A stretch of 64,000 bases of DNA, from contig NZ_RBIL01000002.1 in the NCBI RefSeq assembly GCF_003633755.1, positions 1,426,001 to 1,490,000 of the forward strand. Reading direction: 5' to 3'. The translations under genes and the position numbers were made by a program. Under the pieces are notes generated by a model. It did no database searches. It was not told where the DNA came from and saw nothing but the letters and a program-made list of their open reading frames with translations. This DNA is from Solirubrobacter pauli. GTDB taxonomy: Bacteria > Actinomycetota > Thermoleophilia > Solirubrobacterales > Solirubrobacteraceae. This document shows, one piece after another, positions 1-64,000 of this stretch. How positions within the stretch are numbered: the stretch's first letter is position 1; each line of letters begins with the position of its first letter.

Positions 1-507
1 GTCCAGTGGGGCCTGCGGCCGTTCAAGAACGGGTCGTTCGCGCCCATCAACGTGCGCTCGGAGACCGCGTCCAAGCGCTTCAAGTGGCTGATGGACCGGG
101 GCCGCTGCCTCGTGCTCGCCGACGGCTGGTACGAGTGGCTCAAGGCTGAGCAGAAGGGCCAGCCGAAGCTGCCGTTCCGCTACACCGTCGACGACGGGTC
201 GCTGTTCGCGTTCGCCGGCGTCTACGACCGCACCGGCGTGGCCATCCTCACCACCGAGGCCAACGAGATCTGCAAGCCGGTCCACGACCGGATGCCGGTG
301 ATCCTCGACGGGCCCGAGGCCGAGGCGATGTGGCTGTCCAAGGACGTCGCGATCCCCGAGGCCGAGGGGCTGTTGATCCCGTTCCCGAGCGAGCGGGTGT
401 CAGTAGCACCCGCCAATCCCGCGGTCAATAGGGCGGGGGTCGAAGGTCCGGAGCTGCTCACGCCGCCGGACGCACCACCGACTCCACCCTCAGACACGCT
501 CTTCTGA
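1..507 (+). CDS. SRAP (SOS response-associated peptidase, YedK/HMCES) family protein, 5' end cut by window
   Basis: The frame is open from base 1, so the start and the catalytic Cys2 lie outside the window. The visible part begins with the family signature: WGLRPF, then INVRSET, a charged F-K-W stretch, RCLVLADGWYEW and, later, VHDRMPVIL. In this family the YEW glutamate and the histidine before DRMP serve abasic-site cross-linking and its reversal, and both are present. SRAP proteins shield abasic sites in single-stranded DNA by forming a covalent DNA-protein cross-link. The C-terminal 40 residues are a Pro-rich tail. The stop is 12 nt before the antiporter start, so the two could share a transcript, although no functional link is obvious. 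Confidence 0.9.
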   Translation, partial: VQWGLRPFKNGSFAPINVRSETASKRFKWLMDRGRCLVLADGWYEWLKAEQKGQPKLPFRYTVDDGSLFAFAGVYDRTGVAILTTEANEICKPVHDRMPVILDGPEAEAMWLSKDVAIPEAEGLLIPFPSERVSVAPANPAVNRAGVEGPELLTPPDAPPTPPSDTLF

Positions 508-519
508 AAGGGTCAACGG

Positions 520-2298
520 GTGGACGTCGATCTGGTCGCGCTCGCGGTGGGAGCCCTCCTTGCCGCAGGCATCGCCGCCTCGCTGCTCGCGGGCCGGTTG
601 CGCCTGCCCGGCCTGGTGCTGGTGCTCGTGCTCGGCATGGTCATCGGCAGCGACGGCCTCACCCTCATCAACTTCCACGACTACGAGCTGGCGCAGGGCG
701 CGGCCGTCCTCGCGCTCGGGCTGATCCTGTACGAGGGCGGCCTGTCCTCGGGCTGGGCGGAGATCAAGCCCGTCTTCGGGCCGTCGATCATGCTGGCGAC
801 GCTCGGCACGCTGCTGACCGCCGGCCTCACCGCGATCGTGGCGCTGTTCCTGATCGACGAGCTGACCGGGCTCGAAGCCCTGATGCTGGGCTCGACCGTG
901 GCCGCGACCGATGCCGCCGCCGTGTTCGCCGTCCTGCGCGGATCGACGCTGCGCCGCAAGATCGCGCGCACGCTGGAGGGCGAGTCCGGCGTCAACGACC
1001 CGATCGCGATCCTGCTCGTGCTCGGCACGATCGAGGCCGTCAACCACGCCGACTTCGGCCTCCTGGACGCGCTCTGGCTGGGCGTCTCCGAGCTCGCGAT
1101 CGGCGCGGTGATCGGGCTCGCGGTCGGCTATCTCGGCTCGGTCGTGCTGCGCAACGTGACGCTGCCCTCGGCCGGCCTGTACCCCGTCGCGTCGGTCGCG
1201 TTCGCCGCGCTCGCGTTCGGCGGCGCCCAGACGGCGCACGGCTCGGGGTTCCTGGCCGTGTTCCTCGCCGGCCTGGTGATCGGCTCGTCGTCCTCGCCCG
1301 CGCGACGCACGGTCATCACCTTCCACGAAGGCCTCGCGTGGGTCGCCCAGCTCGCGCTCTTCCTGCTGCTCGGCCTGCTCGTGAACCCCGAGCAGCTGCT
1401 CGAGTTCATCCTGCCGGGCACCGCGATCGCCATCATGACGGCCGTGATCGCGCGGCCGCTGGCGGCGCTGCTCGTCGCCTACGGGTTCAGCCTGCCGGAG
1501 CGGATCATCCTCGGCTGGGCCGGGCTGCGCGGCGCGACCCCGATCGTGTTCGCCACGTTCCCGGTGACCGAGCAGATCCCGCACGGGCAGACGATCTTCA
1601 ACGTCGCGTTCTTCGTCGTGCTGCTCTCCACGGTCCTGCAGGGCCTGACGATCGAGCCGGTCGCGCGCTGGCTGGGCGTGACCTCCGACGAGGCCGCGAT
1701 CCCCGCACCGCTGGTCGAGCCCGTGCTGCTGAACCGGCTCGGCGCGGAGACGATGCAGTTCCCGGTCCGCAAGGGCGACGCGATCGAGGGGCGTCCGGTG
1801 CGCGAGCTCGGCCTGCCGCGCGAGGCGCTGCTGAACGTGATCGTCCGTGGCGACCGCGCGATCCCGCCACGCGGGTCGACGATCATCCAGGAGGACGACC
1901 AGCTGCACGTGCTCGTCCGCCAGGAGGTCGCGCTGGAGTTCCGCGAGCTGATGCGCCGCTGGCGCACCGGTCCGGTCGGCCCGCCCGAGCGGCCGCGCCG
2001 GCAGCCGCGCTCGCGTCCGTCGGTCACGACGGTCCGGCCCTGGGACGCGGCGGACGGCGATCCGCAGCGGCCGAAGCTGATCGCCGGCAACCCGGTCGTC
2101 GAGCAGCTCCGCACCCGCCGCGACGAGCCGGGCGCGCTCGTGGCGCTCGAAGACGGGCGCTTCGGCGTCTCCGGTCCGCTGATGGCGATCGGGCCCTCCG
2201 GCGAGCTGCAGGCGTTCGCGCGCCGCCGGCTGGCCAACGCGAGCTCCCCGGCCGAGCGGGCGTGGTGGCAGGAGGTCGTCGGCGCCCTCGCCCGTTAG
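520..2298 (+). CDS. K+(Na+)/H+ antiporter of the CPA1 (NhaP2/CvrA) type with a C-terminal TrkA-C-like domain
   Basis: A 592-residue membrane protein. Residues 1-390 form about a dozen hydrophobic segments with the CPA1 motif GESGVNDPIAI at about residue 155, where the Asn-Asp pair is the expected ion/proton site. A soluble part follows: residues 408-475 (FPVRKGDAIEGRPV through LVRQE) resemble a TrkA-C/RCK-C regulatory domain, as in NhaP2 potassium/proton antiporters. The last 115 residues are Arg/Pro-rich and less conserved in appearance. The GTG start is chosen because AAAGGG ends 7 nt upstream. Its likely role is cytoplasmic ion and pH or turgor homeostasis. Substrate preference (K+ or Na+) cannot be read from sequence. 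Confidence 0.9.
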   Translation: MDVDLVALAVGALLAAGIAASLLAGRLRLPGLVLVLVLGMVIGSDGLTLINFHDYELAQGAAVLALGLILYEGGLSSGWAEIKPVFGPSIMLATLGTLLTAGLTAIVALFLIDELTGLEALMLGSTVAATDAAAVFAVLRGSTLRRKIARTLEGESGVNDPIAILLVLGTIEAVNHADFGLLDALWLGVSELAIGAVIGLAVGYLGSVVLRNVTLPSAGLYPVASVAFAALAFGGAQTAHGSGFLAVFLAGLVIGSSSSPARRTVITFHEGLAWVAQLALFLLLGLLVNPEQLLEFILPGTAIAIMTAVIARPLAALLVAYGFSLPERIILGWAGLRGATPIVFATFPVTEQIPHGQTIFNVAFFVVLLSTVLQGLTIEPVARWLGVTSDEAAIPAPLVEPVLLNRLGAETMQFPVRKGDAIEGRPVRELGLPREALLNVIVRGDRAIPPRGSTIIQEDDQLHVLVRQEVALEFRELMRRWRTGPVGPPERPRRQPRSRPSVTTVRPWDAADGDPQRPKLIAGNPVVEQLRTRRDEPGALVALEDGRFGVSGPLMAIGPSGELQAFARRRLANASSPAERAWWQEVVGALAR

Positions 2299-2346
2299 GG
2301 GGACTCGCGCACTCAGGGATCGGACCGGCGCGCCGACTACGCGGCC

Positions 2347-4167
2347 ATGAAGCTGTCGCTGCGCGCCAAGCTCCTCGGCCTCGCCGGGGTGCTGCTGGCC
2401 TTGATGTCCGTCGTCGGGATCGTCTCGATCGTCAACCTCGGCTCGGTCGGCGAGAAGGGCGGGTCGATGTACGCGGACCGCGTCGTGCCGATCCGCGACC
2501 TCGCGCAGGCCCGCGCGCTGCTGGGCGACATCGACAGCCAGGTGCTGCGGTCGTTCGGCACCAGCGCCGACGCCGACACGCTCGTCCAGACGGCCGAGGC
2601 CGACGCGGCCGGCATCGACAAGCTCATCCAGGGCTATGAGGCGACCTTCCTCGTCGAGGCCGAGAAGCAGGGCCTGACGGGCTTCCACGCCCACTGGGAC
2701 GCCTACCGGGCGGCGTTCCCGCAGGTGCAGGCGCTCGGGCGCGCCGGCCGCGACGCCGAGGCCTCGGCCCTGTACCTCGAGCAGGCCGCGCCGCTGTACG
2801 CCGACGTCGACAAGAGCCTGTCCTCCCTGATCACGGTCAATGACACGGTCGCCAAGCAGCTCAACGCGGACATCAAGGCCACCGACCGCAACGGCCGCAC
2901 GGTGACGCTGGCGATCCTCCTGGCCGCCTTCGCCCTGGGCCTGGGCGTCGCCCTGCTCGTCGCGCACGGGATCGTGCGCGGCATCCGGCAGATGGTCACC
3001 GCCGCGCAGGGCATCGCCGAGGGCGACGTCGACCAGCGCCTGGACATCCGCAGCCGCGACGAGATCGGGACCATGGGCGTCGCCTTCGAGCACATGATCG
3101 AGTACCTGCGCGGGATGGCCGGCGCGGCCGAGCGGATCGCCGACGGCGACCTGAGCGGCGACGTCGTGCCCGCCTCCGAGCGCGACTCGCTCGGCACCGC
3201 GTTCGCGCGCATGATCAAGAACCTCCGCGACACCGTCGGGCGCATGGCCGCGGGCGCGGGCACGGTCTCCGCCGCGTCCCAGGAGATGGCGGCGACGTCC
3301 GAGGAAGCCGGCCGCGCCGTCGGCGAGATCGCCTCCGCCGTGACCGACGTCGCGCAGGGCTCCGAGCGTCAGGTGCGGATGGTCGAGTCCACGCGCACCG
3401 CCGTCCAGCAGGCCGCGGAGGCCGCTGTGTCCAGCGCGGCCGCCGCCGAGGCGACCGCCGAAGCCGCCGAGGCCGCCGGCCGCACCGCTCGCGAGGGTGT
3501 CGACGTGGCCGCGCGCGCCACCGAGGCGATGCAGCGCGTCGCGGATTCCTCCGAGGAGGTCGCGGGCGCGATCCAGGAGCTGGCCGAGCGCTCCGAGCGC
3601 ATCGGCGGCATCGTGACCACCATCACCGGCCTCGCCGAGCAGACCAACCTGCTCGCGCTCAACGCCGCCATCGAAGCGGCCCGCGCGGGTGAGCAGGGCA
3701 AGGGCTTCGCGGTCGTCGCCGAGGAGGTCCGCAAGCTGGCGGAGGAGTCGCAGGCCGCCACGGGCCAGATCGCCGGGCTGATCGGCGAGATCCAGGCGCG
3801 CACCGGCGAGGTCGTCGCCGTCGTGGCCGACAGCGCCGGGCACACGCGGGACGGCGTCGCCACCGTCGAGTCGGCGCGTGGGGCGTTCCAGCGCATCGAC
3901 GCCGACGTGATCGACGTGCGCAGCCGCGTCGCCGAGATCACCGCCGCGATCGGACGCATCGCCTCGGAGGCCGAGCGCGCGGAGACCGACATCACCGAGG
4001 TCGCCGCGGTGGCCGAGGAGTCCTCCGCCTCGGCCGAGCAGGTGAGCGCCTCCACGCAGCAGACGAGCGCGAGCGCGCAGGAGATCGCCGCGTCCGCCGC
4101 GACGCTCGCGGGCACCGCGCAGGAGCTCGACGACATCGTCCGCGGCTTCAAGCTGGCCGCGGCGTGA
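2347..4167 (+). CDS. Methyl-accepting chemotaxis protein
   Basis: A 606-residue chemoreceptor. A membrane segment lies at about 8-30. An extracytoplasmic helical sensor of the four-helix-bundle type runs to about 185, followed by a second membrane segment at about 188-212, a HAMP region, and a long Ala/Glu-rich coiled-coil signalling domain from about 310 to the end. The hairpin tip is intact at about 418-470 ([18 protein letters not shown], then [18 protein letters not shown]); this is the CheA/CheW-binding region. Its presence implies a chemotaxis system elsewhere in the genome. A second receptor with the same domain order lies on the other strand at 42,662-44,512. No ligand can be inferred. 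Confidence 0.95.
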
Positions 4168-4171
4168 GCGA

Positions 4172-4489
4172 CTAAGGCGTCTCGGGGCGCGTCGCGCTGA
4201 GGGTGAGCATGGCGGTCGCCACGACCGCCACGCAGCCGAGGGCGAGCACGCCCCAGCCCAGCGACAGCGCGCCGCCGCTCGCGAAGAAGCCGTCCGGGTC
4301 GTCGGCGCGGGCGTTCGCCCAGAGCAGCCCTCCACCGGCGAGGAAGGCCACGAACGCGATCACCCCCGTGACTCCGGCGTAGGTGAGCGAGGCGGCTGAG
4401 CTGCGTGACTGCACCCTCTCAAGATCGCCCGCGATCGGCCGGATGCACGTGCGGGCAACAGGTGAGCGTGGTGCGGCTGCCCGCACCAC
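4172..4489 (-). CDS. Small two-helix membrane protein of unknown function
   Basis: I do not recognise the family. The 105-residue frame carries two hydrophobic segments (about 37-58 and 74-95) separated by a short acidic loop (ARADDPDGFF). The GTG at 4489 is preferred because GAGGG sits 5-6 nt upstream and overlaps the stop codon of the metallophosphoesterase gene, suggesting translational coupling. However, the first 25 residues look non-native. A second GTG at 4414 would start the protein just before the first helix and lies beyond the hairpin at 4468-4489. The gene faces the chemoreceptor gene with a gap of 4 nt. The function is unknown. Confidence 0.55.
   Translation of the reverse strand: MVRAAAPRSPVARTCIRPIAGDLERVQSRSSAASLTYAGVTGVIAFVAFLAGGGLLWANARADDPDGFFASGGALSLGWGVLALGCVAVVATAMLTLSATRPETP
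4468..4489 (-). terminator. Perfect 9-bp hairpin after the metallophosphoesterase gene
   Basis: GTGGTGCGG (4468-4476) and CCGCACCAC (4481-4489) are exact reverse complements with a CTGC loop. The hairpin begins 7 nt after the metallophosphoesterase stop in the direction of transcription. No T-run follows, so it could be a factor-dependent or pausing structure. It covers the first codons of the longer version of the downstream small gene. Confidence 0.4.
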
Positions 4490-4495
4490 GTGCCC

Positions 4496-5065
4496 TCAAG
4501 TGAGGTTCAGGACCTTGGCGCCGTTGACGTAGACGACCTTGGTGTCCCCGATGTGGGTCAGGATCGAGCCCGGCGCGGGGTGGACGTGCCCGTGCAGCAA
4601 CCAGCGCGGGCGGTGGCGGTCCACCCACTCGCGCAGCGCCTCGTAGCCGATGTGCGCCGGGTCGTCGGGATCGTCGTTGACGCCGCGCGGCGGGCAGTGG
4701 CAGCACAGCACGTCCGCGGCGGGGAGCTTGCGCACGAGCCGCTTGGCCTCGCGTTGGGAATAGGAGGGGCCGATGCGGCCGAGCCCGGAGCGCTTGTAGG
4801 ACACGCAGCCCTCGAAGCCCGCGAACGACAGCTCGCCGAGGTCGAGCTGGTTCAGGTGCAGGTTGTCGATCCCGAAGTAGGTCATGTACGGCTCGTCGTC
4901 GTGGTTGCCGTACACGCCGAGCTTGGGCTGGCAGCACGTGTCCAGCGACTCCAGCCAGCTGGGCTGGAGGTCGCCGAGCGTGACGATCGCGTCCACGTCG
5001 TAGCTCGCCGCGAGCTTCGCCACGTCGGCGTGGAACGGGCGATCCGCAAGCGCCAGGACCCGCAT
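4496..5065 (-). CDS. Metallophosphoesterase (calcineurin-like)
   Basis: A 189-residue soluble protein with the ordered metal-ligand motifs of calcineurin-type phosphoesterases: GD in TLGDLQ (about 31-36), GNHD in VYGNHDDE (about 54), H in CCHCPPRG (about 125) and HGHVH (about 160). The first motif (normally D-x-H) reads ADRPFH, so the Asp and His are spaced more widely than usual. The ATG at 5065 is chosen as the first Met before the first beta strand; a GTG is directly adjacent at 5068. It is divergent from the J-domain gene, and the 33-nt gap must hold both promoters. The substrate is unknown; small members hydrolyse phosphodiesters. Confidence 0.85.
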   Translation of the reverse strand: MRVLALADRPFHADVAKLAASYDVDAIVTLGDLQPSWLESLDTCCQPKLGVYGNHDDEPYMTYFGIDNLHLNQLDLGELSFAGFEGCVSYKRSGLGRIGPSYSQREAKRLVRKLPAADVLCCHCPPRGVNDDPDDPAHIGYEALREWVDRHRPRWLLHGHVHPAPGSILTHIGDTKVVYVNGAKVLNLT

Positions 5066-5098
5066 CACCCGGGACGGTACCCGGTCGCGCTCGTCACA

Positions 5099-5683
5099 AT
5101 GACCGCCATGGACCCGTACGCCGTGCTCGGAGTGCGTCCCGGCTCGGCGGAGGCGGAGGTCGTCGCCGCCTACCGGGAGGCCGCCAAGCGCTGGCACCCG
5201 GACCGCGCGGGCGCCGAGGGCGAGGACCGGATGGCCGAGCTCAACGCCGCCTACGACCTGGCGCGGGCGGCCGCGCAGCACGGCTCGCGCGCGCCGGTCG
5301 AGCCGGACGCGGACGCCGCCGGGCCGGGCGCGCCCAAGGGCCCGGGCCACTGGCTGATCCCGGCGCTGCGGCTCGCGCTCGGGCCGGAGCTGCTCGGGCA
5401 CCTGTTCCCCGGCGAGGACGTCCGGCTGGTCACGCCGACCTCCACCTGGGCGTCCCCGCGCGCCATCCTCGCCGTGACCGACCGGCGGCTGCTGTGGTTG
5501 CTCGACGACGCGCCGGTCGCCCGCGTGCACAGCCTCACGTTCCGGAACGTCGCCGAGGTCAAGACCCGGGTCCGGCGCAAGCGTGCGCACATGACGGTCC
5601 GCACGCTCGCGGGGCGCCGCCACGTGTTCCACGATCTTCGTCCGCATACTGCGGCGACGATCGAGCAGCACGTGCTCGCCTAG
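5099..5683 (+). CDS. J-domain protein with C-terminal bacterial PH-like domain
   Basis: A 194-residue protein. Residues 4-60 are a compact DnaJ J-domain (DPYAVLGVRPGS ... YREAAKRWHPDRAG ... MAELNAAYDLA) with the HPD tripeptide that stimulates Hsp70 ATPase. There is no Gly/Phe region or zinc domain. After a Pro/Ala/Gly linker, residues 95-190 form a beta-rich region (VTDRRLLWLLDD, FRNVAEVKT) resembling bacterial PH domains. This suggests a specialised DnaK co-chaperone rather than the housekeeping DnaJ. The ATG at 5099 is used; an in-frame ATG at 5108, immediately before DPYAVLG, is equally possible. The SNF2 gene starts 13 nt downstream, so co-transcription is likely. Confidence 0.85.
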   Translation: MTAMDPYAVLGVRPGSAEAEVVAAYREAAKRWHPDRAGAEGEDRMAELNAAYDLARAAAQHGSRAPVEPDADAAGPGAPKGPGHWLIPALRLALGPELLGHLFPGEDVRLVTPTSTWASPRAILAVTDRRLLWLLDDAPVARVHSLTFRNVAEVKTRVRRKRAHMTVRTLAGRRHVFHDLRPHTAATIEQHVLA

Positions 5684-5696
5684 CTACCGTTGGAGG

Positions 5697-7853
5697 GTGC
5701 GCGTCGCCGACCCGGTCCACCACGTCGAGCTCCGTGTCAACCCGCAAGGGCAGGACTCGGTGGTCTTCTGCTTCCCGTACCGGGCGGACATCGTGGACGC
5801 CGTGCGCTCGATCCCGGGCCGGCGCTTCGACTGGCAGGCCAAGGAGTGGTGGGCGCCGCGTGCCGAGGCGACCGCGCCGTTCGTGCAGGGCGTGCTCGAG
5901 CGCTTCCCCGAGCTCGAGGTCGCGCCCGACGTCACCGAGTGGCTCGCGAAGGCCGTCAAGGGCTGGGTCGGCCGGATCACGACCGCGCGGCGTGACTCGA
6001 AGGGCTGGTTCGTCCTCGACGCGATCGCGGGGGACCTGCCGGAGGAGCTCGCCGCCGTCGCGGAGGAGCGCGGGGACCGCCGCTGGCTGCCGTTCACGCA
6101 GGAGGTCGCCGAGCAGCTGCTCGAGCTGCCGGGTGCGCGGATGGACCAGCGCGCCCTGCGCTGCGCCTCGAAGCTGCAGGTCGGGCTCGATCCCGCGCCG
6201 GCGACGCTGATGCTCGTCGAGAGCTACGGCGAGTCGCGGTTCAAGCTCGAGGTCAACTGGGATCCCGACACGGTCGGCGCGTTCGTCGAGCTGCCCGCCG
6301 CCGAGGCGCACGGGCGCACGCTGCCGATCGACCCGTACCTGCTCGAGCCGCTCGAGCACTTCATCCGCGTCCACGACATCGACGTCGGCTCCAACGCGCG
6401 CGAGGCGCTGGCGCGGCTGCGCTCCGAGCACGACGCCGCGATCGACGACGTGCGCCGGTCGCGCGCCGCGGACGGGGAGCCGTTGAGCTGCGAGCCGCGC
6501 CTGGGCGGCGAGCTGCGCCCGTTCCAGCGTGCGGGCGTGCGCTACGCGCTGCAGTCGCGGCGGCTGTTCATCGCCGACGAGCAGGGCCTGGGCAAGACGG
6601 TGGAGGCGCTGGCGACGCTCGAGGAGGACGAGGCCTACCCGGCGGTCGTCATCTGCCCGGCATCGCTGAAGCTCAACTGGGAACGCGAGGCCGCCACGTG
6701 GCTGCCGCACCGCACGCTGAACGTCGTCTCCGGCGGCGGCAAGGCGATCCCGAAGGCCGACATCACCGTCCTCAACTACGAGATCGTCCATGCGCACCGC
6801 GAGCGGCTCGCGATCTCACGGCCGAAGGCGCTCATCCTCGACGAGTCGCACTACGTCAAGAACCCGGCGGCCAAGCGCACGCGCGCCGTGCGCAAGCTGG
6901 CCGAGGTCCTGCCCGAGGGCGCGCTGAAGCTCTGCCTGACCGGCACGCCGGTGATGAACCACCCGGACGAGCTGATCGCGCAGCTGCGCATCCTCGGCCG
7001 GCTCGAGGAGTTCGGCAGCGGCGCCCGCTTCAAGCGGCGCTTCCAGGGCGCGGGCGCCGAGGAGCGCATCCACTGGCACCTGCGCCGCACGTGCTTCGTG
7101 CGCCGTCTGAAGAAGGACGTGCTTCCGCAGCTGCCCGAGAAGCGGCAGGTGATCGTGCCGGTCGCGCTCGACAACGAGAAGGAGTACCGGCTCGCCGAGA
7201 AGGACGTGATCGCGTGGCTGCAGGAGCAGCCGATCGAGCTCGGGGAGCTGGAGGCCAAGGTCGCGTCGACGCTGCGGGCCGAGCGGCTCGCCCAGCTCAA
7301 CACGCTCCGTCAGCTGGCGGGGCGGGGCAAGCTCGGCGCGGCGCTGGCGTGGATCGACGACTTCATGCAGTCCGAGGAGCCGCTGGTGGTCTTCGCCTCC
7401 CACCGCGAGCTGCAGGAACGCGTCGTGGCGCGCTTCCCGGACGCGCTGCACGTGGTCGGCGCGGACAAGGTCGCCGAGCGCGACGCCGCCGTGCAGGCGT
7501 TCCAGGCCGAGGACGGGCCGAACCTGATCGTCTGCTCGACGCGCGTCGCCGGCCAGGGCATCACGCTCACCCGCGCCTCGAACGTCGCCTTCCTGGACCT
7601 GGAGTGGTCGCCCGCCATGCACGACCAGGCGGAGGACCGGCTGCACCGGATCGGCCAGCGCGACGCCGTCACGGCCTGGTACCTGCTCGCCGCCGAGACG
7701 ATCGACGAGCAGATGTCCGAGGTGCTGGCGCGCAAGCGCGGCATCGTCGGGGCGATCACCGACGGCCGCGTGGACGAGTCCGAGGCCGTCCTGCAGTCGG
7801 TGGTCAGGGCGCTGCGGGGGAAGCCGTTGCGCCGCCTGCGCGCCGTGGCGTAA
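5697..7853 (+). CDS. SNF2-family DNA-dependent ATPase/helicase with HARP-like N-terminus
   Basis: A 718-residue protein. All SNF2 motor motifs are visible: DEQGLGKT (Walker A, about 292-299), DESH (about 382), LTGTPVMN (about 414), STRVAGQGIT and QAEDRLHRIGQ (about 644-654). The N-terminal 270 residues precede the motor. Residues 24-53 (FPYRADIVDAVRSIPGRRF, then a W-x-A-K-E-W-W run) resemble the HARP motif of SMARCAL1-type annealing helicases, pointing to DNA repair or fork remodelling; this is inference. The GTG at 5697 is the first usable start after the upstream stop. It has a GGAGG directly against it, closer than usual, so the start is somewhat uncertain. Confidence 0.9.
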   Translation: MRVADPVHHVELRVNPQGQDSVVFCFPYRADIVDAVRSIPGRRFDWQAKEWWAPRAEATAPFVQGVLERFPELEVAPDVTEWLAKAVKGWVGRITTARRDSKGWFVLDAIAGDLPEELAAVAEERGDRRWLPFTQEVAEQLLELPGARMDQRALRCASKLQVGLDPAPATLMLVESYGESRFKLEVNWDPDTVGAFVELPAAEAHGRTLPIDPYLLEPLEHFIRVHDIDVGSNAREALARLRSEHDAAIDDVRRSRAADGEPLSCEPRLGGELRPFQRAGVRYALQSRRLFIADEQGLGKTVEALATLEEDEAYPAVVICPASLKLNWEREAATWLPHRTLNVVSGGGKAIPKADITVLNYEIVHAHRERLAISRPKALILDESHYVKNPAAKRTRAVRKLAEVLPEGALKLCLTGTPVMNHPDELIAQLRILGRLEEFGSGARFKRRFQGAGAEERIHWHLRRTCFVRRLKKDVLPQLPEKRQVIVPVALDNEKEYRLAEKDVIAWLQEQPIELGELEAKVASTLRAERLAQLNTLRQLAGRGKLGAALAWIDDFMQSEEPLVVFASHRELQERVVARFPDALHVVGADKVAERDAAVQAFQAEDGPNLIVCSTRVAGQGITLTRASNVAFLDLEWSPAMHDQAEDRLHRIGQRDAVTAWYLLAAETIDEQMSEVLARKRGIVGAITDGRVDESEAVLQSVVRALRGKPLRRLRAVA

Positions 7854-7873
7854 CCGCGGTTCGGGTAGCCTTG

Positions 7874-7887
7874 TAAGGGCACCCTAA
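7874..7887. promoter_or_regulatory. DtxR/IdeR-like palindrome upstream of the FG-GAP gene
   Basis: TAAGGGCACCCTAA is an inverted repeat with one mismatch between its arms. Read on the minus strand, its TTAGG-N4-CCTTA layout matches the inner arms of the iron-regulator (DmdR/IdeR) box TTAGG-N4-CCTAA at nine of ten positions. It lies 47 nt before the FG-GAP start, where a repressor could block transcription. This is pattern matching only; the outer arms of the full 19-bp box are not well kept. Confidence 0.4.
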
Positions 7888-7933
7888 CTTCTTACGTCCA
7901 CGTCGTATGACACGGACGCGTGGAAAGGCTTCC

Positions 7934-10885
7934 ATGCGTGGATTGACACTCGCACTCGCAGGGCTCTTGTTGTTCGCGGCACCCGCCGCCGCTGATCCGG
8001 CCGCGACCGGGCCGTCCGGGACCCAAGCGTTCGGAGACGCGCAGATCAACACCGCGACCGCGCCCGCCAGCCGCTCGTGGCTGGTCCGCAACACCGGGAC
8101 CGACCCCGTGTGGGTCGTGTCGAGCGCGTTGTCGGCGCCGGACGGCGACCAGTTCACGCTGTCGGGCACGTGCGTCGAGCGGGGGCCGGAGAACCCGTTG
8201 GCGGCGAACGAGACGTGCACGGTGGTCGTCGCCTTCCAGCCGCGGTCGACGGGCCTGAAGACGACGACGCTCACGACCATTACCAACGGCCCGACGTTCA
8301 CGACCGGCGCGATCACCGGCACCGGTCGCCACCTGGTGGCGGAGACGCCCGTCGACTTCGGCGGCCAGCGGGTGGGGACGCCGTCCGCGAAGCGGGTTGT
8401 GCGCATCACCAACGCGGGCGACGAGGCGTACCCGCTCGGCGCGGTCGCGAGCTCGGTCAACCAGTTCGTCAAGGGCGCCGACGGCTGCGGAGGCACTACG
8501 CTGGCCGCGGGCGCGTCCTGCGACGTGGAGGTCGGGTTCGTGCCGAGCACCGCGGGCGCGAAGAGCGGGTTCGTGACGATCGCCGGCCACAAGCCGCATC
8601 TGGTCGCGCTGGCGGGGGAGGGCACCGAGCCGGTGGGCGCGATCTCCCCCGTGAGCGCGGACGTGGCCGGCGGGCAGACGTTCAAGGTTCGCAACACGGG
8701 CAACGAGGGCCTCGTGCTCGGCACGGCGCGCTTCTCCGCGGCGGGTTTCGCCGTGAGCGCCGACGGCTGCTCGGGCCGGACGGTCGCTCCGGGCGCGAGC
8801 TGCTCGCTGACGGCGGGGTTGACGGCCGGCGATCCCGGCTGGCGGACCGCGCAGCTCGAGCTGCCGGTGGTCGGCGGCGCGGGTCCGGTGATCGCACGGG
8901 TCAGCGGTCGGGTCGGCTTCGGTGGGCTCGACGCGGACCCGTACGGAACGTCCGCGCTGGCGCGCCAGCCGCTCGCGCGCCTCACGGGTGACGGCGGCGA
9001 CAACCTCGGCGCGGCGCTGGCCGGCGGCTGCGACCTCAACGGCGACGGATTCGACGACGTCATCACCGGCGCCTCCCTGTGGTCGGTCTCGCCGGCGGAG
9101 CAGTCGTGGGAGGGCGCGACCTACGTGACCTTCGGCGGCTCGCGGTTCGGCAGCACGGACCTCGCCGCGACCGAGGCCGGGAGCACGATCCGGATCGAGG
9201 GCGAGAAGGCGCGGGCGCAGACGGGCACGAGCGCGGCGTGCGCCGGGGACGTGAACGGCGACGGGATCGACGACCTCGCGATCGGCGCCTGGGCGTACGA
9301 GTACGCGGGACGGCCCGCGGGCACGGCCGCGCCGCGCGGCGCGGCCTACGTCGTGTTCGGCGCGCGCGACCTGGCCTCCGCCGGGCCGCTGGACCTCGGG
9401 CTGCTCGGGGCGCGTGGGTATCGGATCGTCGCCCCGAACGCGTTCGAGTACGACCACCTCGGATACGTGGTGACCGGCGTCGGTGACCTCGATGGAGACG
9501 GCCGCGGCGAGCTCGCGCTGATGGCGAACACCGCCGACAGCTCCGACACGACGCCGGCGCGCACCAGCAACGGGCGCATCTACGTCGTGCGCGGGCAGGC
9601 GGGCACCGGGACGGTCGACGTCTCCAGCGGCGCGCTGCTGACGCTCGTCGGCGTCACGCCCGGCCAGCTGTCCGCGGTGGCCCGCGCGGGCGATCTCAAC
9701 GGCGACGGCGTGGACGACCTGGTCGTCGGCGCGTACACGGCGGTCGCCTTCGGGCGCTCGACCGCCAGCGGCCGCGCGTTCGCGGTCAGCGGCACCAAGC
9801 GCGGCGTGGTCGACCTCGCGGCCGCCGACGCCTCGCTGTTCACGGTCGGCGGCGCGTTCGCCGGCCACCGCCTCGGCATCGGCGCCGCCGGTGCCGGGGA
9901 CGTGAACGGCGACGGCCGCGACGACCTCCTGCTCGGCGCCGACTCGACCGCCGCGAGCAACAGCGACGCCGCGTACGTGATCTTCGGCGGCGCGACGGGC
10001 GAGCTCGACACCGCCGACCTCGGCAGCCGCGGCTACCGGATCGTCGGCGCTCCCGGCTCCTCGACCGGCTACTCGGTCGCGCCCGCCGGCGACGTCAACC
10101 ACGACGGGCGCGCCGACGCGCTCGTCGGCGGCTACGGCGCGGGTGGCGCCGGCAGCGCGTGGCTCGTGCCCGGCGTCGCCGACGTCACGACGCTCAAGGC
10201 CAACAACGCGGGTGGCGGCTCCGTGATCACCCCGGCCAACTTGGACGACACCACGCGGTACGTCGCGGTCGCCGACCTCGAGCCGCTGACCGGCGCGACG
10301 CTGGGCGAGCGCTTCGGTCGCCAGGTCGCCAACGTCGGTGACGTCGATGGCAACGGCGCGGCCGATCTCGCAGTCGGCGCGGACATGGCCTACCGGCACG
10401 GACGCACCCGCGCGGGCGAGGTCACGGTCGCGCTCGTGCCGGGTGCCGTGCCCGCCGCGCCGACGCCGATCCCCACGCCGGGGCCGACGGCCGAGCCGAC
10501 CGCATCGCCGCAGCCGACCCCGGTCGCGGCCGTCCCGACCCCGACGCCCGCGCCGAAGCCGAAGCCGGCGGCGCTGTCGCTCGCGAAGCGCGCGCTGACG
10601 CCCGACGCCCGCGGCCGCCTGTCCCTGCGCCTGCGCTGCGCCGCGACCGGCTCGTCGTGCGCCGCACGCGTGACCGTCAAGCTCGCGGGCGGCTCCCGCA
10701 CCGTCCGCGTCTCCATGCAGCCCGGCAAGACCACCCGCGTGAGGGTGGCGCTGACGGCGAAGCAGCGCCGCACGCTGCGCCGCCACACCCGCGTGACCGG
10801 CAAGGCCGTCCTGACGCTCACCCAGCCGACGGGCACCACCACGACCCGCACGCTGACCATCACGGTCCGAGGGACGGCCCGATGA
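7934..10885 (+). CDS. Large secreted FG-GAP repeat protein with N-terminal choice-of-anchor/ASPM-type domains
   Basis: A 983-residue exported protein. The signal peptide (MRGLTLALAGLLLFAAPAAA) sets the ATG start, supported by GGAAAGG 5 nt upstream. Residues 30-335 hold three immunoglobulin-like beta domains with paired cysteines and the pattern V-R-N-T-G, as in choice-of-anchor D or ASPM/SPD-2/Hydin domains. Residues 350-835 form a beta-propeller-like array of seven FG-GAP repeats with calcium-loop motifs such as LNGDGFDD and VNGDGRDD. A Pro/Thr/Ala stalk (about 838-885) leads to a basic beta-rich C-terminus. No LPXTG motif is visible. Its likely role is surface binding or adhesion. The following gene overlaps it by 4 nt (ATGA), so the two are co-translated. 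Confidence 0.9.
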   Translation: MRGLTLALAGLLLFAAPAAADPAATGPSGTQAFGDAQINTATAPASRSWLVRNTGTDPVWVVSSALSAPDGDQFTLSGTCVERGPENPLAANETCTVVVAFQPRSTGLKTTTLTTITNGPTFTTGAITGTGRHLVAETPVDFGGQRVGTPSAKRVVRITNAGDEAYPLGAVASSVNQFVKGADGCGGTTLAAGASCDVEVGFVPSTAGAKSGFVTIAGHKPHLVALAGEGTEPVGAISPVSADVAGGQTFKVRNTGNEGLVLGTARFSAAGFAVSADGCSGRTVAPGASCSLTAGLTAGDPGWRTAQLELPVVGGAGPVIARVSGRVGFGGLDADPYGTSALARQPLARLTGDGGDNLGAALAGGCDLNGDGFDDVITGASLWSVSPAEQSWEGATYVTFGGSRFGSTDLAATEAGSTIRIEGEKARAQTGTSAACAGDVNGDGIDDLAIGAWAYEYAGRPAGTAAPRGAAYVVFGARDLASAGPLDLGLLGARGYRIVAPNAFEYDHLGYVVTGVGDLDGDGRGELALMANTADSSDTTPARTSNGRIYVVRGQAGTGTVDVSSGALLTLVGVTPGQLSAVARAGDLNGDGVDDLVVGAYTAVAFGRSTASGRAFAVSGTKRGVVDLAAADASLFTVGGAFAGHRLGIGAAGAGDVNGDGRDDLLLGADSTAASNSDAAYVIFGGATGELDTADLGSRGYRIVGAPGSSTGYSVAPAGDVNHDGRADALVGGYGAGGAGSAWLVPGVADVTTLKANNAGGGSVITPANLDDTTRYVAVADLEPLTGATLGERFGRQVANVGDVDGNGAADLAVGADMAYRHGRTRAGEVTVALVPGAVPAAPTPIPTPGPTAEPTASPQPTPVAAVPTPTPAPKPKPAALSLAKRALTPDARGRLSLRLRCAATGSSCAARVTVKLAGGSRTVRVSMQPGKTTRVRVALTAKQRRTLRRHTRVTGKAVLTLTQPTGTTTTRTLTITVRGTAR

Positions 10886-12669
10886 CGCGCCGTGAGGCCG
10901 CGCGCGGCACGGCTCGCGGCGCGGGCACGGCAGGCGGCGCTCGCTCGACGGGCGGCGACGGCCCGACGCGCCGGGGCGGCCGGGCGCGCGCGGGCGTGGC
11001 CGCGCTCGTCGCGCTCGGCCTCGTCGGCATGAACGTGCCCGGCGCCTCGGCCGCCACGGGTACGTGCCGGACGACGACGGTCGCGGCGACCGTCGGCGCG
11101 CCGGTCACGCTCAAGCTCGACTGCCGCGTGGGGCGGCGCGACGTGGTGGTCGGCAGCCGCGGGCGGGCGCGGACGACGATCGTCGTCAAGCCCGCGCGGG
11201 GACGGCTCGGCGTGCTCGCGATACGAACCGGTCGCGTGGTGTACACGGCGCGGGCGGCCGGGCGTGATGTCGTCCGCTACCGGGTTCGGACGCGGGCGGG
11301 GCGCACGTATCGGGGCGCGATCGTGCTGCGCGTCGCCCGCCCGGGCGTGCCCGGGCCGGCCCCCGCGCCCGTCGCGACGCCGGGGCCCGCGCCCGCGCCC
11401 GCGCCGGTGACGCTGCCCGCCGCAACGCCGACCGCGACGCCCACACCCACGCCCGTCCCGGGCGACGGGCTGCCCGCGCCGTTGCCGCCGGCGCCCGCCT
11501 CGGTCGCGTCGAGCACGCGTGCCTGGGTCCCCGCAGCGGCCGACACATGCCCTGCGGCCGTGCACGATCGCTACTCGGTGATCGGCCCCGACGGGCGGCG
11601 CTATCCGACCTGGCATCCGCCGACCACGATCGACCCGGCGACACGACGCTCGTGCACGTTCGGGCACGAGCACGGCGACGACCCGTCGACGTCGGACCTC
11701 TACCGCTGGGTCACGGAGCATCTCGCCGCGACGGGGCAGGAGGCGTACGCGGGCCTGCCGTTCGGGCACGCGACGGAGGCACTGGACGCGTTCGCCGCCG
11801 CCAACCCGGGGACGGCGAAGCGCAGCGAGGACCACGTGGGCTACAAGGTGACGGTCGCGAACGACGTCGCGCTGCTCGGCACCGACGGCGCGGCGCTCGG
11901 GACGACGTGCGACTACCTCACGTCCGTGCACCAGGGCAGCCACTCGCCCGACGCGTTGTCCAACAACGCGCACGAGCTCGTCTACGCGGTGCGCTGCAGC
12001 GACGGCACGGAGCTGATCTCCACCACGGTCTCGCGCTTCGGCGCGCCCGGCGTCTATGAGCGCGGCTGCGAGCCCGAGACGCGCATCACCACGATCGACA
12101 ACGGCTACCCGGCGGGCGCGGGAGCGCGGCTGATCCCGGACCGCGAGTGCGTCGAGCGCAACGTCCTCGTCCCGGCCGGACGCACCACGTCGGTGTGGGC
12201 GCTGTACGAGAAGTGGACGTCGGTGAACGCGCTCGAGCTGCCCGGGGGCGTGCCGCTCGCCCGCTACGAGACGAGCTTCGGGGTCTTCAACCCGAGCCGC
12301 TATGCGGGCCCGAACACGACGATCGGCCGAACCCTGCCGCTGTGCTGGGAGACCGCCGCGGACGGCGACCGGGCCAACGGCGTCGACTGCGCGTCGGCCA
12401 TCACCGGCACGCCGTTCGACGACGCCCGCTCACCGTTCGACGGCACCCGCCGTGACGTCTACCTCGCCGGCACCACGGTGCAGAACCCGGGGACCACGCG
12501 CCGCTGGTGGACCGACCCGTACGGCCGCAACGCCTCACCGACCCCGTTCCCCGGCGGCGTATGCCAGCTCGTCTCCGCCTCCGGCACGCCCGGCCAGACC
12601 GATGCCCGGATCCAGGTCTTCGGGCGCAATCGCAGCTACGACGCGGCGGGCGTTCACGCGCCGAACTAG
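10882..12669 (+). CDS. Secreted protein of unknown function with Pro/Ala/Thr stalk and Cys-rich C-terminal domain
   Basis: A 595-residue protein whose ATG overlaps the stop of the FG-GAP gene. The N-terminus is unusually long and basic (about 35 Arg/Gly/Ala residues) before a hydrophobic export segment ending near GASAA. Residues 60-155 look like a beta-sandwich, and 157-215 form a Pro/Ala/Thr stalk. From about 220 on comes a compact domain I do not recognise, with CPAAVHDRYSVIGPDG, FGHEHGDDPSTSDLYRW and many Cys, Trp and His. The FGHEHGDD segment could bind a metal, which is only a guess from its composition. The 3' end overlaps the convergent transporter gene by 135 nt. Confidence 0.75.
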   Translation: MTRREAARGTARGAGTAGGARSTGGDGPTRRGGRARAGVAALVALGLVGMNVPGASAATGTCRTTTVAATVGAPVTLKLDCRVGRRDVVVGSRGRARTTIVVKPARGRLGVLAIRTGRVVYTARAAGRDVVRYRVRTRAGRTYRGAIVLRVARPGVPGPAPAPVATPGPAPAPAPVTLPAATPTATPTPTPVPGDGLPAPLPPAPASVASSTRAWVPAAADTCPAAVHDRYSVIGPDGRRYPTWHPPTTIDPATRRSCTFGHEHGDDPSTSDLYRWVTEHLAATGQEAYAGLPFGHATEALDAFAAANPGTAKRSEDHVGYKVTVANDVALLGTDGAALGTTCDYLTSVHQGSHSPDALSNNAHELVYAVRCSDGTELISTTVSRFGAPGVYERGCEPETRITTIDNGYPAGAGARLIPDRECVERNVLVPAGRTTSVWALYEKWTSVNALELPGGVPLARYETSFGVFNPSRYAGPNTTIGRTLPLCWETAADGDRANGVDCASAITGTPFDDARSPFDGTRRDVYLAGTTVQNPGTTRRWWTDPYGRNASPTPFPGGVCQLVSASGTPGQTDARIQVFGRNRSYDAAGVHAPN

Positions 12670-13506
12670 CGTCCCGGCGAGCCCGACGGTGAAGGACAGC
12701 CCGACGATCACGACGCCGGCCCCGAGCAGCTCGCTCGCGGTCGGCGTCTCGCCCAGGAACAGCCAGGCGGACGCGATCCCGAAGACGGGCACGAGCAGCG
12801 TGAACGGCGCCACGGTGCTCGCGGGGTGCTGGCGAAGCAGCCAGACCCAGGCGCCGAAGCCGCCGAGCGTGGAGAGGATCACGACGTAGGCGAGCGCGGC
12901 GACGCCGGACGCGTCCATCGAGACCACCTCGCCGCGCTCGAAGATCGCCGACAGCGAGAACAGCGGGATCGGCGGGACGAGGCTCGACCAGACGAGCAGG
13001 CCGAGCGGGCTGGGGGAAGCGGCCTTGCGCGCCGCGACGTTGCCGAGCCCCCACGAGCACGCCGCGCCGATCGTCAGCAGGATCGCGCCGAGCGGGATGT
13101 GCGCGCCGCGCCCGGCCGCGATGATCGCGATCCCGGCGAACGCGATCGCGGCCCCGAGCAGCTGCGTCCGGCGCGGCCGCTCGCCGATCAGCAGCACCGC
13201 GAACCCGATCGTGAACGCGGCCTGCAGCTGCAGGACGAGCGAGGCGAGCCCGGCGGGCATGCCCTCGTGCAGGCCGAGCGTGACGAGGCCGTGGTGGCCG
13301 GCGGACATGAACAGCCCAACTGCGATCACGGCCTTGACGCCGACGCCCGGCCGCGGCACGAACGGGATCAGCAGCGCGACCAGCGAGAACCGCAGGGCGG
13401 TGAAGAGGAGGGGAGGGAAGGACTCGAGGCCGACGTGCAGGACGACGAAGTTCACGCCCCAGGTCAGCGCGACAAGGACGGCGATGGCGACATGGCGGCG
13501 GGGCAT
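12535..13506 (-). CDS. EamA/DMT-family drug-metabolite transporter
   Basis: A 323-residue inner-membrane protein with two five-helix halves typical of EamA exporters, each starting with a small-residue-rich helix (ALTWGVNFVVLHVGLESFPP; ACSWGLGNVAARKA). The ATG at 13506 (MPRRHVAIAVLVAL) starts just before helix 1. The last 43 residues lie outside the fold and are encoded opposite the 3' end of the secreted-protein gene, an overlap of 135 nt. It is divergent from a LysR regulator across a 72-nt gap, the usual sign that the regulator controls the exporter. The substrate is unknown; relatives export amino acids or related metabolites. Confidence 0.9.
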   Translation of the reverse strand: MPRRHVAIAVLVALTWGVNFVVLHVGLESFPPLLFTALRFSLVALLIPFVPRPGVGVKAVIAVGLFMSAGHHGLVTLGLHEGMPAGLASLVLQLQAAFTIGFAVLLIGERPRRTQLLGAAIAFAGIAIIAAGRGAHIPLGAILLTIGAACSWGLGNVAARKAASPSPLGLLVWSSLVPPIPLFSLSAIFERGEVVSMDASGVAALAYVVILSTLGGFGAWVWLLRQHPASTVAPFTLLVPVFGIASAWLFLGETPTASELLGAGVVIVGLSFTVGLAGTLVRRVNARRVVAAIAPEDLDPGIGLAGRAGGGDELAYAAGERGR

Positions 13507-13549
13507 GCGGCAGACGTTGACGGCCAGAAACGACAAGAGCGAGTGGACT

Positions 13550-13561
13550 TTCTGAACAGAA
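13550..13561. promoter_or_regulatory. Perfect 12-bp palindrome between divergent EamA and LysR genes
   Basis: TTCTGAACAGAA is an exact inverted repeat (5-2-5), 17 nt before the LysR start and 43 nt before the EamA start. LysR proteins usually bind dyads between divergent genes, so this is the best operator candidate here. Confidence 0.45.
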
Positions 13562-13578
13562 CCCGTAAGATCGCCTTG

Positions 13579-14475
13579 ATGGTCGATCTGCGAAAGCTCC
13601 GTGCGTTGCGCGCCGTCGCCGACCACGGCACGCTCGCGAAGGCCGCCGACGCGCTGCACTTGACGTCAAGTGCCGTCTCCCAGCAGCTCGCGGCACTCGA
13701 ACGCGAGATCGGGCACGCCGTGCTGGAGCCGAACGGCCGCACGGTGCGCCTCACGGGCGCCGCGCACGTGCTGCTCAGCCACGCCGACTCGCTGTTCGCG
13801 CAGGTCGAGCGGATGGAGGGCGAGCTGGCGGCCCAGGACGCGACGCCGCGCGGCGAGGTCCGCGTGAGCGGCTTCCCGACCGCGCTCGCCAGCCTGCTCG
13901 CGCCGGCCGTCGCGCCGCTCCGCGCCGCCGCTCCGGAGGTCCGCATCTCCGTCCGCGAGGCCGAGACGGACGAGTCGATGCTGCTGCTGGTCAACCGCGA
14001 GGTCGACGTGATCTTGAGCATGGAATGCCGCTCGGCGCCACGCCACGACGACCCGCGCTTCCACCGCGAGGAGCTCACCGGCGACATCCTCGACGCCGTC
14101 CTTCCGGACGCCCATCCGCTCGCCGGAGAGGCGCGGCTGGACCTGGCCGCCCTGCGCGACGAGACCTGGATCGCGCCCCCGGTCGGGTGGTCGTGCGACG
14201 AGGTGTTCATGGCGGGCTGCCAGCGCGCGGGCTTCACGCCCCGGATCGCCCACCGCTCCGGCGACTGGCAGGCCGTGATGCGGCTCGTCGCGGCGGAGCT
14301 GGGCGTGTCGCTCGTCCCGCGCCTCGGCCACGGCGGCACGCCGCCGGGTGTCACCATCATCCCCTTGACCGGAGATCCGCCCAAGCGCCACGTGTTCGCC
14401 GCCTGCCGTGGCGGCGCGGAGTCCAACCCCGCCGTCCGCGCCGTGCTCGACGCGGTCGTCCAGGCCGCCGCGTGA
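13579..14475 (+). CDS. LysR-family transcriptional regulator
   Basis: A 298-residue protein. Residues 2-60 are the winged helix-turn-helix (LRKLRALRAVADHGTLAKAA, HLTSSAVSQQLAALEREIG). Residues 88-295 form the two-lobed periplasmic-binding-protein-like effector domain. It is divergent from an EamA exporter and probably controls it, as in ArgP/LysG-LysE-like pairs; this is inference from position. The next gene starts inside its stop codon (GTGA overlap). A second LysR/EamA divergent pair of similar layout occurs at 56,675-58,565. Confidence 0.93.
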   Translation: MVDLRKLRALRAVADHGTLAKAADALHLTSSAVSQQLAALEREIGHAVLEPNGRTVRLTGAAHVLLSHADSLFAQVERMEGELAAQDATPRGEVRVSGFPTALASLLAPAVAPLRAAAPEVRISVREAETDESMLLLVNREVDVILSMECRSAPRHDDPRFHREELTGDILDAVLPDAHPLAGEARLDLAALRDETWIAPPVGWSCDEVFMAGCQRAGFTPRIAHRSGDWQAVMRLVAAELGVSLVPRLGHGGTPPGVTIIPLTGDPPKRHVFAACRGGAESNPAVRAVLDAVVQAAA

Positions 14476-15677
14476 GCGGCTTCGTCATCTTCGACCTGGA
14501 CGGCGTCCTGGTCGACTCCGAGCAGGTGTGGGACCAGTCGCGCAAGGACGTCGTGGCCGCCCACGGCAGGCAGTGGACCGACAGCGCCACCACGGACATG
14601 CTCGGCATGAGCTCGAAGGAGTGGCCGGTCTACCTGATCGAGCAGCTCGGCGTGCCGCTGAGCGTCGACGAGATCAACGAGGCCGTGGTGGCCGCGATGT
14701 TGCGCGAGTACCACGCGGAGCTGCCGCTGCTGCCGGGCGCCCGTGAGGTGGTCGAGCGTCTGCGCCATCTCCTCACGCTCGGCCTCGCCTCGTCCTCGAA
14801 CCGCCCGATCATCGACGTCGTCCTCAGCGAGATGGGCGTGGCCGCGCACTTCAAGGCCACCGTGTCCTCCGAGGAGGTCGCGCGCGGCAAGCCGGCGCCC
14901 GACGTCTACCTCGAGGCGCTCCGCCGCCTGGACGCCGACACCGCGGTGGCGATCGAGGACTCCGAGGCGGGCATCCGGTCCGCCCACGCGGCGGGGCTCT
15001 ACGTGATCGCCATCCCGAACCCGCACTTCCCGCCCTCCGACGAGGCGCTGGCCCTCGCCGACCAGGTGCTGGAGAACCTCGACGCGGTGACCTACGAGGT
15101 CGTCGCCGTCGGGCTCGAAGCGCGCTACCGCGAGGCGATCGACGTCGGGGACGTCGCGGCCTGGGTCCGCCTCGGCGACCTGCTCGCCAACCTGGACGGG
15201 CGCGAGGACGAGGCCGCGGCCGCGTACCGCACGGCGGTCGAGGCGGATGTCCCCGGCGCGCTGGGCGAGCTGGTGCAGTTCCTGTTCGAGGAGGAGCGCT
15301 TCGACGAGGCCGCGGAGCTGTTCGCCGCGGGCGCCGGGCGTGGCGAGGCCGTCGCGCTGCACGGGCTCGGCGTCGTGCGCGAGCGCCAAGGTGCCGTGGG
15401 CGAGGCGGAGACGCTGCTGCGCCAGGCGATCGATGCGGGCGAGCCGAACGCGCACGCGACGCTGGCGCGCCTGCTGTCCGCGCAGTTCCGCGACGACGAG
15501 GCCGCGCAGCACTTCCGCGCGGGCGCGCGCGCCGGGGACGAGTACTCGCTGATCTGGATCACGCTCCACCTGCGGGACACCGGACGCGGCGACGAGGCCG
15601 AGGCGCTGCTGAGCGAGCTCGTCGCCGCCGGTGTGTTCTCGGGCGACGGGATCGTCGCCCAGCTGCGCGCCGCCTAA
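14472..15677 (+). CDS. HAD-superfamily hydrolase fused to a TPR-like repeat domain
   Basis: A 401-residue two-part protein. Residues 1-205 are a beta-phosphoglucomutase-like HAD phosphatase: DLDGVLVDS (motif I nucleophile and acid Asp, residues 8-16), SSSNRP (motif II), KPAPDVYLEAL (motif III Lys) and IEDSEAGIRSA (motif IV). Residues 215-400 are Ala/Glu-rich helical pairs resembling TPR or Sel1 repeats (GDLLANLDGREDEAAAAYRTA, GLGVVRERQGAVGEAETLL). The frame runs through both parts without a stop, so this is a natural fusion. It starts with GTG overlapping the LysR stop, so it is probably co-expressed with LysR. The substrate and the binding partner of the repeats are unknown. Confidence 0.88.
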   Translation: MSGFVIFDLDGVLVDSEQVWDQSRKDVVAAHGRQWTDSATTDMLGMSSKEWPVYLIEQLGVPLSVDEINEAVVAAMLREYHAELPLLPGAREVVERLRHLLTLGLASSSNRPIIDVVLSEMGVAAHFKATVSSEEVARGKPAPDVYLEALRRLDADTAVAIEDSEAGIRSAHAAGLYVIAIPNPHFPPSDEALALADQVLENLDAVTYEVVAVGLEARYREAIDVGDVAAWVRLGDLLANLDGREDEAAAAYRTAVEADVPGALGELVQFLFEEERFDEAAELFAAGAGRGEAVALHGLGVVRERQGAVGEAETLLRQAIDAGEPNAHATLARLLSAQFRDDEAAQHFRAGARAGDEYSLIWITLHLRDTGRGDEAEALLSELVAAGVFSGDGIVAQLRAA

Positions 15678-16009
15678 GCGGCGGCGAACGCGTCGTCGCG
15701 CGTCGTGTGCAGCGTGAAGCGCGACGCGGTGCCGGTGATCTCCAGCAGGCGGCGCACCGGGCCGTCCGGCACGACGACGTGCAGCCGCTTCCCGGACGCC
15801 TCGAGCGACTGGGCGGCGCGGAGGATCGTGCCGAGCGCGCTCGAGTCGATGAAGTCCACCCCTGAGAGGTCGAGGACCACCGCGTCCTGCGGGCCGGCGG
15901 CCGCCATCGCGAAGATCGCGCTCATCTCCGAGGTCGCGCCGAGGTCGAGTTCGCCGCCGGCGACGATCAGGTGGCTGCCGTCGACGGGGTCGTGGTCGAG
16001 GGTGAACAT
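15674..16009 (-). CDS. STAS-domain anti-sigma factor antagonist
   Basis: A 111-residue single STAS domain of the SpoIIAA/RsbV type: GGELDLGATSEM at the start, DLSGVDFIDSSALGTIL in the middle (about 48-64, with the serine that anti-sigma kinases phosphorylate), and GPVRRLLEITG near the end. In the family, the unphosphorylated form binds an anti-sigma kinase and frees a sigma factor. The ATG at 16009 is preferred over an upstream TTG because an AGG-rich segment lies about 10 nt before it. No RsbW-type kinase is adjacent; the only stand-alone ATPase-like protein in the window is at 56,362. It ends in a 4-nt convergent overlap with the HAD-TPR gene. Confidence 0.9.
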   Translation of the reverse strand: MFTLDHDPVDGSHLIVAGGELDLGATSEMSAIFAMAAAGPQDAVVLDLSGVDFIDSSALGTILRAAQSLEASGKRLHVVVPDGPVRRLLEITGTASRFTLHTTRDDAFAAA

Positions 16010-16024
16010 GGTTCGCAACCTACC

Positions 16025-16636
16025 TCAGCTTCGGCCTTGCATGCTCCGGAACAGGCCCGGGAGCTTGATCACGGCGGTCGGTATGTCACGCCGCGAACGG
16101 TGAAGGGCCTCGCGGAGCGCCGTCGCGGCGTCCTGACCGTGGATCGGCGCGCCGTGCCCGACGAGCAGATGCTCGGGCGCCAAGTCCTTCAGCGGTCCCG
16201 CCGGTGGGACGGCGCGGCGGACCATGTGCACGCCGGCCGGCCCGTGCCCGACCGCGTAGTGCGGCGCGGTGCCGATCGACTCCGCGACGACGAGCCCGCG
16301 CTTGGCCGGCCACCACAGCGCACGCTCCTTCCACACGAGCAGGTCGAGGCTGACCACGTCGAACGGCGCGTCGGGCACCTCCGTGGGCAGCGAGAAGAAC
16401 GGGGCGGCGAGCCGGTCGGCGATCGCCTTCCCGTCGCGCCCGTGGGCGACGAACAGCTGCAGCACGCCCGCGACCGCGCCCAGCGCGGTCGCGCGCTCGA
16501 GCGCCTCCGCGTCGTCGAACGGGTCCACGAGCCAGACGCGGCCGTCGTCGACGAGCGCGTGCGAGGCGCGTTGCAGCGCATCGTCGTCGACCCAGGTCAA
16601 CCCGAGTGGATGTTCGGCCAGCTCCCTCACGCTCAT
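16025..16636 (-). CDS. Metallo-beta-lactamase-fold-like protein with degenerate metal site
   Basis: A 203-residue soluble protein. The order of elements resembles the MBL fold: an early strand with LVDPFDD, then VLQLFVAHGRDGK where the HxHxDH motif should be, a strand with ALWWPAKRGLVVAESIG, and a C-terminal LLVGHGAPIHG as in glyoxalase-II-like relatives. The HxHxDH ligands are mostly missing (only one His and one Asp remain), so metal binding and hydrolase activity are doubtful. The ATG at 16636 starts at MSVRELAEHPLGL. The gene is divergent from the ABC-F gene across a 172-nt structured region. Confidence 0.65.
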   Translation of the reverse strand: MSVRELAEHPLGLTWVDDDALQRASHALVDDGRVWLVDPFDDAEALERATALGAVAGVLQLFVAHGRDGKAIADRLAAPFFSLPTEVPDAPFDVVSLDLLVWKERALWWPAKRGLVVAESIGTAPHYAVGHGPAGVHMVRRAVPPAGPLKDLAPEHLLVGHGAPIHGQDAATALREALHRSRRDIPTAVIKLPGLFRSMQGRS

Positions 16637-16670
16637 TGGCGAAAGGCCCTACCCTGTGCCTTGGTGAAGT

Positions 16671-16740
16671 AGCCGGCCACCGCACTGATTGTTCCATCCG
16701 ACCCAGCCAATGGGCCGGACGTGCGGTGGCGTAGGCGGCT
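16671..16740 (+). promoter_or_regulatory. Long imperfect hairpin in the 5' leader of the ABC-F gene
   Basis: GCCACCGCAC (16676-16685) is the exact reverse complement of GTGCGGTGGC (16721-16730). The stem extends outward, after a 5-nt bulge, by AGCCG (16671-16675) with CGGCT (16736-16740). Inside it, TCCGACCCA (16697-16705) pairs with TGGGCCGGA (16711-16719) with one mismatch around a GCCAA loop. Leaders of antibiotic-resistance ABC-F genes are often attenuators, so this may be one. It could instead be an operator for the divergent pair. Confidence 0.5.
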
Positions 16741-16785
16741 TCGACCGACCTGTCGTTCGTCCGCGCGCGCCCACCCTGCAGGTCC

Positions 16786-16805
16786 GGTCCTCTTCCGAAA
16801 GGACC
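16786..16805 (+). promoter_or_regulatory. Hairpin hiding the ribosome binding site of the ABC-F gene
   Basis: GGTCCT (16786-16791) pairs with AGGACC (16800-16805), covering the AAGGA Shine-Dalgarno at 16799-16803, 6 nt before the ATG. A second GGTCC copy sits immediately upstream (16781-16785) and could compete for the same GGACC. Translation would need this stem to open. Confidence 0.45.
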
Positions 16806-16808
16806 ACC

Positions 16809-18419
16809 ATGCTCAAGGGCACCGACCTCACGCAGTCCCACGACGGGGCGCCGCTCTTCGACGGCCTCTCGCTCACCCTCGACGACGGCGCGCGTGCCGC
16901 GCTCGTCGGCCCCAACGGCGTCGGCAAGACGACGCTGCTGCGCGTGCTGGCGGGCGTTGATCGTCCCGAGCGCGGCGCGGTCGCGCTCGGCGCGCACGAC
17001 CGCGCGGGCTACCTCCCGCAGGACGTGCTCGACCCACGGGCGACGATCGACGACCTCTTGCGACGAGCGCTCGGGGAGGTGTGGGAGGTCCGGCTCGAGC
17101 TCGACGCGCACGAGCTGGATCTGACCGACCTGGACGCATACGGGGACGCGCAGGAGCGCTTCGAGGCGCTCGGCGGCTGGGCGCTCGAGGCCCGGCTGGA
17201 CGAGGCGCGCCGCCGGCTGGGCATCGAGCACCTGCCGCGCTCGAAGCGGCTCGGCGAGCTCAGCGGCGGCGAGGCCGCTCGCTGCCTGCTGGCCTCGGTC
17301 CTGCTCGGCGACCCGACCGTGCTCCTGCTCGACGAGCCGACCAACCACCTGGACGCCGACGGCCGCGCATGGCTGTCGGAGTGGCTCTCCGGCTTCGACG
17401 GCACGCTCCTGACCGTCTCCCACGATCGCGACTTCCTCGACGCGACCGTCGACCGCGTCTACGAGCTCTCACCCGCCGGGCTCGAGGCCTACGAAGGTGG
17501 CTACACGGCCTACCGGGAGGAGCGGGAGCGGCGGCGCGAACGGCTCACGCTGGTCGTCGAGGCGCAGGAGAAGAAGCGCCGCCGGCTGGAGGCCGACATC
17601 GCCATGACCGCGCGCCAGGCGCAGTGGACCGAGCGCACCGTCAGCCGCGCGGAGGCGCCCAAGCTCAAGCGCTACGCGAAGAAGGTGGCCAAGAAGTCCA
17701 AGGCGAGGGAGCACCGGCTGCAGCGCGAGATGGCGGCCGAGACGTGGGTGCGCGCGCCGCGCGAACCCGCCGCGTTCAAGGTCCAGCTCGAGAGCGAGGG
17801 CTCCGGGAAACGGCTGGTCACGGCGCTGCGCGGCGTGACCGTGCCGGGCGTCCTGGACAACGTCGACCTGACCCTCCATGCGGGCGACCGCGTGGCGCTC
17901 ATCGGGCCGAACGGCTCCGGGAAGAGCACGTTGCTGCACGTGCTGAGCGGACGCGTGACGCCGGCCTCCGGCGAGGTGGACGTGCGCGGCGAGACGCGGC
18001 TGCTGCCGCAGGTGGGCGTCGTCGACGTCCCGCTCGGCCACGCGGCCGACATCGGGCTGCTGACCTGGTTCCGGTCCCAGACCGACCTGCCGGAGGCGGA
18101 AGCGCGAACGCTGCTGGCGCACTACCGCCTCGGCAGCGAGGCCATCGACCGTCCGTTGGCGCGGCTCTCGCCGGGTGAGCGGACGCGCGTGCACGTGGCG
18201 GCGATCGTCGGCGGCGGCGCCGAGCTGATCCTGCTCGACGAGCCGACCAACCACCTGGACTTCGACACGCTCGAGGTGATCGAGGCGGCGCTGGGCGCGT
18301 ACCGCGGGACGCTCGTGGTGGCGACCCACGACCGCCCCCTGATCGACGCGATCGGCTGTGACCGCGTCCTCGAAGTCCACGATGGCCACGTGCAGGAGGT
18401 GGGTATGCGCGTGCGATGA
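16809..18419 (+). CDS. ABC-F family ribosome-associated ATPase (possible antibiotic-resistance type)
   Basis: A 536-residue soluble protein with two ABC ATPase domains and no membrane segments. Walker A GPNGVGKTT (about 35-43), signature LSGGEAARC and Walker B LLLDEPTNHLD lie in the first half. Walker A GPNGSGKST (about 367-375), signature LSPGERTR and Walker B ILLDEPTNHLD lie in the second. The basic helical linker between them (about 240-320, K/R/E-rich) matches the interdomain P-site tRNA-interacting motif of ABC-F proteins, which act on the ribosome. ATG 16809 is used because AAGGA lies upstream; the frame stays open to 16689. The structured leader hints at an inducible resistance role, but sequence alone cannot separate this from housekeeping relatives. 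Confidence 0.9.
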   Translation: MLKGTDLTQSHDGAPLFDGLSLTLDDGARAALVGPNGVGKTTLLRVLAGVDRPERGAVALGAHDRAGYLPQDVLDPRATIDDLLRRALGEVWEVRLELDAHELDLTDLDAYGDAQERFEALGGWALEARLDEARRRLGIEHLPRSKRLGELSGGEAARCLLASVLLGDPTVLLLDEPTNHLDADGRAWLSEWLSGFDGTLLTVSHDRDFLDATVDRVYELSPAGLEAYEGGYTAYREERERRRERLTLVVEAQEKKRRRLEADIAMTARQAQWTERTVSRAEAPKLKRYAKKVAKKSKAREHRLQREMAAETWVRAPREPAAFKVQLESEGSGKRLVTALRGVTVPGVLDNVDLTLHAGDRVALIGPNGSGKSTLLHVLSGRVTPASGEVDVRGETRLLPQVGVVDVPLGHAADIGLLTWFRSQTDLPEAEARTLLAHYRLGSEAIDRPLARLSPGERTRVHVAAIVGGGAELILLDEPTNHLDFDTLEVIEAALGAYRGTLVVATHDRPLIDAIGCDRVLEVHDGHVQEVGMRVR

Positions 18420-19426
18420 CCGGATTCAGGTACGTCGCGGCCGCCGGGCTGCTTGCGCTCGCCGCTCCGGCGGTGGCGCAGGCGGCCGGTCCGGCCTGCG
18501 GCGCCACGATCACGTCGGACACACGCCTGCGCGCGGACCTCGTCGACTGCCCGGCGGACGGGCTCGTGATCGGCGCGGACGACGTCACGCTGGACCTCGG
18601 CCGGCGCACGGTCGACGGCACCGGCGCCGGCGTCGGCGTCCGGGTCGCGGGCCACCGCGGCGTGCGGATCAAGGGCGGGACCGTGCGCGAGTTCGGCGTC
18701 GGCCTCGCGCTCGACGACGCCGACGGCGCACGCGTGAGCGCCCTGACCGTCACCGGCATCGCCGGGCGCGGCATCGACCTGGCCGACGGCAGCGACGGCA
18801 ACGACTTCACCGCGGTCCGCTCGACCGGCAATCGCACCGGGTTCGCCGTCACCGGGTCCACCGGCAACCGGCTCCGGCTCAGCGACCTGTCGGGCAACGC
18901 GGTGACCGGCGTGCTCGTGTTCGGGTCGGCGAGGACGAAGGTCCAGGGCAACCGCGTGGTCGACAACGCGGGCAACGGGATCGCGTTCGTCGAGGGCTCG
19001 ACGGGCAACGAGGCGTCCGCGAACGTCGTCCGCGGCTCGGTCACCAGCCTGTGGATCGACACCTCCGACCGCAACGTCCTCGCGCTCAACCGCGTGTCCG
19101 GTGGCGGTGACGGCGTCCTCGTCGCCGGCGACGGCAACGTCGTCACCGGCAACGCGATCGACCGCTCCGTCGGCGGCTGCGAGGGCTGCTTCGGCTACGG
19201 GATCGGCGTCACCGCCGGCGCCGGCAACGTCGTGAAGGCGAACCTGGTGACGCGCTCGGCCGGGCCGCTGGACATCTTCGCGGCTGCCGGGACCGTCGCC
19301 GACGGCCACGGCAACCGCGCCGCGCGCTGCGAGGGCGTCAGCTGTGGCTCGCGGCCACGGGGCTCAGGGCGAACGCCTCGGCCAGAAGCGCATAGGAACG
19401 GCGGCGGGCGTCGTGGTCAAAGGTGA
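18416..19426 (+). CDS. Secreted right-handed beta-helix (NosD-like) protein
   Basis: A 336-residue exported protein with signal peptide MTGFRYVAAAGLLALAAPAVA and cleavage near AQAAG. Residues 45-300 consist of short repeats with the rhythm G-N-x-V/F ... G-V/I-x-V of parallel beta-helix rungs (GNRLRLSDLSGNAVTGVLVF, GNRVVDNAGNGIAFV, GNVVTGNAIDRSVGG). The start codon overlaps the ABC-F stop (ATGA), so the two are co-translated, an odd pairing. The last 35 residues are Arg/Gly-rich and encoded opposite the end of the convergent oxidoreductase gene (89-nt overlap), so the C-terminus may be a recent extension. No catalytic residues of a polysaccharide lyase are evident. Confidence 0.82.
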   Translation: MTGFRYVAAAGLLALAAPAVAQAAGPACGATITSDTRLRADLVDCPADGLVIGADDVTLDLGRRTVDGTGAGVGVRVAGHRGVRIKGGTVREFGVGLALDDADGARVSALTVTGIAGRGIDLADGSDGNDFTAVRSTGNRTGFAVTGSTGNRLRLSDLSGNAVTGVLVFGSARTKVQGNRVVDNAGNGIAFVEGSTGNEASANVVRGSVTSLWIDTSDRNVLALNRVSGGGDGVLVAGDGNVVTGNAIDRSVGGCEGCFGYGIGVTAGAGNVVKANLVTRSAGPLDIFAAAGTVADGHGNRAARCEGVSCGSRPRGSGRTPRPEAHRNGGGRRGQR

Positions 19427-20360
19427 TCGTGACCACGATCGCCTCCTGCGCGCCGTACTCCGCGGCCACGGCCTCGATGCCCGCGCGGACCTGATCGGGC
19501 GTGCCGACGAGCGCGCGGCGCGACCGCGCCTTGCGCTTGTCGGCCTCGTCGAGCTGCTCGAGGAAGCGCACCGCGGTGTCAGGCGGCGGCACCTCGATCA
19601 GCCGGCCGCGGCGGAGCATCGCGAACGCCATCTGGCTCGAGGTGGCGAGCCGGACGGCCTCCTCCTCGGTGTCGGCGGCCAGCGCCCACACGGCGACGGC
19701 GGTGCGCGGCGCGTCCAGCCGCACGCCGTCCTTGAACTCCCGCGCGTACAGCTGCGCGATGTCCGCGCCCTTCGGGTTGATGAAGTCCGCGAACGCGTAC
19801 GGCAGGCCCAGCTCCGCCGCCCACACGGCCGACTGCGGTGAGGAGCCGAGCAGCCAGGGCTCGGGCGTCTCGGGCCGGCCGGGCAGCATCTTCTGCAGGC
19901 GCGCGAGCGGGTTGGAGACCTTGATCGTGCCCTCGAAGTACGCGAGCAGCTCACGCAGCTGCTCGGGGAAGTCGTCGGGCAGCGCCTGCGTGCGGTCGCG
20001 CTGCAGGGCGTGCGTGGTCATCGGGTCGGTGCCCGCGGCACGGCCGAGCCCGAGGTCGATCCGCCCGGGGTACAGGCCGGCGAGCACGCTGAACGTCTCC
20101 GCGACCTTGAACGGGCTGTAGTGCGGCAGCATCACGCCGCCGCTGCCGACGCGGATGCGCTCCGTGGCGGCCGCGATCGGCCCGATCAGCGCCTCCGGGC
20201 TCGGGCCCGCGAGCATCGGCCCGCCGTGGTGCTCGGCGACCCAATAGCGGTGATAGCCGAGCTGATCGGCCAGGCGCGCGAGGTCGAGCGTGTTGTGCAG
20301 CGCCTGCGACCCGGTCGTCCCTTCCGCGATCGGCGATTGATCGAGGACGCTGAGCAGCAT
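19338..20360 (-). CDS. LLM-class flavin-dependent oxidoreductase (bacterial luciferase-like)
   Basis: A 340-residue TIM-barrel flavoenzyme. The N-terminus MLLSVLDQSPIAEG, YWVAEHHGGPMLAGPSPE (about 37-54), IRVGSGGVMLPHYSP (about 68-82) and LYPGRIDLGLGRAAGTDP (about 95-112) match the F420/FMN luciferase-like family, subgroup MsnO8. The ATG at 20360 is preferred because homologous proteins begin at this point; the frame itself continues upstream to 20408. It is divergent from the SMP-30 gene, and the two starts are only 25 nt apart. The substrate is unknown. Confidence 0.92.
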   Translation of the reverse strand: MLLSVLDQSPIAEGTTGSQALHNTLDLARLADQLGYHRYWVAEHHGGPMLAGPSPEALIGPIAAATERIRVGSGGVMLPHYSPFKVAETFSVLAGLYPGRIDLGLGRAAGTDPMTTHALQRDRTQALPDDFPEQLRELLAYFEGTIKVSNPLARLQKMLPGRPETPEPWLLGSSPQSAVWAAELGLPYAFADFINPKGADIAQLYAREFKDGVRLDAPRTAVAVWALAADTEEEAVRLATSSQMAFAMLRRGRLIEVPPPDTAVRFLEQLDEADKRKARSRRALVGTPDQVRAGIEAVAAEYGAQEAIVVTITFDHDARRRSYALLAEAFALSPVAASHS

Positions 20361-20385
20361 GCGATCCAGGATAGGGTCCGGCCGC

Positions 20386-21276
20386 ATGGGAGCGAGAGAG
20401 CTGCGCACGCTGGTCGAGGGCGGGTCCTTCTTCGAAGGGCCGCGCTGGCATGAGGGGCGCTGGTGGGTGTCCGACTTCTACACCCACTCGGTCCGCACGG
20501 TCGACCCGGAGACGGGCGCCGACGCGGTCGTGCTGGAGGTGCCGGGTCAGCCGTCCGGGCTGGGGTGGCTGCCGGACGGGTCGCTGCTGGTGTCCTCGAT
20601 GACCGACCACCGGCTGCTGCGGCGCACGCCGGACGGGGACGTGCACGTCCACGCCGACGTGACCGAGCACTGCGGCGGCCACCTGAATGACCTGATCGTC
20701 GACGGGGAAGGCCGGGCCTATGCCGGCAACTTCGGCTTCGACCTGATGAACCTGGCCGCCCCCGAGCCGACGTCGCTCGTCCGGGTGGACCCCGACGGCA
20801 CCGTGCATCGCGAGGGCGGCGACCTCTGGTTCCCGAACGCGATGATGATCTCCGGGGACACGCTGATCGTCGCCGAGACGTTCGGCGGCGGCCTGTCGGC
20901 CTTCACCATCGCCGCCGACGGGTCCCTGACCGACCAGCGCGTCTGGGGGCAGATCGCCCCGCGGGTGGAGCCGGGCAGCGTCGAGGAGATGCTTCCGAAC
21001 CTCGGCTACGCGCCCGACGGCTGCACGCTGGACGCCGAGGGGCACGTGTGGGCCGCGGACGGCCTCGGCGGCCCGCTGTGCCGGATCGCGCCCGGTGGCG
21101 ACATCGTCGACGAGATCGAGTTGCCGGAGGACCTCGCCGTGTTCGCCTGCCAGCTCGGCGGGGACGACGGGCGCACGCTGCTGATGTGCGCCGCGCCCGA
21201 CTTCCTGGAGGTCAACCGCCGCGACGCCCGCGAGGCCGCCCTGCTCACCACGACCGTGGAGGTCCCAGCCGCATGA
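20386..21276 (+). CDS. SMP-30/gluconolactonase-family lactonase
   Basis: A 296-residue six-bladed beta-propeller. The expected metal ligands are visible: Glu in FFEGPRWHE (about 17), Asn in WFPNAMMIS (about 148) and Asp in YAPDGCTLDAEG (about 208), with HLNDLIVDGEG between them. Members hydrolyse sugar or other lactones in the cytoplasm with a divalent metal. The ATG at 20386 is chosen as the first Met before the first blade; the frame is open to 20359. The HbpS-like gene overlaps its stop by 4 nt, forming a two-gene operon. Confidence 0.9.
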   Translation: MGARELRTLVEGGSFFEGPRWHEGRWWVSDFYTHSVRTVDPETGADAVVLEVPGQPSGLGWLPDGSLLVSSMTDHRLLRRTPDGDVHVHADVTEHCGGHLNDLIVDGEGRAYAGNFGFDLMNLAAPEPTSLVRVDPDGTVHREGGDLWFPNAMMISGDTLIVAETFGGGLSAFTIAADGSLTDQRVWGQIAPRVEPGSVEEMLPNLGYAPDGCTLDAEGHVWAADGLGGPLCRIAPGGDIVDEIELPEDLAVFACQLGGDDGRTLLMCAAPDFLEVNRRDAREAALLTTTVEVPAA

Positions 21277-21665
21277 TCACCCTCGAACGCGCCCAGTCCC
21301 TGATCGCCGCCGGCATCGAGGAGGCGACGTCGCAGGGCTTGGCGCTCGCGTTCGCCGTCGTCGACCCCGCCGGCCATCTCGTCGCGTCGGCGCGCATGGA
21401 CGGCGCCCCCTGGATCGCCCCGGACGTCGCGCTGGGGAAGGCCTGGACGGCCGCCGCCTACGGCGCGCCGAGCGCCGCCCAGGGCGAGAAGATGCAGTCG
21501 CTGCACGCCTTCTCGGCGTCGATCTCCGTCGCCACCGGTGGCCGTTACACGCCGCAGATCGGCGGCCTGCCGATCACCGACGGCGGCTCGGTGATCGGCG
21601 CGATGGGCGCAAGCGGCGGCACGGGTCAGCAGGACGAGGACGTGGTCCGCACCGCGATCGGCTGA
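21273..21665 (+). CDS. HbpS/GlcG-like heme-binding domain protein
   Basis: A 130-residue protein of the GlcG/HbpS (DUF336) fold: MITLERAQSLIAAGIEEA at the start, LAFAVVDPAGHLVASARMDG at about 24-43, ALGKAWTAAAYG, and the Gly-rich end GGLPITDGGSVIGAMGASGG. The family includes heme-degrading or redox-sensing HbpS and the glycolate-operon GlcG, and many members have no known role. The ATG overlaps the lactonase stop (ATGA), so the pair is co-translated and may serve one pathway. Confidence 0.9.
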   Translation: MITLERAQSLIAAGIEEATSQGLALAFAVVDPAGHLVASARMDGAPWIAPDVALGKAWTAAAYGAPSAAQGEKMQSLHAFSASISVATGGRYTPQIGGLPITDGGSVIGAMGASGGTGQQDEDVVRTAIG

Positions 21666-21667
21666 CT

Positions 21668-22516
21668 TCAGCGCGCGACGCGCTCCGGCTCCGCGGTCGG
21701 CAGGGCCGCGGAGACCAGGAGGGCGAGCTTGCCGGCGTCCGCCGAGCCGGCGTCGGGGTGGTAGACGACGAGCATCAGCCCGTCGGCGCCGTCGATGGCC
21801 AGCCGCTCGCGGTTGAGCGTCATCGCCCCGACCTGCGGGTGGTCGAGCCGCAGCGGCGTGCCGCGCTGGCCACGCACCTCGTGGCGCGCCCAGAGCTGGC
21901 GGAACCGTGGGCTCGCCAGGGTCAGCTCGCCCGTGAGCTCGATGAAGCGCGGGTCGTCGATGTCGTTGCCGACCGCCTGGCGGAGGTTCGCGACGAAGCA
22001 CTCCGTCACGGTCTCCCACTCGGGATGCAGCGCCTGCTCGGCGGGGTCCAGGAACAGGTCGCGGAGCTGGTTGCCGCCGGCCGCGAGGCTGGGCGACAGC
22101 GCACGGGCGGCGCCGTTGGAGGCGAGGATGTCGAAGTACCGGTCCTCGATGAAGGCCGGCTGGGTGAGGGACTCGAGCAGCTTGAGCGCGCCCGCGGGCA
22201 CCGTCGGCTTGCGTGGACGCGGCGTGCGCCGCCGCGGGACCTCGGCGACCAGCGTCAGCAGGTGGGCGAAGTGGTCATCGTCGAGCTCCAGCACGCGGGC
22301 GATCGACTCGAGCACCTGCAGCGACGGCCTGCGGTCGCGTCCCCGCTCGAGCCGGAGGTAGTAGTCGGCGCTGATGCCCGCGAGCATCGCGACCTCCTCG
22401 CGCCGGAGCCCGGGCACGCGCCGCACGCCGCCGCCGGGGATGCCGGCCCGCTCGGGCGTGACCAGCTCGCGCCGGGCGCGCAGGAACTCGCCGAGGGCGT
22501 TGGTCGACTGGCTCAT
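21668..22516 (-). CDS. XRE-type helix-turn-helix regulator with MmyB-like ligand domain
   Basis: A 282-residue regulator. Residues 8-75 form the helix-turn-helix (LGEFLRARRELV ... RRVPGLRREEVAMLAGISAD, YYLRLERGRDRRPS). Residues 105-275 match the MmyB-like PAS-type ligand-binding domain (ILASNGAARALSPSL, LRLDHPQVGAMTLNRERL, LMLVVYHPDAGS). In actinobacteria this pair usually represses a divergent short-chain dehydrogenase gene in response to a fatty acid or other small ligand, and such a gene starts 72 nt away. The ATG at 22516 is the first Met of the HTH domain. Confidence 0.92.
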   Translation of the reverse strand: MSQSTNALGEFLRARRELVTPERAGIPGGGVRRVPGLRREEVAMLAGISADYYLRLERGRDRRPSLQVLESIARVLELDDDHFAHLLTLVAEVPRRRTPRPRKPTVPAGALKLLESLTQPAFIEDRYFDILASNGAARALSPSLAAGGNQLRDLFLDPAEQALHPEWETVTECFVANLRQAVGNDIDDPRFIELTGELTLASPRFRQLWARHEVRGQRGTPLRLDHPQVGAMTLNRERLAIDGADGLMLVVYHPDAGSADAGKLALLVSAALPTAEPERVAR

Positions 22517-22535
22517 GCGGCTCAGCTTAGGCCGC
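22517..22535. promoter_or_regulatory. Short dyad in the XRE/SDR divergent promoter
   Basis: GCGGC (22517-22521) and GCCGC (22531-22535) flank a 9-nt AT-richer spacer immediately before the XRE start. This is a possible autoregulatory operator, weak because the arms are short in a GC-rich genome. Confidence 0.25.
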
Positions 22536-22588
22536 TTACGCAAGATTAGGGAGGGTCCTCGCAGGCCCCAGGCTGAAGGGGGCTCTGG

Positions 22589-23305
22589 ATGCGTCGTGCG
22601 AACGCGCCCAGCATGGCCGTCATGACCGTGACGCTGATCACCGGTGCCAACAAGGGCATCGGCTTCGAGACCGCCAAGCAGCTCCAGGAGCTGGGCCACA
22701 CCGTCTATGTCGGCGCACGTGACGCCGAGCGCGGCGAGCGCGCCGCGGCCGCGCTGGGCGCGCGGTTCGTGCCGCTCGACGTGACCGACGACGCGTCGGT
22801 GGAGAGCGCCCTGGCCGCGATCGACGCCGCCGAGGGCCGCCTGGACGTGCTGATCCACAACGCCGGCATCCTGGAGACCGAGCTCGGCGCGGCCGGGGCC
22901 CAGCGCTCCTTCGACACCAACGCGGTCGGGATCGTGCGCGTGACCGAGGCGGCGCTCCCGCTCCTGCAGCGCTCGTCGAACCCCAACGTCGTGACCGTCT
23001 CCAGCAGCATGGGCTCGTTCTGGGCGGTGAACAACCCGGAGCGGCCGGAGTCGGGGCTGCCCTTCCCGCTCTACGCGGCGTCCAAGAGCGCGGCGACGAT
23101 GCTGACGGTGCAGTACGCCAAGCTGCACCCGCAGATCAAGTTCAACGCGGTCGAGCCGGGGCCGACGGCCACCGACATGACCGCCGCCTTCGACTTCGGC
23201 CGGCCCGCCGCGGAGAGCGCGCGCGTGGTCGTGCGCCTGGCGACGCTGGACGCCGACGGCCCGACGGGCACGTACACCGACGAGAACGGCACGCTGCCGT
23301 GGTGA
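22589..23305 (+). CDS. Short-chain dehydrogenase/reductase
   Basis: A 238-residue Rossmann-fold oxidoreductase. The cofactor loop TGANKGIGFETAKQL lies at about 18-32, the NAG motif in LIHNAGILE, the catalytic Ser in VVTVSSSMGS and the YAASKSA Tyr/Lys pair near residue 160. C-terminal VEPGPTATDM is typical of classical SDRs. Three in-frame ATGs compete: 22589 has the strong AAGGGGG 6 nt upstream and is used, while 22613 or 22622 would start right at the first strand. It is divergent from the XRE/MmyB regulator, which probably represses it. Confidence 0.92.
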   Translation: MRRANAPSMAVMTVTLITGANKGIGFETAKQLQELGHTVYVGARDAERGERAAAALGARFVPLDVTDDASVESALAAIDAAEGRLDVLIHNAGILETELGAAGAQRSFDTNAVGIVRVTEAALPLLQRSSNPNVVTVSSSMGSFWAVNNPERPESGLPFPLYAASKSAATMLTVQYAKLHPQIKFNAVEPGPTATDMTAAFDFGRPAAESARVVVRLATLDADGPTGTYTDENGTLPW

Positions 23306-23306
23306 G

Positions 23307-23906
23307 TCAGCGCCGCACCACGCGGTAGCGCAGGTGCGTGACGCGGTCGCCTTGCACGGACCGGATCGGGCCTTCCAGGACGTACGGGGCGCCGGTGAGG
23401 CCGGAGAAGAAGGGCGTGCCGGCGCCCAGGACGACGGGGACGAGATCGAGCTGCACCTCGTCGACGATGCCGGCCGCGAGGCCCTGGGCGGCGATCGTGC
23501 CGGCGTTCAGGCCGACGTCCTTGTCGCCGGCGCGGCGCTTGGCGGCGGCGATCGCGTCGTCGAACCCGGTCGTGACGAACTCGTGGTGCTCGCTCTCGCG
23601 CTCCCAGCCGTCCGGGACCGAGTGCGTGACGACGACGTACGGGATGCCGAGCGTGTGGACGCCGCCCCAGCCGTTGGTGATGTCGAACAGATGCCGGCCG
23701 ACGACGAAGCAGCCGGTCTCGGCGATCAGGTCGCGCATGACGCCCGCGCTGGCCTCGGTGACGTTGATCGGGACGTTCTCGCTCGTCGTCTCGATGTGCA
23801 CGTCGCCGTTGCCGTACCACTGGAAGAGGTGCTCGAAGCCGGTCTCGTCCGGCCCGACGATGAAGCCGTCGAGGGAGACGCTGGCGCCGGTGGTGATCTT
23901 GGTCAT
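23307..23906 (-). CDS. Dihydrofolate reductase-family (RibD C-terminal-like) protein
   Basis: A 199-residue NADPH-type reductase fold. MTKITTGASVSLDGFIVGPDE at the N-terminus, GCFVVGRHLFDITNGWGG in the middle, YVVVTHSVPDGWERE and VVLGAGTPFF near the end are the marks of the RibD C-terminal/DHFR-like family common in actinobacteria. These are probably not true dihydrofolate reductases, and their substrates are mostly unknown. The ATG at 23906 follows the stop of the S9 peptidase gene by 4 nt, so the two form an operon. It is convergent with the SDR gene with a 1-nt gap. Confidence 0.88.
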   Translation of the reverse strand: MTKITTGASVSLDGFIVGPDETGFEHLFQWYGNGDVHIETTSENVPINVTEASAGVMRDLIAETGCFVVGRHLFDITNGWGGVHTLGIPYVVVTHSVPDGWERESEHHEFVTTGFDDAIAAAKRRAGDKDVGLNAGTIAAQGLAAGIVDEVQLDLVPVVLGAGTPFFSGLTGAPYVLEGPIRSVQGDRVTHLRYRVVRR

Positions 23907-23910
23907 GCGG

Positions 23911-25794
23911 CTACAACGACGCGGGCGCCGTGAACTCATCGATGCCGAAGACGCGGCGGTAGAACTCGAGCTCGGCCTCGGCGGCGCGCTGGAGGTTCTC
24001 GGCCTTGCGGAAGCCGTGCTGCTCGCCCGCGAAGACGATGTACTCATGGTCGATGCCCTTGCGCGCGAGGGCATCGACGATCACCTCCGACTGCGAGGGC
24101 GGCACGACCTTGTCCTCATCGCCCTGCAGGACGATCACCGGCACGCGGATCCGGTCGGCGTGCGTGAGCGGTGAGCGCTCGGTCCACGCCTCCTCGTCGA
24201 ACGGGCCGATCAGGTAGTCGAAGTAGCGCGACTCGAACTTGTGCGTGTCGTCGGCGAACGCGGTCAGCTCCGCCACGCCGTAGTAGTCGGCGCCGCACGC
24301 GAACACGTCCGGGTAGCGGGTGAGCGCGCACAGGACGGTCCAGCCGCCCGCGCTGCCGCCGGTGATCGTCATCCGCGCGCCGTCGACCTCGCCGGACTCG
24401 GCGAGGTGGCGGGCGGCGTTGACGGCGTCGTCGGTGTCGACGATGCCCCACGTGCCCCGCAGGCGGTCGCGGTACTCGCGGCCGTAGCCGGTGCTGCCGC
24501 CGTAGTTGACGTCGACCACCGCGAAGCCGCGGCTGGTGAAGAACTGGATCTCCGGCCGCAGGATCGAGGAGACGTGGGCCGTCGGGCCGCCGTGGACGCG
24601 CACGACGAGCGGCGGGCGCTCGTCCGCCGGCCCCGCGTACTCGGGGTGGTGCGGTGGATAGAAGATCGCGTGCGCGGTCTTGCCGCCGGTCGTCGGGAAC
24701 TCGAGCGGGCGCGGCACGGACACGTACGCCTTGGGGACCAGCTCCTCCGTGGCCGGGCTCAGCGTCTCGGCCTCGCCGGTGTCGACGTCGAGCGCGTAGA
24801 CGCGCAGCGCGCGGGTGGGGGAGGCGCCGACGAACAGCGCGCGGCGGCCATCCGTGGTCACGTCGACGATCCGGGTGCAGCCGGTGTCGACATCGCGCAG
24901 CGTGCCGTCGGGCTCGACGACCGCGAGGTGGTCGGCGCCGGCCGTGAAGTACGTGAGGACGATCCGGCCATCGGCCAGGAACGCGTAGTAGGACGCGCCG
25001 AACACCCACAGCGGGCCGCCGACTTCGGCCTCCAGCGCGGTCACCGCGGTCCCGTCGGCGCGGTACAGGTTCCACCAGCCCGTGCGGTCGGAGCTGTAGT
25101 GCAGGACGCCGTCCGGGCTCCACGCCGGCTGGACGATCGCCTCCGCCTCGCCACCGGCGACGCGACCGGTGATGCTGAAGCGGGACAGTCCCTCTTCAAG
25201 TTCGGCGACGTGCAGCTCCGAGCCCTCCCACGGCATCCGCGGGTGGTCCCAGACGAGCCAGGCGACCTGCGTGCCGTCGGGGGAGATGCGCGGGGAGGAG
25301 TAGAAGTCGTGGCCCTCGGCGAGCACGACGGGCGCGGCGGAGCCGTCGGTCGGGAAGGCGACGAGGTCGTTGACGTGCTCCGGGTCGCCGTCGCGCTCGC
25401 GCACGCAGATCAGCGTGCGGCCGTCCGGCGTGACCTGCAGGTCGGCATAGCGCCACGCATGCGTGGCCGGCGGCTCCGGCGTGAGCGGCACCGCCTCGCC
25501 GCCGCGCATGGCGTAGACGCGCTGATCGGCGTCGTCGCAGAAGTACACGGTGCCGTCGTGGACCGTGTACGCGCCACCGCCGTACTCGTGCACCCGCGTG
25601 CGGGCGCTCACGCCGGCCGGGATCGCGTCGACCCCGTCGCCGACGACCACGTCACGGCCGCCCTCGTGCGAGCGCGCCTCCGACCAGTACACCGTGTCGC
25701 CGTCGACGACCACCTGCGCGTAGGGCCAGCCGGGGTCCTGCGCGACGACCGCGCCGCTGATCGGGGACGGCCAGGAGCCGTACGGAGCTTCCAT
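23911..25794 (-). CDS. S9-family prolyl oligopeptidase-like serine peptidase
   Basis: A 627-residue cytoplasmic peptidase. Residues 1-370 form a beta-propeller of WD/PD40-like blades (SPRISPDGTQVAWLVWDH). Residues 380-625 form the alpha/beta-hydrolase domain with RVHGGPTAH (oxyanion hole), the nucleophile Ser in GGSAGGW (about 480), Asp in LQGDEDKVVPP (about 558) and His in GEQHGF (about 592). It probably cleaves short peptides. ATG 25794 (MEAPYGSWPSPIS) is the usual N-terminus; the frame extends upstream with a non-conserved stretch. It is divergent from the ATPase-LuxR gene. Confidence 0.93.
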   Translation of the reverse strand: MEAPYGSWPSPISGAVVAQDPGWPYAQVVVDGDTVYWSEARSHEGGRDVVVGDGVDAIPAGVSARTRVHEYGGGAYTVHDGTVYFCDDADQRVYAMRGGEAVPLTPEPPATHAWRYADLQVTPDGRTLICVRERDGDPEHVNDLVAFPTDGSAAPVVLAEGHDFYSSPRISPDGTQVAWLVWDHPRMPWEGSELHVAELEEGLSRFSITGRVAGGEAEAIVQPAWSPDGVLHYSSDRTGWWNLYRADGTAVTALEAEVGGPLWVFGASYYAFLADGRIVLTYFTAGADHLAVVEPDGTLRDVDTGCTRIVDVTTDGRRALFVGASPTRALRVYALDVDTGEAETLSPATEELVPKAYVSVPRPLEFPTTGGKTAHAIFYPPHHPEYAGPADERPPLVVRVHGGPTAHVSSILRPEIQFFTSRGFAVVDVNYGGSTGYGREYRDRLRGTWGIVDTDDAVNAARHLAESGEVDGARMTITGGSAGGWTVLCALTRYPDVFACGADYYGVAELTAFADDTHKFESRYFDYLIGPFDEEAWTERSPLTHADRIRVPVIVLQGDEDKVVPPSQSEVIVDALARKGIDHEYIVFAGEQHGFRKAENLQRAAEAELEFYRRVFGIDEFTAPASL

Positions 25795-25997
25795 GCGACC
25801 CCAAAGTAAGGGGTGAACCGGGCGCGCGTAAGTTCGAAGCGGTTCGAACACGCTCCACGCGCCTGATGTGGGTGCGCGCGCGACGGCGCAGGATGGGCGG
25901 CGTGTCCCCATCCATCACCGCCGCCGGATCGCCACTGCTCCCTGGCGTTTCCCCGCGCCGCTCGCGGTCCGGCGGCGGTGCGCGCGATACTTCCGTC

Positions 25998-28937
25998 GTG
26001 GCTTCCCGAGTGACCAGCACCACGTTCGTCGGTCGGGCCCCCGAGCTCAGCGAGCTGCGGGCGGGCCTCACCGAGGCGCTCAACGGCCGTCCGGGCCTCG
26101 CGTTCGTCGCGGGCGAGTCGGGCCTCGGCAAGACACGGCTGCTGAGCGAGCTCGAGCGCGTCGCGCGCGAGGACGGCGTGCGCGTGATCGGCGGCGACTG
26201 CGTCGAGCTCGGCGAGGGCGAGCTGCCCTACGCGCCGCTGGTCGGCGCGCTGCGCCCGCTCGCGCGGTCCGGTCACGAGGCGTTCGGCCGCCTGTCGGAG
26301 CCCGCCCGTGCCGCGCTCGCCCAGATCCTTCCGGGGCTCGGCCGCGCGGAGGCGCGCGCTGACGACGAGGCGACCGCCCAGGCGCGCCTGTTCGACGGCC
26401 TGCTCGAGCTGCTGGAGCTGCTCGCCGGCGAGGAAGGCCTGCTGCTGACGATCGAGGACCTGCACTGGGCCGACCGGTCGACGCGCGCGTTCCTCGTCTA
26501 CCTCGCGTCGTCGCTGTGCCGCGAGCGCGTGCTCGTCGTGACGACGTACCGCCCGGACGAGCTGCACCGCCGGCACCCGCTGCGCCCGCTGCTGGCCGAG
26601 CTCGAGCGCGACGCCCGCGCCCGGCGCGTGGAGCTGCGCCCGCTCACGCGCGCCGAGCTCGCCGCCCAGCTCAGCGACATCCTCGGGCAGACGCCCCGCG
26701 GGGATCTGCTGGAGCGCCTGTTCGCCCGCTCGGAGGGCAACCCGCTGTTCGCCGAGGAGCTGCTGGCGGCCGGAATGGACGGGCGCGGCTCGCTCCCGCC
26801 GACGTTGCGCGACGCGCTGATGCTGCGGATCGAGCGGCTCTCGCCGGATGCGCAGGAGCTCCTGCGCGTGATCGCCGCCGGGCGCCGGCTGGACCACGAC
26901 CTGCTCGCCGCCGCCTCCGGCGTGGACCCGCGTGTGCCGGTCCGGGAGGCGGTCGCCGCGCAGCTCGTCGTCGCCGACGAGGAGGGCTTCTACTCGTTCC
27001 GGCACGCGTTGCTGCGCGAGGTGGTCGTCGACGACCTGCTGCCCGGTGAGCGCGCCTCGCTGCACCTCGCGCTGGCCAAGGCGCTCGAGGCACGCGCAGC
27101 CGGGCTGCCCGCGCACGGCGGCGCGCACCTGGCGGCGGGGATCGCGCACCACTACCTGGAGTCCGGCGACCAGCCCGCGGCGCTCGTGGCCTCCGTCCGC
27201 GCCGCCGAGGCCGCTGAGGCCGTGCACGCCAACGGCGAGGCCGCCGCGCTCTACTCGCGCGCCCTGCAGCTGTGGGACCGCGTCGCCGACGCCGAGGCGC
27301 TCGCCGGGATGGACCACGTCGAGCTGCTGCGGGCCGCGGCGTGGAGCACCGGGCGCGAGCACGACCCGGGCCGCGCCGAGTCCTACCTGCGGGCGGCGCT
27401 CAACGAGCTCGGTGACTCCGACCCGGCGCGCACCGCCGACCTGCTCGAGCTGCTCGCGCGCGAGCAGTTCAACAGCGGGCGATCGGCAGCGGCCGCGGAC
27501 ACCCGGCGCGAGGCGCTGGACCTGCTCCCCGAGGGGCCCTCGGTGATGCGCGCGACGCTGCTGGCGGGCAGCGCCAAGGAGCTGATGCTCGAGTCCCGCC
27601 ACGAGGAGGCGGTCGAAGCGGCCGACTGCGCGATCGAGGTCGCGCGGGCCAGCGGCGACCTCGTCTCGGAGCTGCGCTCGCTGGACGCGAAGGGCGTCGC
27701 GCTGTTCGGGATGGGCCGGTTCCAGGAGGGGGAGGCGTCGTTGCGCGAAGCGCTCGAGCGCGCTCGTGAGGCCGATCTCCTCTACAAGCTGAGCACGCAC
27801 GTGAACCTCGCGGACTCGCTGACCGTCGCCGGACGGCTCGACGAGGCCCGCTCGGTCGCCGACGAGGGCTTCGAGCTGGCGGCGCGGCGCGGCGTCCCGC
27901 GGCGCTGGCTGGCGCTGCTGCGCGCCGAGCTCGCGTTCGAGGCGGGGGAGTGGGACATCGCGGAGGCGGCCCTGCCGAGCCCCGCCCGGCCCGCGATGGG
28001 CACGACCTTCATCAACGACGCGCTGCGGCGGATCGAGCTCGCGCTCGGTCGCGGCCGGCACGAGACCGCGCGGGCGCTGCTCGACCAGGCCGAGGACGTC
28101 GCCGCCGACACCCGCGAGCCGCAGTGGATCGGCCCGCTCGGCGCGCTCCGGGCCGAGCTCGAGCGCCGTGCCGGCGACCTCGACGCCGCCGTCGCCGCGA
28201 TCGACAACGCGCTCGACCGGCTCGACTTCTGCTCGCAGGACGTCGCCCGGATGGCCCGCGTGGCGGCCTCCGGCGTGCGCGTGCACGCCGACGCCGCCGT
28301 GCGTGCGCGCGACCTCGGCGAGGACCCGTCACTGCCGATCGCGATGGCCGAGGGCCTGCTCGCGCGCGTGGAAGCGTGCGCGGAGGGCGAGCGGCCGGTC
28401 GAAGCCGCGTTCCTCACGCTCGCCCGCGCGGAGCTCGCCCGCGCGCACGGCGACGACGACCCCGCGACGTGGGCGGAGGCGACCGACGCCTGGGTCGCGC
28501 TCGGGCGGCCCTACCGCGCCGCGCAGGCCCGGCGCCGGCGCGCCGAATCACTGCTCGCGCGCGGTGACCGCGACGGCGCCGCGGTCGCTGCCGCCGAGGC
28601 CCTGGCCGCGGCCTCGGCGATCGGCGCCGCCTGGCTGGTGTCGGAGATCGAGGGCTTCGCGTTGCGCGCCCGCCTGCGGATGGACGACCCGGACGAGCCT
28701 TCGCCGCCATCCGCGCTGACTGCCGCGGATGACGGCGAAGACCCGTTCGGGCTCACACCCCGCGAGCGGCAGGTGCTCGCCCTGCTCGCCGACGGACGCA
28801 CGAACCGAGAGATCGGCAGCGCGCTGTACATGGCCGAGAAGACCGCGAGCGTCCACGTGTCCCGCATCCTCTCGAAGCTCGACGTGCGCTCACGCACGGA
28901 GGCCGCGGCGGTCGCCCACCGCGTGGGGCTGGTCTAG
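25998..28937 (+). CDS. Large ATPase-TPR-LuxR transcriptional regulator (LAL/MalT-like)
   Basis: A 979-residue regulator. Residues 8-170 hold an AAA/STAND-type ATPase with FVGRAPELSEL, Walker A GESGLGKT (about 39-46) and Walker B LLLTIEDLHW (about 148-157). Residues 400-870 are an Ala/Leu-rich TPR-like helical array. The LuxR helix-turn-helix ends the protein (FGLTPRERQVLALLADGRTN, then REIGSALYMAEKTASVHV). ATP-bound forms of such proteins activate transcription after ligand binding. The frame is open back to an ATG at 25866, but those 44 residues are Arg/Ser/Gly-rich with no domain. GTG 25998 is chosen because the ATPase then starts 8 residues in, with a GATACT -10-like box just upstream suggesting a near-leaderless message. 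Confidence 0.88.
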   Translation: MASRVTSTTFVGRAPELSELRAGLTEALNGRPGLAFVAGESGLGKTRLLSELERVAREDGVRVIGGDCVELGEGELPYAPLVGALRPLARSGHEAFGRLSEPARAALAQILPGLGRAEARADDEATAQARLFDGLLELLELLAGEEGLLLTIEDLHWADRSTRAFLVYLASSLCRERVLVVTTYRPDELHRRHPLRPLLAELERDARARRVELRPLTRAELAAQLSDILGQTPRGDLLERLFARSEGNPLFAEELLAAGMDGRGSLPPTLRDALMLRIERLSPDAQELLRVIAAGRRLDHDLLAAASGVDPRVPVREAVAAQLVVADEEGFYSFRHALLREVVVDDLLPGERASLHLALAKALEARAAGLPAHGGAHLAAGIAHHYLESGDQPAALVASVRAAEAAEAVHANGEAAALYSRALQLWDRVADAEALAGMDHVELLRAAAWSTGREHDPGRAESYLRAALNELGDSDPARTADLLELLAREQFNSGRSAAAADTRREALDLLPEGPSVMRATLLAGSAKELMLESRHEEAVEAADCAIEVARASGDLVSELRSLDAKGVALFGMGRFQEGEASLREALERAREADLLYKLSTHVNLADSLTVAGRLDEARSVADEGFELAARRGVPRRWLALLRAELAFEAGEWDIAEAALPSPARPAMGTTFINDALRRIELALGRGRHETARALLDQAEDVAADTREPQWIGPLGALRAELERRAGDLDAAVAAIDNALDRLDFCSQDVARMARVAASGVRVHADAAVRARDLGEDPSLPIAMAEGLLARVEACAEGERPVEAAFLTLARAELARAHGDDDPATWAEATDAWVALGRPYRAAQARRRRAESLLARGDRDGAAVAAAEALAAASAIGAAWLVSEIEGFALRARLRMDDPDEPSPPSALTAADDGEDPFGLTPRERQVLALLADGRTNREIGSALYMAEKTASVHVSRILSKLDVRSRTEAAAVAHRVGLV

Positions 28938-29032
28938 CCGGTGATGCGCTGCAACGCGCCCAGCGCCTTCGCTGTCCCGGTGGTGCCGACGTAGATCGAG
29001 AACAACGTCGCGGTGATCAGGGGTTCCCGCAT
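28934..29032 (-). CDS. Putative 32-residue microprotein
   Basis: ATG at 29032, TAG at 28934-28936, overlapping the stop codon of the convergent LuxR gene. The peptide (MREPLITATLFSIYVGTTGT, then AKALGALQRITG) has one hydrophobic stretch that could touch a membrane. Codon use supports translation: 29 of 31 sense codons after the ATG end in G or C, whereas only about half of second positions are G or C, the pattern of genuine genes in this genome. No Shine-Dalgarno is seen; CACAAT at 29040-29045 (minus strand) could be a -10 box for a nearly leaderless message. The function is unknown. Confidence 0.45.
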   Translation of the reverse strand: MREPLITATLFSIYVGTTGTAKALGALQRITG

Positions 29033-29109
29033 AGGAGCGATTGTGCGGGAACGTTCTCCGGACCGACATGGTCTCGCGGTCCAAACCTGGTTCGACCGCG
29101 GGTATACGT
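28938..29109. other. Convergent intergenic region rich in dyads
   Basis: Apart from the microprotein frame, this stretch between convergent genes holds GGACCG (29060-29065) with CGGTCC (29077-29082), the palindrome GAACGTTC (29049-29056) and AACC-T-GGTT (29084-29092). These may be transcription ends for both flanking genes. No T-run is visible, so none is called as a terminator. Confidence 0.3.
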
Positions 29110-29826
29110 TCAGCCGGCGACGCGCTCGGCGAGCCGCCGGAGCGAGTCCGCTTCGCGTCGCGCGTCCTCCGCGACGGTGATCCGCTCGACGCGGCGCGCC
29201 GCCTCGGCCAGCTCGCGCACGAGCTCGTCCGCCGAGAGCCGGGCGTTCGCCGCGTCGCCCGCGAGCTTGCGCATGATCGGCGGCAGCGCCGTGGTCAGGA
29301 CGCCGATCACGAGGACGACGCCGAAGGCGCGGGCGAGCCCGTCGCTGATGTCGCCGACCACCTCGGCGATCGCGAGGTTGCCGGCGAGCATCACCACGGT
29401 GGTGGCGACGATCGAGGCCTTCCACACGGCTTGCACCGCGGGCGAGTCGGTGGTGCGGCGCAGGCGCAGGACGAGCGACCAGTGCGAGGCCCACAGCGCC
29501 GTGACCGCCGCGACACCCCAGCTCTGCCACAGCACCTCGCTGTCGCTGTCGTCGAACCAGATCGCGAGCACCAGCAACACGAAGGCCAGCGCGGCGAGGC
29601 CGGTGGCGACGGCGCCGGCCGTCGCCAGCCCGCCTCGCCCGTGTTCGCGCAGCGCGTCGCCGCTCGCGCCGAGCGCGCAGAAGAAGCTGAAGCCGAGGCT
29701 GGTGCCGACGATCCGCCAGTGCAAGTCCTCGAACTCGCCGGTCAGCAAGGCGGTGATCGCGGCCAGGGCCGCGACGCACAGCCCGGCGATCAGCGCACGC
29801 ACCATGAACGTTCGCGGAGACGGCAT
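29110..29826 (-). CDS. Membrane protein of unknown function with C-terminal helical tail
   Basis: A 238-residue protein with about six hydrophobic segments (about 8-28, 38-56, 64-85, 98-118, 128-150 and 155-175). A charged cytoplasmic helix of about 55 residues follows (ARLSADELVRELAEAARRVE, then RREADSLRRLAERVAG), which could form a coiled coil. I do not recognise the family. The ATG at 29826 has AGGTGG 5 nt upstream. It is divergent from the formamidase gene with a 45-nt gap. Confidence 0.7.
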   Translation of the reverse strand: MPSPRTFMVRALIAGLCVAALAAITALLTGEFEDLHWRIVGTSLGFSFFCALGASGDALREHGRGGLATAGAVATGLAALAFVLLVLAIWFDDSDSEVLWQSWGVAAVTALWASHWSLVLRLRRTTDSPAVQAVWKASIVATTVVMLAGNLAIAEVVGDISDGLARAFGVVLVIGVLTTALPPIMRKLAGDAANARLSADELVRELAEAARRVERITVAEDARREADSLRRLAERVAG

Positions 29827-29871
29827 CGCGCCACCTACGTACCCGATGCCGTCGCGGAATATCGTGCCGGC

Positions 29872-30813
29872 ATGGCCACGCACTACTTCCCGACGGACCG
29901 GGTCCACTTCACGTGGGACGCGGGCAACGAGCCGGTGCTGACGATCGCCGACGGCGACACCGTCGTCTACGAGACGCGCGACGTCTCCGACAACCAGATC
30001 GGCCCCGACTCCGACGTCGGCGTGATCGCGACGCTCGACTGGAACCGCGTGTACCCGCTGTCCGGGCCGGTCTACGTGGAGGGGGCGGAGCCGGGGGACA
30101 CGCTCGCGATCGAGATCCTCGACATCCACACCAAGGGCTGGGGCTGGACCGCGATCCTGCCGGGCCTCGGGCTGCTGGCCGACGACTTCACCGAGCCGTA
30201 CCTGCGGATCTTCGACCTCACCGAGGGCGACGTGACGTACTTCCGCGAGGACATCACCGTCCCGCTGGACCCGTTCATGGGGACGATGGGCGTCTGCCCG
30301 GCCGGCGCGAGCGGCACCCCGATCATGCCGCCCGGCACGTTCGGCGGGAACCTCGACACGCGCCAGCTCGTGCGCGGCACCACGCTCTACCTGCCCGTCC
30401 AGGAGGCCGGCGCGCTGTTCTCGACGGGCGACGCCCACGGCTGCCAGGGCGACGGCGAGATCTGCGTCACCGGCCTCGAGGCCCCGATGTACGCGACGAT
30501 GCGCTTCAGCGTCGAGAAGCGCTCGATCCCGGGCCCGCAGTGGCGCACCGCGCCCGGCCCGCTCACGCCCGCGGTCGACGACGGCTCGTTCTTCGCCACC
30601 ACCGGCGTCGGCCCGGACCTGTTCGAGAACGCCCGGAACGCGACCCGCGCGATGATCGACTACCTGGTCGCCGAGAAGGACCTCTCGCGCGAGGACGCCT
30701 ACCTGCTCTGCTCGCTCGTCGTCGACCTGAAGATCAGCGAGATCGTCGACGCCGGCCAGTTCGTCGTCTCCGCCGTCCTGCCCGAGGCGATCTTCGCGCT
30801 GGAGATGCTCTAG
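29872..30813 (+). CDS. Acetamidase/formamidase family protein
   Basis: A 313-residue cytoplasmic amidohydrolase of the FmdA/AmdA type. Marks are GPVYVEGAEPGDTLAIEILD (about 66-85), MGTMGVCPAG (about 139-148), PPGTFGGNLDTRQL (about 154-167), LYLPVQEAGALFSTGDAHGC (about 173-192) and GEICVTGLEAP. The DAHGCQGDGE segment carries the His and acidic residues that bind metal in the family. Members release ammonia from formamide or acetamide. ATG 29872 begins MATHYFPTDRVHF, the usual start. No transporter or nitrogen regulator is adjacent. Confidence 0.92.
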   Translation: MATHYFPTDRVHFTWDAGNEPVLTIADGDTVVYETRDVSDNQIGPDSDVGVIATLDWNRVYPLSGPVYVEGAEPGDTLAIEILDIHTKGWGWTAILPGLGLLADDFTEPYLRIFDLTEGDVTYFREDITVPLDPFMGTMGVCPAGASGTPIMPPGTFGGNLDTRQLVRGTTLYLPVQEAGALFSTGDAHGCQGDGEICVTGLEAPMYATMRFSVEKRSIPGPQWRTAPGPLTPAVDDGSFFATTGVGPDLFENARNATRAMIDYLVAEKDLSREDAYLLCSLVVDLKISEIVDAGQFVVSAVLPEAIFALEML

Positions 30814-30876
30814 CGTCGCGAGTCGGAATCGGGACGCTAGGGGGGCGAGCTTCGGCGCCGCGCGCCTATCGGTGGC

Positions 30877-31818
30877 ATGAGCCATTCGACATCCGCGCGT
30901 GCGCTGGGCCTGGCGCTCGCGCTGCTGGGGGTGGGCGCCACGAGCGCCGCCGCCGACACGATCTCGTTGACGGCCGGGCCCGACCCGGCCGAGGAGGTCC
31001 CGGTCCACCTCGACGTGCGTTGGGCGCAAGCGGTGCCGGCCGGCCGGCTGTACGTCACCGAGAAGCCGGCCGGGCCGCCCGGGTGCGGCGCGACCTATGC
31101 GCTCGAGGCCGCCGTCTCCGAGGACGTGCAGCTCCCCTCGCTGGCCGAGGGCGCCGCCGGAGCCAGAACCGCCGAGCACACGTTCCGCGACCCCGGCGCG
31201 TTCGTCGTCTGCGGCTACCTGCAGGACTCACCGGCGGCGCCGTCCGCGCGGGCGGTCACCGGGCCGGTCACGGTGAACGTCCGCTCCGCACGTGCGTCCT
31301 TGGCGCTCAGCGCGCCCGTCCGCGTGAGCCCCGGAGCCCGGTACGCGGTCACCGCCGCCGTGACCGCGGAGCGTCCCCGCCGCCTGTTCGTGACGGTCAG
31401 GCGCGCGGATGGCCGCGGCTGCGAGGCGGCGCGACGGCTGGACGCGTCCGGCGACAGCGTCCTCAGCCGGGGCGTCGGCACGGAGGAGACGCTCACGGCG
31501 GAGCGGACCGCCGCCAAGACCCCGGGGACGTACCTGCTGTGCGGCTACGTCCAGGAGTGGAGCACCGACGCCGCCGCCGAGGCGACGGCGTCCACGACGT
31601 TCGTCGTCGACCGGGACGCGTGCGACGCCGCACAGGCCGCCCTGGCGAAGGCGCAGAAGGCGATGAAGCTCGCCGAGGCGGCCGTGACGCGGTTCCGCGC
31701 GCTGATGAAGCGCCAGCCGAAGACGTACCGGCGGAGCTACGCGACGGCGGTGCGCACGCGCGCGAACGCGCGCAAGCAGCTCGCTGCCGCACGCGGCGAG
31801 GTGAGGCGCGCCTGCTAG
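30877..31818 (+). CDS. Secreted protein of unknown function with two Cys-paired beta domains and a C-terminal basic helix
   Basis: A 313-residue protein with a signal peptide (ARALGLALALLGVGATSAAA). Two similar beta-rich halves follow: about 30-135 and 145-240, each ending in the motif G-x-F/Y-x-V/L-C-G-Y-x-Q (AFVVCGYLQDS and TYLLCGYVQEW) with a preceding G-C, suggesting a disulfide in each. The last 65 residues are an Ala/Lys/Arg-rich helix bracketed by Cys. The halves look like an internal duplication. I do not recognise the family. It overlaps the penicillin-binding protein stop by 4 nt, convergently. Confidence 0.75.
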   Translation: MSHSTSARALGLALALLGVGATSAAADTISLTAGPDPAEEVPVHLDVRWAQAVPAGRLYVTEKPAGPPGCGATYALEAAVSEDVQLPSLAEGAAGARTAEHTFRDPGAFVVCGYLQDSPAAPSARAVTGPVTVNVRSARASLALSAPVRVSPGARYAVTAAVTAERPRRLFVTVRRADGRGCEAARRLDASGDSVLSRGVGTEETLTAERTAAKTPGTYLLCGYVQEWSTDAAAEATASTTFVVDRDACDAAQAALAKAQKAMKLAEAAVTRFRALMKRQPKTYRRSYATAVRTRANARKQLAAARGEVRRAC

Positions 31819-33488
31819 AGCGCGGCCTGGATGACGCGCTTGGCGATCGGGGCGGCGGACGTGCCGCCCTGGCCCGCCTTGGGGAGCATGACCGCCACCG
31901 CGACCTTGGGGTTCGAGGCGGGCGCGAAGGCCACGAACCAGGCGGTGGTGTTGGCCGCGTTCTGCGCGATGTCGGCGGTGGAGACGAGCTCGGCGGTGCC
32001 GGTCTTGCCGGCCACGGTCACGCCCGGGATGGCGGCGGCGCGGCCCGTGCCCGACTGCACGACCGCGACCATCATGTCCCGCACCTGGCCGGCCACCTTC
32101 GCGCTCACCACGCGCGTGCGGACGCGCTTGGTGCCCGCCACGTGCGGCTTCACGCGCACGCCCTTGTTGGCGATGGTCGCGGCGACGGAGGCCATCTGGA
32201 GCGGCGTGGCGTTGTCGGTGTTCTGGCCGATGGCGGCCGAGCCGACGGCGATCGCGTCCTTCATCTCCTTCACCGACGGGATCGTCGAGACCTTGGCGGC
32301 GGGCACGTCCGGCTGCTCCATGAAGCCGAACTTCTTCGCGATCGAGTACATGCGCTTGGCGCCCACCTTCGCGCCGAGCGGACCGAAAACGCTGTTGCAG
32401 GAGTGGGCGAACGAGTTGGTGAGCGACCCACCGCAGACCTCGTCGCTGGCGTTGCGCAGCTTGGCGCCCGACAGCGTCGCGTAGGTGCGCGCGGGATACG
32501 AGCTGCCCGGCGTCGCCTTCTTGTACTGCAGCGCGGCGGCCGCGGTGATGATCTTGAAGCTCGAGCCGGGCGGCTGGGGCGCGCTGACGGCGAGCCCTGC
32601 GAGCGCCAGCACGGAGCCGTCGCTCGGCTTGATCACGGCGATCCCGCCGAGCTGCTCGCCGAGCGCGTCGTTGGCCGTGCGCTGCAGCCCGAGCCGGATC
32701 GTCGTCTTGATCGACTTGCCCTTCGAGCCCTTCACACGCGCGATCACGCGGTCGCCGAACCGCAGCGTCGACGAGCGCTTGCCCGCCAGCCGGTCGTCAT
32801 AGATGCGGTTCAGGCCGGTCGGCTTCTCACCCGCGGTGCCCGCGATCGAGGCGCCGAGCGCGTCGGAGTCCAGGAGCTTGCCGCCGGCGGCGTAGATGTT
32901 CCCGCGGGTCGGCGCGGCGCCGGACTTGCGGGTGACGTCCTCGCCCTCCTTCAGGCCCGGCAGCCGCAGCGCGGGCGTCCAGGCCACGCGGCCCTCGCCG
33001 GCCTCGTCCTCGGAGGCGGAGAACTCGATCTCACCGCGCAGCTTGCCGAAGTCGTCGGTCTCGACCGTCACGGGCACGCGGACCTTGCCGCCGCTCAGCA
33101 GCGGCCCGACCGTGCCGGGCACGACCTTCTCGGTCGTCGCGGCGTCGTTGGCGCGCTTGTAGTCGGCGATGAAGGAGATCTTCGGGTTCGCCTTCTGGCT
33201 CTTGGCGTCCACGAGCCGGTACATCGCCTCGTAGTCGCCGCGCTTCCACGCGTCCACGTAGGCGATCACGGCCGGCCGGCGCTCGTCGTCGTCCATCCAG
33301 CTGCGGGCCAGCGCGTAGCCGCCGAAGCCCAGCGCGCCGAGCGCCACCAGCGCGGTGAAGACGAGGCTCAGCGACGGGCCCCGGCGCCGCGGCCGACGCG
33401 CGCTCTTGGGCGGGGACAGGAAGAGGGAACCGGCTCGGGGCGAATACCCGAGTCCCCCAGAACGACGTCGACGACGGCGGGCCACCAT
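31815..33488 (-). CDS. Penicillin-binding protein (class B-like transpeptidase with NTF2-like N-terminal domain)
   Basis: A 557-residue membrane-anchored enzyme. The N-terminal 40 residues are very basic, followed by one membrane segment (about 42-62). Residues 70-175 resemble the NTF2-like MecA N-terminal domain (AVIAYVDAWKRGDYEAMYRL). The transpeptidase domain shows the three active-site motifs: SSFK (Ser309-Lys312), SCN (about 363) and KTGT (about 495). It cross-links peptidoglycan outside the membrane. The ATG at 33488 follows AAAGGG by 2 nt. It is divergent from an ECF sigma factor gene with a 42-nt gap. Resistance to beta-lactams cannot be judged from sequence. Confidence 0.93.
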   Translation of the reverse strand: MVARRRRRRSGGLGYSPRAGSLFLSPPKSARRPRRRGPSLSLVFTALVALGALGFGGYALARSWMDDDERRPAVIAYVDAWKRGDYEAMYRLVDAKSQKANPKISFIADYKRANDAATTEKVVPGTVGPLLSGGKVRVPVTVETDDFGKLRGEIEFSASEDEAGEGRVAWTPALRLPGLKEGEDVTRKSGAAPTRGNIYAAGGKLLDSDALGASIAGTAGEKPTGLNRIYDDRLAGKRSSTLRFGDRVIARVKGSKGKSIKTTIRLGLQRTANDALGEQLGGIAVIKPSDGSVLALAGLAVSAPQPPGSSFKIITAAAALQYKKATPGSSYPARTYATLSGAKLRNASDEVCGGSLTNSFAHSCNSVFGPLGAKVGAKRMYSIAKKFGFMEQPDVPAAKVSTIPSVKEMKDAIAVGSAAIGQNTDNATPLQMASVAATIANKGVRVKPHVAGTKRVRTRVVSAKVAGQVRDMMVAVVQSGTGRAAAIPGVTVAGKTGTAELVSTADIAQNAANTTAWFVAFAPASNPKVAVAVMLPKAGQGGTSAAPIAKRVIQAAL

Positions 33489-33530
33489 GTCCCTTTCTAG
33501 CGGGTCGGCCGGACCGTTTACCCTCACTGA

Positions 33531-34475
33531 ATGAGTGCTGCCGCGTACGAGGCCGAGTACCAGCAGCTCATCGAGCCGCACCGGCGCGAGCTTCACGCGC
33601 ACTGCTACCGGATGCTGGGCTCCGTGCAGGACGCCGAGGACGCGCTGCAAGAAGCGTTGCTGCGCGCCTGGAAGGCCTTCGACCGCTTCGAGGGCCGCGC
33701 GCAGCCGAAGACCTGGCTGTACCGGATCGCGACCAACGCGTGCCTGGACGCGCTCGCCCGCCGCAAGGGCAAGCGCGAGCTGCCGATCGACCGCGGCCCG
33801 GACGAGCCACCGCTGACCGAGACGGCCTGGCTGGAGCCGTACCCGGACGACCCGGGCGCGAGCTACGAGCAGCGCGAGAGCGTCGAGCTGGCGTTCATCG
33901 CCGCGCTCCAGCACCTCCCGGCCACCCAGCGTGCCGTGCTGATCCTGCGCGAGGTGCTCGGCTTCAGCGCCAAGGAGGTCGCCGAGATCTGCGACACGAC
34001 CCCGGCCTCGGTCAACAGCGCCATGCAGCGCGCCCGGGCGGCGATCGACGAGCGGCTCCCGCGGCAGTCCCAGCAGGCGACGCTGCAGGCGCTCGGCGAC
34101 GAGCAGGTCAGGGCGATCGTCGAGCGCTACGTCGCGGCGTGGAACCGGGGTGACGTCGACGCGGTCGTCGCGATGCTGGCCGAGGACGCGACGTTCTCGA
34201 TGCCGCCGATCGCCGAGTGGTACCGCGGCCAGGAGCCGATCCGCGCGTTCCTGCCGACCGGCCCGCTGTCGATCCCGCGCGTCTTCGTCCCCATCCACGC
34301 GAACGGCCAGCCGGCGTTCGGGACGTACAAGCTGATCGACGGCGTGTGGCTGCGCAACGCCATCCACGTGATCACGCTCGACGCCGCCGGCGCGATCACC
34401 GACGCGGTGGCCTTCCTGGACGTGGAGCTCTTCCCGCGCTTCGGCCTCTCCGAAGATGCGTGGAAGTCCGATTGA
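33531..34475 (+). CDS. ECF-type RNA polymerase sigma factor with C-terminal SnoaL-like domain (SigG-like)
   Basis: A 314-residue protein. Sigma region 2 (about 9-80) contains HCYRMLGSVQDAEDALQEAL and the -10 recognition stretch KTWLYRIATNACLDALARR. Region 4 (about 120-180) has LPATQRAVLILREVLGFSAK and VNSAMQRARAAIDE. Residues 190-312 are a SnoaL/NTF2-like domain (IVERYVAAWNRGDVDAVVAM) as in SigG/SigJ/ECF41-type factors, where it tunes activity and replaces an anti-sigma factor. The start codon ATG is at 33531. No anti-sigma gene is adjacent, fitting this class. The divergent neighbour is a penicillin-binding protein, so an envelope-related regulon is possible. Confidence 0.93.
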   Translation: MSAAAYEAEYQQLIEPHRRELHAHCYRMLGSVQDAEDALQEALLRAWKAFDRFEGRAQPKTWLYRIATNACLDALARRKGKRELPIDRGPDEPPLTETAWLEPYPDDPGASYEQRESVELAFIAALQHLPATQRAVLILREVLGFSAKEVAEICDTTPASVNSAMQRARAAIDERLPRQSQQATLQALGDEQVRAIVERYVAAWNRGDVDAVVAMLAEDATFSMPPIAEWYRGQEPIRAFLPTGPLSIPRVFVPIHANGQPAFGTYKLIDGVWLRNAIHVITLDAAGAITDAVAFLDVELFPRFGLSEDAWKSD

Positions 34476-34483
34476 CGGATCAC

Positions 34484-34598
34484 GTAGGATTGGTGGCGAT
34501 GAGGCGAGTAGCCCGCACCGTCGCCCTGTAAGACCCGGCCGATTCGCCGGGAGGGCGACGGGTGTCCCCGTCAAGCACGTCCCGGAGCTCTACTGACC
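34484..34598 (+). promoter_or_regulatory. Attenuator-like leader of the aminotransferase gene
   Basis: Between the sigma factor and aminotransferase genes lies a short uORF (34499-34531) and overlapping pairing segments. GGCGATG (34495-34501) can pair with CGTCGCC (34519-34525, one G-U). GTCGCCCT (34520-34527) is the exact complement of AGGGCGAC (34552-34559). CCCGGC (34534-34539) pairs with GCCGGG (34546-34551). GACGGG (34557-34562) pairs with CCCGTC (34567-34572). The first and second pairings exclude each other, as do the second and fourth (shared bases 34557-34559). This is the logic of ribosome-controlled attenuation. No poly-T follows the last hairpin, so control may act on translation (GGAG at 34584) or through Rho. 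Confidence 0.55.
34499..34531 (+). CDS. Leader peptide MRRVARTVAL
   Basis: A ten-residue uORF: ATG, nine sense codons, TAA. An AGGA (34486-34489) lies 9 nt before the ATG. The codons are Arg-Arg-Val-Ala-Arg-Thr-Val-Ala-Leu, rich in Val and Ala. The GTC-GCC-CTG codons at its end are part of two competing stems, so a ribosome stalled or terminating here would decide which stem forms. TAA is an uncommon stop in so GC-rich a genome. Its position fits a sensor of amino-acid or charged-tRNA supply for the aminotransferase gene 67 nt downstream. Conservation in relatives has not been tested. Confidence 0.5.
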   Translation: MRRVARTVAL

Positions 34599-35798
34599 AT
34601 GGCCATCTCGCCTCCCGCGCCGCTCGCCGGCGCACCCCTGTCCGACCGCCTCGCCGCCACGCAGTCCTCGCCCGTGCGCGAGCTGCTGCAGATCGCGATG
34701 CGGCCGGAGATCATCTCCCTCGCCGGCGGCCTGCCCGCGCCGGACACGTTCGACGTGCCCGGCCTGCGCGCCGCGTTCGACGAGGTTCTTGCCGGCCCCG
34801 ACGCGATCCGCGCGCTGCAGTACTCCACGACCGAGGGCGACCCGGCGTTACGCGACCGGCTGGCCGCGTTCATGGCCAAGCGCGGGCTGGAGGTCGCCGG
34901 CGACGACCTGCTGATCACCACCGGCTCCCAGCAGGCGCTCGGGCTGATCGCGAGCGCGCTGCTCAACCAGGGCGACGTCGTCCTCGTCGAGGACCCGACG
35001 TACCTGGCCGCGCTGCAGGCCTTCCAGCTCGCCGACCTGCGCGCGGTGGCCGTCCCGTCCGACGACTTCGGGCCCGATCCGGACGCCCTGCTGGAGATCG
35101 CCCGCCGGGAGGGCGCGAAGGTCGCGTACCTGATCCCGACGTTCCAGAACCCGACGGGCCGCACCATGCCGCACGAGCGGCGCGCCGCGATCGCCGAGGC
35201 GGCGGCGCAGGCCGGGCTGTGGCTGGTGGAGGACGACCCGTACAGCGCGCTGCGGCTCGAAGGGGAGGACGCCGACCTGCTCGCCGCCTACGCGCCCGAG
35301 CGCACGATCGTCATCCAGACGCTGTCGAAGGTGCTCTCCCCGGGCCTGCGGATCGGCTACGTGCGCGCGCCCCAGGCGCTGCGCGGCCCGCTGGCCGTCG
35401 CCAAGCAGGCGGCCGACCTGCACACGTCGACGATCGCGCAGCTGGCCGCGGAGCGCTGGCTGGCGACGCACGACCTCAGCGACCACATCGCCGCGCTCGC
35501 CGCCCACTACCGCCCGCGCCGCGACGCCCTGCTCGACGGGCTCCGGGAGCACTTGCCCGCGGGGACGAAGCTGACGGAGCCCGAGGGCGGCCTGTTCATC
35601 TGGGTCGAGCTGCCGGAGGGCCACGACGCCGAGGCGATCCTCCCGCGTGCCCTCGATCGCGGCGTGGCCTTCGTGCCGGGGAAGTACTTCTACGCGGGCG
35701 AGGCGCCGCGCGGGACGCTGCGCGTCTCCTTCGCCACCGCCACGCCGGAGGAGCTGCGCGAGGGCGCCGCGCGTCTCGGCGCGGCCTGCGCGGGGTAG
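34599..35798 (+). CDS. PLP-dependent aminotransferase (class I/II, 2-aminoadipate/MocR-like branch)
   Basis: A 399-residue fold-type I aminotransferase. IISLAGGLPAPDTFD (about 33-47), YSTTEGDPALRDRLAAFM, LITTGSQQALGLIASALLN, VLVEDPTYLAALQAF, AYLIPTFQNPTGRTMP (about 180), LVEDDPYSALRL and VIQTLSKVLSPGLRIGY, with the PLP Lys in TLSKVLSPG near residue 245, mark the family related to alpha-aminoadipate and branched-chain or aromatic aminotransferases. The amino donor cannot be fixed by sequence. ATG 34599 is preceded by GGAG at 11 nt. The leader with a Val/Ala-rich uORF suggests amino-acid control. Downstream lie a small acidic gene and an aldo/keto reductase. Confidence 0.92.
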   Translation: MAISPPAPLAGAPLSDRLAATQSSPVRELLQIAMRPEIISLAGGLPAPDTFDVPGLRAAFDEVLAGPDAIRALQYSTTEGDPALRDRLAAFMAKRGLEVAGDDLLITTGSQQALGLIASALLNQGDVVLVEDPTYLAALQAFQLADLRAVAVPSDDFGPDPDALLEIARREGAKVAYLIPTFQNPTGRTMPHERRAAIAEAAAQAGLWLVEDDPYSALRLEGEDADLLAAYAPERTIVIQTLSKVLSPGLRIGYVRAPQALRGPLAVAKQAADLHTSTIAQLAAERWLATHDLSDHIAALAAHYRPRRDALLDGLREHLPAGTKLTEPEGGLFIWVELPEGHDAEAILPRALDRGVAFVPGKYFYAGEAPRGTLRVSFATATPEELREGAARLGAACAG

Positions 35799-35807
35799 GC
35801 CTGCTCC

Positions 35808-35945
35808 ATGGCGGAGAGACCCCGACCCGACATGGACAAGGTCCGCGACGCGCTGCGCGAGCACGACGAGCGCGTCGAGGACGACCCCGCCGAGCCGTCC
35901 GAGGACGAGCGCGAGGACGAAGAAGCCGACGATGGAGACGCGTGA
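35808..35945 (+). CDS. 45-residue highly acidic protein
   Basis: ATG at 35808, TGA at 35943-35945. The peptide begins MAERPRPDMDKVRDALREHD and continues with a Glu/Asp-rich tail (about half of the final 25 residues are acidic), so it is soluble and very acidic. Codon third positions are mostly G or C (39 of 45), supporting translation. It starts 9 nt after the aminotransferase stop and overlaps the aldo/keto reductase start by 14 nt, so it is the middle gene of a likely operon. I do not recognise the family, and the function is unknown. Confidence 0.6.
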   Translation: MAERPRPDMDKVRDALREHDERVEDDPAEPSEDEREDEEADDGDA

Positions 35946-36675
35946 GCTCGGCCGCGGCGGGCCGCGCGTGCCCGTCGTCGGCATGGGCACGTGGCAGACC
36001 CTCGACGTCCGTGGCACGCGCGACGAGGTCGTGCACGCCGCGCTCGACGCCGGCTCGACCCTGATCGACACCTCACCGATGTACGGCGAGGCGCAGCGCG
36101 TCCTCGCCCACGGTCTGCAGGGACGGCGCGAGGAGGCGTTCGTCGCCGACAAGCTGTGGACGCCGGACGACCGGGAGGCCGAGCGGCAGGCGCAGCGCGC
36201 CCTCGACTGGTACGGGCGCGTCGACCTCTACCAGGTGCACAACCTGGTCGGCTGGCGCGCCCGGCTGGACCTGCTCGAGCACCTGCGCGGCGACGGGAAG
36301 GTCGGCGTGATCGGCGCGACCCACTACGCGCCGAGCGCCTTCGACGAGCTCGCGACGGTCATGCGCACGGGCCGGATCGGCGCGATCCAGATCCCGTACA
36401 ACCCGGTCGAGCGCGAGGTCGAGCGCCTGATCCTGCCGCTCGCCGAGGAGCTCGGGCTCGGCGTGCTCGTGATGCGGCCGCTCGGCGCCGGGCGGCTGGT
36501 GGCGCGCGTCGGCGCGGACGAGCTGATCAAGTGGGCGCTGTCGGACCCGCGCGTGACGGCCGTGATCCCGGCGTCCTCCAAGCCCGAGCGGGTGCGCAGC
36601 AACGCGGCCGCCGGCGACGGCCCGTGGCTGGACGCCGACCAGCGCGAGGCGATCGCCCGCCGCGCCGCGGCGTAG
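35932..36675 (+). CDS. Aldo/keto reductase
   Basis: A 247-residue (beta/alpha)8 NADPH oxidoreductase, shorter than the usual 280-330 residues. Catalytic residues are visible: Asp and Tyr in LIDTSPMYGEAQ (about 41-52), Lys in FVADKLW (about 70) and His in LYQVHNL (about 98). The C-terminal cofactor strand reads VTAVIPASSKPERVRSNAAA. The start ATG at 35932 lies inside the preceding acidic gene. The substrate is unknown; the position downstream of the aminotransferase is compatible with reduction of a carbonyl product, but this is not shown. Confidence 0.9.
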   Translation: METRELGRGGPRVPVVGMGTWQTLDVRGTRDEVVHAALDAGSTLIDTSPMYGEAQRVLAHGLQGRREEAFVADKLWTPDDREAERQAQRALDWYGRVDLYQVHNLVGWRARLDLLEHLRGDGKVGVIGATHYAPSAFDELATVMRTGRIGAIQIPYNPVEREVERLILPLAEELGLGVLVMRPLGAGRLVARVGADELIKWALSDPRVTAVIPASSKPERVRSNAAAGDGPWLDADQREAIARRAAA

Positions 36676-36704
36676 ACCCGGCGCGTTCAGGGCATCCACC
36701 TCTC

Positions 36705-36980
36705 ATGAGCACTCCTTCGATGCGCATGCAGCTCACCACGCGCGCGCCGCTCGCGGTGCCGTCGCTGGTCGTCGGCGTCCTGTCGGCGGTCCTGCTGGTG
36801 TTCGGACCGGTCCTGTTCGCGCTGATCGCCGCCGTCGGAGCGATCGTGATGGGCGGGATCGCGCTCGCCGACGTCAAGAGCCACGGCTATCAGGGCCACG
36901 GCTTCGCCGTCGGGGGGATGATCGTCAGCGGCACGGTGCTGGCGCTCGCGTTCATCTTCATGGTGTCGACCGCGGGCTGA
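36705..36980 (+). CDS. DUF4190-like small membrane protein
   Basis: A 91-residue protein with two or three hydrophobic segments (about 15-35, 37-55, 67-90) and the motif DVKSHGYQGHGFAVGGMIVS, in which H-G-Y/F-G-x-G-x-A-x-x-G is typical of DUF4190-type proteins. The N-terminus is short and Ser/Met-rich. The next gene starts within its stop codon (TGATG), and the two proteins share the same loop pattern. The function is unknown. Confidence 0.72.
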   Translation: MSTPSMRMQLTTRAPLAVPSLVVGVLSAVLLVFGPVLFALIAAVGAIVMGGIALADVKSHGYQGHGFAVGGMIVSGTVLALAFIFMVSTAG

Positions 36981-37222
36981 TGCCCGAGCGGCGCGCGCCG
37001 CTGGCCGTCCCCGCGTTCGCCGCGGGCGTGGTCGCGTTGGTGCTCGCGATCCTCCTCGGCCCGGCGCTCGTGCTCGCCACGGGCCTGTCCGCCGCGCTGA
37101 TGGGCGGACAGGCCTGGCACGACACGCGCCTGCACGGCTACCACGGCGAGACGCTGGCGATCGCGGGCGCCCTGCTCGGGCTCGGCGCGATCGCCATCAG
37201 CATGCTCGTGTGGCTGGGGTGA
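36980..37222 (+). CDS. DUF4190-like small membrane protein, paralogue of the preceding gene
   Basis: An 80-residue protein with the same layout as the gene before it: RRAPLAVPAFAAGVVALVLA at the start (compare TRAPLAVPSLVVGVLSAVLL) and WHDTRLHGYHGETLAIAGAL in the loop before the last helix. The start ATG overlaps the upstream stop, so the two probably arose by tandem duplication and are co-translated, perhaps acting as a pair in the membrane. It ends 3 nt before the convergent FG-GAP gene. Confidence 0.72.
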   Translation: MPERRAPLAVPAFAAGVVALVLAILLGPALVLATGLSAALMGGQAWHDTRLHGYHGETLAIAGALLGLGAIAISMLVWLG

Positions 37223-37225
37223 GAC

Positions 37226-39358
37226 CTACGGCTCGTTCGTCGCGAGCGTAAACGTCACCGTCTTGCTGTAGGTGCCGGTGCGCAGCGGGTCGTTGGCCTT
37301 GATCAGCTGCTTGAACGTGATGTCCACGGTCTCGTTGGACGCCGGGCCGGTCCACACGCTCTTCGCCGGCTCGATCCGCAGCGGCTCCGCGAGGGAGAAC
37401 GCCCCGTTGGTCATGTGGCCAGGGTCGCTGAAGGACAGCGTGGCCTTGCCGGCGGTCGTCAGGATGGTCGCCTTCTGGACCGCCGAGTAGTCCTGGGCCT
37501 TGCCCGGGACGAACGGCGGGAACGCGGCCGGAGCGCCCAGGCTCAGGGACAGGACGGCCGGAACCGTGCCGCCGACCGCGCCCGACGCGACGACCACCAC
37601 GTCGTAGGTGACCGACTTGATGGTCGTGTTGCCGGCCGCGTCCTTCGCGGTCACGGTGATCGTGTGCGGGCCGATGTCCTGCGGGCCGGTCGTGAGCGCG
37701 TCGCCGTTGATGATCGGGCGCCCGCTGTCGGCCGCGAAGCACGAGACGACCGTGTTGTCGTCCGCGCAGCTGAACTGGACCTTGGCCTCCGTGCCGACCG
37801 GGATCTTCGCGCCGTCGAGCGGCGTGGCGATCGTGATCGTCGGCGCGTTCGGGTCGACGACGCCGTTGAGCAGGAGCCCGGCGCCGCGGTCGCGGTTGGT
37901 GGTCGTCGGGCCCGTGTCGAGGCCGGGGACGCCGACCGCGGCGACGTTGACGCCGGTGCCGGTGATGTCACCGAGCCCGGCGACGCTCCAGCCCGCCTGG
38001 TCGCCCCACTTGAAGCCGCCGCCGCCGTTCATGGTCACGCCCTTGGAGCCGAGCGTGGCCAACGCGACGTTCGTGGGCGCCTTGGAGCCGTACACGGCGT
38101 ACGCCGCGCCGATCGACTCCTGCGGGATCGCCGGGCGGTCCGCGCCGGGCGCGCCGAGCAGGATCTCGCCGATGCCGTCGCCGTTGAGGTCGCCGCTCGT
38201 GGCGACCGACCAGCCCGCGCCGTCCTGCGTCTTGGCGCCGTCGATCCGGTACGAGCCGGCGGGGAGGGCGGCGAGCGCGTGGCTCGCGGACGGCTTGAGG
38301 ACGTAGACCGAGCCGCTCATCAGCGAGCCGCCCTGGCCGTGGAACGGCACGCCCACGACGAGCTCGGCCCGCTTGTCGCCGTCGACGTCGCCGGCGGCCA
38401 GCGCCCAGCCGGACTGGTCGTCCGCGTCGCCGTCGAAGCGGTACGCGATGCCGGTCGTGCCGCCCTTGACGACGAACGTCGAGCCGGCGGCGTCCTTCGC
38501 GCCGATCGCGCCGACCGCGACGTCGCTCTTGCCGTCGCCGTCGAAGTCACCGGACGCGACGGACCAGCCGGTGCGCGCGGCGGCGGACTCGCCGTCGATC
38601 CGGAAGCCGTCGTAGGTGCCGCCGAGGTCGGTGTCGGCCTGGCCGTCCTTGCCGTAGAGGACGTAGGCGGCGCCCGCATCCTTCTTGCCGCCCGGCTGGG
38701 CGCCGATCGCGCCGAGGATGTAGTCGCGCTTGCCGTCGCCGTTGACGTCGCCGGTGGCGACGGAGTAGCCGGTGCGGTCGCCCGCGGCGGCGCCGTCGAT
38801 CCGGAAGCCGGCCGTGTTGGTGGCGAGGTCGATCTCGGCGGTGGAGGCGCGGCCGTAGACGACGTGGGCACCGCCCGCGCTCGTGCGCGAGGACGGGTCG
38901 CTCCACGGCGTCCCGATCAGCAGGTCGCCCTTGCCGTCGTTGTTGACGTCGCCCGCGGGGGCGAGCGACCAGCCGAGGTGGTCACCGGCGATGGCGCCCT
39001 CGATGCGGACGCCGTTGGCGCCGAGCGCGCCGAGGTTCACGTTCGTGGGGGAGGCCTTGCCGTAGACCACGTACACGGCCCCGGCCTGGGCGCGCGTCGG
39101 GCCGTCGGCGCCGACCATCCAGACGGCGAGCGCGACGTCGTTGATGCCGTCGCCGTTGAAGTCGCCCGCCGGGGCGATCTTGTCGCCGAGCTTGGCGTTG
39201 GCGGCGAGACCGTCGACGCGCAGGTTCGCCTCGGTGAGCAGGTCCACGGGCCCGCCGCCGGCGAGGGTCCCCGCGAGGGCCGCGGGCGCGAGGATCGCGC
39301 TCACAGCAGCCGCTGCGCCGGCGCCTGCAAGTGCGCGCCGTCGTCTTGTGTTCAACAC
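37226..39358 (-). CDS. Secreted FG-GAP repeat protein with C-terminal immunoglobulin-like domains
   Basis: A 710-residue exported protein. The N-terminus MLNTRRRRALAGAGAAAAVS plus AILAPAALA is the signal peptide. Residues 50-470 contain seven FG-GAP repeats with calcium-loop motifs (FNGDGINDV, VNNDGKGDL, VNGDGKRDY, FDGDGKSDV, VDGDKRAEL, LNGDGIGEI and a degenerate last one), forming an integrin-alpha-like propeller. Residues 500-600 look like a bacterial Ig-like domain (ITIATPLDGAKIP ... NTTIKSVTYDVVV). The GTG start at 39358 has GAGAGGG about 8 nt upstream. Unlike the FG-GAP protein at 7,934, the propeller comes first and no proline stalk is present. Confidence 0.9.
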   Translation of the reverse strand: MLNTRRRRALAGAGAAAAVSAILAPAALAGTLAGGGPVDLLTEANLRVDGLAANAKLGDKIAPAGDFNGDGINDVALAVWMVGADGPTRAQAGAVYVVYGKASPTNVNLGALGANGVRIEGAIAGDHLGWSLAPAGDVNNDGKGDLLIGTPWSDPSSRTSAGGAHVVYGRASTAEIDLATNTAGFRIDGAAAGDRTGYSVATGDVNGDGKRDYILGAIGAQPGGKKDAGAAYVLYGKDGQADTDLGGTYDGFRIDGESAAARTGWSVASGDFDGDGKSDVAVGAIGAKDAAGSTFVVKGGTTGIAYRFDGDADDQSGWALAAGDVDGDKRAELVVGVPFHGQGGSLMSGSVYVLKPSASHALAALPAGSYRIDGAKTQDGAGWSVATSGDLNGDGIGEILLGAPGADRPAIPQESIGAAYAVYGSKAPTNVALATLGSKGVTMNGGGGFKWGDQAGWSVAGLGDITGTGVNVAAVGVPGLDTGPTTTNRDRGAGLLLNGVVDPNAPTITIATPLDGAKIPVGTEAKVQFSCADDNTVVSCFAADSGRPIINGDALTTGPQDIGPHTITVTAKDAAGNTTIKSVTYDVVVVASGAVGGTVPAVLSLSLGAPAAFPPFVPGKAQDYSAVQKATILTTAGKATLSFSDPGHMTNGAFSLAEPLRIEPAKSVWTGPASNETVDITFKQLIKANDPLRTGTYSKTVTFTLATNEP

Positions 39359-39374
39359 TCCGAATCCCTCTCTT

Positions 39375-39400
39375 GGGCTGATTCACTGACCGATCAGCCC
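39375..39400 (-). promoter_or_regulatory. Perfect 8-bp hairpin in the 5' untranslated region of the FG-GAP gene
   Basis: GGGCTGAT (39375-39382) and ATCAGCCC (39393-39400) are exact complements with a 10-nt loop, ending 16 nt before the GTG and just ahead of the Shine-Dalgarno. This could be an operator for the divergent pair or an mRNA-stabilising stem. Confidence 0.4.
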
Positions 39401-39583
39401 GTCCCCGCCGAGCACTATGCCGCGTAGTACTACGGAGCGTCGTAGGACTGGACCATCGGGGGAACCCGAACGGTCGCGGAGCGCTGCATGAACGCCGGGA
39501 GGGAGGTAGCGTGGGTTCTCTGTGAGCACCGCCCGTCCCGACGCGCTCGCATCCAGTTCACATCGGATGAAAGACACAGGAAC
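39401..39583. other. Divergent promoter region, FG-GAP protein and M28 peptidase
   Basis: This stretch between divergent genes holds no convincing gene. It contains the palindrome GTAGTACTAC (39424-39433). The frame of the peptidase is open through part of it, but the residues show no signal-peptide character. Confidence 0.3.
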
Positions 39584-41107
39584 GTGCGAAAGACCACCCT
39601 TGCGGTGCTCGCCGTCGCCATGCTGGGGGCCACAGCCCCGGCCACGGCGCACGCGGCAGACCCGGACACGACTGCGCTGAGAGACGGCGTCACGCGCGGC
39701 GAGATCCTGCGCTACGCGCAGCGCTTGCAGTCGATCGGCATGGCCAACGAGAACAACCGCCTGACCGCGTCAGCGGGCAACCTCGAGAGCATCGACTACG
39801 TCATCTCCGAGCTGCGCGAGCTCGGCTACAACCCGACGCTCACGCCCTACGCGAACACGGCCTCGCCGAACACGTGGGCCGAGCGCACCCCGCCCGTGCT
39901 GGAGCGGACCCTGGCGGACGGCACCACCAAGACCTACGTCAACGCCCTGAACCTGACGGGCGACTTCTCGCAGATGACCTGGGGCCACACCGGCGACATC
40001 ACCGCCCAGGTCATCCCGGCCGCGCGGATCACGGTCCCGCCGGTCGGCACGCAGGACGGCACCCGCGCCGGCTGCGCGATGAGCGACTTCCCGGCGGCCG
40101 TGAAGGACAACATCGCGCTGGTCCAGCGCGGCGGCTGCACGTTCCTGGAGAAGGCGATCAACGCCCGCGCGAACGGCGCCAAGGCCGTGTTCATCATGAA
40201 CGAGGGTCAGACGAACCGGACCGCGCCGGGCACGACGACCAACGGCACGACGTTCACGCGCGTCGTCGGCCAGACCTACCCGGGCCTGATGGCCGCGACG
40301 CTCTCGTACGCCACCGGCAAGGAGTTCTACGACGCCGCCCAGGCCGGCACGCCGCTGACGGTCCACTTCAAGACCGACAACGCCATCAACCAGCGGATCG
40401 ACTACGACATCATCGCCGAGACCACCACCGGTGACCCGAATCGCACCCTGATGGTCGGTGCCCACATCGACGGCGTCGCCGCCGGCCCGGGCATCAACGA
40501 CGACGGCTCCGGCACGGCGATGAACCTGACGATCGCCAGCCAGCTCAAGAAGCTCGGCATCCAGACCAAGTACCGGATCCGCTTCGGCTGGTTCTCGGGC
40601 GAGGAGCAGGGCCTGTACGGCTCCCAGTTCTACGCCAACCAGCTCAACACGCTCGAGACGAGCAAGTTCGCGGGCATGCTCGACTACGACATGATCGCCT
40701 CGACGAACTACATCCCGTTCGTCTACACCGACGGCGCGACCGTCCCGAGCGCCGAGACCATCCTCGGCGGCCTCCACATCGACTACCTCAAGCAGAAGTT
40801 CGGCATCGAGAGCACGCCGTACATCTTCGACAACCGCTCCGACTACGCCGGCTTCCGCACCCGCGGCATCCCGGCCACCGGCCTCTACACCGGTGCGGAG
40901 ACCGTCAAGACCGCGGATCACGTCGCCAAGTACGGCGGCCAGGTCGGCATCCAGGCCGACCCGTGCTACCACGAGTGGTGCGACACGATCTTCAACCTGA
41001 GCGAGTTCGGCATGGACAACTTCTCGGACGTGCTCGCGCACGCCGTGGGGTCGTTCGGCGGCATCGGCAACGACGCCATCGAGCTGCCGGTGCGCAGCGA
41101 CAACTAG
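39584..41107 (+). CDS. Secreted M28-family zinc aminopeptidase with PA domain
   Basis: A 507-residue exported peptidase. The signal peptide (VRKTTLAVLAVAMLGATAPA) supports the GTG start; the frame is open to 39488. Residues 150-250 form a protease-associated (PA) domain with Cys-rich AGCAMSDFPAAVKDNIALVQ and RGGCTFLEKAINARANGAKA. The M28 metal site is complete: His and Asp in GAHIDGVAAGPGINDDGSGT (about 294-306), Glu-Glu in FSGEEQGLYGS (about 338), Asp in MLDYDMIAS and His in CYHEWCDT. It resembles aminopeptidase S of Streptomyces. It releases N-terminal residues from peptides outside the cell and so supports peptide nutrition. Confidence 0.93.
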   Translation: MRKTTLAVLAVAMLGATAPATAHAADPDTTALRDGVTRGEILRYAQRLQSIGMANENNRLTASAGNLESIDYVISELRELGYNPTLTPYANTASPNTWAERTPPVLERTLADGTTKTYVNALNLTGDFSQMTWGHTGDITAQVIPAARITVPPVGTQDGTRAGCAMSDFPAAVKDNIALVQRGGCTFLEKAINARANGAKAVFIMNEGQTNRTAPGTTTNGTTFTRVVGQTYPGLMAATLSYATGKEFYDAAQAGTPLTVHFKTDNAINQRIDYDIIAETTTGDPNRTLMVGAHIDGVAAGPGINDDGSGTAMNLTIASQLKKLGIQTKYRIRFGWFSGEEQGLYGSQFYANQLNTLETSKFAGMLDYDMIASTNYIPFVYTDGATVPSAETILGGLHIDYLKQKFGIESTPYIFDNRSDYAGFRTRGIPATGLYTGAETVKTADHVAKYGGQVGIQADPCYHEWCDTIFNLSEFGMDNFSDVLAHAVGSFGGIGNDAIELPVRSDN

Positions 41108-41128
41108 CGGCGAACGGCTGCTGGTCGC

Positions 41129-42184
41129 TCAGGCGGCCAGCAGCCCGAGCTCGTCGGCCCGGCGCACCGCTTCGGCCCGGTTGCGGACGCCGAGCTTGCG
41201 GAAGATCGACGAGGCGTGCTGCTTGACCGTGTTGGGCGACAGGCCCAGCTGGCTGGCGATCACCGGGTTCGTCGCGCCCGCGGCGAACGCGAACAGGACG
41301 TCGCGCTCGCGCGGGGAGACCGAGCCGGTGTCGCCCTCGACGCGCTGCTCGATCGTGCCGTCCTCACGCAGGGCCAGGGTCGGGATCCCGGGCAGCCGCA
41401 GGTCGGGCGTGCCGGCGAGGACGAGCTGCGGGTCCAGGCGCTCGGCCATGGCGCGGGCGTCCTCGAGCGTGCGGGCGCCGGCGCAGGCCTCGACCCAGGG
41501 GCGGCCGTGCAGGGCGAGCAGCACGCCGGCGCGGCGGACGTCGATCGGGTCGGCGACCAGGACGCGCACGGGCTCGGCGGGTGGGGTGAACGGCTCGCGC
41601 CGGTCGGCGACGATCCCCAGGCGGCGGGCGGAGTGGACGGCGCCGGCGCGGTTGCGGGCGCCGAGCTTGTCGTAGATGCCGAGCATGTGGTGCTTGACGG
41701 TGCCCGGGGCGAGGAACATCTCGGCGCCGATCTCGGCGTTCGTCAGGCCCGCGCCGACGAGACGCAGGATCTCGCGCTCGCGCGGGGTGAAGCGGGTGCC
41801 GCCGGTGACGCCGGTGCGCGGCTCGGGCATCCCGCCGCGGGCGAGGGTCCGCACGGCGGCGAGCAGGTCGCGCGCCGGGAGGTCGCGCGAGATCACGCCG
41901 AAGGCGCCGGCGGACCGCGCGGTGCGCAGGGAGACGTCGTCCCAGCGGGAGGTGAGCAGCGCGGTGCGCGCACCGGTCGCAGCCACGCGCTCGCACATCG
42001 GCAAGCCGAGACCCACGTCGACCAGCGCCAGGTCGTAACCGCCCTGCGGCTCGTGGGCGAGCGTGCATCGCTCGATCCACGGCACGCGCGTCAGCAGCCA
42101 GCGCAACCCGTTGCCCAGCACCTCATGACCTTCGACCACCAGGACGCGCACGCAACGCGGCCTGGCCCCTTCCGCGACCAACAC
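41129..42184 (-). CDS. Tandem (receiver-LuxR)2 response-regulator-like protein
   Basis: A 351-residue protein that reads as two NarL-type regulators joined end to end. Unit 1: receiver (VRVLVVEGHEVLGNGLRWLL, LALVDVGLG with the phospho-Asp, and Arg in VISRD where Lys is usual), then a LuxR helix-turn-helix (FTPREREILRLVGAGLTNAE, residues about 130-190). Unit 2: a shortened receiver (VRVLVADPIDVRRAGVLLAL) in which LVLAGTP lacks the acceptor Asp, then a second LuxR domain (VSPRERDVLFAFAAGATNPV, about 288-350). The GTG at 42184 has AGGA 5 nt upstream. One chain therefore carries two DNA-binding domains. Its sensor kinase, if any, is not adjacent. Confidence 0.85.
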   Translation of the reverse strand: MLVAEGARPRCVRVLVVEGHEVLGNGLRWLLTRVPWIERCTLAHEPQGGYDLALVDVGLGLPMCERVAATGARTALLTSRWDDVSLRTARSAGAFGVISRDLPARDLLAAVRTLARGGMPEPRTGVTGGTRFTPREREILRLVGAGLTNAEIGAEMFLAPGTVKHHMLGIYDKLGARNRAGAVHSARRLGIVADRREPFTPPAEPVRVLVADPIDVRRAGVLLALHGRPWVEACAGARTLEDARAMAERLDPQLVLAGTPDLRLPGIPTLALREDGTIEQRVEGDTGSVSPRERDVLFAFAAGATNPVIASQLGLSPNTVKQHASSIFRKLGVRNRAEAVRRADELGLLAA

Positions 42185-42241
42185 AGCGGCATTCCTAACC
42201 CCTCAGCGGCGCCAGGCCAAGCGAGAAGGTGCGGAGACCTC

Positions 42242-42487
42242 TCAACGCGCCACCACGCCGAGGACGTCGACCGCGCCTTCCAAGCGGCCTCGGAGCAGGT
42301 TCAGGTGCCGTTCGTCGGCACTGACCGCGAGCTCGATCCGGTCGGCCGCGTAGGTCATCGCGAGCACCCGCGCGCCGCGCCGCTGGCAGATGCCGAGCAC
42401 GCGCAGCAGCACGCCGGGGTTGTCGAGCACCTGGACCGAGAGCCGGGTGACGGACGAGGGGGCGACGCCGGGGGGAAGGAGCAGCAT
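42242..42487 (-). CDS. Stand-alone ACT-domain protein
   Basis: An 81-residue protein consisting of one ACT-like domain: TRLSVQVLDNPGVLLRVLGI, then QRRGARVLAMTY, RIELAVSADERHLNLLRGRL and a closing VDVLGVVAR. Such domains bind amino acids and occur as the small regulatory subunit of acetolactate synthase (IlvN-like) or as free regulators. No partner enzyme is adjacent. It lies 57 nt upstream of the tandem LuxR gene on the same strand, so co-transcription is likely. The start is preceded by AAAGG within the loop of the stem at 42488-42510. Confidence 0.75.
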   Translation of the reverse strand: MLLLPPGVAPSSVTRLSVQVLDNPGVLLRVLGICQRRGARVLAMTYAADRIELAVSADERHLNLLRGRLEGAVDVLGVVAR

Positions 42488-42510
42488 GGGGAACGACCTT
42501 TCTGTTCCCC
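42488..42510 (-). promoter_or_regulatory. Stem with the ACT-gene ribosome binding site in its loop
   Basis: GGGGAAC (42488-42494) and GTTCCCC (42504-42510) are exact complements around a 9-nt loop that holds AGAAAGG on the sense strand, directly before the ATG. A related 16-nt dyad, CGTTCC-CCAA-GGAACG, lies at 42539-42554. The GGGGAAC motif thus appears twice upstream of this gene and may be a protein site. Confidence 0.45.
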
Positions 42511-42538
42511 GAGAATGCGCGCCCGCCGATTCGCCAGA

Positions 42539-42554
42539 CGTTCCCCAAGGAACG
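42539..42554. promoter_or_regulatory. Palindrome upstream of the ACT gene
   Basis: CGTTCC-CCAA-GGAACG is a perfect 6-bp inverted repeat. It shares the GTTCCCC half-site with the stem at 42488-42510, suggesting a repeated operator or a second RNA hairpin. Confidence 0.35.
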
Positions 42555-42558
42555 ACAA

Positions 42559-42586
42559 AGGCCCGCGGTATGACGGCCGCGGGCCT
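42559..42586 (-). terminator. Intrinsic terminator after the second chemoreceptor gene
   Basis: AGGCCCGCGG and CCGCGGGCCT (42559-42568 and 42577-42586) form a perfect 10-bp GC-rich stem with an 8-nt loop. On the minus strand it is followed by TTTGTC, a short U-run. It lies 76 nt after the chemoreceptor stop and ends 72 nt before the ACT gene, so it probably ends the chemoreceptor message; it could also attenuate readthrough into the ACT gene. Confidence 0.6.
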
Positions 42587-42614
42587 AGCGAATAATGGCG
42601 ATGATGCAGGGGAA

Positions 42615-42645
42615 GCCGTTCGTCACGCGAGGTGTGGCGAACGGC
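42615..42645 (-). terminator. 12-bp hairpin just after the chemoreceptor stop codon
   Basis: GCCGTTCGTCAC (42615-42626) pairs with GTGGCGAACGGC (42634-42645) with one G-U, loop of 7 nt. It starts 17 nt after the chemoreceptor stop and precedes the stronger terminator at 42559-42586, so it may protect or punctuate the 3' end. Confidence 0.4.
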
Positions 42646-42661
42646 TCCATTCCGAGTAAGG

Positions 42662-44512
42662 CTACACGGTCAGCCGGAAGCGGCCAACCAGGCTGTTGAG
42701 CGTCTCAGCCGTGGCGGCGAGCGTCTGGGCCGACGCGGCGATCTCCTCCGTGGACGCGCTGGTCTGCTGCGTGGACGCGGAGACCTGCTCGGCCGACGCC
42801 GACGACTGCTCGGCGACCGCGGCGACCTCGGCGATGTCCTGCTCGGCACGCTGCGCGTCGGCGGAGATCTGGTGGACGGCGGTGGCGATCTCGCCGACGC
42901 GGCCCGTGACGTCCTCGACGGCCCGGCCGATCGCCTCGAACGCCTCACGCGTCTGCTCGACCGTCGCGACGCCGTCCGCCGTGCGGCGGCCGCCCTCGGC
43001 GACGACGCCGACGACGTTCTGCGTCTCGTGCTGGATCTCACCGATCAGCGACGAGATCTGGCCCGCGGCCTCCTGGGACTCCTCGGCGAGCTTGCGGACC
43101 TCCTCGGCGACGACCGCGAAGCCCTTGCCCTGCTCACCGGCGCGGGCGGCCTCGATCGCGGCGTTGAGCGCGAGCAGGTTCGTCTGCTCGGCCAGGGCGG
43201 TGATCGTGGTCACGATGCCGCCGATCTGCGCGGACTTGCCGGCCAGATCCTCCATCGCGGTGCCGACGTTGGCGGAGGACTCGGCGACCTGCCGGATGGC
43301 GTCCGTGGCCTGCGCGGCGGCGGCGACGCCCTGCTCGGCGACCGCGCGGGCCTCCTTGGCGGCTTCGGCCGTGGCCGTCGCGGTGTCGGCGCTCGCGGTG
43401 GCGGCGCGAGCGGCCTCCTGCACGGCCTCGCGGGTGGACTCGACCATCCGCACCTGGCGCTCGGCGCCCGAGGCGACGTCGGTCACGGCCGAGGCGATCT
43501 CGCCCACGGCGCGGCCGGCCTCGTCGGACGTGGCGGCCATCTCCTGCGAGGCGGAGGCGACCGTGCCGGCGCCCGCGGCGACCTCCGCGATGACCTCGCC
43601 GAGCTGCCCGCGCATGGCCTCGTAGCCGGCGATCGAGTGCTGCGCCTTGGCGAGCATCCCGTTGAAGGTGGTGGAGAGGCGGCCGAGCTCGTCCGTGGAC
43701 GTGACGTCGATCGGGGTGGTGACCGGTGTGATCGGGAACGTGAGGTCGCCCTCCGACATGCGGTCCATGGCGGTCGCGAGGTCGCTCAGGCAGTTGTCGT
43801 TGAGGCTCGTGAGGCGGCAGTCGAGCGCACGGACCGGCCGGGTGACCGAGCGCGTGACCCACACGGCCAGCCCGATCGCGGCCAGGACGGCGAGGATCGC
43901 GATGATCAGGATCAGGCGCTTGCCGGAGGCGTCCGCGGCGTGCGCGGCGCTCATGCCCTGCTCGGCGAACGTGTTGGTCGCGGCGTCCAGGCCCTCGGCG
44001 GCGGCCTCGAGCTCGCTGTCGAGCTTGAGGATCGTCTGCTCGAACGTCGTGCGGGAGCCGGTGCGCTCCTCGACGTCGGCGACGGTCTCCGCGCGCGAGT
44101 CCTCCAGCGCGGCCTTCTGCGCCTCGAGCATCTCGGAGCGCACGGCGACGAACGTGTTCAGCTCATCCTCGGCGGGCGTGCCCTCGAAGAGCTTCGCGAC
44201 GGCGGCGCCGTCCTGCTTGCTCGCGGCCCAGTTGGCCTCGATCTCCTTCACGATCTCGTCCTGCGCGGCGAGGTCGCCGTCGCGCACGTACAGGTGCTGC
44301 GAGATCAGGGACACGTTGTCCTTGGCCCGCTCCTGCATGCCGCCCAGCAGCTGGGCCGCCTCGATGTGGCGCTCGCCGAGCTCGTCGGTCTCGGCGCGCA
44401 GGTTGTCCATGGAGTTGATGCCCGCGAAGGCGACGATCGCCAACGCCAGGCACAGGACGCCGAAGGCGCCACCCAGGCGCGCGGCGAGTGGCAGGTTGCG
44501 GATCGCGGTCAT
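42662..44512 (-). CDS. Methyl-accepting chemotaxis protein
   Basis: A 616-residue chemoreceptor. A membrane segment at about 10-30 is followed by a four-helix-bundle sensor (about 31-190) and a second membrane segment (about 197-218). A modified HAMP follows, with an insert after RPVRALD ([20 protein letters not shown], then [12 protein letters not shown]), as in some other actinobacterial receptors. The signalling domain runs to the C-terminus, with the intact tip [18 protein letters not shown] and [18 protein letters not shown]. The ATG at 44512 begins [15 protein letters not shown]. It differs from the receptor at 2,347 in the HAMP region but shares the signalling tip, so both probably feed one chemotaxis pathway. 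Confidence 0.95.
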
Positions 44513-44584
44513 ACGAATTGGTTCGGCCGCGAACGAACACTCATAAAGGCGGCGTGAGGTTTCGCTGACCTTTGAGAGGTTTGT

Positions 44585-45964
44585 CTACCCCGGGGCGAGC
44601 GGCAGGCTCAGGACGGCCTGCCAGGTGAGCGCGTCCGTGGTGCCGGTCACCGGCAGTCCGCGGGCGGTCTGGAACGCGCGCAGCGCGATGTCGGTGGCCA
44701 CATCGAAGGTGCTCGTGGGGGCGACCGACGGATCAGCGGACTGCAGGTGGCGCTGCAGCCACAGCACCTGGTCGCCCTTGTTGCCCTTGGCGAGCGTCGG
44801 CCAGCCGGGATCGGTCGGCGGGAGCGCGAGGCCGCCGACGGGCTGCGCGAGCGCCGCCCAGCCGGGCTCGGTCGTCGCCTGCCAGGACCACCAGGACAGG
44901 CCGGCGGCGCCGTACGCGGCCCACAGCGCGCGGAAGCGGGCGATGTCCTCCGGCGGGACGCTGCCGTACGTCTGCCCGATCGGCGCGATCGGGGTGCCGT
45001 AGATCCGGTTGTGGGCGAGCGTGCGGCCCGAGACCGCGTCGACCGTCCCGCCGATGTCCTTCCAGTACACCTGGGGCAGGTTCGCGTTGGCGGCGCCCGG
45101 GGCGAGGAACACCGAGTACGGGATCCGGCTGTGGTAGTCCACGTACGGGAAGCTGGTGAAGCCGATCGGGTACGCGGGGCCGACGGCCGCCCGGAGCGCG
45201 CCCATGTACTGCGCGGCCTGCGCGTACTTGTTCTCGTAGGCGCCCTCGGCGTCCACGACCAGGCAATCGGCGCCGTCGGCGACCGCGTCGGCCCCGAGGG
45301 TGGCCTCGCCGACCGGGTCGTTGCCGTAGACGAACTGCCACGCGCACACGCGCAGGCCCTGCGCCTTCAGCCCCGCGACGAGCTCGGGCGAGAACTGCGC
45401 CCAGCGGCTGCCGGCGCCGTCGGAGCTCTTGACGAAGACGGTGGAGATGGCGGCGGCGCGGGCGCGCGCGACGATCGACGCGAGGTCGCCGCCGTCGGAG
45501 CGGTTGAGCTCCCAGATCCACATGCCGTTGCCACGGAAGGCCTCCGGCAGCGCGCCCGGCTGCGGCGCGGGCGTGGGGGCGACGCGGGGCGGCGCGGTGA
45601 CGGTGATCTTGATCGCGTTCGAGCGGCGGCCGGCGCGGTCGGACACGGTCACGCTCACGCTTCCGGCGCGCGTGCCGGCGGGCACGCGGGCGACGTAGCC
45701 GACCCGCGTGCGGTCGAGCTTGGTGGCGAGCGCACCACCGGTCCAGCGGAACGAGACGCGCATGCCCTTGACGACGCGCTTGCCGCTGAGCTGCAACTGC
45801 TTGCCCACGACCACCTTGATGCCGGCCTTGCACGTCGCGGACGTGGCCGGGACGCAGCGGATCCGCGTCAGCTCGGGCGCCTTCTTGCGCGCTGCATCGG
45901 CGTTGGCGGGAACCAGGAGTCCGGCCACGCAGGCCGTAAGAGACAGCACGCAACGTCCTCTCAT
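44585..45964 (-). CDS. Secreted protein with TIM-barrel-like domain and peptidoglycan-binding domain
   Basis: A 459-residue exported protein. The signal peptide (MRGRCVLSLTACVAGLLVPA) fixes the ATG at 45964; upstream GTG and TTG codons are less likely. Residues 30-130 form a beta domain. Residues 145-375 look like a glycosidase-type barrel (GMWIWELNRSDGGDLASIVA, ADCLVVDAEGAYENKYAQAA), with DAEG where GH25-like enzymes hold acidic residues. Residues 390-459 are a PG_binding_1 repeat (LAKGNKGDQVLWLQRHLQSA ... ALRAFQTARGLPVTG). It probably acts on or holds to the cell wall. It is divergent from a LytR-CpsA-Psr gene. Confidence 0.8.
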   Translation of the reverse strand: MRGRCVLSLTACVAGLLVPANADAARKKAPELTRIRCVPATSATCKAGIKVVVGKQLQLSGKRVVKGMRVSFRWTGGALATKLDRTRVGYVARVPAGTRAGSVSVTVSDRAGRRSNAIKITVTAPPRVAPTPAPQPGALPEAFRGNGMWIWELNRSDGGDLASIVARARAAAISTVFVKSSDGAGSRWAQFSPELVAGLKAQGLRVCAWQFVYGNDPVGEATLGADAVADGADCLVVDAEGAYENKYAQAAQYMGALRAAVGPAYPIGFTSFPYVDYHSRIPYSVFLAPGAANANLPQVYWKDIGGTVDAVSGRTLAHNRIYGTPIAPIGQTYGSVPPEDIARFRALWAAYGAAGLSWWSWQATTEPGWAALAQPVGGLALPPTDPGWPTLAKGNKGDQVLWLQRHLQSADPSVAPTSTFDVATDIALRAFQTARGLPVTGTTDALTWQAVLSLPLAPG

Positions 45965-45990
45965 CACCCGGGACAAACCGAAGTGAACGT

Positions 45991-46001
45991 CGGAAGTTCC
46001 G
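45991..46001. promoter_or_regulatory. Palindrome between divergent cell-wall genes
   Basis: CGGAAGTTCCG is a perfect inverted repeat midway between the two divergent starts (26 nt from each), an operator candidate that could couple both wall genes. TACGCT at 46012-46017 would serve as a -10 box for the rightward gene, placing its mRNA start almost at the ATG. Confidence 0.4.
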
Positions 46002-46026
46002 GTGCGGTGGTTACGCTTTCCGACTC

Positions 46027-47583
46027 ATGCGCCGGCGTTACAGGAACGAGGAGCGCCCGCCGCGCGTGGGCGCGGCCGTGCTGGCCAAGGCGTTCATCGG
46101 CGTGTTCCTCGTGTTCCTGTCGACCGGTGCGGGGGTGGCGATCGCGGGCTACCTGATGATCGCTCCGCCGGAGATCGAAGGAGGCGCCGAGGCGCCGCCC
46201 GATATCCCGATCCCGGAGCCGGATCTCCCGGAGCCGGTCGAGCCCGGTGGGCCGCGCACGCTGCTCGTGCTCGGCTCGGACCGTCGCGCCAAGACGTCCA
46301 AGGACGCGCAGCTCGGCCAGCGCGAGAACCCGCACTCGGACACGATCGTGCTCGTGCGGCTGGACCCGAAGCGCCACCGCGTCGCGGTGCTGTCGCTGCC
46401 CCGCGACCTCGCGGTGACGATCCCGGGCTACGCCGACAACACGAAGATCAACCAGGCTTACGACGAGGGCGGCGCCGCGCTGACGCTCAAGACGGTCCGC
46501 CACTTCTTCGAGAGCGCGACCGGCGAGAAGTTCAACATCAACGGCGTCATCGACGTCAACTTCAACGGCTTCCAGCGCGCCGTCAACGAGGTCGGCGGCG
46601 TGTACGTCGACGTCGACCGCAAGTACTACAACCCCGAGGGCACGGGCTACGCGTCGATCGACATCCAGGCCGGCTACCAGCGGCTCGTCGGCTCGGACGC
46701 CCTGGACTACGTGCGCTATCGCCACACGGACTCCGACCTGTTCCGTGGCGCCCGCCAGCAGGACTTCCTGCGCCAGGCGTCCGCGCAGAAGAGCGTCGCC
46801 GAGATGAAGTCGGTCGGTGAGGCCACCGAGCTGCTCGGGATCATGCGCCAGTACCTGAGCTTCGACAAGCGGTTCCTGAGCCGCCGGAACCTCGCGGGCA
46901 TGCTCAAGACCGCGGTGAGCCTCGCGATGAACGACACCGTGGTCAACCAGGTCCAGCTGACGGGGATCATGGAGTCCGAGGACCCGCAGGCCGACACCCG
47001 CCTGTACCTGTCCAACGCCAGCATCACGAAGGCCTACGACTCGTTCATGACCGGCGAGGGCGGCGCGAAGAACCCCACGCGCAAGACCGAGCCGACGGCC
47101 GAGTCCAAGAAGAAGAAGGGCAAGGCGTCCACCGTCAGCGGGCTCGTCGACGCCAAGCGGATCGGCGAGGACCTGGCGGTCGTCGCGGCACCGCGCCTGA
47201 AGAAGCTGCCGTTCTACTTCCCGGGCAAGGTCACGGGCCGCACGCAGTACGTCAACGAGACGCCGCGGATCTACTCCCTGCGCGACGAGGACGGCAACCT
47301 GCAGCGGGCCTACCGGATCGTCGCCTCGATCGGGGAGTCGGGCGAGTACTGGGGCGTCCAGGGCATGACCTGGCGCAACCCGCCGATCGTCGCCAGCCCG
47401 GACCGGATCCGCAAGACGGCGAGCGGTCGCGACCTGATGCTCTTCTACGACGGGCGCAAGATCCGCATGGTCGCGTGGAAGACCCCGCGCGCCCTGTACT
47501 GGGTGTCGAACACGATCGGCCGCAAGATCTCGAACGCGCGCATGATCGAGATCGCCGCTTCCCTGCGGCGTTTGAAGCAGTAG
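46027..47583 (+). CDS. LytR-CpsA-Psr (LCP) family cell-wall glycopolymer ligase
   Basis: A 518-residue protein. A basic N-terminus and one membrane segment (about 18-42) place the rest outside the cell. The LCP domain spans about 78-240: LLVLGSDRR, HSDTIVLVRLDPKRHRVAVL (Asp near 103), SLPRDLAVTIPGYADNTKIN (Arg), NEVGGVYVDVDRKYYNPEG and LDYVRYRHTDSDLFRGARQQ. These Asp and Arg residues bind the polyprenyl pyrophosphate in the family, which attaches teichoic acids or other glycopolymers to peptidoglycan. A basic linker (about 350-370) and a second beta-rich domain follow. ATG 46027 is the first Met. Confidence 0.93.
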   Translation: MRRRYRNEERPPRVGAAVLAKAFIGVFLVFLSTGAGVAIAGYLMIAPPEIEGGAEAPPDIPIPEPDLPEPVEPGGPRTLLVLGSDRRAKTSKDAQLGQRENPHSDTIVLVRLDPKRHRVAVLSLPRDLAVTIPGYADNTKINQAYDEGGAALTLKTVRHFFESATGEKFNINGVIDVNFNGFQRAVNEVGGVYVDVDRKYYNPEGTGYASIDIQAGYQRLVGSDALDYVRYRHTDSDLFRGARQQDFLRQASAQKSVAEMKSVGEATELLGIMRQYLSFDKRFLSRRNLAGMLKTAVSLAMNDTVVNQVQLTGIMESEDPQADTRLYLSNASITKAYDSFMTGEGGAKNPTRKTEPTAESKKKKGKASTVSGLVDAKRIGEDLAVVAAPRLKKLPFYFPGKVTGRTQYVNETPRIYSLRDEDGNLQRAYRIVASIGESGEYWGVQGMTWRNPPIVASPDRIRKTASGRDLMLFYDGRKIRMVAWKTPRALYWVSNTIGRKISNARMIEIAASLRRLKQ

Positions 47584-47620
47584 CGCAACCTCGACGCATT
47601 CCTCGGGTTGGGAGACCTTG

Positions 47621-49789
47621 ATGCCGCGACTCGTCATCGTGATCCTCGCTGCGCTCCTGGCGCTGCCTGCCACTGCCACCGCCGCCGCCTGCCCGGGCGC
47701 TGATGCCTGCCCGTACTCCGCCGGCTCCGTCATCGGCAACCGCACGGGAGGCGTCCTGCGCTTCCCGCAGGCCTCCGCCGTCGGGCCCGACGGGTCCGTG
47801 TACGTCGCCGACCAGTACTCGCACGCCATCCAGGTCTTCGGCCCGGACGGGAAGTTCGTGCGCGAGATCGGCGGGCCGGACGAGCTGAGCTCGGCGGGTG
47901 CCGTCGTCGTCGGCCCCGACAACTCGGTCTACGTCGCCGACGGCAACGACCGCATCATCCGCTTCGCCGCCGACGGGACGGTCCTGTCGGAGTGGGGCGG
48001 GACCGGCTCGGCGGTGCAGTTCAAGTTCGGCTCCGGCGGCGGGAACGACTCCGGCGCGGGCGGCGGCCTGGCCATCGCCGACGGCTTCCTGTTCGTCGCC
48101 GACACGCGCAACGACCGGATCGTGCGGCTGGGGCTGGACGGCACCGGCGCGACCGTGATCGTGCCCAAGGGGACGGTCAAACGCCCGCAGGGCCTCGCGG
48201 CCCGCGGCGGCCGGGTGGTCGTCGCCGACGACAACGGGCACCGGATGGTGGTCTTCGACTACAACGGCGCGCTGCTCACGACGTTCGGCTCCGGGCCCGG
48301 CCCGAACCCGGGCCAGCTGAGCTACCCGTACGACGTCGGCATCGACCCGCTCGGGCGCGTGTTCGTGGCCGACAACATCAACCACCGCGTCGTGCGGTAC
48401 GGGCCGGCGCCGAACTACACCTACCGCGGGCGCTGGGGCTCGTACGGGTCCAAGCTCGGCCAGCTGCAGTACCCCCGTGGCCTGAGCGTGGACGCCAACG
48501 GCAACACCTACGTGGCCGACCCCGGCGGCAACCGGATCGACGTCTTCGACGTCGGCGGCGCCCCCAAGGGCTGGTTCGGCGCCAGCGGACGCGTGACCGG
48601 CCAGTTCATCCGCCCGCTCGGCGTCGCCGCCGACGCGAGCGGCGCCCGGGCGGTCGCCGACTCGGTCAACGGCCGCGTCCAGCTGCTGGGCGGCGACGGT
48701 GCCGTGCTGGCCGCCTTCGGCGCTCCGGCGCCCGGGCCCACGCTGCTTCCCGACCCGGTCTCCGTCGCTTTTGACGCGAGCGGGATGTTGTACGTGCTCG
48801 ACCAGCAGCGCTCGCGCGTGCTCGTCTTCGACCGCGGCGGCAAGATCATCCGGACGATCGGGTCACGCGGCACCAAGGCGGGCCAGCTGCTCGCGCCGAG
48901 CGCGGTCGCGGTCTCCCCGCAGGGCATCGTGTACGTCGCCGACACCGGCAACGGCCGGATCGTGCGCTACCGGACGAGCGGCTCGCACGTCGGGTCGATC
49001 GGCCGCTTCCGCTCCGTGCGCGGCGTCGCGGTCTCGCCGGATGGCAGCCGCGTCTACGCGACCGACGCCGGCACGAACCGCGTGTCGGTGATGACCGCCA
49101 ACGGCGGCGACCTCGACGAGCTCGGCGTGCGTCAGCTGCGCTCGCCGGCCGAGCTGACGCTCGACGGCGCCGGCAACGTCTGGGTGGCCGACCGCGGCAA
49201 CGACCGCGTGGTCACGTTCTCGCCGGACGGCCAGATCCTCCACGCGTTCGGCACGCGCGGCACGGGCCCCGGCCAGTTCATGGAGCCCACCGGCATCTCC
49301 GTCGCCTGCAACGGCCTCGTGACCGTCGCGGAGGCCGACAACAACCGCGTCCAGCAGTTCCAGTTCCCGGCGACGGGCGCGTGCGGCTCGCTGCCGGCGA
49401 TCACGCCGCCGCCGAACCCCATCCTCGCGACCCAGCCGGACCCGGTCCCGCCGGACGTCTACCTCGCGCCGACGCGGACGAGCGGCATCCTCGGCGTCCG
49501 CCAGCTCCCGCTGCGGGTTCGCTGCGACGTGCGCTGCCGCCTGACCGCGGTGGTCACGCTCACCCCGCGCGGGAGGAGCAAGCCGGCCGTGAAGCTGAGC
49601 CTGACCCCGCAGACGCTGCCCGCGGGCAACACGGTCACCGTGCGTCCACGGCTGAGCGTGGCCGGCGTGCGGACGCTGGCGCGCGCGCTGAAGGGCAAGC
49701 GTGCGCTGACCGCCAACGTCCAGGTCACCGCCACCACCACCGACACACCGCCGGCGGTGGTGACGAAGAAGATCCAGGTGACGGGTTAG
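47621..49789 (+). CDS. Secreted NHL-repeat beta-propeller protein
   Basis: A 722-residue exported protein with signal peptide MPRLVIVILAALLALPATAT. Residues 40-590 contain about ten NHL-type repeats with the signature L/V-x-V-A-D-x-x-N-x-R-V/I (SVYVADGNDRIIRFAADGTV, VFVADNINHRVVRYG, VWVADRGNDRVVTF), making one or two propellers. A Pro-rich link (about 595-615) leads to a C-terminal basic beta domain (LRVRCDVRCRLTAVVTLTPR) like that of other secreted proteins in this genome. GGGAG lies 7 nt before ATG 47621. The ligand is unknown. It ends in a 4-nt convergent overlap with the Bax inhibitor gene. Confidence 0.88.
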   Translation: MPRLVIVILAALLALPATATAAACPGADACPYSAGSVIGNRTGGVLRFPQASAVGPDGSVYVADQYSHAIQVFGPDGKFVREIGGPDELSSAGAVVVGPDNSVYVADGNDRIIRFAADGTVLSEWGGTGSAVQFKFGSGGGNDSGAGGGLAIADGFLFVADTRNDRIVRLGLDGTGATVIVPKGTVKRPQGLAARGGRVVVADDNGHRMVVFDYNGALLTTFGSGPGPNPGQLSYPYDVGIDPLGRVFVADNINHRVVRYGPAPNYTYRGRWGSYGSKLGQLQYPRGLSVDANGNTYVADPGGNRIDVFDVGGAPKGWFGASGRVTGQFIRPLGVAADASGARAVADSVNGRVQLLGGDGAVLAAFGAPAPGPTLLPDPVSVAFDASGMLYVLDQQRSRVLVFDRGGKIIRTIGSRGTKAGQLLAPSAVAVSPQGIVYVADTGNGRIVRYRTSGSHVGSIGRFRSVRGVAVSPDGSRVYATDAGTNRVSVMTANGGDLDELGVRQLRSPAELTLDGAGNVWVADRGNDRVVTFSPDGQILHAFGTRGTGPGQFMEPTGISVACNGLVTVAEADNNRVQQFQFPATGACGSLPAITPPPNPILATQPDPVPPDVYLAPTRTSGILGVRQLPLRVRCDVRCRLTAVVTLTPRGRSKPAVKLSLTPQTLPAGNTVTVRPRLSVAGVRTLARALKGKRALTANVQVTATTTDTPPAVVTKKIQVTG

Positions 49790-50436
49790 CGGTTCCCGAA
49801 GAGGGAGAGCAGGCTGATGAAGATGTTGATGATCGAGACGAAGATGCCCGTGGCGAGCCAGATCACGTCGTCCTCGGTCGCGTGCTTGCGCACGTAGTTG
49901 AAGTCGACGAGGATCAGCGCCGCCGAGGCGACCAGGATCACGATCGAGATGATCGGCGACAGCGAGCCGAGGCCGCCGAAGATCAGCGACCCGATCGAGA
50001 TGACGACCGCGCCCAGGACGACGTAGGACAGGGGCTTCATCCAGCCCTTGAGGTCCTTGCTCCAGGCGAAGCCGGCGGCGCCCATGCCGAGCACGGTGAG
50101 GGCGGTGAGGCCGACGGCGCTGGTCACGGCGCTCGGGTTGGTGTCCACGTAGAAGGCGATGAACGGGCCGAGGCCGTAGCCGATCGCCATTGCGATCAGG
50201 CCGAGCCAGAGGACGCCGAGGCCGCCACGCCGGAGCGGCGCGACGAAGCTCTGCACGATCAGCAGGCCGAGGCCCGCGAACGAGAAGACCCGCGCAGTGC
50301 TGAACGCCAGGTCGCGCCCGAGATAGGTGGCGAGCGCGCAGATGCCGAGCGCCACGGCGACCAGGCTGAGGACCTGGCCCATGATGAGGGGAACGTCGCG
50401 TTCCCGTACGCCAGATGAGACCTCGATGAAACTCAT
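49786..50436 (-). CDS. Bax inhibitor-1 (YccA/YbhL) family membrane protein
   Basis: A 216-residue integral membrane protein with seven hydrophobic segments: VLSLVAVALGICALATYL, ARVFSFAGLGLLIVQSFV, VLWLGLIAMAIGYGLG, AVGLTALTVLGMGAAGFAW, LSYVVLGAVVISIGSLIF, IISIVILVASAALILVDF and the C-terminal IFVSIINIFISLLSLFG. The D-F-N-Y after helix 6 and the acidic residues fit the pH-sensitive BI-1/TMBIM calcium-leak family. The ATG at 50436 (MSFIEVSSGVRERDVP) is preferred to an upstream start at 50475. It is last in a same-strand run of seven genes. Confidence 0.9.
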   Translation of the reverse strand: MSFIEVSSGVRERDVPLIMGQVLSLVAVALGICALATYLGRDLAFSTARVFSFAGLGLLIVQSFVAPLRRGGLGVLWLGLIAMAIGYGLGPFIAFYVDTNPSAVTSAVGLTALTVLGMGAAGFAWSKDLKGWMKPLSYVVLGAVVISIGSLIFGGLGSLSPIISIVILVASAALILVDFNYVRKHATEDDVIWLATGIFVSIINIFISLLSLFGNR

Positions 50437-50471
50437 GGCAGTGAAGATAGTCCTGTCAGATGTCGGATGGG

Positions 50472-51317
50472 TCAAGAACAGCGGTAGACGGCTTCTCCGA
50501 GGAAGCCGGCGAGGTCGGCGTCGTACTGCGTGAACGGCACGGTCAGGCGTGATCCGTCGGCCGTGGGGTCCTGGAACGCGTAGTCGCCCTGGCCGCCGGC
50601 GGGCCGGCCGAGCCGCGACCGCCCGGCGGAGGCCTTCCCGCGGACCTCGATGACCGCGGCGGCCTGGTCGCCCGCGCCCCCGGATACCGAGACCGACTTC
50701 ACGCAGCCGCCCTTCGGGTCCAGCGTCGCGGCCCGGATCGGCCCGTCACCGGCACGATCGAGCACGCGCTCGAGCTTGGCGGGGATCTTCCCGCCCTCGC
50801 GCGCCTGAGCCGCGCGGACCGCCTCGGCGTCGAAGCCGACGACGACGAGCCCGGGGCCGGCATCGCCGAGGAACAGCGAGTCCGCGGTCATCAGGCCGCC
50901 GTCGTCGGTCGCGCCGTGGGCGAACGCCGCCCGCCGCATGTCGGCGAACGGCTGCGTCGTGGCGACGATGATGGCGTCGCCGTCGAAGACCGCGCGCACC
51001 ACGCGGGTGTGGTCGATCCCGACCTCGACCGCCGACTTGGTCAGGCGCAAGTAGCCGAGCGCGGTCGACAGCGGCGCCCGGTGCTTGCGCACCTGCGAGA
51101 TGTCGGCTTCGGCGGACAGGCCGTTGGCCTCCCGGTAGGCCGCCACGTCGACCACGGCGACGAAATCCGTCTTCGGGTCGACCCTGGTCGCCGGGTCGCC
51201 GGCGGGCGTCGACGCCTCGGGCGGCTGGGCCCTCGGCTTCGCCGCGGTCGCGCCGCGTTCCTCACCGCAGCCGGCGGCGAGCAGGGCGACGGCGAGCAAC
51301 GCGGAGATGGAACGCAC
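50472..51317 (-). CDS. Predicted lipoprotein of unknown function
   Basis: A 281-residue protein with a lipobox signal (MRSISALLAVALLAAGC, Cys17) followed by a Pro/Ala/Thr linker to about residue 45. The globular part contains DFVAVVDVAAYREANGLSAE, then LSTALGYLRLTKSAVEVGID, TRVVRAVFDGDAIIVATTQP and a two-Cys C-terminal half. I do not recognise the family. It lies between the ABC permease gene (43 nt upstream) and the Bax inhibitor gene on the same strand, so it may be the extracytoplasmic part of the envelope module here. The GTG at 51317 is the start. Confidence 0.7.
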   Translation of the reverse strand: MRSISALLAVALLAAGCGEERGATAAKPRAQPPEASTPAGDPATRVDPKTDFVAVVDVAAYREANGLSAEADISQVRKHRAPLSTALGYLRLTKSAVEVGIDHTRVVRAVFDGDAIIVATTQPFADMRRAAFAHGATDDGGLMTADSLFLGDAGPGLVVVGFDAEAVRAAQAREGGKIPAKLERVLDRAGDGPIRAATLDPKGGCVKSVSVSGGAGDQAAAVIEVRGKASAGRSRLGRPAGGQGDYAFQDPTADGSRLTVPFTQYDADLAGFLGEAVYRCS

Positions 51318-51360
51318 GCCGCCGTGATGCCCCCGCCGGCGTCGTTGTACTCATGAAGTC

Positions 51361-52188
51361 CTAACCGCCGGTGACGTCGCGCCGGACGAAGTGGGTGAAC
51401 GCCCACGCGAGGCAGGGGAGGCCGAAGACCGCCGAGACCCAGGCGGCGCGGACGATCGGACCCCAGTCGATCGGCTCCCGCAGGAGGCCCTGCCAGGCGT
51501 TGAACTGCTGGGGGAGGAGGTAGGGACGGATGAAGTCGAGCGCCGCGATGATCCCCAGCAGCTGCATCAGCAGCGAGAGCATCAGCGTCGTGACGACCGC
51601 CGCCGCGCTGTTCTTGGTCGTGGTGGAGAGCAGGATCGCGATCGACGTGACGGCGAAGATCGGGCACGCGTAGGCGAGCGTCGCGCCGCCGACGAGCAGC
51701 AGCGAGCGCTCCATCGAGATCGGGGTCCCGGACAGCGAGACGAGCGGGTCGAAGCCGTAGAAGATCCCGCCCAGGACGGTGCCCGCGACCACGAACAGCG
51801 CGAGCGCGCCGAACGAGTACGTGAGCGCCGCGAAGATCTTGGCGACGAAGATCTGCCAGCGGTCGGCGGAGCGCGTCAGGATCGTCTTGAGGGTGCCGTT
51901 GCCGTCCTCGGCCGCGACGATGTCGCCCGCGACGAGCGCGGTGACGAGCGGGAAGAACCAGAACGCGCCGAAGAACAGGCCGACGAGCGGGATCGCGAGG
52001 CCCGACTCGCGCACGGAGTCCGCGAACGGGATGCCCTCGGGGCCGCCGCTGTCGGCCAGCAGCGAGGCGATGAAGATGAGCGGGATCAGCAGCGCGAAGC
52101 CGAGGCCGATGTAGGTGCGCTTCTGCGCCGCGAGCTTGCGGAGCTCCCAGCTGTAGATCGTGCGCGTCGGGACCGTCGCCGCGCTCAT
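51361..52188 (-). CDS. ABC transporter permease (ABC-2 type)
   Basis: A 275-residue membrane protein with about six segments (GFALLIPLIFIASLLA; LAIPLVGLFFGAFWFF; YSFGALALFVVAGTVLGGIF; ATLAYACPIFAVTSIAILL; VVTTLMLSLLMQLLGIIAAL; AAWVSAVFGLPCLAWAF) and the coupling-helix stretch AAEDGNGTLKTILTRSADRW typical of ABC-2 drug or peptide exporters. The ATG at 52188 overlaps the ATPase stop by 4 nt. Together they form an exporter co-regulated with the two-component genes upstream. Confidence 0.93.
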   Translation of the reverse strand: MSAATVPTRTIYSWELRKLAAQKRTYIGLGFALLIPLIFIASLLADSGGPEGIPFADSVRESGLAIPLVGLFFGAFWFFPLVTALVAGDIVAAEDGNGTLKTILTRSADRWQIFVAKIFAALTYSFGALALFVVAGTVLGGIFYGFDPLVSLSGTPISMERSLLLVGGATLAYACPIFAVTSIAILLSTTTKNSAAAVVTTLMLSLLMQLLGIIAALDFIRPYLLPQQFNAWQGLLREPIDWGPIVRAAWVSAVFGLPCLAWAFTHFVRRDVTGG

Positions 52189-53123
52189 GCGGGCACCAGC
52201 GCCGGCGCCTCGGCGTCCGCCGAGCCCTCGGTCATGCGGAAGAACAGCTCCTCGAGCGTCGCGGTGCGGGGGACGAGCGCGCGCAGGCCGATCCCGGCCT
52301 GGGCGAGGTCGAGCGACAGGTGCGCGACCGCGGTCTCGTCGCCCTCGAGCGAGATCCCCGCGTTGGAGAGCGTCACGCCACGGACGCCCGGCGCGCGGCG
52401 CGCGATCATCGCGGCCTCGGCGTCGTCGGTCGTGCGCAGGTCGTAGCGGCCGGCGGTGGTGGCGATCAGCTCGTCGAGCGCGCCCTCGTAGACGACGCGG
52501 CCGCGGCTGACGATCGCGACGCGGTCGCACAGGTCCTCGACCTCGCTCATCAGGTGGCTGGAGAGCAGCACGGTGAGGCCGTCCTCGGCCAGGCGGTGCA
52601 CGAGCGCGCGCATGTCGCGCATGCCGGCGGGGTCCAGGCCCGTGGTCGGCTCGTCGAGCAGCAGCAGCTTCGGGTCGCGCAGCAGCGCCCCGGCGATCCC
52701 GAGGCGCTGCTTCATGCCGTGCGAGAAGCCACGGACCTTGTCGTGCTGGCGGCCAGTGAGGTCGACGGTCGCGAGCGCGTCCTCGATCCGGTCCTTGGCG
52801 TCACCGCCGTCGAGCGCGGCGACGAGCTCCAGGTTCTTGCGCGCGCTCATGTACGGGTAGAAGCGCGGCGCCTCGACGAACCCCGCCACGCCGTCGAGGG
52901 CGGCGGCGCCCTCGACCAGCGGGTCCCGGCCGAACAGCTTCGCGCTGCCCTCGTCCGGGCGGATCAGGCCGAGGAGCATCCGCAGCGACGTCGTCTTGCC
53001 GGCGCCGTTCGGGCCGAGATAGCCGTAGACGTCGCCGCTGCGGACGGTGAGGTCGACGTGGTCGACCGCCGTCAGCTCGCCGTAGCGCTTGACGAGCCCG
53101 CGCGCCTCGATCGCCGCGGTCAT
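52185..53123 (-). CDS. ABC transporter ATP-binding protein (DRA-type)
   Basis: A 312-residue ATPase: Walker A GPNGAGKTT (about 38-46), Q-loop region, signature SHGMKQRLGIAGALL (about 135), Walker B LLLLDEPTTGLDPAGM (about 155-170) and H-loop LLSSHLMSEVEDL. The C-terminal 90 residues are the accessory domain common in multidrug exporters. The gene overlaps both neighbours by 4 nt (ATGA): the LolA-like gene before it and the permease after it, so the three are translationally coupled. Confidence 0.95.
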   Translation of the reverse strand: MTAAIEARGLVKRYGELTAVDHVDLTVRSGDVYGYLGPNGAGKTTSLRMLLGLIRPDEGSAKLFGRDPLVEGAAALDGVAGFVEAPRFYPYMSARKNLELVAALDGGDAKDRIEDALATVDLTGRQHDKVRGFSHGMKQRLGIAGALLRDPKLLLLDEPTTGLDPAGMRDMRALVHRLAEDGLTVLLSSHLMSEVEDLCDRVAIVSRGRVVYEGALDELIATTAGRYDLRTTDDAEAAMIARRAPGVRGVTLSNAGISLEGDETAVAHLSLDLAQAGIGLRALVPRTATLEELFFRMTEGSADAEAPALVPA

Positions 53124-54286
53124 TTGAGCCCTCTCGCGGCGTTCTCGGCCGCGATCGGCGGGACCGAGCCGACCACGACGTACTGGATGCCGCCGCGCTG
53201 GAAGGTCAGGAAGGTGCCGAGCGCGGTCGCGAGCTCGGAGCCCGTCGCGCCGTCGATGTTGACCTGGGGGAGGGTGAGGCCGGCGGGCGCCAGCGTGCCC
53301 TTGGACCCCGGCTGGGCCTTGGACTGGAAGACGACGATCTGGCCGAGGCCCTGCCCGTAGGTGCTGATCGCGCCGGTGCGGTCGCCCGTCTTGACCAGCC
53401 GCACGCCGCGGCGGGGGAGGCCGGCCAGCTCGGCGGGGGCGACCAGCGGGAAGTCGAGCTCGCGCTGCACGGCGTCGACGCCTTCGATCGCGGTCGGCTT
53501 GCCCTGCGCGTCCGCCCGCAGGACCGGATCCAGCTCGGTCACCCGCGCGCCGGCGGGCGGCGTGGTGGAGACCTTCGCGGCCGGGATCGCACCGTAGGCG
53601 ACGTCGGTCGCCTCCAGCTCGAGCACCGGGTTGGCGTCACCCTGCGCGTAGACCGCCGCGCGCAGCGGGATCCCGCGGGCCGCGTCCCACGCCAGCTCGG
53701 CCGCACCCAGCAGGCCGCCGTCGTCCTTGGGGGCGATCCGCACCGTGTAGCTCGGCTGCCCGGCCGTGTTCGACGGCGTCGCGCCGGAGAGCGTCCACGC
53801 CTGGCCGAGCCGCTCGAGCGCCGTCTGGATCGCGCCGAGCCCGGGCTTGGGCTCCTTGGCGGGCGCCGTCCCGCGCGTCTGCAACGCGCCGGTGACGGCC
53901 GTCCGGCTGGCGGCGTCGTAGATCAGGTAGCGCTTGCCGTCGGCGACGATCTGCGCGTCCCCGTTGCTCGACTGCAGCTCCAGCCGCAGCTTGCCGTCGT
54001 CGGCGAGCCACAGCCGGCCGGTCGCGCCGGTGAGCACGGGGGAGGCGGTGTTCTCCGGCAGCGAGCCCGACGGGAGCAGGTTGTTCGTGAACTTGATCCG
54101 GGCGGTCACGCCCTTCACCGGCTGGGCGTGCGCGGCGTCGTAGAGCGCGCGGTCCAGCGGCTTGGGGGCGGGCTTCTCACTCGTGGTGAGCGCGGCCTGG
54201 GCGATCCCGGCGCCGGCGACGGCGGCGACGAGGACGGCGACGATCGTCAGCAGGCGGCGGGTGGATGCGGTGCGGAGTCGTCTCAT
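53120..54286 (-). CDS. LolA/RseB-like exported protein
   Basis: A 388-residue protein with a signal or anchor segment (RRLLTIVAVLVAAVAGAGIA, about 10-30). The outer part resembles the LolA/RseB half-barrel: GVTARIKFTNNLLPSG at about 58-73, then ATGRLWLADDGKLRLELQSS and KRYLIYDAASRTAVTG. The later part contains LQREL-like helices and a repeated Gly/Ala-rich beta region ending in QYVVVGSVPPIAAENAARGL. A monoderm has no outer membrane to receive lipoproteins, so its role is more likely sensing or holding hydrophobic molecules. It lies between the ABC exporter and the histidine kinase, overlapping each by 4 nt. Confidence 0.75.
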   Translation of the reverse strand: MRRLRTASTRRLLTIVAVLVAAVAGAGIAQAALTTSEKPAPKPLDRALYDAAHAQPVKGVTARIKFTNNLLPSGSLPENTASPVLTGATGRLWLADDGKLRLELQSSNGDAQIVADGKRYLIYDAASRTAVTGALQTRGTAPAKEPKPGLGAIQTALERLGQAWTLSGATPSNTAGQPSYTVRIAPKDDGGLLGAAELAWDAARGIPLRAAVYAQGDANPVLELEATDVAYGAIPAAKVSTTPPAGARVTELDPVLRADAQGKPTAIEGVDAVQRELDFPLVAPAELAGLPRRGVRLVKTGDRTGAISTYGQGLGQIVVFQSKAQPGSKGTLAPAGLTLPQVNIDGATGSELATALGTFLTFQRGGIQYVVVGSVPPIAAENAARGLK

Positions 54287-55578
54287 TGCTGGCCAGTTCT
54301 ACGGGCGGACCTTGAGAGTTCTTTGACAACGAGCGTAAACCGCGAGCCGTCGACCTCGACCCGCCCGCCATGTCGCTCGGCGATCGCCTTGACGATGGCG
54401 AGGCCGAGCCCGGAGCCCTCGCCGCGCGCCTGCGGGCCGCGGTGGAAGCGCTCGAAGATGCGGTCGGGGTCCTCGGGACCAGGGCCTTCGTCCTCGACGG
54501 CGATGAACGCCTGCGTGCCGTCGCCGCCGACCGTGACCGTGACGGCGCCCGTCCCGTGCTTGCGCGCGTTGGCGACGAGGTTGTCGACGGCCCGGCGCAG
54601 CGCGTCGCGTTCGCCGCGGACCCACGCGTCGCGGGTGACGACGGGGGCTTCGGCCAGGTCAGCCAGGCGGACCGGCTCGCCGTGAATCGGCGCGGCGGCG
54701 TCCTCGCGGGCGAGGGCGAGCAGGTCGTCGAGCAGCGCGGACAGGCGCTCGGCGCCGTCGGCGATGTCCCGGACCACGGCCTCGTCCGGCCCGTGCTTGG
54801 CCAGGTAGGCGGCGTTGCCACGCAGGGCCGTGAGCGGCGTGCGCAGCTCGTGCGAGGCGTCGCCGACGAACCGGTGCTCGGCCTCCTGCGCACGCTCCAG
54901 CGACGCCAGCATGCCGTTGAGCGTGTGCGCGAGCTCGCCGACCTCGTCCGTGATCGGTGGCTCGGGCAGCCGTTTGGAGGCGTCGCCGGAGCGGCCGATC
55001 GCGCGGGCGCCGGCGTTCAGGCGGGAGAGCGGGCGCAGCGCCCGGCGGGTCAGCCAGGTGGCGAGCGCGGCGGCGAGCAGTGCCGCGACGAGCGCGCAGA
55101 TCGCGATCAGCACCCGGGCGCGGTCGACCGTGTGCTCCACGACGCCCAGGTCGGAGGCGACGACGACCGCTCCACCGCTCGCCTCGCCCTGGCCGAGCTC
55201 GCCCAGCGGGGCGGTGAAGACCCGAACCGGGTCGGTGCCCAAGCGGGCGTCGGTGAGCCGCGGCTGCCGATCACGAAGAACGGTCTGATCGATCGGAAGC
55301 ACGCGTCCGCCCAGCGCACGCGACCGGGCGACGATCCGCGCGGACGGGTCGACGACCTGCACGAACAGGCCGCCGCCCTCCAGCGCACCGGCTTCCGTGA
55401 GCTGCCCCGGCACGGTCGCGTTGAGCCGCGCGACCTCGGCCGCCTGCCGCCGCAGCCGGTCGTCGAGCTCGCCGCGCAGGTCGCCCTCCAGCAGCTTGGG
55501 CACGGCGATCACCAGCAGCGCGACGGCCAGCGCGATCGCCGCGGCGGCAGCGAGGGCGACCCGGGCGCGCAGCGTCAC
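54283..55578 (-). CDS. Sensor histidine kinase (HisKA type)
   Basis: A 431-residue membrane kinase. Segments at about 8-28 and 160-182 flank an extracytoplasmic sensor (about 30-160). A HAMP region follows (RRALRPLSRLNAGARAIGRS). The HisKA box DASHELRTPLTALRG holds the phospho-His (His243). The ATPase domain shows RAVDNLVANARKHG (N box), VEDEGPGPEDPDRIFERF (G1) and GEGSGLGLAIVKAIAERHGG (G2). Its ATGA overlap with the LolA-like gene suggests that the kinase senses what that protein or the exporter handles. The response-regulator gene lies 37 nt upstream. Confidence 0.95.
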   Translation of the reverse strand: MTLRARVALAAAAAIALAVALLVIAVPKLLEGDLRGELDDRLRRQAAEVARLNATVPGQLTEAGALEGGGLFVQVVDPSARIVARSRALGGRVLPIDQTVLRDRQPRLTDARLGTDPVRVFTAPLGELGQGEASGGAVVVASDLGVVEHTVDRARVLIAICALVAALLAAALATWLTRRALRPLSRLNAGARAIGRSGDASKRLPEPPITDEVGELAHTLNGMLASLERAQEAEHRFVGDASHELRTPLTALRGNAAYLAKHGPDEAVVRDIADGAERLSALLDDLLALAREDAAAPIHGEPVRLADLAEAPVVTRDAWVRGERDALRRAVDNLVANARKHGTGAVTVTVGGDGTQAFIAVEDEGPGPEDPDRIFERFHRGPQARGEGSGLGLAIVKAIAERHGGRVEVDGSRFTLVVKELSRSARRTGQQ

Positions 55579-55615
55579 GCGCGCCGCCCCGGTGTGGCGC
55601 CCCTGCGCGCGGGCG

Positions 55616-56281
55616 TCATCCCTCGCGGTCCAGGCGGAAGCCCACGCCGCGTACCGTGTGGATCAGCGGCGGGTCGCCGAGCTTGCGGCGCAGGTAGCCG
55701 ACGTAGCGGTCGACGGCGTTCGGCGTCGCCTCATGCTCGCCGCCCCACACCTCTTCCAGGGCGAGCTCACGCGTGACCACGCTGCGGGCGTTGCGCAGCA
55801 GCAGCTCGAGCAGCTCGGCCTCGCGGCGCGTGAGCTCGAGGTCGTGCCCGGCGCGGCGGGCGATGCCTTCCACCAGCGTCACGTCGGCGAACGCGAGCGC
55901 GTCGCCGTCGGACGGCGGCGCGTTGCGGCGCAGCAGCGCCCGGACGCGGGCGCTCAGCTCGTCGGGGTCGAACGGCTTGACCAGGTAGTCGTCGGCGCCG
56001 GCGTCCAGGCCCGCCACGCGCTCGGCCACGGCGTCGCGGGCCGTGAGCAGCAGGATCGGCACGCGCAGGCCCTTCGCGCGCAGGCGGCGCGTCACCGCCA
56101 GGCCGTCGATCCCCGGCATCGTGACGTCGAGGACGATCGCGTCCGGCAGGTTGCGCTCGACGGCCGCGAGCGCCGCGCCGCCGTCGGCCGCGGCCTCGAC
56201 GGCGTAGCCCTCGGCGGCCAGCGTCCGCTCGAGCATCCGGCGGATCGGCGGGTCGTCGTCGACGAGCAGAAGAGCGGCCAT
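55616..56281 (-). CDS. OmpR/PhoB-type response regulator
   Basis: A 221-residue regulator. The receiver (1-115) holds LLVDDDPPIRRML, the phospho-Asp in IVLDVTMPG (about 51) and Lys in YLVKPFDPDEL (about 101). The winged-helix DNA-binding domain (about 125-218) has LTRREAELLELLLRNARSVV and VDRYVGYLRRKLGDPPLIHT. The ATG at 56281 (MAALLLVDDD) is the natural start, although the frame continues to 56308. As first gene of the same-strand block it probably controls the LolA-like protein and ABC exporter genes downstream, including itself. Confidence 0.95.
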   Translation of the reverse strand: MAALLLVDDDPPIRRMLERTLAAEGYAVEAAADGGAALAAVERNLPDAIVLDVTMPGIDGLAVTRRLRAKGLRVPILLLTARDAVAERVAGLDAGADDYLVKPFDPDELSARVRALLRRNAPPSDGDALAFADVTLVEGIARRAGHDLELTRREAELLELLLRNARSVVTRELALEEVWGGEHEATPNAVDRYVGYLRRKLGDPPLIHTVRGVGFRLDREG

Positions 56282-56361
56282 CGAAGTTTCGAGCATAAAG
56301 TGCGACACGTCCCGCGTTCATCAGAGTCTTCTCAAGCAGACGGCGTAGAAGACGACCACGG

Positions 56362-56745
56362 ATGGCAAGCGAGATGAGCGAAATCAGGACGTTGGTGGGT
56401 GAGGCGGCGATCCCCGTGGCGCTCGACACGACCGGCGAGCCGCGCCACGTGCCGGAGATCGTCGGCGCGTCCGCGCACCGCGTGATCCGCACGGCGCTCG
56501 ACGCCGCGAGCTCCGCCTCCGAGGCCTCCGTGGTCATCGAGTACGTGCCCGGCGCGCTCGTCATCCAGGTCGACGACGACGGCGGTGGCCGCTGCTCCCG
56601 CGACTTCGCGGAGCTGCGCGAGCTGGCGGCGGCGCTCGGCGGTGGACTGCGGGCGACCGCCGGCCCGGACGGCTTCAGGGTGCGGGCGTGGCTTCCGACC
56701 GAAGGCCAGCCGCCGTCTCCCGGAGCGCCGCCAGCACCGCGCTGA
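56362..56745 (+). CDS. Small stand-alone histidine-kinase-like ATPase domain, degenerate
   Basis: A 127-residue protein. VPEIVGASAHRVIRTALDAA aligns in character with the N box of NarL-type kinase ATPase domains (usual pattern with E-A-L-x-N-A), but the key Glu and Asn are replaced by Thr and Asp. A G1-like VDDDGGG follows, then FAELRELAAALGGGLRATAG and RVRAWLPT, the usual closing strands. No His-box or membrane part is present. It is either a remnant of a kinase or an anti-sigma-like partner; the window also encodes a STAS protein (15,674) without a kinase. The end overlaps the convergent LysR gene by 71 nt. Confidence 0.6.
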   Translation: MASEMSEIRTLVGEAAIPVALDTTGEPRHVPEIVGASAHRVIRTALDAASSASEASVVIEYVPGALVIQVDDDGGGRCSRDFAELRELAAALGGGLRATAGPDGFRVRAWLPTEGQPPSPGAPPAPR

Positions 56746-57607
56746 TCGCCGGACGGCGCTCGCTGCCCCGCCGGAACGCGCCGTACACCGTGCGGGTGAG
56801 CGGCACCTCGGCGACGTCGCGGGCCACCGCGTTCGGCTCGCGGTCCGGCCGCACGAGGTCGGGCAGCAGCGTCACGCACTGCCCGTGCGCGACCAGCGTG
56901 AGCAGCATCAGCAGGTCGTTCGAGCGGTGCCGGATGTCCGGCTCGAAGCCGCCGAGCGCCCGGCACGCGCGGATCGTCAGCTCGGAGTAGAACCCCGGCT
57001 CCTTGCCGGCGGCCCACGCGTCGTGCTTCAGCGACGCCAGCGGCACCGGTCCACCGTGCGCGGCCTGTGGGTGCGAAGCCGGGAGCATGATCCGGAACCG
57101 CTCCTCGAGCAGGATCTCGCGCGTCAGACGGTCGTCGGGCGGACGCGGGTGGAACGCGTACTCGTCGCCGAGCACGACGTCGTGCCCGCCGAGGGCGAGC
57201 GTCGGCATCGACGTCTCCGGCTCGTCGTCGGTGACCTCGAGGCGCAGCGCCGGGTGGTCGCGCGCGATCAGCTCCAGCGCCGGGGCGAGCAGGTAGAGCC
57301 CCGCCGACTGGATGGCGGCGATCCGGACGGTGCCGGTGATCTGCTCGGCGGTGGCCTCCAGGTCCGCCTCCGCCTCTTCCACCCGAGCCAGCAGCGCGTC
57401 GGCGTGCCCGACCAGGATCTGCGCGGCGGCCGTGAGCCGGACGTTGCGGCCGACGCGCTCGAGCAACGGCACGCCCGCTTCCCTCTCGAGCAGCGCCAGC
57501 TGCTGGGACACGGCCGACGGGCTGTACTGCAGCGCGCTCGCGACGGCGTTGATCGTCCCGCGGTGGGCGAGCTCGCGCAGAAGTCGGAGGCGGCGGAGGT
57601 CGAGCAT
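56675..57607 (-). CDS. LysR-family transcriptional regulator
   Basis: A 310-residue regulator. The helix-turn-helix is at 1-60 (MLDLRRLRLLRELAHRGTIN, ALQYSPSAVSQQLALLEREA) and the effector-binding domain at 90-300. The C-terminal tail (ALRETAAGLRSEATPAP) is encoded opposite the ATPase-like gene. It is divergent from an EamA exporter 70 nt away, as at 12,535-14,475 with the gene order mirrored, so it probably regulates that exporter. Confidence 0.93.
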   Translation of the reverse strand: MLDLRRLRLLRELAHRGTINAVASALQYSPSAVSQQLALLEREAGVPLLERVGRNVRLTAAAQILVGHADALLARVEEAEADLEATAEQITGTVRIAAIQSAGLYLLAPALELIARDHPALRLEVTDDEPETSMPTLALGGHDVVLGDEYAFHPRPPDDRLTREILLEERFRIMLPASHPQAAHGGPVPLASLKHDAWAAGKEPGFYSELTIRACRALGGFEPDIRHRSNDLLMLLTLVAHGQCVTLLPDLVRPDREPNAVARDVAEVPLTRTVYGAFRRGSERRPAISAVLAALRETAAGLRSEATPAP

Positions 57608-57623
57608 CGACAGTGAAGGAAAA

Positions 57624-57659
57624 CCGCATGATATCCCTCAGAACTTCCAGTGGATGCGG
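57624..57659. promoter_or_regulatory. Dyad between the second LysR/EamA divergent pair
   Basis: CCGCAT (57624-57629) and ATGCGG (57654-57659) are exact inverted repeats flanking 24 nt, spanning most of the 70-nt divergent promoter. LysR tetramers often bind such spaced half-sites. Confidence 0.35.
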
Positions 57660-57677
57660 ACGATCTTCGGTGCTCAA

Positions 57678-58565
57678 ATGACGCTCATGCGTACCGGTGC
57701 CCTGCTCGTCCTGGCCTCCGCCGTGGCCTTCGGCATGATGCCGGTGTTCGGCAAGCTCTCGTTCGAGGCGGGCGTCGGCGTGGCGACGCTGCTGTTCGTC
57801 CGGTTCGCGATGGCGGCGCCGGTCCTGTGGGGCGCGGTGCTGGTCAACCGCGCGCGGGTGACGATGCCGCGCGACCGCGGCACGCTGCTGCGGGCGCTGG
57901 CCCTCGGCGCGGTGGGCTACTCGATGCAGGCGGGCCTGTACTTCCTCGCCCTGCAGCACATGGACGCCTCCGTCCTGTCGATGATCCTCTACAGCTACCC
58001 CGCGCTGGTGACGGGGGCGGCGATCCTGCTCAGGCGCGAGTCGGCGAGCCGGCAGCGTCTCGTCGCCCTCGTCATCGCCTCCGGCGGCCTCGTGCTCGTG
58101 CTCGCGGGTGCCGGCGTGGGCAGCCTGAACCTGGCGGGCTGCGCCTTCGGCGCAGGGGCCGCGCTCACCTACGCCACCTACATCCTCGTGTCCGACGGCG
58201 TGACCAAGGCGCTGGACCCGCTGCCGCTGTCGGCGCTCGTGATCACCGGCGCGATGCTGACGCTCGGCCTCGTCGGCGTGGCGACCGGCGCGCTGGACTT
58301 CGGCTTCGACGCGGTCGGCTGGCTCTGGATCGGCCTCACCGCGCTCGTCTCGACCGTCGCCGCGGTCGTGCTGTTCTTCTCCGGCATGAGCCGGGTCGGC
58401 CCGAGCACGGCGGCGATCCTCTCGACGCTCGAGCCGCCCGTGACCGTCTGCCTCGTGTTCCTCACGTTCGGCGAGGCGCTCGGCGCGATCCAGCTCGTCG
58501 GCGCGCTCGCGGTGATCGGCGCCGCGGTGGTCGTCAACCTTCCCTCACGGGTGGCAACCGCCTGA
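57678..58565 (+). CDS. EamA/DMT-family drug-metabolite transporter
   Basis: A 295-residue inner-membrane protein with ten predicted helices in two EamA repeats (ALLVLASAVAFGMMPVFGKL; CAFGAGAALTYATYILVSDG) and the conserved S-T-L-E-P-P near the C-terminus (AAILSTLEPPVTVCLVFLTF). ATG 57678 (MTLMRTGALL) is used; MRTG at 57687 is an alternative. Substrate unknown. It is divergent from the LysR gene that probably controls it. It is not a close copy of the transporter at 12,535. Confidence 0.93.
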   Translation: MTLMRTGALLVLASAVAFGMMPVFGKLSFEAGVGVATLLFVRFAMAAPVLWGAVLVNRARVTMPRDRGTLLRALALGAVGYSMQAGLYFLALQHMDASVLSMILYSYPALVTGAAILLRRESASRQRLVALVIASGGLVLVLAGAGVGSLNLAGCAFGAGAALTYATYILVSDGVTKALDPLPLSALVITGAMLTLGLVGVATGALDFGFDAVGWLWIGLTALVSTVAAVVLFFSGMSRVGPSTAAILSTLEPPVTVCLVFLTFGEALGAIQLVGALAVIGAAVVVNLPSRVATA

Positions 58566-58586
58566 AAAGCGGGTAATCGAGGAGCC

Positions 58587-59024
58587 ATGTCCAGGCCCCT
58601 CACCGCACTCTCAGTCGGCGCGCTGCTGCTCGCCGCCACGCCGGCCGTCGCCGACGCGAAGAACTACAAGGGCAAGACGAGCCAGAAGCGGAGCGTGTCG
58701 CTTCGCACCGGGGCCGACGGCGTCATCAACAAGGCGTCGCTGCGCTGGCGCGCGCCCTGCGGCCAGGGCTACTTCTGGCACGGCGCCACCGGATACCGTC
58801 CGCCGTTCGACGCGGCCACCCCCGACGCGTTCCACGACGAGGGCACCTATCGCACCCGGGCCAAGAACGGCGAGCGCTCGCGCGTGACGACGACGCTCAC
58901 CGGCCAACGTGACCCGGCGACCGACCGCTGGACGGGCACCTTCGCGGTGAAGGTCATGGTGTCCAAGCGCGGCAAGGTGATCGACCGCTGCGAGCTCAAG
59001 CGGGTGACCTGGACGGCCAAGTAG
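58587..59024 (+). CDS. Small secreted protein of unknown function
   Basis: A 145-residue protein with signal peptide (MSRPLTALSVGALLLAATPA, cleavage near VADA). The mature part is a basic beta-rich domain with two Cys (RWRAPCGQGYFWHG and VIDRCELKRVTWTAK), likely one disulfide. A similar F-x-V/G-x-F...C pattern is common in secreted proteins of Solirubrobacterales, but I cannot name a family. The ATG is at 58587, 21 nt after the transporter stop, so it may be read through from it. Confidence 0.75.
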   Translation: MSRPLTALSVGALLLAATPAVADAKNYKGKTSQKRSVSLRTGADGVINKASLRWRAPCGQGYFWHGATGYRPPFDAATPDAFHDEGTYRTRAKNGERSRVTTTLTGQRDPATDRWTGTFAVKVMVSKRGKVIDRCELKRVTWTAK

Positions 59025-59034
59025 CCTGAGGGGC

Positions 59035-59667
59035 GTGCCGCAGCTCCTCTCCGTGAACGTCGGAACACCGCAGCAGCTCGCCCTTCGCCGTGGGCGGCCG
59101 ATGATGAGCGCGATCGCCAAGCACCCGGTCACGGGCCGGGTGCGAGTGGAAGGCGTGAACGTGGCCGGGGACGCGCAGGCAGACCTGCGCGTCCACGGCG
59201 GCCCCGACAAGGCGGTCTACGCGTACGCGCGCGAGGACATCGCCTGGTGGGAAGAGCAGCTCGAGCGCGAGATCCCGGACGGGATGTTCGGCGAGAACCT
59301 GACGACCGAGGGCCTGGACGTCTCCGGCGCGCTGATCGGCGAGCGCTGGACGATCGGGACGGTCGAGCTCGAGGTCTGCCAGCCGCGGCAGCCCTGCTCG
59401 AAGCTCGGCCTGCGGTTCGAGAACCTGCGGATGGTCAAGCTCTTCGCCCAGGCGAGCCGCCCCGGGGCCTACCTGCGGATCATCACCGAGGGGGAGCTGG
59501 GGGCGGGCGACGCGATCGCGGTGACGCACCTGCCGGAGGACCACGCGGTGACGATCGCGCAGGTCTCGGACGCCATCCTGCTCGACGACACGCTGATCCC
59601 GCAGGTGGTGGGAGCGACCGCGCTCCCCACCGACTTGCGGGAGTGGATGCGCGCTCAGGCCGCCTGA
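59035..59667 (+). CDS. MOSC-domain protein (YiiM-like)
   Basis: A 210-residue protein with the MOSC fold: VRVEGVNVAGDAQADLRVHG (about 38-57), GPDKAVYAYAREDI, GMFGENLTTEGLDVSGALIG and the conserved Cys in CQPRQPCSKLGLRFENLRMV (about 115-134). MOSC proteins act on or transfer sulfur to molybdenum cofactor; YiiM-like members reduce N-hydroxylated compounds. The GTG start at 59035 follows GAGGGG. It overlaps the convergent rnhA gene by 13 nt. Confidence 0.9.
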   Translation: MPQLLSVNVGTPQQLALRRGRPMMSAIAKHPVTGRVRVEGVNVAGDAQADLRVHGGPDKAVYAYAREDIAWWEEQLEREIPDGMFGENLTTEGLDVSGALIGERWTIGTVELEVCQPRQPCSKLGLRFENLRMVKLFAQASRPGAYLRIITEGELGAGDAIAVTHLPEDHAVTIAQVSDAILLDDTLIPQVVGATALPTDLREWMRAQAA

Positions 59668-60170
59668 CGGGCGGCCGCGACGGCCAGCTGGTCGGCGCGG
59701 TCGTTGAGCGCCTTGTAGTCGAATGCGGCACCGGTCTCGTGCCCACGCACCCAGTGCCAGCGAACCTTCCCGAGGCGCTGCGTCTCGGCCTCGAGGGCGA
59801 CGATCAGGTCCTGGTTCTTGACCGGCGTGCCCGAGGCCGTCTTCCAGCCCTTCTTCTTCCAGCCCGGCAGCCACTTGGTCATCGAGTTGAGCATCAGCTG
59901 CGAGTCGGTCACGACCACCACGTCCTGCCCGTCCGGCAGCGCGCGCAGGCCGTTGAGCGCCGCGGACAGCTCCATCCGGTTGTTCGTCGTGAGCTTCTCG
60001 CCCCCGGAGAGCTCGACGTTGTCCGAGCCGTCGGCCGGGATGACGATCGCCGCCCAGCCGCCCGGGCCCGGGTTGCCGGAGCACGCGCCGTCGGTCCAGA
60101 TGGCGGCTTCGCCGGGGAGGATCTCGACGGGGGTGTCCTTGGCTGGAGCGGTCTTGCGGCGGGGAGGCAT
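59655..60170 (-). CDS. rnhA: Ribonuclease HI
   Basis: A 171-residue RNase H domain. All four catalytic acids are present: Asp in IWTDGACSGNPGPGGW (about 26), Glu in TNNRMELSAAL (about 67), Asp in VVTDSQLMLNS (about 88) and Asp in LNDRADQLA (about 158), with the flexible-loop His in VRGHETG. It degrades the RNA strand of RNA-DNA hybrids. The N-terminal 18 residues are basic and Pro-rich. The ATG at 60170 is divergent from the histidine kinase gene. Confidence 0.95.
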   Translation of the reverse strand: MPPRRKTAPAKDTPVEILPGEAAIWTDGACSGNPGPGGWAAIVIPADGSDNVELSGGEKLTTNNRMELSAALNGLRALPDGQDVVVVTDSQLMLNSMTKWLPGWKKKGWKTASGTPVKNQDLIVALEAETQRLGKVRWHWVRGHETGAAFDYKALNDRADQLAVAAARQAA

Positions 60171-60265
60171 TGGGGCCGATCGTAGAAGAGGGTGGGGACA
60201 GCCTCAGTACGAGACGCCATCGCGCCCCAGCGTCCGCGTGGCGACGACCGACGATCTTTGTCGTC

Positions 60266-61309
60266 ATGGAGAATGAGCACATGCTGGAGGAGCCCAAGAG
60301 CGAGATCGACTGGCGCGCCGTCCACACGATGCAGCTCGGCGCGACCGGGTTCATCGTGTTCCTGATGGTCGTCATCTGGGTCGCCAGCGGCGGTCTCGGT
60401 GAATACTTCTGGCCGATCTGGGTCTGGTTCGGGCTGTCGGTCCCGCTGGCGGTCCAGTACGCGATCAAGCGGGCGATGGGCGGACCGCGCCGGTGGCGGG
60501 CGCTGTCGGTGCACGCCGCGCTCTCGTGCGTCGCCGGCGCGATCCTGACCTTCATATGGGCGATGACGGGGTTCGGCTTCTGGCTCTTCTGGCCGCTGTT
60601 CGGCCTCGGCGCGGCGCTGATCCTCAACGCCTTCCTCACCGCCTGGTGGCGCGCGCTGCACCCCAAGCGCGAGCAGGAGCTGACCGAGCGCGTCGACGTG
60701 CTCACCCGCACCCGTCGTGGCGCGCTGGACGCGCAGGCCGCGGAGCTGCGCCGGATCGAGCGTGACCTGCACGACGGCGCGCAGGCCCGCCTGGTCGCCC
60801 TGAGCATGCAGCTCGGCCGTGCCGAAGACCGCCTGGACGAGCACCCCGAGGCCGCCGAGCTGGTCCGCAATGCCCGTGTGGAGGCGTCCAACGCGATCAA
60901 GGAGCTGCGCGACCTGGCCCGTGGCATCGCGCCGCCCGTGCTGGCCGACCGTGGCCTGCCGGCGGCGGTCGAGGCGCTGGGCGAGCGCAGCGCGCTTGAC
61001 GTCAAGGTCGACGCGCGGCTCAAGCGCCGGCTGTCCCCGGTCGTGGAGTCCGCGGCCTACTTCGTGGTCGCGGAGTCGCTGACCAACGCGGCCAAGTACG
61101 CCCGCGGCGCGGCCGCCAAGGTCACGCTGTTCGAGGAGGGCGGGCGCCTCGTGGTCGAGGTCGACGACGAGGGCCCGGGCGGCGCGAACCCCGACGGCAG
61201 CGGGCTTTCGGGCCTCAAGAACCGCGTCGAGGCGCTGGATGGCATCCTGGTGGTCGTGAGCAACCCCGGCGAAGGGACCACCGTGCACGCCGAGCTGCCG
61301 TGCGAATAG
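60266..61309 (+). CDS. NarL-type sensor histidine kinase (HisKA_3)
   Basis: A 347-residue membrane kinase with four predicted helices in two pairs (about 24-48, 52-70, 82-105 and 108-130) as in 2TM-domain kinases. The HisKA_3 box RIERDLHDGAQARLVALSMQ carries the phospho-His (His169), followed by an N box at ESLTNAAKYARG and GLSGLKNRVEALDGIL. It lacks a large extracytoplasmic sensor, so membrane state or a partner protein may be the signal. The ATG at 60266 (MENEHM) follows a frame open to 60170. It overlaps the response-regulator gene by 10 nt. Confidence 0.95.
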   Translation: MENEHMLEEPKSEIDWRAVHTMQLGATGFIVFLMVVIWVASGGLGEYFWPIWVWFGLSVPLAVQYAIKRAMGGPRRWRALSVHAALSCVAGAILTFIWAMTGFGFWLFWPLFGLGAALILNAFLTAWWRALHPKREQELTERVDVLTRTRRGALDAQAAELRRIERDLHDGAQARLVALSMQLGRAEDRLDEHPEAAELVRNARVEASNAIKELRDLARGIAPPVLADRGLPAAVEALGERSALDVKVDARLKRRLSPVVESAAYFVVAESLTNAAKYARGAAAKVTLFEEGGRLVVEVDDEGPGGANPDGSGLSGLKNRVEALDGILVVVSNPGEGTTVHAELPCE

Positions 61310-61959
61310 TCATCGCGGAGGACCAAGCACTCCTGCGGGAGGGCATCGTCGCCCTCCTCCGCGAGAAAGGGTTCGACGTGGTCGCGCAAGCCGAGGACGG
61401 CCCCGGGTTGCTGCGCGTGTTGAGTGGACATAAGCCGGACCTCGCGATCGTCGACGTCCGGCTTCCGCCGACCTTCACCGACGAGGGCATCAGAGCGGCA
61501 TTGGAGGCCCGGGCCAAGTACCCGGGCCTCGGCGTGTTGATCCTGTCCGCCTACGTCGAGCCGGTCTACACCGCCGAGCTGCTCGACTCCGGCGGGGAGG
61601 GGGGAGTGGGGTACCTGCTCAAGGAGCGGGTGGGGGACGTGAAGGCGTTCGTCGCCGCGGTGGAGAACGTGGCGCGAGGCGGCACGGCGCTCGATCGCGA
61701 GGTCGTGTCGGAGCTGGTCCGGCGAAGAGACCCCGACGGCACCGACGGCGCGCTGGGCGCGCTCACGCCGCGCGAGCGCGAGGTCCTGGGCCTGATGGCC
61801 GAGGGCCGGACGAACACCGCGATCGCCCGCGCGCTCGTGGTCACGCCCGGCGCCGTGGAGAAGCACATCTCCAACATCTTCAGCAAGTTGGACCTGCCCG
61901 CCAGTGACGAGGACCACCGGCGGGTCTTGGCCGTTCTGGCGTTCCTGCGCACGGGGTAG
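61300..61959 (+). CDS. NarL/LuxR-type response regulator
   Basis: A 219-residue regulator. The receiver (1-125) has IVIAEDQALLREGI, the phospho-Asp in AIVDVRLPP (about 52) and Lys in YLLKERVGD (about 109). The LuxR domain (about 150-215) reads ALTPREREVLGLMAEGRTNT and VEKHISNIFSKL. The GTG at 61300 overlaps the kinase stop by 10 nt, so the pair is translationally coupled. A membrane sensor-domain protein follows on the same strand 69 nt downstream. Confidence 0.95.
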   Translation: MRIVIAEDQALLREGIVALLREKGFDVVAQAEDGPGLLRVLSGHKPDLAIVDVRLPPTFTDEGIRAALEARAKYPGLGVLILSAYVEPVYTAELLDSGGEGGVGYLLKERVGDVKAFVAAVENVARGGTALDREVVSELVRRRDPDGTDGALGALTPREREVLGLMAEGRTNTAIARALVVTPGAVEKHISNIFSKLDLPASDEDHRRVLAVLAFLRTG

Positions 61960-61980
61960 GGATTGCCATAGGTCGGGACG

Positions 61981-62010
61981 CCCGGACGCTCCATGGCCCG
62001 GCGGTCCGGG
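61981..62010. promoter_or_regulatory. Inverted repeat upstream of the membrane sensor gene
   Basis: CCCGGAC (61981-61987) and GTCCGGG (62004-62010) are exact inverted repeats with a 16-nt spacer between the response-regulator stop and the sensor gene. Possible operator or RNA stem. Confidence 0.35.
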
Positions 62011-62017
62011 CGGGTCG

Positions 62018-62030
62018 ATGCTTCAAGCAT
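62018..62030. promoter_or_regulatory. Palindrome overlapping the start codon of the membrane sensor gene
   Basis: ATGCTT-C-AAGCAT is a perfect 6-1-6 inverted repeat that includes the first two bases of the ATG at 62029. A binding site here would act as a roadblock, and the adjacent response regulator is the obvious candidate binder. In RNA it is too tight to fold into a hairpin. Confidence 0.35.
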
Positions 62031-62619
62031 GCTTCCCGCCTTCGATCGCACGGCCCGTGACGCGGCCTACCTGACCTGCACGCTGCTCACCTCGATCGTC
62101 GCGTTCGTGGTCTGGGTGACGGCCCTCACGCTGTCCCTGACGTTCGGCATCCTGATCGTCGGCCTGCCGGTCATCCTCGGCTCCGTGGGGGTCATGCGCT
62201 GGACCGCCGAGCTCGATCGCCAGAACGCCCAGCTCGTCTTCGGTCGTCCCGTCCGCGGGCACTACCGCTCGCACCGCGCGCCCGGCCTGTTCACGCGCGT
62301 GTTCAGGACCCTGGCGGACCCGCAGGTGTGGCGGGACTTCGCGTGGCTGATCACGCACTCGGTGGTCGGCTTCGCGTTCGGCGTGATCGCCGTCTCGCTC
62401 GTGCTCAGCACGCTGTCGCTGGCCGTGCTGCCCGCCTGGTACTGGGCCATCCCGGGCGGCTACGACATCGGGATCATCAACGTCGACCACCTCTTCGAGG
62501 CGTTCGCGACCTCGCTCCTGGCCGTCCCGCTCGCGTTCATCACCGTGTGGGTGCTGCGGGGGATGGCCAAGTTCCATGCCTCGCTGGCCGTCGAGCTGCT
62601 CGGCCGCCGGCGCTACTGA
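62029..62619 (+). CDS. Membrane 'sensor'-domain protein (PF13796-like)
   Basis: A 196-residue membrane protein with four to five segments (AAYLTCTLLTSIVAFVVWVT; LTFGILIVGLPVILGSV; WLITHSVVGFAFGVIAVSLV; AVLPAWYWAIPG; ATSLLAVPLAFITVWVL) and the soluble loop VFRTLADPQVWRDFAWLITH. This layout matches the Sensor domain usually fused to the N-terminus of actinobacterial NarL-type kinases. Here it is a separate gene after the kinase-regulator pair, so it may supply the sensing part in trans. The ATG at 62029 is chosen (MLPAFDRTARDAAYL); the frame is open to 61993. Confidence 0.8.
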   Translation: MLPAFDRTARDAAYLTCTLLTSIVAFVVWVTALTLSLTFGILIVGLPVILGSVGVMRWTAELDRQNAQLVFGRPVRGHYRSHRAPGLFTRVFRTLADPQVWRDFAWLITHSVVGFAFGVIAVSLVLSTLSLAVLPAWYWAIPGGYDIGIINVDHLFEAFATSLLAVPLAFITVWVLRGMAKFHASLAVELLGRRRY

Positions 62620-63122
62620 GCGGGCGGGAGCACGAGGTCGAGCACCCGCTCGAGGTCGTGCTCGATCTCCGGGTCGCTCCACTCGTGGACGTGCGCGGGG
62701 TGGTGGAAGCGGGTCGTGGCCTGCAGCAATGGGCGGCCCTTGTCGCCGACCATCGCCTCGAGCTGGCCGACCATCCACGCCACGTGCTCGTCGACCACCG
62801 CGCTCTGCTCGTCGCAGAGCGCGCTGTAGGTGGCGAACAGCTCCGGGTCTACGCGCGCCGTGCCGCGCTTGGCGGCCGACAGCGCGCGGATCCACGCGCG
62901 CGGCTCGTCGATCGGCTCGAGGATCGTGTGGAACTCGTGCAACCACCGCCGCGTGACCGCTTCGCGCAGGGCCTGCTTGGACGCGAAGTGGCGGTAGACG
63001 GCACCGTGGCTGACACCGAGCGCCCGCGCGACGTCGACGACGTTGGCCTTCTGAGGGCCGTGGCGGCGGAGGACGTCCTCCGCCGCCGCGAGGATGCGCT
63101 CGGAAGTCAGCGGCTGCGTCAT
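62613..63122 (-). CDS. TetR-family transcriptional regulator
   Basis: A 169-residue repressor with an N-terminal helix-turn-helix (LTSERILAAAEDVLRRHGPQ, DVARALGVSHGAVYRHFASK at 5-52) and a short all-helical ligand domain. The ATG at 63122 overlaps the stop of the aldo/keto reductase gene (ATGA), so the two form an operon and the regulator may control it. It overlaps the convergent sensor gene by 7 nt. Confidence 0.93.
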   Translation of the reverse strand: MTQPLTSERILAAAEDVLRRHGPQKANVVDVARALGVSHGAVYRHFASKQALREAVTRRWLHEFHTILEPIDEPRAWIRALSAAKRGTARVDPELFATYSALCDEQSAVVDEHVAWMVGQLEAMVGDKGRPLLQATTRFHHPAHVHEWSDPEIEHDLERVLDLVLPPAQ

Positions 63123-64000
63123 GCCGGCAAATGTGCCATCTGGGCGGCCGGATAGCGCTCCCCGGCCGCGGAGTCCTCGGGCACGGCGGCCTCGATCTTG
63201 GCGATGTCGACGTCCAGCGTCAGCGCCTCGAGGGCCTCGGTGAGGCGCTCGCGGCGGCGCGCGCCGATCAGCGGCACGATGTCCTCGCCGCGTGAGAGCG
63301 CCCACGCAATCGCGGCCTGGGCAGGGGTGGCGCCGGCCTCGGCCGCCGCTTCGCGCAGCGCCTCGACGAGCTTCAAGTTGTGGTCGAGGTTCTCGCCCTG
63401 GAAGCGCGGGCTGACGCCGCGGAAGTCCTTGGAGACGTCGCGATCCTTGCTCCAGTGGCCGGACAGCAGGCCGCGGCTCAGGACCCCGTAGGCGGTGACG
63501 CCGATTCCGTGCTCGCGGGTGGTGGGGAGGATCTCGGCCTCGATCCCGCGGCTGATCAGGCTGTACTCGATCTGCAGGTCGGAGATCTCCGTGACCGTGG
63601 CGGCGCGCCGGATGACGTCCGCGCTGGACTCCGACAGGCCGACGTGGCGGACGTGACCCGCCTCGATCAGCTCCTTGATCGCGCCGACCGTCTCCTCGAT
63701 CGGCACGTTGGGGTCGGTGCGGGCGAGCCGATAGATGTCCACGTGGTCCGTGCCGAGCCGGCTGAGGCTGTACGCGAGGAAGTTCTTGACCGCCTGCGGG
63801 CGGCCGTCGTAGCCGTTCCAACCGCCGTCGGCGTCGCGCAGCGCGCCGAACTTGACGCTGATCGTCACCTGGTCGCGGTCCCGGTCCGCGAGCGCCTCGC
63901 GGATCAGCAGCTCGTTGTGGCCCATCCCGTAGAAGTCGCCCGTGTCGATGAGCGTGATGCCGGCGTCGAGGGCGGCGTGGATCGTGGCGATCGACTCGGC
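63119..64000 (-). CDS. Aldo/keto reductase, 5' end cut by window
   Basis: The frame is open to the window edge, so the start is outside. The visible 293 residues hold ITLIDTGDFYGMGHNELLIR (catalytic Asp and Tyr), Lys in ISVKFGALR, VDIYRLARTDPNVPIEETVG, VRHVGLSESSADVIRR, LQIEYSLISRG, GVTAYGVLSRGLLSG and IVPLIGARRRERLTEAL. The LARTDPNVPIEE segment is the variant of the AKR13/IolS-like branch that lacks the usual active-site His. TetR follows with an ATGA overlap. Substrate unknown. Confidence 0.93.
   Translation of the reverse strand, partial: AESIATIHAALDAGITLIDTGDFYGMGHNELLIREALADRDRDQVTISVKFGALRDADGGWNGYDGRPQAVKNFLAYSLSRLGTDHVDIYRLARTDPNVPIEETVGAIKELIEAGHVRHVGLSESSADVIRRAATVTEISDLQIEYSLISRGIEAEILPTTREHGIGVTAYGVLSRGLLSGHWSKDRDVSKDFRGVSPRFQGENLDHNLKLVEALREAAAEAGATPAQAAIAWALSRGEDIVPLIGARRRERLTEALEALTLDVDIAKIEAAVPEDSAAGERYPAAQMAHLPA

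What the first reader, a model, noticed from the sequence alone, without database searches (positions are those of the whole stretch)
34484..34598. Attenuator-like leader with a ten-residue uORF before an aminotransferase gene
A well-placed Shine-Dalgarno (AGGA, 9 nt before ATG) drives the uORF MRRVARTVAL. Its last codons (GTCGCCCT, 34520-34527) are an exact 8-nt complement of AGGGCGAC (34552-34559), enclosing a perfect CCCGGC/GCCGGG hairpin. The same codons can instead pair with GGCGATG over the uORF start. A third stem, GACGGG/CCCGTC (34557-34572), excludes the long pairing. Mutually exclusive stems keyed to uORF translation are the hallmark of attenuation, known for amino-acid biosynthesis genes (trp, ilv, leu). 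I know of no described leader with a Val/Ala/Arg uORF before this aminotransferase class. The Val and Ala codons could match the amino acids the enzyme handles (inference).
Basis: partly seen in the sequence, partly recalled or inferred. Interest (0 to 1): 0.8.

Follow-up and report, generated by a model that had tools for sequence, protein, structure and literature searches.

The report
Leaderless uORF leader before aminotransferase gene
In soil bacteria of the genus Solirubrobacter the mRNA of one aminotransferase gene starts with a tiny ten-codon reading frame whose RNA is predicted to fold onto the start of the enzyme gene, so translating the tiny frame could switch the enzyme on; this is a conserved, apparently undescribed variant of a known kind of control.

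Summary
The uORF and hairpin exist at the stated coordinates and are conserved in all seven Solirubrobacter genomes held (one copy each, none convincing elsewhere in the family), even where the upstream gene differs. The hairpin over the uORF's last codons and stop shows two compensatory base-pair changes.

The 'Shine-Dalgarno' AGGA lies inside a -10 box (TAGGAT/TACCAT) that sits 7-8 nt before the ATG in every species, so the uORF is most likely leaderless. The alternative pairing over the uORF start would then lie partly outside the transcript. The third stem is broken in the two most distant species.

Codons 1-5 of the uORF (GAGGCGAG..GCC) are complementary to the aminotransferase start (GGCCATCTCGCCTC). 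This long-range helix is in the minimum-energy fold of all six distinct leaders.

Best reading: translational control by a leaderless uORF, in which a ribosome slow on its first (rare) codons frees the aminotransferase start. This is closer to erm/cat or actinobacterial LEU-element logic than to a trp terminator; no U-tract terminator was found. The uORF and hairpin are well supported, the long-range helix moderately, and the signal is unknown. No transcript data were available.

The parts
34485..34490 (+).
   Evidence: TAGGAT/TACCAT 7-8 nt before the uORF ATG in all six distinct leaders; TANNNT peak 6-9 nt before ATG starts in this genome
34499..34531 (+). Leaderless uORF, MRRVARTVAL plus TAA
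   Evidence: Start, frame and stop kept in seven genomes; in L007 the ATG is 9 nt further upstream, in frame, and still 7 nt after a -10 box
34501..34513 (+). 5' arm of long-range helix P1 (GAGGCGAG, UA unpaired, GCC), uORF codons 1-5
   Evidence: In the MFE fold of all six leaders and in the RNAalifold consensus; 12 of 12 core columns invariant
34518..34527 (+). 5' arm of hairpin P2 outer stem (CCGTCGCCCT), uORF codons 7-10
   Evidence: Two pairs with compensatory changes
34534..34551 (+). Inner hairpin of P2, CCCGGC / GCCGGG, just after the uORF stop
   Evidence: Forms in all six leaders
34552..34561 (+). 3' arm of hairpin P2 outer stem (AGGGCGACGG)
34584..34587 (+). Probable Shine-Dalgarno GGAG of the aminotransferase, 11 nt before its ATG
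   Evidence: Read from the sequence; GGAG also in L002-L004 and AGGAG in L006, but not L007, which has AAAGG
34601..34614 (+). 3' arm of P1 (GGC...CUCGCCUC), from the third base of the start codon to codon 6 of the aminotransferase
   Evidence: codons 1-8 identical in five species
34599..35798 (+). PLP-dependent aminotransferase gene (LysN/PH0207-like), the controlled gene

Best explanation
A leaderless-uORF translational control leader. Transcription starts at or next to the uORF ATG (34499). In the ribosome-free RNA the uORF is almost wholly paired: codons 1-5 pair with the start region of the aminotransferase (helix P1), and codons 7-10 form hairpin P2 over the uORF stop. P1 closes the main start. 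A 70S ribosome that has loaded on the 5'-terminal AUG and lingers on the first codons (AGG CGA GTA, all rare in this genome) covers the 5' arms of P1 and P2 and leaves the aminotransferase start more open. A ribosome that finishes quickly, or no ribosome, lets P1 close. The enzyme would thus be made when the uORF's first codons are decoded slowly (Arg/Val-tRNA shortage, or general ribosome slowing), as in erm/cat translational attenuation. Shown by sequence comparison: the conserved leader, the -10 position, uORF start and stop, and P2 with compensatory changes. Supported but not proven: P1. Inferred: that the uORF is translated, the direction of regulation and the signal.
For: Leader present once in each of 7 Solirubrobacter genomes and independent of the upstream gene. 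-10 box 7-8 nt before the uORF ATG in all, with leaderless starts common in the genome. P2 kept with two compensatory pairs. P1 in the MFE of all six leaders and in the alignment consensus. Invariant columns: 12/12 in the uORF core and 14/16 at the main start, against 5/41 in the spacer, while 4-fold sites differ by 21-46% between distinct species. Rare codons AGG, CGA, GTA invariant in five species (CGA and GTA in all six), rare CCT of the gene in five. Covering +1..+27 lowers the opening energy of the main start by 2.5-8.4 kcal/mol in five of six species.
Against: P1 shows no compensatory pair because its columns hardly vary. Pairing as strong occurs at the same distance before 4.9% of sampled genes and somewhere upstream before 23%; synonymous shuffles reach it in 2-6%. 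L007 shows no drop in opening energy when the uORF start is covered. P2's pair statistics on six sequences are modest (27-33 of 500 shuffles reach them). The Shine-Dalgarno itself is not in P1. No expression or 5'-end data.
Confidence: 0.45

Rival explanations
1. Transcription attenuation: P2 (or a Rho-dependent stop in the spacer) ends transcription unless a ribosome stalled on the uORF covers the 5' arm of P2.
For: P2 is the best-supported helix, is very stable and has its 5' arm in the uORF. Actinobacterial leader peptides with hairpins but no U-run are reported (PMC8079986; PMC1262725).
Confidence: 0.25
2. A structured 5' UTR (riboswitch-like, protein-bound or stability element) in which the uORF is incidental.
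For: The strongest conservation is at nucleotide level, not peptide level; changes inside the uORF are mostly amino-acid changing.
Against: A 5'-terminal ATG in frame with the same stop is kept in all leaders, including L007 where the ATG and -10 box moved together by 9 nt; no Rfam match; 5'-terminal AUGs are expected to be translated in leaderless-rich genomes (general knowledge).
Confidence: 0.2
3. A DNA-level element: the inverted repeat and the upstream block are operator or promoter sequences bound by a regulator, and the RNA pairings are by-products.
For: A DNA block GCGTGGA..TCCGA upstream of the -10 box is also conserved in L001-L006; inverted repeats can be operators.
Against: Outer arms of 10 bp separated by a variable loop, with U-G pairs in three species, point to RNA rather than a palindromic operator; it does not explain the conservation of codons at the main start 100 nt downstream.
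Confidence: 0.1

Closest known systems
LEU element upstream of leuA in Actinobacteria (PMC1262725)
   Same: A leader ORF whose codons pair with the initiation region of the downstream gene as a base stem enclosing other helices
   Different: There a leucine codon run pairs with the Shine-Dalgarno and a pseudoknot forms; here uORF codons 1-5, with no codon run, pair with the start codon and codons 2-6, and enclose one hairpin. The downstream gene differs.
Polycysteine leaderless short-ORF attenuators of mycobacteria (Canestrari 2020, cited via PMC9031893)
   Same: A leaderless short ORF before an enzyme gene, proposed to act through ribosome speed
   Different: No cysteine codons and no run of any codon; here a conserved RNA structure links uORF and main start. 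The primary paper was not held.
Leaderless leader peptides of Streptomyces lividans (leuL, trpL, ilvL, thrL and others; PMC8079986)
   Same: Short leaderless ORF before an amino-acid metabolism gene, several without a U-run terminator
   Different: Those peptides are assigned to an amino acid by their codons and to tRNA synthetase or biosynthesis genes; the present one has neither.
erm/cat translational attenuation (general knowledge)
   Same: A ribosome held on the leader ORF would free the main initiation region
   Different: erm/cat leaders have a Shine-Dalgarno and drug-dependent stalling; neither is shown here, and no antibiotic link is known
5'-terminal AUG of E. coli ptrB (Beck and Janssen 2017, cited via PMC9031893)
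   Same: A 5'-terminal AUG before the main ORF that affects its translation
   Different: Single gene in E. coli; the paper was not held, so its structural details were not compared.

Membership tests
Classical amino-acid attenuator (trp/ilv/leu type) | Short translated leader ORF before the structural gene | tested here: inconclusive
   ORF, start and stop conserved in seven genomes; translation not testable here
Classical amino-acid attenuator (trp/ilv/leu type) | Run or enrichment of codons for the amino acid concerned | tested here: not met
   MRRVARTVAL and relatives; at most three Arg in ten residues, one of them lost in L006
Classical amino-acid attenuator (trp/ilv/leu type) | Intrinsic terminator hairpin with U-tract and competing antiterminator | tested here: not met
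   No terminator-like site; the proposed competing stem is not conserved
LEU element (PMC1262725) | Leucine codon run in the leader ORF, located before leuA | tested here: not met
   No Leu run; gene is an aminotransferase
LEU element (PMC1262725) | Base stem between leader ORF codons and the downstream initiation region | tested here: met
   P1 predicted in all six leaders and the consensus; but it covers the start codon, not the Shine-Dalgarno
LEU element (PMC1262725) | Conserved pseudoknot | not tested
   Only nested structures were computed
Leaderless regulatory short ORF | Transcript starts at the ORF's ATG | tested here: inconclusive
   -10 box 7-8 nt before ATG in all, matching a genome-wide peak; no 5'-end data
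Rfam families (4227 models) | Score at or above the family's gathering threshold | tested here: not met
   0 matches in the window; best sub-threshold E about 1, off-site or on the other strand

The most novel reading that the evidence does not exclude
A leaderless uORF whose own first codons serve as the 'anti-start' of the downstream gene, so that ribosome dwell on three rare codons right after 5'-terminal AUG initiation, rather than a run of one amino acid's codons, sets enzyme output: a start-to-start RNA switch linking leaderless initiation to a Shine-Dalgarno-led gene.
Probability: 0.3. Interest if true: 0.7.

Novelty: new variant of a known kind. Interest (0 to 1): 0.5.

Why it matters
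Leaderless uORFs are common in Actinomycetota but few have a defined regulatory architecture. A genus-wide leader in which the uORF start is complementary to the downstream start codon would give a simple, testable case of a leaderless uORF controlling a Shine-Dalgarno-led gene through RNA structure. It would also point to an unrecognised control of a LysN-like aminotransferase in Solirubrobacter, a genus for which no RNA leader was found in the held literature.

Tried and rejected
Short-pattern search for GGCGAGTAGCCC over 151 genomes: too short; the 30 loci it fetched, all from outside Solirubrobacter, looked like chance matches. A homologous leader before orthologues in other genera: none seen in L008-L030 or in Streptomyces and other actinomycetes. 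The +X+ macrolide-arrest motif (from memory) was considered; the peptide does not carry it at the canonical spacing. The GACGGG/CCCGTC stem was rejected as not conserved. Canestrari 2020 and Beck 2017 could not be read. No paper on a Solirubrobacter leader or a uORF before this aminotransferase class was found in the held library. The MAFFT alignments A2/A3 misplace the L006 inner hairpin by one column, which lowers the inner-hairpin pair counts; this was not corrected by hand.

Full report
WHAT IS THERE. The window lies in a 7.1-Mb genome whose close relatives are Solirubrobacter species. The 123-nt gap 34476-34598 separates an ECF sigma factor gene with a C-terminal extension (33531-34475; TIGR02960/PRK08241) from a PLP-dependent aminotransferase (34599-35798). 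The aminotransferase is closest among solved structures to 1x0m and PH0207 (E about 1e-88) and to Thermus 2-aminoadipate transaminase (E 2e-77). No NCBIfam equivalog reaches its cut-off, so its substrate is open.

CONSERVATION. The aminotransferase was found in six congeneric genomes at 73-94% identity; two of them (L004, L005) are near-identical, leaving six distinct leaders with the window's own. The leader is present in all, although the upstream gene differs or ends earlier in several. A covariance model built from the six distinct leaders hits exactly one place in each of seven Solirubrobacter genomes (E 9e-12 to 2e-15) and nothing better than E 0.027 in 139 other family genomes (strict filters). 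Rfam gives nothing. Orthologues in other genera lack the leader; several Streptomyces orthologues instead have a -10-like box directly before their own ATG.

THE uORF IS PROBABLY LEADERLESS. In every leader a TAGGAT or TACCAT hexamer lies 7-8 nt before the uORF ATG. In 464 kb of this genome TANNNT peaks 6-9 nt before ATG starts (7-11 per position against about 1 elsewhere, 328 candidate starts), the signature of leaderless transcripts. In L007 the ATG sits 9 nt further upstream, in frame, and the -10 box moved with it, giving MSRIRRVARTTAP. Start, frame and stop are kept although several residues change. Only three leaderless short uORFs were found before 299 called genes.

HAIRPIN P2. The outer stem (34518-34527 with 34552-34561) and inner hairpin (34534-34539 with 34546-34551) fold in all six leaders at -25 to -33 kcal/mol. 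On the alignment 95% of outer-stem cells pair against 46-73% for slid versions, with two pairs changed on both sides (G-C to A-U; C-G to U-A) and a third varying U-G, U-A, C-G. Six sequences make this suggestive rather than overwhelming (27-33 of 500 shuffles reach the observed values), but together with thermodynamics (top 0.18% of windows) it supports a real RNA element.

Folding the likely transcript (from the uORF A) shows in all six leaders a long-range helix between uORF codons 1-5 (GAGGCGAG..GCC, 34501-34513) and the aminotransferase start (GGC...CUCGCCUC, 34601-34614); RNAalifold on the alignment finds the same helix. Its uORF core, GGCGAGTAGCCC, is invariant (12 of 12 columns), the main arm nearly so (14 of 16), against 5 of 41 in the spacer between, while 4-fold sites of the gene differ by 21-46% between the distinct species. 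The pairing involves codons that are rare in this genome (AGG, CGA, GTA in the uORF, CCT in the gene). In L007 both partners of the two outermost pairs changed, to a non-pair. Caution: P1 has no compensatory pair; equal pairing strength occurs at the same distance before 4.9% of genes and somewhere upstream before 23%; synonymous shuffles reach it in 2-6%.

MECHANISM. Nearly the whole uORF is paired in the ribosome-free RNA: codons 1-5 in P1, codons 7-10 in P2. The computed opening energy of the main start region drops by 2.5-8.4 kcal/mol in five of six species when +1..+27 is covered as by a ribosome. In those five it changes by +0.4 to -3.6 when a ribosome is placed at the stop. L007 shows no drop. 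This fits translational control in which a ribosome slow on the first codons opens the main start. Translation of the uORF, the direction and the signal are inference. Transcription attenuation by P2 or Rho remains possible: P2 overlaps the end of the uORF, and actinobacterial leader peptides without U-run terminators are reported (PMC8079986; PMC1262725). No U-tract terminator is present.

COMPARISON. The nearest described topology found is the LEU element of leuA in Actinobacteria, in which a leader ORF's leucine codons pair with the Shine-Dalgarno as a base stem (PMC1262725); mutational data cited there argue against simple attenuation, a warning for this case too. Leaderless short-ORF attenuators are known in mycobacteria (cysteine runs, via PMC9031893) and S. 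lividans (PMC8079986). This leader lacks a codon run and a terminator, so it is not filed as a classical attenuator, and it lacks the Leu run, so it is not filed as a LEU element.

VERDICT.

Noticed in passing
about 34455-34475 and equivalents in L002-L006: A DNA block GCGTGGA..TCCGA upstream of the -10 box is kept even where the ECF gene ends earlier; possibly an activator site or -35 element.
   Followed up: no
34659-34685 (aminotransferase codons 21-29): A second run of nine codons identical in five species, unexplained by the leader helix.
   Followed up: no
L069, L071, L079, L088, L111, L127: Orthologues in Streptomyces, Actinophytocola and Kibdelosporangium have a -10-like box 6-9 nt before their own ATG, so there the main gene itself may be leaderless.
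   Followed up: partly
L152:18436 (+): Another candidate leaderless uORF (29 codons, MRVSTSPGKVLHMAHQYKLPQVKEIKPGR) 73 nt before a called gene in the same genome.
   Followed up: no
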